This document shows, in pieces, positions 1 through 24,641 of a stretch of 24,641 bases of DNA. How positions within the stretch are numbered: position 1 is the stretch's first letter; each line of letters begins with the position of its first letter. Made by a program: the position numbers and the translations under genes. The notes beneath the pieces are model-generated. The model saw only the letters and a list, made by a program, of their open reading frames with translations, did no database searches and was not told the DNA's origin. This DNA comes from a virus: positions 1 to 24,641 of IMG/VR virus record IMGVR_UViG_3300010332_000111; one strand, 5' to 3'.

Positions 1-143
1 AGAGAGGGATGGCCTCTTCTGTATAAACAAGCATTTCTGGAAGTTAGGAAACTCAAGGGCTAGGGGGTGGCCAAAATTTCCCTGTTTGAATAGATTTTTT
101 GGGTGGATTTACCTGTAATTTTTTGGTAAAAAACATTGTAAAG

Positions 144-156
144 AACTTGTCAAGTT
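144..156. promoter_or_regulatory. Short palindrome upstream of the packaging genes
   Basis: A 6-base inverted repeat around one central base (AACTTG-T-CAAGTT) ends 18 bases before the first ATG. It could be an operator half-site pair or chance. The rest of bases 1-174 is AT-rich leader in which I see no convincing promoter, terminator or recognisable cos/pac site. Confidence 0.25.
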
Positions 157-174
157 GTTGATTATGAGGTAGTT

Positions 175-756
175 ATGGCAGAGCCAGCTTTTGTTCCAAA
201 AGGGAAGTTTAAACGCCGAGCCTATGTTCGTGATATGAACCCTGATGAACGGAATGAGTTTTTTCTTGATATATATAAGAAGGTTGAGCGGGGATATAAG
301 GTAACTGAGGCGTGTGGTCATGATGAAGCCACCCGGATTATGTATTATAAATGGTTAGATGAACAGGGTTTAAGTAAGGCGCGGGTGTTGAAGGAGCAGA
401 AAAAGAAGGCTAAAAAGAAGGCATCTGCTTTGAATAGAGGGATGAAGAAAGCGATAAGCGAGAGTGATAGCGGGGAAAAGAACAGCCCCCTCTCTCTGGA
501 GGGAGAGCCGGAAGAACTAACAGATGATTTGATTGAGCGGGGATTGGTACGGGCCTTTTGTGTGGCCCTTAAAAGGTGTCACGAGGCTCCTTCTTGGCAC
601 AAAGCGTTAGTGGATTTATTGAAGGTATTGAGCCCTAAGTTTTTCGATAAGGGTTCGAAGTTCACACCGCGAGATTGGATTGAGGCGCATAAACAATTTA
701 TGACTGAGGGTACTGAAATAGTTACTTTTGAGGAAACCGAAAAGAATGGCGGTTGA
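175..756 (+). CDS. Putative terminase small subunit (DNA recognition)
   Basis: This 193-residue, lysine-rich protein lies first in the packaging module, directly before an HNH nuclease and the large terminase, the usual place of TerS. Residues 36-66 look like a helix-turn-helix (GYKVTEACG turn followed by a YYKWLDEQGL helix). A very basic linker (residues 73-95, many KK pairs) follows, then an acidic stretch and a helical C-terminal half that could oligomerise or contact TerL. TerS proteins bind the packaging start site and hand DNA to TerL. The start ATG is preceded by GAGG. The end overlaps the HNH gene by 11 bases. Assignment rests mainly on the HTH and synteny, because TerS sequences diverge fast; a generic phage HTH protein is the alternative. 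Confidence 0.65.
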   Translation: MAEPAFVPKGKFKRRAYVRDMNPDERNEFFLDIYKKVERGYKVTEACGHDEATRIMYYKWLDEQGLSKARVLKEQKKKAKKKASALNRGMKKAISESDSGEKNSPLSLEGEPEELTDDLIERGLVRAFCVALKRCHEAPSWHKALVDLLKVLSPKFFDKGSKFTPRDWIEAHKQFMTEGTEIVTFEETEKNGG

Positions 757-1315
757 AATTAAGATTGATTGTCCGGCGGCCTCTAAGTGTTGGCGGGCCA
801 TATATTCTCAATACTATCAGGAGGTAGGTTATACAGTACCGCCCCCGCGAGAGACGTTGTTTTTTGCGGGATATGCGCCGCCAGATATAATGCCGCATGG
901 CGGCATATTCGCAGAGAAGATACCGTTTCCCGGCAATTGGTCGGCGATGTGCCCGGTGATGCAGGGGCACGGAAATGCTGATTGTGGTGAATTTAAGAAA
1001 TATGAACGACGACGGAAACAGGCGGCCATAAAAAAATTTCGCAATAAGTCTCCGCGAATGCCGATTCCGCGAGATGTGCGACGTGCGGTTGCTGCCCGGG
1101 ATAATTATAAGTGCGTGTACTGCGGGATCGTTTGCGGGCAATATCGAAATGGCAAGCGCGTGCGAGGTGTAATAGATCACTTTGTACCTCTTGCTCTTGG
1201 TGGCGCGCCGCTCGATCCTGATAACCTTGTGTTTTCGTGCCGCGATTGCAACCAGGCCAAAGGGGAGCAATTATGGCAGAAGGGATGCCGACGTGGGTAT
1301 TACAGCGAACACTAA
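746..1315 (+). CDS. HNH endonuclease of the packaging module
   Basis: 189 residues from the ATG chosen here (a TTG 18 bases upstream is possible, but the GAGGAAA site fits the ATG). The C-terminal half is a clear zinc-bound HNH fold: CxxC at C123/C126, the metal-site DH at D144-H145, N160, then CxxCN at C165/C168/N169 followed by K172. The first ~100 residues are cysteine-containing and basic and match no family I recognise. HNH proteins next to terminase genes are known partners of TerL in cutting concatemers in HK97-like and other cos/pac phages. The position between TerS and TerL suggests that role rather than a free homing endonuclease. Stop is 4 bases before the TerL start. Confidence 0.85.
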   Translation: MAVEIKIDCPAASKCWRAIYSQYYQEVGYTVPPPRETLFFAGYAPPDIMPHGGIFAEKIPFPGNWSAMCPVMQGHGNADCGEFKKYERRRKQAAIKKFRNKSPRMPIPRDVRRAVAARDNYKCVYCGIVCGQYRNGKRVRGVIDHFVPLALGGAPLDPDNLVFSCRDCNQAKGEQLWQKGCRRGYYSEH

Positions 1316-1319
1316 GACG

Positions 1320-2618
1320 ATGAATAAAGCAGGGATATTTAGGGCGATGGACTATTACCCCCACGCCAAACAGGCGGCGGTTCATGCCAGCAAAGCGCGG
1401 TTTCGGATAGTTGCCGCTGGCGCCCGTGCTGGTAAATCAATGCTTGCTGGTGCCGAGATTGTCTGTCGCTTGCTTCTCCCGGATCAACGGATCTGGTGTG
1501 TTTCCACCCAGTACACGTTGGCGGAAAAGGAGTTTGACTGGGCTTTGCAGTTCCTTGATCGCCTTAAAATCGGTCGTCACAAGGCGTTACGGCTGGCGCA
1601 TGTCTCCAACCAGCAGCGGGGTTCCAAGAAAATTTCCTTTCCTTGGGGTTCTTTCTGTGAAACAAAAAGCTGTGAGAAGCCGCAACTTCTTTTGGGAGAG
1701 GAACTTGATCTGATTGTACTTTGTGAAGCATCCCAAATTCCGCGCTCGATTTGGCACCGGCAATTACGTGCTCGCATAGGGCCGAGAAATGGTGGTCTCT
1801 TGGCGACTTCTACTCCGAACGCAGATGGCGGGCTCTTTTGGGAATTCTTTCAGATCGCCGAAAATACCCCCGACTGGGAGCGGTGGCAATTTAATACGAT
1901 TGCCAACCCGACATTTTCTAAAAAGGAATGGGAGATAGCAAAAACAGAGCTCGACGAAAAGGTTTTCGCAGAGCAGTATGAAGGCCGGTTTGTGTCTCGT
2001 CGCGGGCAGGTATTCTCAATGAGTGATGGGAATTTTATAGACTCGTGCTTTTCGTCGTTTTCGTTGCTGCCTGTTTTGGTGGGTGTTCATTATCGGCCCA
2101 ATAACCCGGTAGCTGTTGTGTTTATTGCGGTACAGCACGAGCCTCGGCGATATATAGTATTTGATGAAATTTATGACGAGAATCTGACAGCTATTGACGT
2201 AATTCCGTCAATAAAGGAAAAGATGCAAGGGTTTCCAAAGTTTCTTGGTGTGTTTGTTGACTTCTGGGACTTTGCTATTCAAAAGGAATTTCGACAAGCA
2301 GGGCTAGAGGTTGGAGTGAATAGAAAAGAAAAAGAAATTGGCAAGAAACTTGCTGCGATGCGCCGCATTCAAGGACTCCAGAATGCGCTCAAAATTAGAG
2401 AGGATGGTCAATCTAAGCTGTTGCTTCATACGCGATGCACCAAAACGATTCGCGATTTTGAGCGGTGTAAATGGCCCGACAAACGAAAAGAAGAGGCTGA
2501 AGTCCAAGAAAAGGAATTGCCCCTCACAAAATATATGTTCGCTCCTCATGCTGTGAGTTATGTAATTGCATTTTGCGAAAACGCTGTAGGTGTTGATTTC
2601 TATAGAGTTGCTAACTAG
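1320..2618 (+). CDS. terL: Terminase large subunit (packaging ATPase/nuclease)
   Basis: The 432-residue motor protein has a Walker A loop GARAGKS at residues 34-40, a Walker B strand LDLIVLCEA at 129-137 with catalytic Glu136, and the coupling motif LLATSTPN around 160-167. The C-terminal half (from about 250) is an RNase H-like nuclease: VGVHYRP at 254-260, FDEIYDE around Glu283 and FVDFWD around Asp314. In the family the first strand normally carries Asp (VGxD); here it is His257 (see findings). TerL powers DNA entry through the portal and cuts genome units. The start at 1320 lies just after the HNH stop; an ATG at 1347 is an alternative, and the long in-frame upstream extension is HNH-overlapping shadow. 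Shine-Dalgarno signal is weak, suggesting coupling to the HNH gene. Confidence 0.93.
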   Translation: MNKAGIFRAMDYYPHAKQAAVHASKARFRIVAAGARAGKSMLAGAEIVCRLLLPDQRIWCVSTQYTLAEKEFDWALQFLDRLKIGRHKALRLAHVSNQQRGSKKISFPWGSFCETKSCEKPQLLLGEELDLIVLCEASQIPRSIWHRQLRARIGPRNGGLLATSTPNADGGLFWEFFQIAENTPDWERWQFNTIANPTFSKKEWEIAKTELDEKVFAEQYEGRFVSRRGQVFSMSDGNFIDSCFSSFSLLPVLVGVHYRPNNPVAVVFIAVQHEPRRYIVFDEIYDENLTAIDVIPSIKEKMQGFPKFLGVFVDFWDFAIQKEFRQAGLEVGVNRKEKEIGKKLAAMRRIQGLQNALKIREDGQSKLLLHTRCTKTIRDFERCKWPDKRKEEAEVQEKELPLTKYMFAPHAVSYVIAFCENAVGVDFYRVAN

Positions 2619-2649
2619 CTTTTTTTTCTCTTTTTTTAAGGGCTGAGAG

Positions 2650-3876
2650 ATGCCGAGCATCGCGAAGATTCAGTTCGTACCGAATTATGTGACGGAACTC
2701 CGTCAGCAGATTGGCTATTACATTGGCTATGTTCCGAACGTGTATGCCGACCAGGTTACTGCTGATGATTTTTATGAAATTGTGCGAAAGGATGTGGAAA
2801 TTGCGAGATGCCTGCACCTGCTCGGTTTAATGGCTTCGGGTGAATTCACTGAGGTTGAGTGCGAAAACGAGAAACTGAAAAACCTTTGTGTATTCGTGTT
2901 GCGCCAAATTAGAGATTTCCTGCATTGCCGGAAGTCTTTGGTTGAGAAAGCAGTACTTTTCGGGCTTGGAATTCAAAGAAAGTATTACAGGTGGGTGGAC
3001 TATGAGGGAGCTAAGCTCTATGTGGCATATCGGCTAGCCGAGGTGGATCGTCGCCGGATGCGCCTGGAGCGGGATCAAGAAGATCGGACAAGGATTTATT
3101 GGACAATGTGGTGTCCAAAAATTGATCAGTATGTGATTCTCGAAGATCGGTCAGAGAACCCGAACGCACCTGAGGGTTTGGCCGTGCAGGATTATATCTG
3201 GTACTACCAGATGCAGGAGGAGTTGGCGCCTTATTGGGAAGGGTTCGGCGAGGTGTTGTATACCTTGGCTTATACCAAGCACTACGCAATCAAATACTGG
3301 GCAGATCTTTGTGAAAGCTGGTCAAAGCCCTTCTTGGTAGCGCAAATAGACCTGATGAAGGCTGCTGTTAATGCGTCGCTCGGCGCGGGGTTTTCTAGCG
3401 CACAACAGCGAATTGATAAGATTATCGAAACTTTTGAGGCGTGCCGTGCTCGGCATTTAGCGGTTATTGATAGTTCTGACCGTGTGCAGTGGTTTGAACA
3501 TGGTTCGACGGGGGCGAATATAATCAGGGAATTGATAGAATATTGTGATAAGAAAATTCAGCTTTTGCTGTTGGGGGCTGAGTTATCAACTACAGCGGCG
3601 GGTGTTGGTAGCTACGCTCTTGGTGCGGTGCACAAGGCGCAAACTGACACGGTAGTATTGTATAACAGATTGCGGCTAGCTGAAGTGTTTACTGAAGATA
3701 TACTTTTTGATTTCTTTTATCGTAATCAGTCGGCGCTAGCCCAGTTAGGTATTGATTTTCCAAGGCATGGTGACGTGAAAATAAAGATCGGGGTACGACA
3801 ACTATCGCAGACTCAAGAGAAGGGGCACCTACCTATGCCGCAACAACCGGTCGGCTCTGAATTATGGAGAGTTTGA
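2650..3876 (+). CDS. Portal protein, DUF935 (Mu gp29-like) family
   Basis: A 408-residue protein directly after TerL and before the protease/scaffold, the normal portal position. The pattern agrees with DUF935/Mu gp29-type portals: an N-terminal helical region, a central segment with KPFLVAQIDL (about 227-236), then IQLLLLGAELSTTAAGVGSYALGAVH-like residues around 300, which corresponds to the family's conserved 'LGQTLTT..GSyA.g..H' stretch. The portal forms the dodecameric ring at one capsid vertex, docks TerL and later the connector. Length is slightly shorter than Mu gp29. A T-rich stretch (2619-2638) separates it from TerL; AAGGG/GAGAG precedes the ATG. Confidence 0.82.
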   Translation: MPSIAKIQFVPNYVTELRQQIGYYIGYVPNVYADQVTADDFYEIVRKDVEIARCLHLLGLMASGEFTEVECENEKLKNLCVFVLRQIRDFLHCRKSLVEKAVLFGLGIQRKYYRWVDYEGAKLYVAYRLAEVDRRRMRLERDQEDRTRIYWTMWCPKIDQYVILEDRSENPNAPEGLAVQDYIWYYQMQEELAPYWEGFGEVLYTLAYTKHYAIKYWADLCESWSKPFLVAQIDLMKAAVNASLGAGFSSAQQRIDKIIETFEACRARHLAVIDSSDRVQWFEHGSTGANIIRELIEYCDKKIQLLLLGAELSTTAAGVGSYALGAVHKAQTDTVVLYNRLRLAEVFTEDILFDFFYRNQSALAQLGIDFPRHGDVKIKIGVRQLSQTQEKGHLPMPQQPVGSELWRV

Positions 3877-3877
3877 C

Positions 3878-5140
3878 ATGTTAAATCCTTTGAAGTTATA
3901 TTCTTGGAATAGGCAACCGAATGGCAAATATGCTATACGCAATGTGGAATTTTTCAGGTCATTTTCTTCGCCGGATCGCGGTAGCCTGGATTTAGAAGGA
4001 CTAAAGGAGTGCGTCAAAAAGATCAAGGTAGACCAGGATAATGGCCACTATCTTAGGGTATTTTGTGGACATCATTCTGGGTTTGAGAATAGACCGGGGG
4101 CCGGGTTTCTTGATAATGTTCATGTGTTTGGTGAGACAGCGATAGGTGATATTATCGAGATACCGGAAAACGTGTTTAATGACATCAAAGAGGGGAGATA
4201 CCCCTATCGTTCACCGGAGTATGTCCCTGAAGCTAATAAGATTACGGGTTTGGCTCTTTTAGAGAGTCAAAACCCCTTTTTTGTGTTCCCTCTTTTGTTG
4301 TTGGAAGAGGATGAGTCAGTAATGACAGAAGTGCAGAATTACCAATTGGTTAGATTTCAGGAGCTAATAATGATTGGAGATGAAATCAAAGATAAAGTGG
4401 ATGAAATTTCTGAGACCGAAGAAAGGGAGAAGGAGCTTACTGAAGGCGAAAAGACGGAGGCTTTTCAGGGGTTCGAGGGTGATGTGATTAACAAGCTTGA
4501 CAGCTTGGCGGAAAAAATAGCCAACATTGCTAGTTTGTTACTGAAGGTTATTGGGCTGATAGAGGGTAAGGAGCCTGAGGGCGACGGTGAAAAAGATGAA
4601 GGTGGAAGCCCTGAGGGTGTGGAAGAAAAAGGCAAAGCGGAAACTCCTAAAGAAGAAGCTCCAAGCTCGGTTGCGTACCAGCTTCGACTGCTCAATCGCC
4701 GGTTGGATGAACTAGAACAGCATAATTTTGTTGAGAGTTCTGAAATTACGAGGTTTTGTGAGTCTATAGGTGCCGATCCTAACGAGGTTCGAGAGACTTT
4801 GAGGCAATTCAGTACAGCGCAAGACCGGAAGGTATATCTGAAGTCGCTTAAGCGGAGCTTTCCTAAACATAGTATGAGCAGCAGCTTAGAACGGTTCCAG
4901 GCAATGCCTGTAAACGAATACGAGAAACTGATCGCGAAATATCAGGAGCGTAGCCCCCAGGCTGCCCAAGTTGCGCGGAAGGCTTATGCTATTTACCGTG
5001 ATACCGTAAATCAGGCGAACGCGGAATATGTGCGTAAATTCCAGGCAGCGTTCCCTTCGGTTGAAAAATGGGTAAATAATGCTGTTGAGGAAAGCGAGCG
5101 AGACCCTCAATATCTGGATCGCTTGGTTTCACCTATTTAA
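3878..5140 (+). CDS. Prohead protease with C-terminal scaffold region (Mu I-like)
   Basis: 420 residues with a bipartite plan. Residues 1-140 look like the phage I-type protease: VFCGHHSGFENRPGAGF near 61-78 with candidate catalytic His, and RYPYRSPEY at 107-115 followed by ITGLALLESQNPFF, a hallmark of Mu I-like proteins, where the Ser is a candidate nucleophile. Residues 150-275 are highly charged (Glu/Lys runs) and likely disordered or coiled, and 275-420 are helical, as in scaffolds. The protease domain would process the scaffold during capsid maturation. GGAGAG lies 7 bases before the ATG, one base after the portal stop. An in-frame ATG at residue 149 (4322) could give a separate scaffold product. 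Confidence 0.82.
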   Translation: MLNPLKLYSWNRQPNGKYAIRNVEFFRSFSSPDRGSLDLEGLKECVKKIKVDQDNGHYLRVFCGHHSGFENRPGAGFLDNVHVFGETAIGDIIEIPENVFNDIKEGRYPYRSPEYVPEANKITGLALLESQNPFFVFPLLLLEEDESVMTEVQNYQLVRFQELIMIGDEIKDKVDEISETEEREKELTEGEKTEAFQGFEGDVINKLDSLAEKIANIASLLLKVIGLIEGKEPEGDGEKDEGGSPEGVEEKGKAETPKEEAPSSVAYQLRLLNRRLDELEQHNFVESSEITRFCESIGADPNEVRETLRQFSTAQDRKVYLKSLKRSFPKHSMSSSLERFQAMPVNEYEKLIAKYQERSPQAAQVARKAYAIYRDTVNQANAEYVRKFQAAFPSVEKWVNNAVEESERDPQYLDRLVSPI

Positions 5141-5183
5141 AGAGGATTGAGGTTTCTTTTGAAAAGGAAAGGAAAGGACAAAC

Positions 5184-6083
5184 ATGGCTGATCCTACCAG
5201 TGTAGTAACTGCACACCAAAATTATGTCGTTGACGCCAATAGGCAAGACATAGTGATAAAGAACGCTGAGCCGTTGGTACCGTTTGGGCTAGCGGCTCTT
5301 AATAGAAGCCTTGGTAAAGTTGAATTTGCGGAAGTCGCCGATGATCTGATTCCGGCGGGGCTCGTTTTAGGTGCGTCTGACGGCGATAACACTAATCACC
5401 TAACCGGCGACTCGAGCGGGACTTACTCTGCTACTTGCCGGGGTGGGCTATTGCTCGGCGGTGGTCGCTACGGCGGCGTCAGTGTCACTGGAGCTTCGGC
5501 GATTACCGATGCCGGTAAATTCGTCTGGGCCACCGATGGCCAGACCCTCACGCTGACCAGGCAGGCCGGGTCTCCTGTTGGAATCGTTCTCAAGTGGATT
5601 TCTGGCACTTATTGCCACGTTTACCTATTTTCTTTGGTAGAATCAATTCTCGTAAGTGCGCTGAGTGCGGCGCCTTCGGTCTATAGTGTGAAGTCGTTTG
5701 GAACTTTTCCGACTAATGCCCTGCAGGGTACTAGCGCTGTAACACTTTGGACAGAAACGGCTTACGAACATTATAAATTTGTGTCGCTTCATGCTCTCCC
5801 GGTGGCCTGGGATAATGCTGCGGTTGCAGGGGACCAGGACCTGAATCTTGATATTGGGGGGACTGATACTACAGGTGGTGTTCTCACTCTGGCCTATACT
5901 GATTGCGACGGTGCTGCTGACATGGGTACCGAAATTGACGCGACGGCGATCACCGCCAATAATGAGGTTCATGTTGGCGACACGGTGAAATTGGAAATGG
6001 CGTCAGGCGGAACTGGATTTACCGCTGATGTCGCGGCGGCGTTCCATATTTATGCGGTTATCGAGAGATTGCCTGGTGTATAA
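5184..6083 (+). CDS. Putative capsid decoration / head-stabilising protein
   Basis: 299 residues, mainly Gly/Ala/Thr/Val-rich beta sequence without cysteine clusters or membrane segments, lying between the protease/scaffold and the major capsid gene, where decoration (gpD/DUF2190-like) proteins occur. The N-terminal third carries a decoration-like pattern (DLIPAGLVLGASDGDN). The C-terminal third (about 210-299) has the two-strand motif ending AFHIYAVIERLPGV that is common at the end of head-associated phage proteins. It would bind the capsid surface after expansion. A purine-rich Shine-Dalgarno region (AAGGAAAGGAAAGGA) indicates strong translation, as expected for a high-copy virion protein. 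A head fibre is the alternative. Confidence 0.62.
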   Translation: MADPTSVVTAHQNYVVDANRQDIVIKNAEPLVPFGLAALNRSLGKVEFAEVADDLIPAGLVLGASDGDNTNHLTGDSSGTYSATCRGGLLLGGGRYGGVSVTGASAITDAGKFVWATDGQTLTLTRQAGSPVGIVLKWISGTYCHVYLFSLVESILVSALSAAPSVYSVKSFGTFPTNALQGTSAVTLWTETAYEHYKFVSLHALPVAWDNAAVAGDQDLNLDIGGTDTTGGVLTLAYTDCDGAADMGTEIDATAITANNEVHVGDTVKLEMASGGTGFTADVAAAFHIYAVIERLPGV

Positions 6084-6094
6084 GGAGGTGAGCT

Positions 6095-7072
6095 ATGCCT
6101 ATTGCGAATATTGATAGATCGTTGCAGGCCGGCATACTCGCCGACCTTAAGGAAACCTGGCGACAGCAAATTCCTGTATTCAGAAAACAACAGGAAAAGC
6201 TGCTCAAGTACCTGCCGGACAGCAATATACGTAACGCGACTTGGGCCTGGAAGGAGTCTGTGCCTTTTCCACAATATTGGCCGTATGGCACAGGTCGCAA
6301 GGCTCAGGCGTTTAGAGATCGCTACCTGACTCTGGGAAAGTATAACTATGAACTTACTATTCCCTGGAGTCGCTGGGACGAAGAAGATGATCAACTCGGT
6401 GATTTGCGATCGCATATTCAGATCGCGGTTCAGCGGTATGGTCAGCTTCCAGATGTGCTAATTTCTGAATATTTCAATAATGTAGCCGACCTGAATCCCA
6501 GCATTCTCAATGCTTTCGACGGTGCCGCTCTGTTTTCAACCGTTGACGGTGACGGGGCCGACCGGTTGGGGGTCAGCGGTGGAAATATCATTACCGGGTC
6601 GGGGTTGACCCCTGATGGTATAATCCATGATTTTGCGCAAGTGCAGCAGCGGGCCCTGTCGTTCATTGATCCGACTGCCGGAAAGCCGATACTTTCGCCA
6701 GAAGAGGCTGATTTTAGCAAAATGTTTGCGATCGTGCCGAATTCCGCGAACGAGGTGTTCCAAAAAACCGCACAGTCAGAATATCTCAAGATTTCCGGCG
6801 AAAACATCGTGTCGGAATCGAACTGGCTCAAAGGCATTTTTGAATGGCAGACCAATCCATATCTGACCGATACCTCGGACTGGTATGTGGTGCTAGAGCA
6901 CAGCTTTTGGAAACCGTTTGTGTTTCGCGAACCCAAGAATGTCGAGTCTATAATTGCGGATATGCAGAATTCTGATTCAGCAAGAGAGACTGGTGAGTAT
7001 AAACTCCATACTCATGTGCGTTGCGCGTTAGGGCCGTGGTTTCCGGGCGTTATCTTTAAGGTAAACAACTAG
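6095..7072 (+). CDS. Major capsid protein, Mu gpT-like
   Basis: 325 residues, close to the size of Mu-type major head subunits. It follows the protease/scaffold and decoration genes and has the strongest ribosome binding site of the window (TAAGGAGGTG, overlapping the previous stop). The Trp/Tyr-rich N-terminal half (WAWKESVPFPQYWPYGTGR, then YNYELTIPWSRWDEED) and the central LSPEEADFSKMFAIVPN segment resemble the gpT family, in which an extended N-arm and an A-domain build the HK97 fold. It would assemble into pentamers and hexamers around the portal. The gene is followed by a structured spacer. I am confident of the capsid role from order and signals, and less so of the exact family. Confidence 0.83.
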   Translation: MPIANIDRSLQAGILADLKETWRQQIPVFRKQQEKLLKYLPDSNIRNATWAWKESVPFPQYWPYGTGRKAQAFRDRYLTLGKYNYELTIPWSRWDEEDDQLGDLRSHIQIAVQRYGQLPDVLISEYFNNVADLNPSILNAFDGAALFSTVDGDGADRLGVSGGNIITGSGLTPDGIIHDFAQVQQRALSFIDPTAGKPILSPEEADFSKMFAIVPNSANEVFQKTAQSEYLKISGENIVSESNWLKGIFEWQTNPYLTDTSDWYVVLEHSFWKPFVFREPKNVESIIADMQNSDSARETGEYKLHTHVRCALGPWFPGVIFKVNN

Positions 7073-7073
7073 T

Positions 7074-7124
7074 CAGGGGGAGCTTCAAGCGCCCAGGCCC
7101 TTTCCCTTTCTCCCCCTGGCGCTT
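7074..7124 (+). terminator. Two competing hairpins after the capsid gene (attenuator-like)
   Basis: Right after the capsid stop, CAGGGGGAG (7074-7082) can pair perfectly with CTCCCCCTG (7110-7118). Alternatively AAGCGCCCAGG (7087-7097) pairs with CCTGGCGCTT (7115-7124), leaving one bulged C. The two 3' arms overlap, so only one can form at a time. Neither is followed by a strong U-run (ATTTAT only). The element could be a partial terminator, an RNA stabiliser or a processing site that sets capsid levels above downstream genes. Confidence 0.45.
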
Positions 7125-7144
7125 ATTTATGAAAGGATATACAG

Positions 7145-7663
7145 ATGTATGTTGCTAAAGCTGGTGTTATGAGTAGTACGGCGGTGGCTTATAAGGTGCG
7201 CAAACCTGCTAAATTACCCCCTCTAGGTGAGAACGAGGCGACCGAATATTATATTACTGCGTTAAAACCGGACGCGCCTATAGAGTCAGTAACGCTTCTT
7301 GGTATTAATTTCGATAAGAGAGTGCTTCCTAATGCAGCCTCTTTGAAAGAGAATCAGGGGCAATATTTTGAGTTTGGGGTCTTGTGTCGGCCTTTGACCA
7401 AAAAGCAAGTTGAGGCTCTTTGGGAGCGAGCCAAAATGGTTGATGTGAGGTGGCGTGATAAAAATACTGGTGAATTGAAAAGCTGTCTTGCGTCAGAGCT
7501 TATAATTTTGGTTAAGGAGGATGAGTATAATCCAATTTCATCACCTTCTTTTTATCAGGCGGGGGCCGAATCCCTTGAAATAAATGAGCCGAAAATCCCA
7601 GAGGGGAGCGAACTCAAAGAAGTTTTGATGGAGACGCAGCGAAAGAAAGGCAGGAATAAATGA
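7145..7663 (+). CDS. Uncharacterised protein between capsid and connector genes
   Basis: 172 residues that I do not recognise. The N-terminal 120 residues look like a compact alpha/beta domain (several hydrophobic strands such as VTLLGINF, YFEFGVLCR, ELIILV, and a KKQVEALWERAK helix). The last ~50 residues are polar and charged (ending TQRKKGRNK) and are probably flexible. It overlaps the next gene by ATGA, so the two are coupled. In Mu-like heads the gene at this place (gp35 region) is a small head-associated protein, but no sequence feature proves that here. A GAAAGGA site precedes the ATG. Confidence 0.6.
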   Translation: MYVAKAGVMSSTAVAYKVRKPAKLPPLGENEATEYYITALKPDAPIESVTLLGINFDKRVLPNAASLKENQGQYFEFGVLCRPLTKKQVEALWERAKMVDVRWRDKNTGELKSCLASELIILVKEDEYNPISSPSFYQAGAESLEINEPKIPEGSELKEVLMETQRKKGRNK

Positions 7664-8106
7664 GCGCTGCTAATATAGCCGCTGCTGTTCAGAATCGTTT
7701 TGCTACGCAGCTTTTAATTGAACTGACAAATTCCTCAAATTCAGCAACTACAATAGATACAGACGTGTTAGAAGCTGCTGCGAGCGATGCCATCGGCGAG
7801 TTTGAGCGTGTTACGGGTATTGCCCATGACGACAATAATGCGAGCCATGTTGCAATATTATGTCGCGGGACTGTTTACTTCTTGGAGTTCTACAAAGCGC
7901 GTGACACCTCGCTCATTAAGTGGCGATCGGGCGACTTTTATGGAGCTCTCTTGGGTATTCGGAAGGCTGTTTATGCTGAGGCGGCCAGCAACAGCAATCT
8001 TACTGTTGTTCGCGAACGTTCTGGAACTAGGCCGGATATGGATTCGGCGCGGCTGGTATTTGGAAAACGCCGTGTTTCGGGGATTAGAGACACAATTGAG
8101 AATTAG
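7660..8106 (+). CDS. Putative head-tail connector/adaptor (Mu gp36 / DUF1320-like plan)
   Basis: 148 residues, mostly helical. The segment AAVQNRFATQLLIELTN, then IDTDVLEAAASDAIGEFERVTGI and a hydrophobic helix HVAILCRGTVYFLEFY, follows the plan of gp36/DUF1320 and gp6-type adaptors: an N-terminal helix, an acidic 'ID..vl..A..dA..ei' helix, and a helical core. Such proteins form the ring that seals the portal and receives the tail. It overlaps the preceding gene by 4 bases and lies a few genes before the tail tube. Family placement is by pattern only. Confidence 0.6.
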   Translation: MSAANIAAAVQNRFATQLLIELTNSSNSATTIDTDVLEAAASDAIGEFERVTGIAHDDNNASHVAILCRGTVYFLEFYKARDTSLIKWRSGDFYGALLGIRKAVYAEAASNSNLTVVRERSGTRPDMDSARLVFGKRRVSGIRDTIEN

Positions 8107-8115
8107 GAGCTAAAC

Positions 8116-8457
8116 ATGGCTAAATTTGCGGGAACAGGTGGTGGACTGGAAGGCACAATAAAGACAGTTGACCTTCCAGCAGCTGGCTCACCACCTTCGA
8201 CAGTAGCGGAAATTGATTTGAGTGATAAGCCGACTGTGACACTCGTGAATATTGTAATTTTCGGCGAGGCATACATGGCCTATGCTGCTGATTCAGCGAC
8301 TGTGAAATCGAATCTGGGAAGTGATTCAACTAGGCAGCGGTTAGCTGGTAATGCCGCGTATTCAATCCCGGTTGGGAGCAATGCGGGTGTCCTGGCGTTC
8401 ACTTCGGCGAGCACGGCTGTGACGGATGGTCTAAGTTACCATTTGGTGGAGACTTAG
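8116..8457 (+). CDS. Small probable virion protein, unrecognised
   Basis: 113 residues, low in charge, rich in Ala, Ser, Thr, Gly and Val, with no signal peptide or membrane helix. The composition and predicted beta content (PTVTLVNIVIFGEAYMAY, AVTDGLSYHLVET) are typical of small capsid or neck structural proteins. AGGAGC lies a proper distance before the ATG. It sits between the connector candidate and the carbohydrate-binding-like protein, 2 bases before the tiny gene at 8460. No function can be assigned. Confidence 0.55.
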   Translation: MAKFAGTGGGLEGTIKTVDLPAAGSPPSTVAEIDLSDKPTVTLVNIVIFGEAYMAYAADSATVKSNLGSDSTRQRLAGNAAYSIPVGSNAGVLAFTSASTAVTDGLSYHLVET

Positions 8458-8459
8458 AC

Positions 8460-8567
8460 ATGTATGATGAATATGGCCAGCTAAAATTATATGTCGTAGT
8501 TGAGTCGGTTGGTATAGAGACCGAGATAAACTGCTTTGTTGAATTTCCTTTGAGGGTCGAGAGATGA
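8460..8567 (+). CDS. 35-residue protein, coupled small gene
   Basis: This small frame starts 2 bases after the preceding stop and ends with an ATGA overlap into the next gene. GGTGGAG (8445-8451) is an ideal 8 bases upstream of its ATG. The product begins MYDEYGQLKLYVVVESVG and ends CFVEFPLRVER: soluble, strand-forming, with a single cysteine. The precise fit between two genes argues that it is translated, either as a structural peptide or as a coupling leader. It is below the usual length cut-off of gene finders. Confidence 0.55.
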   Translation: MYDEYGQLKLYVVVESVGIETEINCFVEFPLRVER

Positions 8568-9844
8568 GTCAGGCGACTAAGGCCGAGTTGTGGACGCAAT
8601 TTCGGTATCTTGTGAAAATTATTGATGAGACCTACAAATATGGGGTAGACAACACTCCAAATTTTGTTTCAATGGAAGAATCGCTCCAGGAAAGCTATGT
8701 CGGAGATCATGTGTCAGCGACCCAACAGCAGGTGACGAATTTCCGAAATTCACTATCTAATTTGATTAGAAATGCCCCTGGTCTGCTCCAGCAGGTGCTG
8801 ATTGAGCTCGCGAAGGTCGGCTATGATGGGCGGGCCGCATCAATCTCTGATGCTTTAGATGAGATATATCAGGGAATGGTAGATGCGTCTGAAACGGTGC
8901 GCCACCGAGGTTACACTTTCGGCTCTGTTTCCGCTGGTGCGGGCAATAATTCTGATGGCACCCTGCTACGCGTGACAAAGAATAAGGACAACTACGATCT
9001 AGAAGGCGGTGAATTCCCGGCCGGGATCACTCGAGTAGAAATTACAGCTGACGCCTTTACAGGGGGCACCGAGGGTGCTGAAACCGCAATTATTCGGGGA
9101 TATGGGGAAACAAAGCATGACGAGCTATCCCTCGGTGATTGTCCGTCTGGGAGCAAGACAATATATGTTGTTTCAAGTGAGAGCAGCTCACAACTCATAA
9201 GTAACGGGGGTTTCGAGACCATAACGGGCTCTGCGCCTTCTATTTCGGTATCAGGCTGGACACTGTCCGACGCGTCGGATTTCGACGAAGAGACTACTAC
9301 CGTGTTTCGCGGAAGCAAAGCCCTGAAATTCGTAGATGGCGGGGGTGATAGCAATGTCCTTCAGTATATCACTAGTGCATCTATTGATATTTCTCGGCCG
9401 GTTTTGGCGGTTGTCCATTATAATCGTGAGACAGGTTCGGGCGACGGAACGCTGACACTGAGACTCGGGACGCAGACCGTAAGCGTAACGTTGAGTTCGC
9501 AAACCGGTTGGAATCGCCTAATTTTGGGTAGTGGAGCAAGTACAGCTGGGTGGTACGAGAACTTCAAAGAAGACTATGATGGTAGTGGAATTCGTGTTCA
9601 GGTGTCGTTATCAAGCCGTACAACCGGGTATGTCCTGATTGACGAAGTGATCGTAGCTCAACCGGTGCTGTTTGACGGCAAATATTACTTGCTTTTGGTT
9701 GGGTCAACCGACGCTCTTGTCGGTGACTATTGGACTTTCACTGATTCTGTTTCAAATGACGGGCGAATTCAAACCTGGTTGGCCAGAATTTATGGGAAAT
9801 TTTTACCACACACATCAAGCGGGGAAACTTACGCAGATTTGTAA
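8564..9844 (+). CDS. Virion protein with jelly-roll carbohydrate-binding-like domain
   Basis: 426 residues. The first ~115 are helical, without recognisable motifs. Residues 210-370 follow the CBM4/9-type galactose-binding jelly roll: LISNGGFE, then SGWTLS, then VFRGSKALKF, alternating strands, and a closing VLIDEVIVAQ strand. Such domains on virions bind host or mucus glycans reversibly. It starts by an ATGA overlap with the 35-codon gene and ends just before a transcription terminator, so it is the last gene of the head-side unit. It could be a head fibre, neck appendage or whisker-type protein. The glycan-binding role is inferred from fold pattern, with no proven ligand residues. Confidence 0.6.
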   Translation: MSQATKAELWTQFRYLVKIIDETYKYGVDNTPNFVSMEESLQESYVGDHVSATQQQVTNFRNSLSNLIRNAPGLLQQVLIELAKVGYDGRAASISDALDEIYQGMVDASETVRHRGYTFGSVSAGAGNNSDGTLLRVTKNKDNYDLEGGEFPAGITRVEITADAFTGGTEGAETAIIRGYGETKHDELSLGDCPSGSKTIYVVSSESSSQLISNGGFETITGSAPSISVSGWTLSDASDFDEETTTVFRGSKALKFVDGGGDSNVLQYITSASIDISRPVLAVVHYNRETGSGDGTLTLRLGTQTVSVTLSSQTGWNRLILGSGASTAGWYENFKEDYDGSGIRVQVSLSSRTTGYVLIDEVIVAQPVLFDGKYYLLLVGSTDALVGDYWTFTDSVSNDGRIQTWLARIYGKFLPHTSSGETYADL

Positions 9845-9882
9845 GATATTGCTACGCAGTAATTTATGAAAATGAGCAAAAT

Positions 9883-9934
9883 AAAAGGCCAAGAAGCGAT
9901 TTTAATTTTCTAACGACTTCTAGGTCTTTTTTTT
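9883..9934 (+). terminator. Intrinsic terminator between head-side and tail modules
   Basis: GGCCAAGAAGCG (9887-9898) pairs with CGACTTCTAGGTC (9914-9926) with one bulged A, one A-A mismatch and one G-U pair. The stem can extend through AAAA/TTTT at its base. The loop is 15 bases and eight T follow. It lies inside the late gene run, before the tail tube gene. No promoter is evident between it and the next start, so tail transcription probably needs read-through or antitermination. Confidence 0.72.
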
Positions 9935-9989
9935 CCTTTTTTTCCCCTTAATGGCCGTTTATGAGGGTCGCCTTTGGAGACTAGTATTT

Positions 9990-10547
9990 ATGGGGTTTGC
10001 AACGCATCCTGATGTCAATGAGATAATCCAGGTTGCTGGATACCTATTTTGGAATCCTACCGATCTTAGCAATGAGGCGGGCTGGGGAACGAAGCTTGGG
10101 TTTTGCTCGGGTGGAATCATATTTTCACCAAATTATAAAATCGCGACTTTTCGTCAGGAGGAAACCGGGGTTGAAGTTTACAAAAAAATATACCTAGGTT
10201 GTGCGCCGGTTCTCACGGCGGTGTTAAAGAATTGGAATAGCACACTGCTTGAGCGGTTATTTCCTGGGCTTTCCAGCGGAGGGGCCGTTGAATTCCCAGG
10301 TAGTATACCGGCGGGAACTGATCTATCGGCTTATAGCCATGCTTTAATTTTCGTGCCCCAGGACACGGACAATCACCCATGCCTGCTGTTCCAAAAGGCT
10401 TGCCCTAATATCGTTGAGGCCTCGAAATTGAAATTCAGTCATCGTGATCCCACGGTGTTTCCAGTCGCTTTTGATGGACTACGCAAGAGCAGCTCGACAG
10501 ATGGGATCGCGTATTTCGGGCCTTTATCAGGAGCGGTACTAAGATGA
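9990..10547 (+). CDS. Putative tail tube (major tail) protein
   Basis: 185 residues from the chosen start (198 from the ATG at 9951). The 9990 ATG has GGAG 10 bases upstream. The 9951 ATG follows a pyrimidine run with no ribosome site. The chain is a beta-rich domain typical of siphovirus tube proteins: an opening VAGYLFWNPTD strand, a CSGGIIFSPNYKIATFRQEETG segment, and the C-terminal pattern LIFVPQDTDNHPCLLFQKACPNIVEASKLKFSHRDPTVFPVAFDGLR. That ending matches the common tube ending (value list, then 'ipv.f.al.'). It would stack as hexamers to form the non-contractile tube. It overlaps the next gene by ATGA. Confidence 0.6.
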   Translation: MGFATHPDVNEIIQVAGYLFWNPTDLSNEAGWGTKLGFCSGGIIFSPNYKIATFRQEETGVEVYKKIYLGCAPVLTAVLKNWNSTLLERLFPGLSSGGAVEFPGSIPAGTDLSAYSHALIFVPQDTDNHPCLLFQKACPNIVEASKLKFSHRDPTVFPVAFDGLRKSSSTDGIAYFGPLSGAVLR

Positions 10548-11023
10548 CACCAAAACAATTATTCGAGCGATTGCGCGATTGGCTACAAACAATTACCTGG
10601 TCTGGGACAAGCAATAAGATATTCGGTGATGCCGTTCATATTGTACCCGAAGTGCCGATTCAGCAGCTTGCTCGCTTTCGATCGCCTGTGGCTTTCCTGG
10701 TAGATCAAGGATTTGTGTGTGATCCAGACCATCCGGGGGTGGTGACTCAGAATTTTTCTTTGGTGGTTTTTGTAGAAAATCTTAACGATCCTTACGGAGA
10801 GTGCGCAATGATCGGCGCAAACCGCGTAGCGAGTACGTCTACCGGGGCGGGGATACTGGATATTGAAGATGCCATACTTGATCAAATCTTTAATATTACT
10901 GAGCTTACTGCTAAATTGATGCTAGTTGAAAAATCCGCTGCTAAGCAACAAAAAGTGGCCGGATCGAACTATCCGTCAGTCATGCGTACTTTTTCCTTTT
11001 CTTGCTTATTGGGGTTGTACTGA
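10544..11023 (+). CDS. Putative tail terminator / completion protein
   Basis: 159 residues. An N-terminal helix with WLQTITWSG is followed by alternating strands (PVAFLVDQGF, NFSLVVFVENLN), a helix GAGILDIEDAILDQIFN, and a final strand (MRTFSFSCLLGLY). The pattern of a helix, three to four strands and an 'IL.iED.IL..' helix is that of gpU/gp37-like tail terminators, which cap the tube and join it to the head. It lies beside the tube gene, with ATGA overlap upstream and TGATG overlap downstream. Assignment is from fold pattern and position. Confidence 0.5.
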   Translation: MTPKQLFERLRDWLQTITWSGTSNKIFGDAVHIVPEVPIQQLARFRSPVAFLVDQGFVCDPDHPGVVTQNFSLVVFVENLNDPYGECAMIGANRVASTSTGAGILDIEDAILDQIFNITELTAKLMLVEKSAAKQQKVAGSNYPSVMRTFSFSCLLGLY

Positions 11024-11661
11024 TGTCTAGAGGTGATAGAGATGACATGGTTGACCGCATGGTTGACGCTATCTTAAAGGTAGCTGAGGCGATCGCCGAG
11101 GGCAAGCCGGTTTCGCGACTAGAGATAGAAGAGCGACTGAGGCAGCCTGCTCAAATTGAGAGTGAGACAACAACGGGTGTCCGGGGCCAAGTGGGTATGA
11201 CTTTCACAGAGGGTATGGGTCGCGGCATGGGGCTGCCCATGACCAAGGGTGCTCTCGCCGCTGAAATAGGGCAGGCTGTAATACAAGGATTTAAAGCGCT
11301 TAGTGGCGACATTACGGGTGTTCTAAAGTCAGAGCTATCATCTATTATTGGTTCAAAGATGGCGTTGGAACATACCGAACCTTTGAAAAGATTGGAAAAC
11401 TGGGCATTAGAAATGGCTCGTTCCGGGCATACGCCCAGTTTCGACGAGCTTGAGCGGATGCACGCTCGCTTTGAAGCCATTGGTGATAGACAATCAGAGG
11501 CACTATCGCGAGCGAGGCGGGTCGGTAGCCTAGTCCCGGATATTGTTCAAGACATATTAGAGGATTCAGAGGATTTTTGGCTCAGGACAGCAAAGAAGAC
11601 AAAAAAATGGGCCGACCGAGAATGGGCGATTTACCGGAATAGTGAACTGCATGAGGATTGA
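11023..11661 (+). CDS. Helical tail protein, candidate short tape measure
   Basis: 212 residues, starting at the TGATG overlap (an upstream TTG start is less likely). The protein is almost entirely helical and amphipathic, with a Gly/Met-rich turn (GQVGMTFTEGMGRGMGLPM, about 56-74), then GALAAEIGQAVIQGFKALSGDITGVLKSELSSII, which looks like the central part of tape measures, and a charged helical C-terminus. It occupies the gene slot between tube/terminator and distal tail genes where a tape measure is expected. No other long helical protein exists in the tail module. A tape measure of this length is small; gene transfer agents of alphaproteobacteria use a similarly short one. An assembly chaperone or minor tail protein is the alternative. 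Confidence 0.42.
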   Translation: MSRGDRDDMVDRMVDAILKVAEAIAEGKPVSRLEIEERLRQPAQIESETTTGVRGQVGMTFTEGMGRGMGLPMTKGALAAEIGQAVIQGFKALSGDITGVLKSELSSIIGSKMALEHTEPLKRLENWALEMARSGHTPSFDELERMHARFEAIGDRQSEALSRARRVGSLVPDIVQDILEDSEDFWLRTAKKTKKWADREWAIYRNSELHED

Positions 11662-11671
11662 GGTAAAATAA

Positions 11672-13015
11672 ATGGTCACAATAACTTACAACGGATATAC
11701 ACTACCGAATACAATCGAAAAATTCTCGTTGAACGAGAACGAAAAACAGGTTTCTATCTCATGCACTTTTTTGCTTTTGTCAACTTCGGCCGGCGGCCTG
11801 GTTGATCTCTGCCAGGAGGCGGAGGAAAAATTAACGGAAATCAATAAGGATTTCACCCTGAAACTTGGTGGAGTAGAAGAATTTAACCTTTCGCATTCAG
11901 CGAATACGGGGTTTCTGGCCCGGCCAACGTTAACCAAAATTGCAAACGAAACGGCAACCAAGGTATCACGGGCCTATCAATTTTCCTTGGTAATCCAGCT
12001 TCCGTTTGATCAGACGGGATACGATTACAGACGAGAGGGAAGCTTCACAATCACCTATGCGCCGAGCCGGCGGCGCACTGTGTCTTTTCAATGCCTCTAT
12101 ACCGCTGGTGGTTCCAATAGCGCGCTGCAAAATTATCAGGCCGCTACCGGCGGGAAAAACTGGGCAACGTCCGTGCTGGCGGCTCTTGGTGGGAATTATG
12201 AGCTTGTAGCCGAAAGCATTCGTGAGGAACAAGAGGAAAAAATCCTCAATGCCACACTGACCTATAAAGAGATACTGAGCAACCAGGCCAGCGGCACTAT
12301 GGATGTAGCCGCGATAATTGACCCAAACGTCAACTATTCGGTGCGATACGCCCAGGAAATTGGCGTCTCAGGGGCCGGCTACGCCGCGATCCCGGCGACG
12401 ACGGTTTCGATTTCGTATAATTGCACGATCTCCAAGGACGTAGTTGGAACGGATACAGACCTAGAAGAGGTATACCAGGATACCGTCAAACCGTGGCTAA
12501 TAGAGCACGTGTGGGATATGCTGGATTTGGGAGATTATTCGCAAAGCGGTAGAAGTTATATCGTTCAAAGCGAGTCGAAGACTGTAAATCCCTATAACTG
12601 GACAATTTCTGGGGGCTTGACCTTTATAGCGCCAAATTCAAATTCAGCGGTCATCGCTCTGTCAGAATCTATCGCGATTTCAAACGACAAGGGTCTCACA
12701 GCTGAGAAACTGTGGGACGGCCAGGATTACACCTATAATATCTATGGAATTGGGCAGCAAAAGACGCTAAACCGAAATATATCAGTAACTAAACTCAGTT
12801 CGCCCCCGGCAGAACCACCTGAATATAATGACGATTCACCAGGAATATGGTTACTTCGCAATCGAACGGTTCGGCGGCAAATCAAGGAATTCGGGGCCGG
12901 AGGCGTTTCTAACACGCAAAAAATGCGTGTGTACTTCTATTCGTTTGTAGATCAGTACCTTTATGTTGAACCCTTTTATTCCTTTACCGTCATCGGCGAG
13001 GGAGGGTTAGGATAA
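11672..13015 (+). CDS. Tail structural protein with internal repeats (distal tail candidate)
   Basis: 447 residues, beta-rich, beginning with the strand-turn MVTITYNGYTLPNTIEKFSL. I see three loosely repeated units near residues 20-110, 130-200 and 240-320. Each starts with a VSI/VSF strand containing Cys (C31, C140, C251), continues with a helix of similar spacing, and ends in strands such as SLVIQL, LTYKEIL and LTFIA. The last ~125 residues form a separate aromatic-rich beta part (YNIYGIGQQKTL, YFYSFVDQYLYVEPFYSF). Placed after the tape-measure candidate and before the hub, it probably builds the tail tip. GAGG lies 8 bases upstream. No enzymatic motif is seen. Confidence 0.5.
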   Translation: MVTITYNGYTLPNTIEKFSLNENEKQVSISCTFLLLSTSAGGLVDLCQEAEEKLTEINKDFTLKLGGVEEFNLSHSANTGFLARPTLTKIANETATKVSRAYQFSLVIQLPFDQTGYDYRREGSFTITYAPSRRRTVSFQCLYTAGGSNSALQNYQAATGGKNWATSVLAALGGNYELVAESIREEQEEKILNATLTYKEILSNQASGTMDVAAIIDPNVNYSVRYAQEIGVSGAGYAAIPATTVSISYNCTISKDVVGTDTDLEEVYQDTVKPWLIEHVWDMLDLGDYSQSGRSYIVQSESKTVNPYNWTISGGLTFIAPNSNSAVIALSESIAISNDKGLTAEKLWDGQDYTYNIYGIGQQKTLNRNISVTKLSSPPAEPPEYNDDSPGIWLLRNRTVRRQIKEFGAGGVSNTQKMRVYFYSFVDQYLYVEPFYSFTVIGEGGLG

Positions 13016-13018
13016 AAA

Positions 13019-15136
13019 ATGGTTGATTTTCCTTGCCCGCGTGTCACTATAGGCGGCGTTTGCATGCTCATGCAGGGGTTCTCGTGGACTTTATTACCGG
13101 GGGTTTTGCCCTTTAAGACTTCGTTTCGCGTGCCTAAAGGCGAGCTAAATCAAGCATTACTTGGTGTGCAAAACCCAACAAGTCTCAAGATAGAATGCTG
13201 GGGCGGAACGCAGGGCAAGCCTGACCCGGTAGTTCTTGAATTTCAACAGTTATATCTCTTGGAACCCAAAGAAATTGACCCGTTTCACGTCATGTGGACG
13301 ATTGCAGATTCCCGCTGGAGCTGGCGAGGGAAACTGCTCCATTATAGCTACAACAAGACTCGTAAAGCGAATGTTAAAGGACAAGGCGTCAACGCTAGCG
13401 ATACCACACCCGCGTCGCTTAGGCAATATTTTGATACCTTTGCCACCGGTCGGTACCTCTCATGGTCGCTCAAGGGAATGGAAGTCCCTTGGACAATGAA
13501 GGAAATTCTCGAAGACCAAATGGCCAAACATGGGATTCCATTCGATCCGAATTTTGCGAGCGATGACGGGGCTTACATTATAGAGAACGTGGAAGCGGAC
13601 GGCATTGATATTTACAGAGGTTTTGCGCAGCTGTTAGCTGCAAGCCGCATGAACATTGGGATTAAGCCCAATGGTCAGGTGTACGTCTACAGCCAAGATT
13701 ATTTTGATGACACCCAGATTAATCTCATCGCTCAATATCAAAACCAAGCGAAAACAAAGCCAGGCACTATATATTTTGAGGACAAGAGCCGAATTCGGCC
13801 CCGAAAAGTCAATGTCAAATTTAAGAAAAAAATGGAAGTACGAGTGGTTGCCACAAAAGAAGAGCGACCAGGGGGATTTCTTCTGCCTATCACCCCCAAG
13901 CCACCAATCTGGTCGCAAAAGGACATAGACGAATGGCGGGTAATAGGCTGCCAGAATGTGATTTCCTGTCCTTATCCTGTCTTTTCTCCCTTCTCTAATA
14001 GAGAAATCCATCTCGGAGAGTGGCTACCCCTTTGGGAATATTTGGCTTCACTCAATCCCCCGATCACGGAACAGGAAATACGGGAATATTATTTTTCAGA
14101 AGCCTTCGAGCGATATTACGCTGCAAAGCTGGACGGGGGAACGCCGTCGTTAAATAATGAGGCCTTTGTCCATCACATTGTGACCGCTATAAAAGGAGCA
14201 TACCGAAGGATTTACCAGCTCAACCCTTATATCATGGATAGAATCGAATATTGGGAACCCCGGCGTGTGGCCGTGATTGATAATTATAGTCGCTACAGCC
14301 CAACAGCGCCGCTTTTTGCGGACTACTGTGTGATTCCTGGGAAGCGGCACCCATCACAGGCAAAGCAAATTGCGCTCTGGAGCACTCAAGCATATAATTG
14401 GTACGTAGACCAAAAAGACCCGCTAAGGCAGAAGCCAACTGCAGGAACGATCAGAACAGTAGATCAGGCATTAGGGATATTTCAAGTCTCTTATCCTTCT
14501 TCCCCTGATCGCACAATCAAGACAATAATACCAAGCGCCCTAGACCCGTTACCCTCTCCCTTGGTGGACGGCAACCTCTTGGAGACATGCCATTTGGTGG
14601 AAAATCACACGCTTGACACAATAATTTCAGTAATCTGGAGCAATTATAGAAATGAAGGATTTGATTCGCCGAAGCGGTTCTATTCCATTCCGATAGATTT
14701 CTCGCATTTGGGCGGAAAGGGCCCTGAGATTGATTATCTATCAAGCAAAGAGCATGCACGTCTATCTGTCCGCGAATACTCGACGCAAGCCGGATTAGGG
14801 ATTGCGGGATCAATAATATATGACCCCAACACACCAACGAACCTCGGAATTCTTGAAGCCATCGCTCAAAGCGAGGCCGGGCGGCTGATGAACCAGTTCA
14901 AAGATAGATATTCCGGGCTTGTCACGTTGGCGGGTAAAGTTGACGTAGCACTCACGGGCAACATGAAGGGGGTCTCTTACGTATTCTCACCCAAATCAGG
15001 GCTAGAGACGATAGTAGATTTGAGAGATCGCCCGCCCGACCCGACTTTGGAGCAGCAGCTACCCCAGCGGGCGATAGCGTATTTGATGCGCCAGGTGCCG
15101 ACCGGCGAGGAATCCCCTATGGTATCAAGAATATAA
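13019..15136 (+). CDS. Putative tail hub / baseplate protein (gp27/gpD-like plan)
   Basis: 705 residues, the largest protein here. It starts with several beta strands, then a segment typical of hub proteins: GIDIYRGFAQLLAASRMNIGIKPNGQVYVYSQDYF (about 203-237), comparable to the family pattern of a helix with 'll', then a 'g.....p.G.v.v' hairpin. The C-terminal half is rich in Tyr/Arg and contains helical parts (EQEIREYYFSEAFERYYAAK). It would form the trimeric ring at the tail tip, carrying the attachment proteins downstream. It has a weak Shine-Dalgarno (AGGA) and begins 4 bases after the preceding stop. No lysozyme or peptidase motif is visible. Function is inferred from order and pattern. 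Confidence 0.5.
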   Translation: MVDFPCPRVTIGGVCMLMQGFSWTLLPGVLPFKTSFRVPKGELNQALLGVQNPTSLKIECWGGTQGKPDPVVLEFQQLYLLEPKEIDPFHVMWTIADSRWSWRGKLLHYSYNKTRKANVKGQGVNASDTTPASLRQYFDTFATGRYLSWSLKGMEVPWTMKEILEDQMAKHGIPFDPNFASDDGAYIIENVEADGIDIYRGFAQLLAASRMNIGIKPNGQVYVYSQDYFDDTQINLIAQYQNQAKTKPGTIYFEDKSRIRPRKVNVKFKKKMEVRVVATKEERPGGFLLPITPKPPIWSQKDIDEWRVIGCQNVISCPYPVFSPFSNREIHLGEWLPLWEYLASLNPPITEQEIREYYFSEAFERYYAAKLDGGTPSLNNEAFVHHIVTAIKGAYRRIYQLNPYIMDRIEYWEPRRVAVIDNYSRYSPTAPLFADYCVIPGKRHPSQAKQIALWSTQAYNWYVDQKDPLRQKPTAGTIRTVDQALGIFQVSYPSSPDRTIKTIIPSALDPLPSPLVDGNLLETCHLVENHTLDTIISVIWSNYRNEGFDSPKRFYSIPIDFSHLGGKGPEIDYLSSKEHARLSVREYSTQAGLGIAGSIIYDPNTPTNLGILEAIAQSEAGRLMNQFKDRYSGLVTLAGKVDVALTGNMKGVSYVFSPKSGLETIVDLRDRPPDPTLEQQLPQRAIAYLMRQVPTGEESPMVSRI

Positions 15137-15149
15137 AGAGGCGCAACCC

Positions 15150-16523
15150 ATGAAAGTTGGCGACCAACCAGACCACAAAGTATATCGGGAACACACCTCA
15201 GGTGTGCCTATCGAATGGAAGGCGACCCAAAAGGGATTCTTGGTTTCTGACCAGTCCACCACGGATGCCCGTTATACGTACACCAATGCCGGAGACGAAG
15301 TAGGATGGGTATTCTGGCAGAAAAACACCAGAAGCATTGGCGCTTGGGGCCAAATAATCCCGGTCGTTGCGACCGATGACGAGGGTTCAATCCGCCCGAT
15401 TGCTGATCAAAACTTGGGTGCAGACACGTCATTTGCTGTCAAGACCGTAGTTACTAGTGCTGCGACAAACGACCACACCAAAGCTATGAGTGTAACCGGG
15501 TCGCTGCCGGCGTCCGGCGATTATGGTTTCGTCGTTCAAACTGTAGATCAGGACACTTACGAGATTTTATGGTTCCCTGCTTCTAGCTCTGTAATTAAGT
15601 GCGATAACGTTACCCCTACAACGTATAGCACCAAAATATACGGGGTACAGGCCGGCGGAGCCGTAGACCCAAGCAATGTTGGGACATTTGACGATTTTCT
15701 TTTCATAGAATCGAATGAAGCCTGCATTCAAGCGACCGCGAAGATCAGACAGTCAACGACCAAGAAAGGCCCGCTAAGCCTCGAAGCTTCTTCTTTTCCC
15801 TCCCTTTCTCCACCGGATGAGACGCCTTACACAGTCGAGACGAAATGCGCATTCGATTCGACTACCGCAAAATGGCGCTGGTATACTCGGATTGGGGGCG
15901 GGGGACTGTCCAAGGTATATGCCAGAATCCGGTGGAATTACGACTTAGAAGGCGATCTAAGCGAAGGCGAAATAATGACTTACAGTGGTACCGAATGGCA
16001 ACCAAGTGGAACTGCTATTTGGATTTCTTGGGATTTATCTAAGACCACTCGGTTTGAGACTGCGGGAAACGATACGGTCTTTGAGGTAGAGAAAGAAAAG
16101 GAAAATTTCAACCGGCGCGGAATTGTCCGTGATCTATACTCAGTAGTGCGCTGCAAATCCGACGCAGGATGTCGGATTTCACACTTTAAGACTGATTCTA
16201 AATCCTTAGATTATAGCTATTTAATTGGTTTCCTTCTCTCTTCTGAGAATTATAATCCCCCATGGGAAGCGGCGGAAACCGCGAAGATTAAAACGACAAT
16301 TTTGAATCAACAATACGATAACGTAATGCCGGCTAGGGTGCCCAAAGAATGGAACTTAGCGGGCGATGCTTTTTTTGAATACCTCGAAATTTGGGAGCAC
16401 CAAAAGGGGCTACCGCTGTACTTTAGGCCGATTGAACCTTTGAAGGCGGACAATACTTCTAATCTATATGAATCAAGACGCCAAATCGGTGGTGTTTCAA
16501 TTGCTAATTATTGCATGGTGTAA
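15150..16523 (+). CDS. Large tail-tip structural protein, unrecognised
   Basis: 457 residues, soluble, mainly beta with many Thr/Ser/Gly and a more helical end (YLIGFLLSS, EAAETAKIKTTIL). It follows the hub gene with GAGG 8 bases before the ATG. The last 13 codons and the stop lie inside a 74-base repeat: the downstream copy repeats its IGGVSIANYC ending in a displaced frame. So its 3' end took part in the recombination described at 16484-16633. A perfect 9-base hairpin (16155-16179) lies in the coding sequence. It may be a receptor-binding or tail-fibre base protein, but no known domain is evident. Confidence 0.5.
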   Translation: MKVGDQPDHKVYREHTSGVPIEWKATQKGFLVSDQSTTDARYTYTNAGDEVGWVFWQKNTRSIGAWGQIIPVVATDDEGSIRPIADQNLGADTSFAVKTVVTSAATNDHTKAMSVTGSLPASGDYGFVVQTVDQDTYEILWFPASSSVIKCDNVTPTTYSTKIYGVQAGGAVDPSNVGTFDDFLFIESNEACIQATAKIRQSTTKKGPLSLEASSFPSLSPPDETPYTVETKCAFDSTTAKWRWYTRIGGGGLSKVYARIRWNYDLEGDLSEGEIMTYSGTEWQPSGTAIWISWDLSKTTRFETAGNDTVFEVEKEKENFNRRGIVRDLYSVVRCKSDAGCRISHFKTDSKSLDYSYLIGFLLSSENYNPPWEAAETAKIKTTILNQQYDNVMPARVPKEWNLAGDAFFEYLEIWEHQKGLPLYFRPIEPLKADNTSNLYESRRQIGGVSIANYCMV

Positions 16524-16633
16524 ATGAAAAATACATTTACCCTTGGCTCTGAATACATCGAATTGGCGGCGTTTCAATTGCTAATTATTGCATGATGCAA
16601 ATGAAAAATACATTTACCCTTGGCTCAGAATAC
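16484..16633 (+). repeat. Imperfect tandem duplication across a gene boundary
   Basis: Bases 16484-16556 and 16561-16633 are direct copies offset by 77 bases. They cover the end of the preceding gene and the start of the next (ATGAAAAATACATTTACCCT in both). I count six differences. Four are silent third-position changes in the original frames, one turns GTG into ATG, and one removes the stop (TAA to CAA). The pattern suggests unequal recombination between related but diverged genomes rather than a fresh slippage. Confidence 0.9.
16524..16595 (+). pseudogene. Truncated 5' end of the attachment-domain gene (23 codons)
   Basis: The first repeat copy starts a frame MKNTFTLGSEY identical to the next gene's N-terminus, then runs into the duplicated tail of the previous gene and stops (ending LLIIA). 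Its TGA overlaps the ATG at 16592, so it may still be translated as a short coupling frame that hands ribosomes to the intact copy. It is a remnant left by the duplication rather than a functional protein gene. Confidence 0.7.
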
Positions 16634-17245
16634 GGCCATATCCCAGGCCCTCCGGTCAACGAAGATTACACAATCCTAGTAGAGGTTCAATCCTCAGAAA
16701 ACGGAATTGTTACGGGTAAGAAACTATGGGATGCTTCGCAGAATCCTAAGTTATTCTACGCGAAGCTCTTGTGGTATGGGCGAAATGGCGATCCTCCGGA
16801 TGGGATTCTTAAGGCCGGCCAAATTGCGCTGTTCCACCGGTGTGGAGACTTCAATTCCCAGGGGACTGAAGGGCCTGAGCGCCATGTTGAGGCCGCTGAA
16901 AAGTATTCTTGGGTATGCTTCGCCCATGCGCAGTTGATTTTCGTTGAGGATTTAGGCGAGAGCTTAGGCCGAGAGGTGGCTTTCGACGAAACAGGTCAAA
17001 AACAAGTGCCTGCAGGCTCAGAGACGTTAAATTTGAAATTTATTGATACTACCTATTATGGCAGCCCGTCGAAAGCCGGGCGAATATACCTGGCCCAGCG
17101 AATTGAGGGCACTCCTAGCTATTATCTCTGCTTCGTGCCGGGCTACGGCGACGAAGCGGACAGCTTTTCGGTCACTGTGGGCTCAGACACCTTAGAAATT
17201 AAGGTGGACGGGGCAGGAAACGTCTTAGATTTTACGGTGTCCTGA
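16601..17245 (+). CDS. Attachment-domain protein, single-domain paralog
   Basis: 214 residues from the ATG that matches its paralog's start (in-frame ATGs at 16592 and 16595 add three residues). It is homologous end to end to residues 1-184 of the next protein. Both begin MKNTFT(L/V)GS(E/Q)YGHIPGPPVNEDY, both have a KLWD segment near 40, then K(A/T)GRIY, a PGY motif and a closing GNV(L/V)(D/E)F. The shared domain is beta-rich and probably fixes these proteins to the tail tip or forms a fibre base. The sequence ends here without an adhesin, so the protein may be an adaptor or a family member that lost its tip. The next gene starts within its stop (TGATG). Confidence 0.65.
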   Translation: MKNTFTLGSEYGHIPGPPVNEDYTILVEVQSSENGIVTGKKLWDASQNPKLFYAKLLWYGRNGDPPDGILKAGQIALFHRCGDFNSQGTEGPERHVEAAEKYSWVCFAHAQLIFVEDLGESLGREVAFDETGQKQVPAGSETLNLKFIDTTYYGSPSKAGRIYLAQRIEGTPSYYLCFVPGYGDEADSFSVTVGSDTLEIKVDGAGNVLDFTVS

Positions 17246-18726
17246 TGAAAAACACTTTCACTGTGGGTTCCCAATACGGCCATATCCCAGGGCCTCCGGT
17301 CAATGAGGATTACGCGATACTGATCGAGGTATCAAGCGCTAACAGCAGTTACGTTAAAGGCTATAAGCTATGGGACGTAGACAATTCATCGGAATTTATC
17401 GCTGAGAACAAACTTGGCAAAATCCCGGAAGTGGGAAGTAAAGTAATTTTCCATAGGACACCAAGCGGTTGGATATGCTTCCCTGAGAATACCCTCTGTT
17501 ATGTAGTAGATACGGGCGATTCAGGCGGCAATCGCGTCGGAAAACGGGGGAAATTTGATGCGTTTGGTAACTTCGTTACAATAGGCGATAATGTGCCGCT
17601 GGTGCCCTTTGACGCCAATTATCACCAAAATCAACCCCCTTGGAAGACCGGTAGAATCTATGCGGGCGTTGATTTTGGTAGCAAAGTATATGTGTATCTC
17701 CCAGGATACAGTGAAATCGTTGAATACAAAGGAATTACGCTCTCAGGCACTGATATTTCCTTGGCTCTGGATTACCAAGGAAACGTGGTTGAGTTCTTCC
17801 AGATATTTAATGATTTTTGGGAATATGATGGCCTAAACAACACTTGGACGCAATTGGCCTCTGGGCCACCAGCCCGTTGGGGGCACGTTAGTTGTTGGGT
17901 CACAAGCGGGCCGGTATACGTATTTGGGGGGTACGACAAAAACGGAAATAAGTTAAACGATCTTTGGAGATGGTCAACTTCAGGCGGCTGGGTTCAACTC
18001 GCCGACGCGCCTAAAAGGATGGCCGATTTTGGATGGTCTTGCGACGAATACCAAGGGGATACCTTGATGTCCTTTTGGGGGAGCACAGGCGAGTACCTAA
18101 TATATGGGCCAAACGATGATATCTGGTGCGAAGGAACTTCGCATCCTATTCAATCAAAATCGTGTTTCGGTGGATATGGATATTTTGCTTCGGGGAACGA
18201 AATCCGATATGACTTTATTGTGCCCTGGCAACCAATTACTTCAACACCAGGAGGGTGGCATTCGTATTACTATAATGATAGCACCGGAGAAACGGGCTGG
18301 CGGCAAGACCTATACTCCTTGGGCGGCGACCCTATCCCTGTCTACCGAAATGCCTTTTCCAAAAATGGGCGATATTGGATCGGAGGCAAAAAGCTGAACG
18401 ATGACTCGGTATGCGCCCAGATATATCTATTAGGTGATACCACAACCACAGGGACATTCTATACTGATTTGCCAACACCCGTATGGGGCGCGGCCTGCGA
18501 TCGGTTGGACATAGACGGGAACGAGTACGTTTTGATATTCGGAGGTGTAGACGGTAACGGAAATTTGCACGATGAGACGCTTTTCTTTTCGCCTAATTAC
18601 GATGCCGTCGTTGATATGGCACCCTCCTCAGCACCTGCAGCCCGCTGGGGTCACACTATCACTAATACGATTGTGATTTCGACTAACAGCTATCTGTTGT
18701 ACCTGTTCGGTGGGAGAGGAAAATAA
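17245..18726 (+). CDS. Attachment-domain protein with kelch-type beta-propeller tip
   Basis: 493 residues in two parts. Residues 1-184 are the same domain as the preceding 214-residue protein. Residues 185-493 are a kelch-like propeller: repeats include NDFWEYDGLNNTWTQL, then RWGHVSCWV with VYVFGGYDKNGNKLNDLWRW, VLIFGGVDGNGNLHDETLFF, and finally ARWGHT with LLYLFGGRGK. The chain starts with outer strands and ends with inner strands of a blade, so the termini probably close the ring ('velcro'). About five blades are seen, the middle ones degenerate. Propellers often bind glycans or proteins, so this is a candidate receptor-binding protein. It is coupled to both neighbours (TGATG, TAATG). Confidence 0.68.
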   Translation: MKNTFTVGSQYGHIPGPPVNEDYAILIEVSSANSSYVKGYKLWDVDNSSEFIAENKLGKIPEVGSKVIFHRTPSGWICFPENTLCYVVDTGDSGGNRVGKRGKFDAFGNFVTIGDNVPLVPFDANYHQNQPPWKTGRIYAGVDFGSKVYVYLPGYSEIVEYKGITLSGTDISLALDYQGNVVEFFQIFNDFWEYDGLNNTWTQLASGPPARWGHVSCWVTSGPVYVFGGYDKNGNKLNDLWRWSTSGGWVQLADAPKRMADFGWSCDEYQGDTLMSFWGSTGEYLIYGPNDDIWCEGTSHPIQSKSCFGGYGYFASGNEIRYDFIVPWQPITSTPGGWHSYYYNDSTGETGWRQDLYSLGGDPIPVYRNAFSKNGRYWIGGKKLNDDSVCAQIYLLGDTTTTGTFYTDLPTPVWGAACDRLDIDGNEYVLIFGGVDGNGNLHDETLFFSPNYDAVVDMAPSSAPAARWGHTITNTIVISTNSYLLYLFGGRGK

Positions 18727-19286
18727 TGGATTTTACCGGCTTTCGAGGGAACGTATCGGAGATGATAATTGATTTCCGGGGGGATATTGACGAAGAGACT
18801 CTCCGAGAATATCTCGGTCAGATCATATTTTGGCGAGATGAGAACGGACGGAACTACGTTAGCGTAGACATGGATCGCTCTGAAGCTATCCAGCTAATCA
18901 ATCAGGCCCTATTGAAACGAAAGGAGAAAAAAGTGGGAGACTTCACATTCCAAGAGGTAATGGCCCGTGAGATCATGGCTAAACTCAAAGAGGCCGAAGG
19001 CCAGCTTTTGGCCAAAATTAACGAAATGGAGACCCAAGTCAAGAAGCGAATCGCTCAAATGGAAGTCGCTGCCGCAGCAAGCGAGCAAAAGATTAAAGAG
19101 GTTGCGGACGAATTCCAGGCGGCAGCCCAAAAGCGGCTGGATTCTATAGCCCCTCGCATTGACAAGCTTGAAAAGGCCAGCAATACCCGTTTGGAAGCCC
19201 TGGAGCTATGGAGAAACGAAATAGAACGACGCAAGCGTGAATCGCTAAAGCTCTTAGGGGAAATACTGAAAAACCTAGGGGGGTAA
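18726..19286 (+). CDS. Coiled-coil protein of the tail/accessory border
   Basis: 186 residues, starting in TAATG overlap with the propeller gene. The first ~70 residues form a small alpha/beta domain (MIIDFRGDIDEETLREYLGQIIFW). Residues about 78-170 are a long charged helix with heptad character (KLKEAEGQLLAKINEMETQVKKRIAQ and onward), so a coiled-coil oligomer is likely. No enzyme motif, signal peptide or membrane helix. It could be a fibre chaperone, a trimerising fibre stem or a structural link to the genes after it. I do not recognise the family. Confidence 0.55.
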   Translation: MDFTGFRGNVSEMIIDFRGDIDEETLREYLGQIIFWRDENGRNYVSVDMDRSEAIQLINQALLKRKEKKVGDFTFQEVMAREIMAKLKEAEGQLLAKINEMETQVKKRIAQMEVAAAASEQKIKEVADEFQAAAQKRLDSIAPRIDKLEKASNTRLEALELWRNEIERRKRESLKLLGEILKNLGG

Positions 19287-19288
19287 GC

Positions 19289-19831
19289 ATGGAGAAAAAA
19301 AAAGAAGATGAATTCACTATGTCGGATGACGAAATTACCGACCAAGACCCAGGCGAACGTACCTATATCGTAGACTCTCGGCTATCCGACGAACAAGCCG
19401 TTGAGCGGATAATTGAATATGAGAGCCAGGTCAAACTCACTGAGACTACCCCTGAGCAGCGAAAGGCGGCGAAAGCCGTCAAGATAGAAAACCGTGGATT
19501 TTTCGTAACAACCCGCGATATAACAATAAACGTCGCAAAATCAACAGCCTTGGGCACTGCCAAGGGTGCTGTCAAAACGGTAGAAAATTTTGACGCCCTT
19601 CTAGGTGCGCTTTCCTACGGAATACTTGCCCATGCCTGGGAATGCTGGAGGGGAAATAATTATTTCGATGCCGCGATTTTCGGTCTCATAGGCGTTCTCT
19701 TGGTGATTGCCAAGCACAGGCTACCACCGGGCGGTTGGATTTCATTTCTGCGAAAACCAGTAATTGAAATGAAAAACGACGTGAGGCGGCTTGCAGTAGA
19801 CCTCTATAGTACTATTTCAGGGAAACATTGA
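19289..19831 (+). CDS. Two-helix membrane protein (holin or exclusion candidate)
   Basis: 180 residues. The first ~100 are charged and soluble, then two hydrophobic segments follow at about 102-120 (DALLGALSYGILAHAWECW) and 125-141 (YFDAAIFGLIGVLLVIA), separated by RGNN and followed by KHR. The last ~40 residues are soluble. The topology is compatible with a hairpin in the inner membrane with both ends inside. Holins have two or three such helices, but a 100-residue N-terminal domain is long for one, and no endolysin gene is found nearby. The gene has a GGGGGG-type Shine-Dalgarno and overlaps the kinase start (TGATG), so a role with the kinase is equally possible. Confidence 0.5.
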   Translation: MEKKKEDEFTMSDDEITDQDPGERTYIVDSRLSDEQAVERIIEYESQVKLTETTPEQRKAAKAVKIENRGFFVTTRDITINVAKSTALGTAKGAVKTVENFDALLGALSYGILAHAWECWRGNNYFDAAIFGLIGVLLVIAKHRLPPGGWISFLRKPVIEMKNDVRRLAVDLYSTISGKH

Positions 19832-21015
19832 TGGATAAATACACCTGGCACTTAGTACAGATTGCCAGGCTCAATAATAAAACGCTATTAGAATCGAATA
19901 GCGATATTGAATCACCGATAAGGGCCTGGGGTCGAGAGCTTATAAAAAGCGTATCGCCACCTCGTAATCCCAAGGGGGAAGATACTCCGGGAGCAGACCG
20001 ACGGTACGTATTTCGTCACTTCACGTATATTTCCCGAAGTTCTTTAATCTGCGTGGCTTACGACTATCAGCGAAAAGACGACGTTGTTTTCAAATTTTGC
20101 CTTCCGGCGGATCCACCCGCACAAGAGAAGAAGAAAAAGAAAACAACGTTCGTTAAGGCCCGGGAGTATGTGTTGAACGTCTATCGTGAGGGGCTGTCAA
20201 AGGCGAAACCTCATAAAAACGAAGACACCGAGCGATTCAAACGAGGGGTGCTAATCCAGCAGCAGCTACACGAAAAAATAAGAAAAAAGGGGCTCACAGA
20301 GCTATATGTGCCTGCGATATACGACTTCGTTCCTGGCGGAATTGAATATAAAAACCAGCTGTATTGCATTATGGAACTTATTGACGGACAAGGACTTATA
20401 GAATATTGCCGAGATCGAACAGACCAAGAGGTGATAGAACTGTTGTACTTGATTGCGCGGGGGCTAGAGAATATAGTTCATCGTTTTAACGTGGTGCATA
20501 GCGATATCAAGCCCGCAAACATTCTAGTATTGAACAAACGCCCAGTTCTCTTGGATTTCGGAATCTCAAGGGTGTGCCAACATGCGGAGCTAACTTCCCC
20601 GTCAACGCGTGGCCTAGGAACCCCTGCTTATTCGCCTGCCGAACAACTTGAGAATCCGCTGCAGCGGAGCTTTCGAGATGATATATTTGCGCTAGGCCGA
20701 ACATTCTGGGCCATGTGGGCCAGGCGGGAGCCAGACCTCAGTGACATTGTGATCGAAATAGGCTCCGATGGACGCGAAAAGTACTCAGATGAATCAACCC
20801 AGGCAGCTTTGCGCGCCAAATTCCCCTCGAATATTTTTCCACCCGAAGAACGCGAAATATTCGAGCGCGCTCATAACGCTAATCCAGCACTCAGATATGC
20901 GGACATCAGCGAGTTTAGACGAGATGTCGAATTGTTGAAACTTAAGAAATACAATACTTCCAGCGGAATCAACTGGATTCCCTATCTAACTAAATTAATG
21001 GAGATATGGCAATGA
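19831..21015 (+). CDS. Hanks-type Ser/Thr protein kinase, phage-encoded, divergent N-lobe
   Basis: 394 residues (ATG in TGATG overlap). The C-lobe is canonical: catalytic loop HSDIKPAN at 223-230 (Asp225, Lys227, Asn230), DFG at 242-244, activation-segment end GTPAYSPAEQ at 263-272 (the APE-like motif), FRDDIFALGR at 281-290, and a closing RYADISEFRRDVELL helix. In the N-lobe VVFKF (Lys88) fits the ATP-binding lysine. The preceding strand-turn (ISRSSLICVAYD) lacks a Gly-rich loop, and where the alphaC Glu is expected I read RFKRGVLI (Gly139). A 30-residue basic insert (EKKKKKTTF) follows Lys88. Phage kinases are known to modify host proteins or block other phages (Stk2 in staphylococci). Substrates are unknown; the neighbours are membrane and lipoproteins. 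Confidence 0.88.
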   Translation: MDKYTWHLVQIARLNNKTLLESNSDIESPIRAWGRELIKSVSPPRNPKGEDTPGADRRYVFRHFTYISRSSLICVAYDYQRKDDVVFKFCLPADPPAQEKKKKKTTFVKAREYVLNVYREGLSKAKPHKNEDTERFKRGVLIQQQLHEKIRKKGLTELYVPAIYDFVPGGIEYKNQLYCIMELIDGQGLIEYCRDRTDQEVIELLYLIARGLENIVHRFNVVHSDIKPANILVLNKRPVLLDFGISRVCQHAELTSPSTRGLGTPAYSPAEQLENPLQRSFRDDIFALGRTFWAMWARREPDLSDIVIEIGSDGREKYSDESTQAALRAKFPSNIFPPEEREIFERAHNANPALRYADISEFRRDVELLKLKKYNTSSGINWIPYLTKLMEIWQ

Positions 21016-21320
21016 ACAGACTTATTTTTTCCCTTCTTTTCTTCATTCTTATTGGTTGCGCCGGGCGGCATTGCATCGGCGTTGATGGCTCCTATAAAGG
21101 AGTTGATGGACAAATCGAATATTGTTTCGACCTCGAAAATTCAAAAAAATCAGGCGTTCCAACCTTTAGAAACGGGGAGAGTCATTTACTTTTTGGTCTA
21201 GAACCCGGATTTCTTGAGGATATAGAGGATGCACTTCGGGGTGTTTCTGTAAAGGAAAAATCGCAAATTCATATTGTGAAAAGGCTTAAGGCTATAATAG
21301 AAGAAAGGAAAAAAAGATGA
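21012..21320 (+). CDS. Small lipoprotein
   Basis: 102 residues from the ATG at 21012, which has GGAG 8 bases upstream and overlaps the kinase stop by ATGA. The ATG at 21006 has the same site only 2 bases away and is unlikely. The N-terminus is a lipoprotein signal: MNR, a hydrophobic LIFSLLFFILIG stretch, then Cys in the lipobox (LIGC). The mature part starts AGRHCIGVDGSYKGVDG and ends in a charged helix (LKAIIEERKKR). Phage lipoproteins serve as outer-membrane spanin subunits or in superinfection exclusion. Nothing in the sequence decides between these. Confidence 0.6.
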   Translation: MNRLIFSLLFFILIGCAGRHCIGVDGSYKGVDGQIEYCFDLENSKKSGVPTFRNGESHLLFGLEPGFLEDIEDALRGVSVKEKSQIHIVKRLKAIIEERKKR

Positions 21321-21829
21321 GCTGGGGATCAATCACTGGTGGAACGGACTTTACGGGCAAGACTACAGATGATCTTGCCGAAGGCAGCACGAATAAATAC
21401 CTGGATTATCCTGATCAGGCAACGTGTTGGCATGACGAGGCCCAAGTCGAATCAGGAAACGCGCTATCTCGACTTGTGGATTCAACACAAGCTTATGGGG
21501 TTCAGGTGCGTCAGTCACCCCCCGCCAATGGCGATAAATTTAAACAGCAGGTTTTTCTGAAAGCAGGCACGTATGAGTTTCACGTGTTAGGGTACGAATC
21601 AACTGATCGCGGCATGATTGACTGGTCGCTTGACGGCACCAATTTCGCAACAGGGCAAGACTGGTATGATTCGTCATCGGCCGCTAACGTAGAAAAGACG
21701 GTGACTGGCATCACCGTATCTACGAGTGGGTATCACACACTCCAAGGAACGATTAATGGGAAGAACGCCTCTTCGAGTGATTACATGATGAGCCTTACGA
21801 AGTATTGGTTTATAAGGACAGGGGCATGA
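21317..21829 (+). CDS. Beta-rich virion or surface protein, unrecognised
   Basis: 170 residues without signal peptide, Gly/Ser/Thr/Asp-rich. Strand patterns such as QQVFLKAGTYEFHVLGYES, then DWSLDGTNFATG, then GYHTLQGTINGKN, suggest a small jelly-roll domain with the typical 'aGtY.f.v.g' and 'g.h.l' strands of phage fibre tips and carbohydrate-binding modules. It overlaps both neighbours by ATGA. It may be a virion ligand-binding protein or a fibre tip encoded apart from its stem. The start is set by an AAGGA site 6 bases upstream. Confidence 0.5.
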   Translation: MSWGSITGGTDFTGKTTDDLAEGSTNKYLDYPDQATCWHDEAQVESGNALSRLVDSTQAYGVQVRQSPPANGDKFKQQVFLKAGTYEFHVLGYESTDRGMIDWSLDGTNFATGQDWYDSSSAANVEKTVTGITVSTSGYHTLQGTINGKNASSSDYMMSLTKYWFIRTGA

Positions 21830-22782
21830 AATACTTGATTTTATTGAGTTGTGCGCTGTTGGTGGGTTGCCCAAAAGAGAGCAACTCACCATTAATGAAA
21901 ACTTGGAAATCTCGTGTCATGTATGCTTCCGTCGAAAACCAAGGAAAGCACTATATTATAGGCGGTTGGGACGGCAAAAACCTCTATAATGGCGTTTGGA
22001 CGTATAGTGATAGTGGACTGAAATATATTGGCCAGGCTCCCTGGGAGCCACGTTGTTATTTTTGCGCCGTCTCATTTCACGAGGAAATCTATATCTTTGG
22101 GGGCTATCACTACGGAGAGCCTAGTCACGTATATGGTGACATTTGGAAATCAAAGGATGGCGCGGTCTGGGAACTCCTCACAACCAACCCCAGCTGGGAA
22201 GCTAGGGAACACTACGGTGTTGTTGTATTCAATGATAAGATTTTCCTTTTTGGCGGGGTGACATATCTCAACCCGGTACCACCAAATAGCTTACGCGCCT
22301 TTAGTGATGTGTGGTGTAGTGACGATGGACTCAATTGGACATGCGTCAATTTCCGTGCGCCCTGGGGTGAGCGGCGCGGCTTCAGTTTTGGAGTGAAAGC
22401 AGGATACATCTGGCTCTGGGGTGGATGGGATTCGGCCGATAATTTATATAACGACGTGTGGAAATCCAAAGATGGCGCAACCTGGGAGCTGGTTGCTAAT
22501 ACGACCCCTTGGCGGCCACGCGGCAATTGCTACGGTTGTGTATGGCAAGACAAACTATGGGTATTCGGCGGATGCGTGTCAAAAGACGTGGAAACCTGTA
22601 ATGACGTGTGGTGCAGCGAGGACGGGATAATTTGGGAGAGAAAAGAAGACATGCCTGTTGCCCTGGCGGGTCAGAATCCTATTATTTATCCCGATAAGAT
22701 AGTGATTATTGGCGGGTTCTCATATGTGCCGGAAACAGTCTTTTATGATGACTGTTTTGTTTATGATGGTAGGTGGAGATAA
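21826..22782 (+). CDS. Kelch-repeat (beta-propeller) lipoprotein
   Basis: 318 residues from the ATG overlapping the previous stop. The N-terminus is a lipoprotein signal (MKYLILLSCALLVGC, lipobox LVGC at Cys15). Six kelch-type repeats of about 45-52 residues follow, with inner strands IIGGWDG, YIFGGYH, FLFGGV, WLWGGWD, WVFGGC and VIIGG. Most are followed by a DVW or DIW outer strand and KSKDG/CSEDG turns, and several are joined by PWEPR/SWEAR/PWRPR linkers. The protein should be a six-bladed propeller held at a membrane outside the cytoplasm. It is the last gene of the coupled run, ending beside a terminator. It may remodel the host surface, for example as a receptor mask or exclusion factor. 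Confidence 0.72.
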   Translation: MKYLILLSCALLVGCPKESNSPLMKTWKSRVMYASVENQGKHYIIGGWDGKNLYNGVWTYSDSGLKYIGQAPWEPRCYFCAVSFHEEIYIFGGYHYGEPSHVYGDIWKSKDGAVWELLTTNPSWEAREHYGVVVFNDKIFLFGGVTYLNPVPPNSLRAFSDVWCSDDGLNWTCVNFRAPWGERRGFSFGVKAGYIWLWGGWDSADNLYNDVWKSKDGATWELVANTTPWRPRGNCYGCVWQDKLWVFGGCVSKDVETCNDVWCSEDGIIWERKEDMPVALAGQNPIIYPDKIVIIGGFSYVPETVFYDDCFVYDGRWR

Positions 22783-22786
22783 AAGC

Positions 22787-22807
22787 CGCCTCGTTCAATA
22801 CGAGGCG
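22787..22807. terminator. Bidirectional terminator between converging units
   Basis: CGCCTCGT (22787-22794) and ACGAGGCG (22800-22807) form a perfect 8-base stem with a 5-base loop, 5 bases after the kelch gene stop. On the - strand the stem is followed by GCTTTTAT, a good U-run for the antirepressor unit. On the + strand a T-rich stretch begins only about 12 bases later, so termination in that direction is weaker. Confidence 0.6.
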
Positions 22808-22831
22808 ACGGGTTTGCTCTTTTTAACAAAA

Positions 22832-23632
22832 TCAGCTATCAGCCTTTATTTGATCCAATACGCTCTCACACCATTTGATTTGCTGAATTGGCGTAAGCTT
22901 CTCTTTACCCGAAGGCCTTTTGGGTAACTTTACGTCCAAATAACGGCCCCATTTTTTCCCTTCTTCGGTCAAGCGCCATTGCTTGTCAACCTTATACTGG
23001 AGTCCATCTTCCGCCAGTAAAAGATTAACTTTTTGGGCACTTAAACCCCCAAGCTCTCTACCTAATTCAGTAGGAGTTAGCAACCGTTCTTGGGTGGTAG
23101 AAATCAGTGCCGTCGCACCAAAGGTTTCCAAAATGTCTATACCAAGAAGCTTTTCTATGGCATTTGATGCCGCTATCTTAGCATGAGCTCCCTCAAAACC
23201 AAGAAGCTCCGCAACCTTTATCGCTCCATCATAGATCGGAGCAAGTTTGGGCAGCTCATCCAAGCCTATTCTTCCAACATCCCCTGGTACACTGTAACGG
23301 CCTGTTTTTCTAATGGAAGGCAAAACCTCGGAAGTCACCCATTTGCGGAAAGCTTTCGCTTCTGGCTTGGTGGATTTAATGATTGCATGATAAAGGCCAG
23401 ACTCGTTGATGATGACGTAAGTCCTTGCGCCACCGCGACTTTTTGAAACCAACGCTGCGTTGGTTTCAAGTTTTTGCTGTTCGTCGTCATCCAATAATTT
23501 TGTCATAGCCCATGTTTCGCTATATCCCAAAATCGCAGCAATATCCTTGGCAACAAACCAGGGCTCGCCCTCGCGGTCAACGACCCTTATCTCACCAAAG
23601 TCTTGGTTGACAAAAATCTGCAAATTATCCAT
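22832..23632 (-). CDS. BRO-type phage antirepressor, with winged-helix-like C-terminus
   Basis: 266 residues on the - strand. Residues 1-111 are a BRO-N domain: FGEIRVVDREGEPWFVAKDIA, the ILGYSE turn, GGARTYVIINESGLYHAIIKS, then AFRKWVTSEVLPSIRKTG. After that comes a helical region (about 125-165) and a C-terminal DNA-binding-like part LLTPTELGRELGGLSAQKVN ... GLQYKVDKQWRLTEEGKKWGR seen in other phage regulators. BRO proteins of phages act as antirepressors or transcription regulators. AGGAG lies 6 bases before the ATG. Upstream is a structured leader with its own promoter (23764-23792). Its first ~20 residues are nearly identical to the next gene's, and the C-termini are unrelated. Confidence 0.85.
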   Translation of the reverse strand: MDNLQIFVNQDFGEIRVVDREGEPWFVAKDIAAILGYSETWAMTKLLDDDEQQKLETNAALVSKSRGGARTYVIINESGLYHAIIKSTKPEAKAFRKWVTSEVLPSIRKTGRYSVPGDVGRIGLDELPKLAPIYDGAIKVAELLGFEGAHAKIAASNAIEKLLGIDILETFGATALISTTQERLLTPTELGRELGGLSAQKVNLLLAEDGLQYKVDKQWRLTEEGKKWGRYLDVKLPKRPSGKEKLTPIQQIKWCESVLDQIKADS

Positions 23633-23635
23633 ATA

Positions 23636-23757
23636 TTACTCCTAATAAAAAAAGCCGGTGTCTGCCATCCCCAGGTGAGAATTGCCGCAAACCAAGGCTC
23701 AGGAAATGGCAGGCATCGGCTTTTTTCAGTTTGCTATTGGCTTCTCACGGCCAACAC
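23636..23757 (-). ncRNA. Structured leader RNA with terminator and pseudoknot potential, copy 1
   Basis: On the - strand, from the predicted start near 23757 to the Shine-Dalgarno at 23639-23643. A long hairpin pairs 23706-23726 with 23648-23668 (21 positions, two A-C mismatches) and is followed by seven U (23653-23647), which makes an intrinsic terminator just before the ribosome site. Near the RNA 5' end GTGAGAA (23742-23748) is complementary to TTCTCAC (23675-23681), and GCAAAC (23729-23734) to GTTTGC (23687-23692), both inside the hairpin loop. A GCC/GGC pair lies between them. These pairings cross the terminator stem. The loop core GAGCCTTGG and the following CACCTGGG are the same in copy 2. 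It could act in cis as an attenuator or in trans as a short RNA. Confidence 0.72.
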
Positions 23758-23763
23758 ATATAT

Positions 23764-23792
23764 AGTATAACAACATCTTTAGTAAATGTCAA
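23764..23792 (-). promoter_or_regulatory. Near-consensus sigma70 promoter for leader RNA and antirepressor
   Basis: On the - strand TTGACA (23787-23792) and TATACT (23764-23769) are separated by exactly 17 bases. The expected start lies about 7 bases downstream, close to 23757. The -35 box begins 3 bases after the stop of the second antirepressor gene. It fixes the orientation of the leader and gives the short antirepressor unit its own strong transcription. Confidence 0.85.
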
Positions 23793-23795
23793 GTC

Positions 23796-24518
23796 TTAAT
23801 TTTCCCGGAAAATATTATGCAGAACATCTAAATGATAGGTGTTTACTTCGCCGAAGCGGGGATCCGGAATTTTACCAATGGGGACATTCGCGGCTAAAGA
23901 TAACTTAGTGGCCTGCTTTCCAAGTTGGGCCGCCTCTTTAATAGTGATGCGCCTGTTTTTTAGATGAGCATAAGCCATAATTGAATAATAGCCAGATTGT
24001 CCCAGAACAGCGGCGGTTTTTGCCTGCAGTTCGCATATTTCCTGCGCATGACCGGCCTGGATTGCGGCCATTTTCCTCTGCTCTTCTTCCAAGGCCGCAT
24101 ATTGCTTAGCTATCTCTAAGGTTTCCTCGGCATATCTTACTAAAGGGTGTACCTTGGATTGTGAGTAGCTGCCTGTCTTTCTAATGGAAGGCAAAACCTC
24201 ATAGTATACCCAATCCTTAAATCTCTCTGCTTCCGGTTTCGTTGATCCAAAAATACACCGGTACAGGCCTGGCTCGGAGATGATGCTGTAAGTCCTTGCG
24301 CCACCGTGAGTTCTTGAAGGCTCATCTGAGGAGCCTTCAAGATCACCACAAGATATACTTATTTTTTCTTTATCTTTTAACAGTTTGAGCATATTTGAAG
24401 TTTTGTTATATCCCAAAATCGCAGCAACATCCTTGGCAACAAACCAGGGCTCGCCCTCGCGGATTACCACGCGAATCTCACCAAAGTCTTGGTTGACAAA
24501 AACCTGCAAATTATCCAT
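23796..24518 (-). CDS. BRO-type phage antirepressor, second paralog with different C-terminus
   Basis: 240 residues on the - strand. BRO-N at about 1-116: FGEIRVVIREGEPWFVAKDVA, ILGYNKTSN, GGARTYSIISEPGLYRCIFGS, then RFKDWVYYEVLPSIRKTG. Residues about 125-170 form a coiled-coil linker (YAEETLEIAKQYAALEEEQRKM). The C-terminal ~75 residues carry the antirepressor C-domain pattern GYYSIMAYAHLKNRRITIKEAAQLGKQATKLS ... PIGKIPDPRFGEVNTYHLDVL. Upstream sits the second leader copy with AGGAG (24525-24529) 6 bases before the ATG. Its promoter would lie beyond the window end. It shares a nearly identical 5' end with the neighbouring paralog. Confidence 0.86.
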   Translation of the reverse strand: MDNLQVFVNQDFGEIRVVIREGEPWFVAKDVAAILGYNKTSNMLKLLKDKEKISISCGDLEGSSDEPSRTHGGARTYSIISEPGLYRCIFGSTKPEAERFKDWVYYEVLPSIRKTGSYSQSKVHPLVRYAEETLEIAKQYAALEEEQRKMAAIQAGHAQEICELQAKTAAVLGQSGYYSIMAYAHLKNRRITIKEAAQLGKQATKLSLAANVPIGKIPDPRFGEVNTYHLDVLHNIFREN

Positions 24519-24523
24519 ATATT

Positions 24524-24641
24524 ACTCCTAATAAAAAAGCCGTTATTTTTCCGCCCAGGTGACAATTGCCCCAGACACCAAGGCTCTGAGCGGAAAAATA
24601 ACGGCTCTTTTGTGTCTGTTATCGGCTTGTCACGGCCAACA
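24524..24641 (-). ncRNA. Structured leader RNA, copy 2 (5' end cut by window edge)
   Basis: Same plan as copy 1. The terminator stem pairs 24590-24611 with 24533-24554 (22 positions, one G-U on this strand) and ends in six U. GTGACAA (24627-24633) is complementary to TTGTCAC (24559-24565), and CAGACAC (24612-24618) to GTGTCTG (24572-24578). Relative to copy 1, the G-C pair inside GTGAGAA/TTCTCAC is swapped to C-G, and both arms of the second helix and of the terminator stem have changed together. The core GAGCCTTGG, the GCC/GGC pair, the CACCTGGG after the first helix and the 5' TGTTGGCCGTGA are kept. Confidence 0.7.

Follow-up and report, generated by a model that had tools for sequence, protein, structure and literature searches.

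A family of phage leader RNAs with internally complementary arms precedes antirepressor, nuclease, and replication genes

INTRODUCTION

In phages P1, P7, and N15, the antirepressor is controlled by the C4 RNA, which carries its antisense arms inside its own stem and has its targets downstream, at the RBS. In P4, complementary segments of one transcript (the CI RNA with seqA and seqC) bring about premature termination before the replication genes; CI RNA is processed out of the transcript, pairs with targets on both sides, and acts in trans as a short RNA (PMC4825925). In the prophage Gifsy-1, a single promoter gives rise both to a short RNA, IsrK, that ends at a Rho-independent terminator and to a read-through antirepressor mRNA; the folds are mutually exclusive, and the short RNA targets its own mRNA (PMC4825925). 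Expression of T4-type homing endonucleases (mobE, I-TevI, seg43) is, or may be, limited by an RBS hairpin (PMC2988022).

Here, we describe a leader of ~115 nt that lies on the minus strand ahead of each of two BRO/antirepressor genes of a phage and that belongs to an RNA family without an entry in Rfam 15, whose members precede a wide range of phage genes. The family joins a small number of phage leader RNAs that carry antisense arms of their own.

RESULTS AND DISCUSSION

A duplicated structured leader precedes two antirepressor genes

The window, by which we mean the whole stretch of 24,641 nt analyzed, is a 24.6-kb virus record with Mu-like head genes (portal, gpT) on the plus strand and, at the right end, a tandem Bro-N/antirepressor gene pair read from the minus strand. 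Together with a BRO gene, the same leader pair is also present in QMOK01000024.1, from a Chloroflexi MAG (isolate B10_G9), and the window is from a phage of a Chloroflexi bacterium. Also on the plus strand of this Mu-like phage are genes for two Kelch-repeat proteins (17245-18726 and 21805-22782; several Pfam Kelch families above cut-off) and a serine/threonine protein kinase gene (19828-21015; Pfam Pkinase, E 4.5e-18; phrog_2361).

The original prediction had placed a duplicated structured RNA ahead of the two antirepressor genes, and both copies are indeed present on the minus strand (Table 1). From 5' to 3', each leader consists of a small hairpin (P1) with segment a' in its loop, the single-stranded segment b', the 5' strand of the terminator stem P2, a hairpin (P3) with segment b in its loop, the dinucleotide AA, segment a, the P2 3' strand, a U-run, AGGAG, and ATG. 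Segment a' is complementary to a, and b' to b, with b and a both lying within the P2 loop. In the window, the consensus of P1 is TTGGC-CGTGA(G/C)AA-GCC(A/G)A and that of segment a is TT(C/G)TCAC. The original prediction had missed that a' and b each occupy a hairpin loop, a' that of the small P1 and b that of P3; it did recognize the matched differences between copies: as read in the sequence, GTGAGAA/TTCTCAC (a'/a) becomes GTGACAA/TTGTCAC, GCAAAC/GTTTGC (b'/b) becomes CAGACAC/GTGTCTG, and the P2 stem is altered on both sides.

Both leaders fold much better than their dinucleotide shuffles, at -48.7 kcal/mol for copy 1 (z -4.0) and -52.3 kcal/mol for copy 2 (z -6.3), with 0 of 200 shuffles as good in either case. 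Crossed b'/b duplexes between the window copies reach -3.2 and -6.0 kcal/mol, compared with -9.0 and -10.9 kcal/mol for the cognate duplexes. The promoter named in the original prediction was found upstream of copy 1, while at copy 2 the contig stops before any promoter could be visible. A G+C-rich stem followed by a U-run lies between promoter and start codon in both window copies and in most members of the family described below, the U-run being unclear or weak in L193 and L231. The virus record (at 24641) and QMOK01000024.1 (at position 1) both terminate within leader copy 2, as would be expected if the repeat broke the assembly. Additional leader-BRO copies may exist past the contig end.

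Table 1. Positions of the leader elements, promoter, and antirepressor genes in the window
Feature	Position	Strand	Basis or remark
Leader copy 1	about 23756-23639	-	precedes ORF 22832-23632(-)
Leader copy 2	24641-24525	-	clipped by contig end; precedes ORF 23796-24518(-)
BRO/antirepressor gene 1, 266 aa	22832-23632	-	Pfam PF02498 Bro-N, E 1.1e-26; phrog_130 anti-repressor Ant, E 4e-52
BRO/antirepressor gene 2, 240 aa	23796-24518	-	Pfam PF02498 Bro-N, E 4.2e-25; phrog_130 anti-repressor Ant
Copy 1 promoter, sigma-70-type (TTGACA, 17 nt, TATACT, extended TG)	23764-23792	-	11/12 consensus matches
Copy 1 P1 hairpin, TTGGC-CGTGAGAA-GCCAA	23737-23754	-	sequence; a' in loop, 23742-23748
Copy 1 b', AGCAAACTG	23727-23735	-	core GCAAAC 23729-23734; pairing with P3 loop, -9.0 kcal/mol
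Copy 1 P2 intrinsic-terminator stem-loop	23654-23720	-	sequence, folding
Copy 1 P2 strands	5' 23702-23720; 3' 23654-23672	-	then U-run 23647-23653
Copy 1 P3 hairpin, GCC-TTGGTTTGC-GGC	23684-23698	-	b in loop; sequence, duplex energy
Copy 1 segment a, TTCTCAC	23675-23681	-	a' complement
Copy 1 Shine-Dalgarno AGGAG, BRO gene 1	23639-23643	-	sequence; directly 3' of U-run
Copy 2 P1 hairpin, TTGGC-CGTGACAA-GCCGA	24622-24639	-	sequence; a' in loop, 24627-24633
Copy 2 b', CAGACAC	24612-24618	-	pairing with P3 loop, -10.9 kcal/mol
Copy 2 P2 terminator stem-loop	24539-24607	-	sequence, folding; then U-run 24533-24538
Copy 2 P3 hairpin	24568-24584	-	b (GTGTCTG) in loop; sequence, duplex energy
Copy 2 segment a, TTGTCAC	24559-24565	-	sequence
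Copy 2 Shine-Dalgarno AGGAG, BRO gene 2	24525-24529	-	sequence

Homologous leaders occur in other phages

More than 30 distinct homologues in other phages are linked to the window leaders by a covariance model. The family was reached by scanning viral contigs for P1 plus segment a; BRO homology did not lead there, and the leader was absent from all 80 loci of the 80 best BRO relatives. With a model built from 11 sequences, most left-out members scored E values of 1e-7 to 1e-14 (L179 and L231 were weak), and the model-building check suggested with the original prediction thus recovered further copies with strong covariation. Members come from metagenomic phages of many samples, one Opitutales MAG (L242), and two cultured phages: Marinomonas phage P12026 (leader at 26404-26512, HNH gene at 26528) and Idiomarinaceae phage 1N2-2 (leader at 8278-8385, minus strand), in which the HNH gene lies antisense beside the capsid gene. 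A 7.3-kb query from 1N2-2 matched P12026 over 118 nt spanning the leader. Nearly every family phage carries a single copy.

Other searches bounded the family. By blastn, the window leader gave chance matches only against cultured phages. When one further base of a' was freed in the scan, no convincing new a' sequence was seen among the matches listed. A model search of the classes to which the Chloroflexi MAG (249 genomes) and the Opitutales MAG (188 genomes) belong returned true members only in the two starting genomes; among three weaker Chloroflexi matches, which were rejected, the two that were read out (L289 and L291) resemble ordinary terminators. The loop-core pattern GCCTTGG..GGCAA...TCACC occurred at 43 loci, none of which had the leader on inspection, and was attributed to chance, while reverse-strand model matches, which are due to P2 symmetry, were left out.

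Covariation supports RNA structure on the leader strand

Covariation between the two window copies had been put forward as evidence for RNA structure, a claim upheld by the family alignment. In 34 rows, fitted to P1-P3 and with a'.a treated as a pseudoknot, 94.0% of pair cells hold standard pairs, compared with 65.8% after shuffling and 34 to 42% in slid controls; these cells are not independent events, owing to relatedness within the largest group. The covariation score was 0.686, compared with 0.151 for shuffled alignments, and was reached by 0 of 500 shuffles. Every pair of P2 and P3 changes on both sides somewhere in the family, among them all 13 in the lower stem of P2, and P3 has four covarying pairs. 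The P1 core stem is paired in all 34 members, one of which is CG-swapped. In a'.a, six pairs are invariant and the seventh is AU in 16 members, GC in 12, UA in 4, and CG in 2, so that all 34 are matched. This agreement was not imposed by the search, since both letters were free in the main scan pattern; the exception is an earlier pattern with a fixed G/C at the variable pair.

The pairing b'.b is too variable for alignment and was tested by partner swapping among 28 non-redundant members. The mean energy was -6.85 kcal/mol for cognate and -2.75 kcal/mol for non-cognate partners, a difference matched in 0 of 50,000 permutations. We conclude that the pairing between the leader arms is not due to chance.

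At the DNA level, a'/a and b'/b are inverted repeats, and the leader is common to unrelated, maybe mobile, nuclease genes, as might be expected of an operator pair, transposon ends, or a recombination site. Such an element is very improbable in light of the wobble pairs: P2 and P3 contain 89 G-U cells and 5 A-C cells on the transcribed leader strand, an excess that argues for selection on RNA of the leader's own strand and not on DNA. The fixed register of promoter, U-run, and Shine-Dalgarno sequence and the free covariation of P2 and P3 also speak against it.

The leader is C4-like in logic and not a member of the C4 family

The original prediction had noted a C4-like logic and left the class undecided. 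The likeness is supported: as in C4, the leader transcript contains two short arms and, for each of them, a complementary segment, in a setting of phage antirepressor control. Membership of the C4 family (RF01695), or of another known Rfam family, would account for this shared logic and for the target gene type shared with the C4 RNAs of P1, P7, and N15, and yet we give it almost no credence. At E <= 1, the C4 model matched none of 8 family records, including the window phage, while among BRO-phage controls it matched 5 of 7, 4 of them above the cut-off and all with BRO-linked RNAs. Because the model fails on the family and works on these positive controls, the leader is not a C4 RNA. The arm order also differs, in that a' and b' lie 5' of P2 and their partners b and a in the terminator loop, and leader cargo is mostly not an antirepressor, the antirepressor link in the window being one of position. 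A search of Rfam 15, one of the checks proposed at the outset, gave no gathering match in the whole window nor to the leader in 13 homologous loci; at a relaxed cut-off (E <= 10), it gave chance-level miRNA-type matches only and no IsrK-type family. C4 RNAs do lie near the BRO genes of other phages (L008, L015, L059, L063, and L070), and two further loci (L011 and L072) look C4-like by eye and do not match the C4 model.

The other described systems each share part of the design. Like the P4 CI system, the leader RNA has complementary segments in its own transcript, but in the window leaders the intrinsic terminator is itself part of the pairing element. With IsrK the leaders share, as read from sequence layout, a promoter, a predicted short RNA, a Rho-independent terminator, and an antirepressor gene; IsrK, however, acts on translation of an upstream open reading frame, which the window leaders lack. 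The T4-type endonuclease hairpins are likewise stable RBS hairpins ahead of free-standing or intron endonuclease genes, but they are single hairpins, without paired arms or an intrinsic-terminator switch. A literature search covering few subscription journals found no description of the leader element.

Leaders precede genes of unrelated function

An association with antirepressor genes had also been predicted. It stands for both window copies, whereas specificity does not: an antirepressor-specific element is ruled out by the 80 other BRO loci without the leader together with the diverse cargo elsewhere, mostly nuclease and replication genes. Assigned by position throughout, the downstream genes encode, besides the BRO antirepressors of the window, HNH nucleases (L151, L177, L178, L180, L181, L189, L198, L211, and L256), O-like or primosomal replication proteins (L146, L185, L190, L201, and L204), GIY-YIG proteins (L182 and L196), an endonuclease VII-like protein (L231), and a PAPS reductase (L176). 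Leader similarity does not track gene similarity. The L180 and L256 leaders are 69% identical, yet between their proteins similarity is not significant (E 0.05); the L189 and L256 proteins share 32%. By eye, the same-strand upstream gene of several group-2 phages is RusA-type resolvase-like.

Compared with windows drawn at random from the same loci, promoter-like hexamers are enriched at the expected distance from P1 (Fisher combined p 1e-16, with related rows counted). The leader design is not bound to antirepressors and can be described as a ~110-nt module placed before unrelated genes (nucleases, replication starters, and antirepressors) whose silencing may matter to a phage.

A proposed attenuator with a possible role in trans

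The reading that we favor, and consider probable, is that each leader is a self-contained attenuator, an RNA gene with its own sigma-70 promoter, whose short product also acts in trans. Transcription would start at P1 and could end at the P2 intrinsic terminator, yielding an RNA of ~110 nt, with the RBS of the controlled gene following. Before the P2 3' strand has emerged, the nascent RNA would adopt a form with a'.a and b'.b paired and P1 open (the antiterminator); once that strand has emerged, P1 and P2 would form instead and transcription would stop. Read-through would produce the BRO mRNA and termination the short RNA, which would present a' and b in the loops of hairpins, with b' and a left single stranded. 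Through the same arms, the short RNA may bind a nascent leader of its own kind and shift the balance between termination and read-through, with the b'/b arm serving as a specificity tag that separates copies; the outcome would be feedback or immunity, as with C4, P4, or IsrK. The analysis establishes the anatomy and strand of the leaders, their family and its covariation, and where promoter and terminator lie; we infer the switching between folds and, above all, the trans action and its sign.

Equilibrium folding without pseudoknots, which carries no rate information, gave a'.a a mean probability of 0.76 and P1 0.02 in transcripts ending shortly after a, compared with 0.00 for a'.a and 0.89 for P1 in full-length transcripts. 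Pairing of a'.a early and of P1 late is the signature expected of an antiterminator competing with a terminator; in L198, L231, and L201, a'.a was never favored. Geometry points the same way for b'. The linker from b' to a fully paired P2 has at most 2 free nt in most of group 1 and none in the window copies, the rise of P2 is 62 to 73 A (~73 A in the window copies), and melting A-U pairs at the P2 base would supply only a few nt, suggesting that a single molecule cannot accommodate both b'.b and an intact P2. Folding and geometry together make cis switching by the leader likely and a trans role of the terminated RNA plausible. In a dozen or so members, a linker of 11 to 23 nt could permit a cis pseudoknot with P2 intact, and in group 2 the linker has the length needed for both pairings.

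The same fold competition is intramolecular and would suffice for a purely cis attenuator, in which the level of read-through, whether fixed or growth dependent, would follow from the arm pairings, the short RNA being a by-product that has no function in trans. Nearly all the phages being single-copy, cross-talk cannot be the general reason for b'/b divergence, and matched b'/b drift needs no trans partner. We regard this alternative as a live contender that is less probable than our reading, because the terminated fold exposes all four arms, with a' and b in the loops of conserved stems, a layout known from kissing antisense RNAs, and because drift has left the window copies with little ability to pair with each other.

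P1 and a' show more conservation than pairing requires, partly because the scans fixed both; recognition by a protein or ligand would be another explanation. A protein- or metabolite-sensing attenuator would have P1 with its loop CGUGANAA as the recognition element and the arm pairing as the expression platform. P1 is near-invariant even with its stem free in the scan (the sole variant being L256, CGG/CCG), 'AA' stands 5' of segment a in almost all members, and the same P1/a pair recurs in the Bacteroidota RNAs described below. We nevertheless consider sensing unlikely: the cargo genes share no common pathway or ligand as a riboswitch would suggest, a common host protein would need a very wide distribution across several host phyla, and part of the invariance of P1 and a' is by construction, since the scan patterns fixed most of both.

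If the arms of the attenuator we propose do work in trans, then through their matched divergence nature would have produced a series of RNA switches insulated from one another, and superinfection immunity would have a simple RNA basis. The occurrence of members in the sequenced cultured phages P12026 and 1N2-2 leaves the idea open to direct testing.

RNAs of similar arrangement in Bacteroidota

In Mucilaginibacter and family relatives (L234, L237, L239, L244, L383, and L384), RNAs with the same P1 have b' enclosed by a terminator-like stem. On these chromosomes, complementary b-AATTCTCAC copies lie both upstream and downstream, the downstream copy just 5' of the ATG, and in L239, where b' is altered, both of its partners are altered along with it. 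The cargo consists of small, often secreted-looking proteins, and an Rfam match is absent. The order recalls that of P4, in which seqA, CI, and seqC stand upstream, antisense, and downstream; this permuted, P4-like arrangement of sequence elements supports viewing P1/a plus b'/b as a possible reusable pairing module, be it through common descent or not.

More tentatively, these RNAs and the phage leaders may represent a new class of self-addressed RNA switches, in which the invariant P1 loop and a would form a shared docking module, the rapidly evolving b'/b arm would be a barcode, and each RNA would recognize its own kind, with an early-on/later-off use in phages and a permuted version in Mucilaginibacter. 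If so, antirepressors, replication initiators, or homing endonucleases would be on at entry and off once the short RNA accumulates, and the permuted form, in which an antisense hairpin with its terminator stands between one target and another located at the start codon, would serve Mucilaginibacter chromosomal genes.

A longer structured RNA of ~150 to 180 nt (L232, L233, L235, L236, and L240), with no Rfam match above threshold, has the same GGCCGTGAGAAGCC hairpin and AAATTCTCACGTT. It occurs, almost always as one motif copy per genome, in Alloprevotella, Chitinophaga, Pedobacter, Sphingobacterium, and a rumen MAG.
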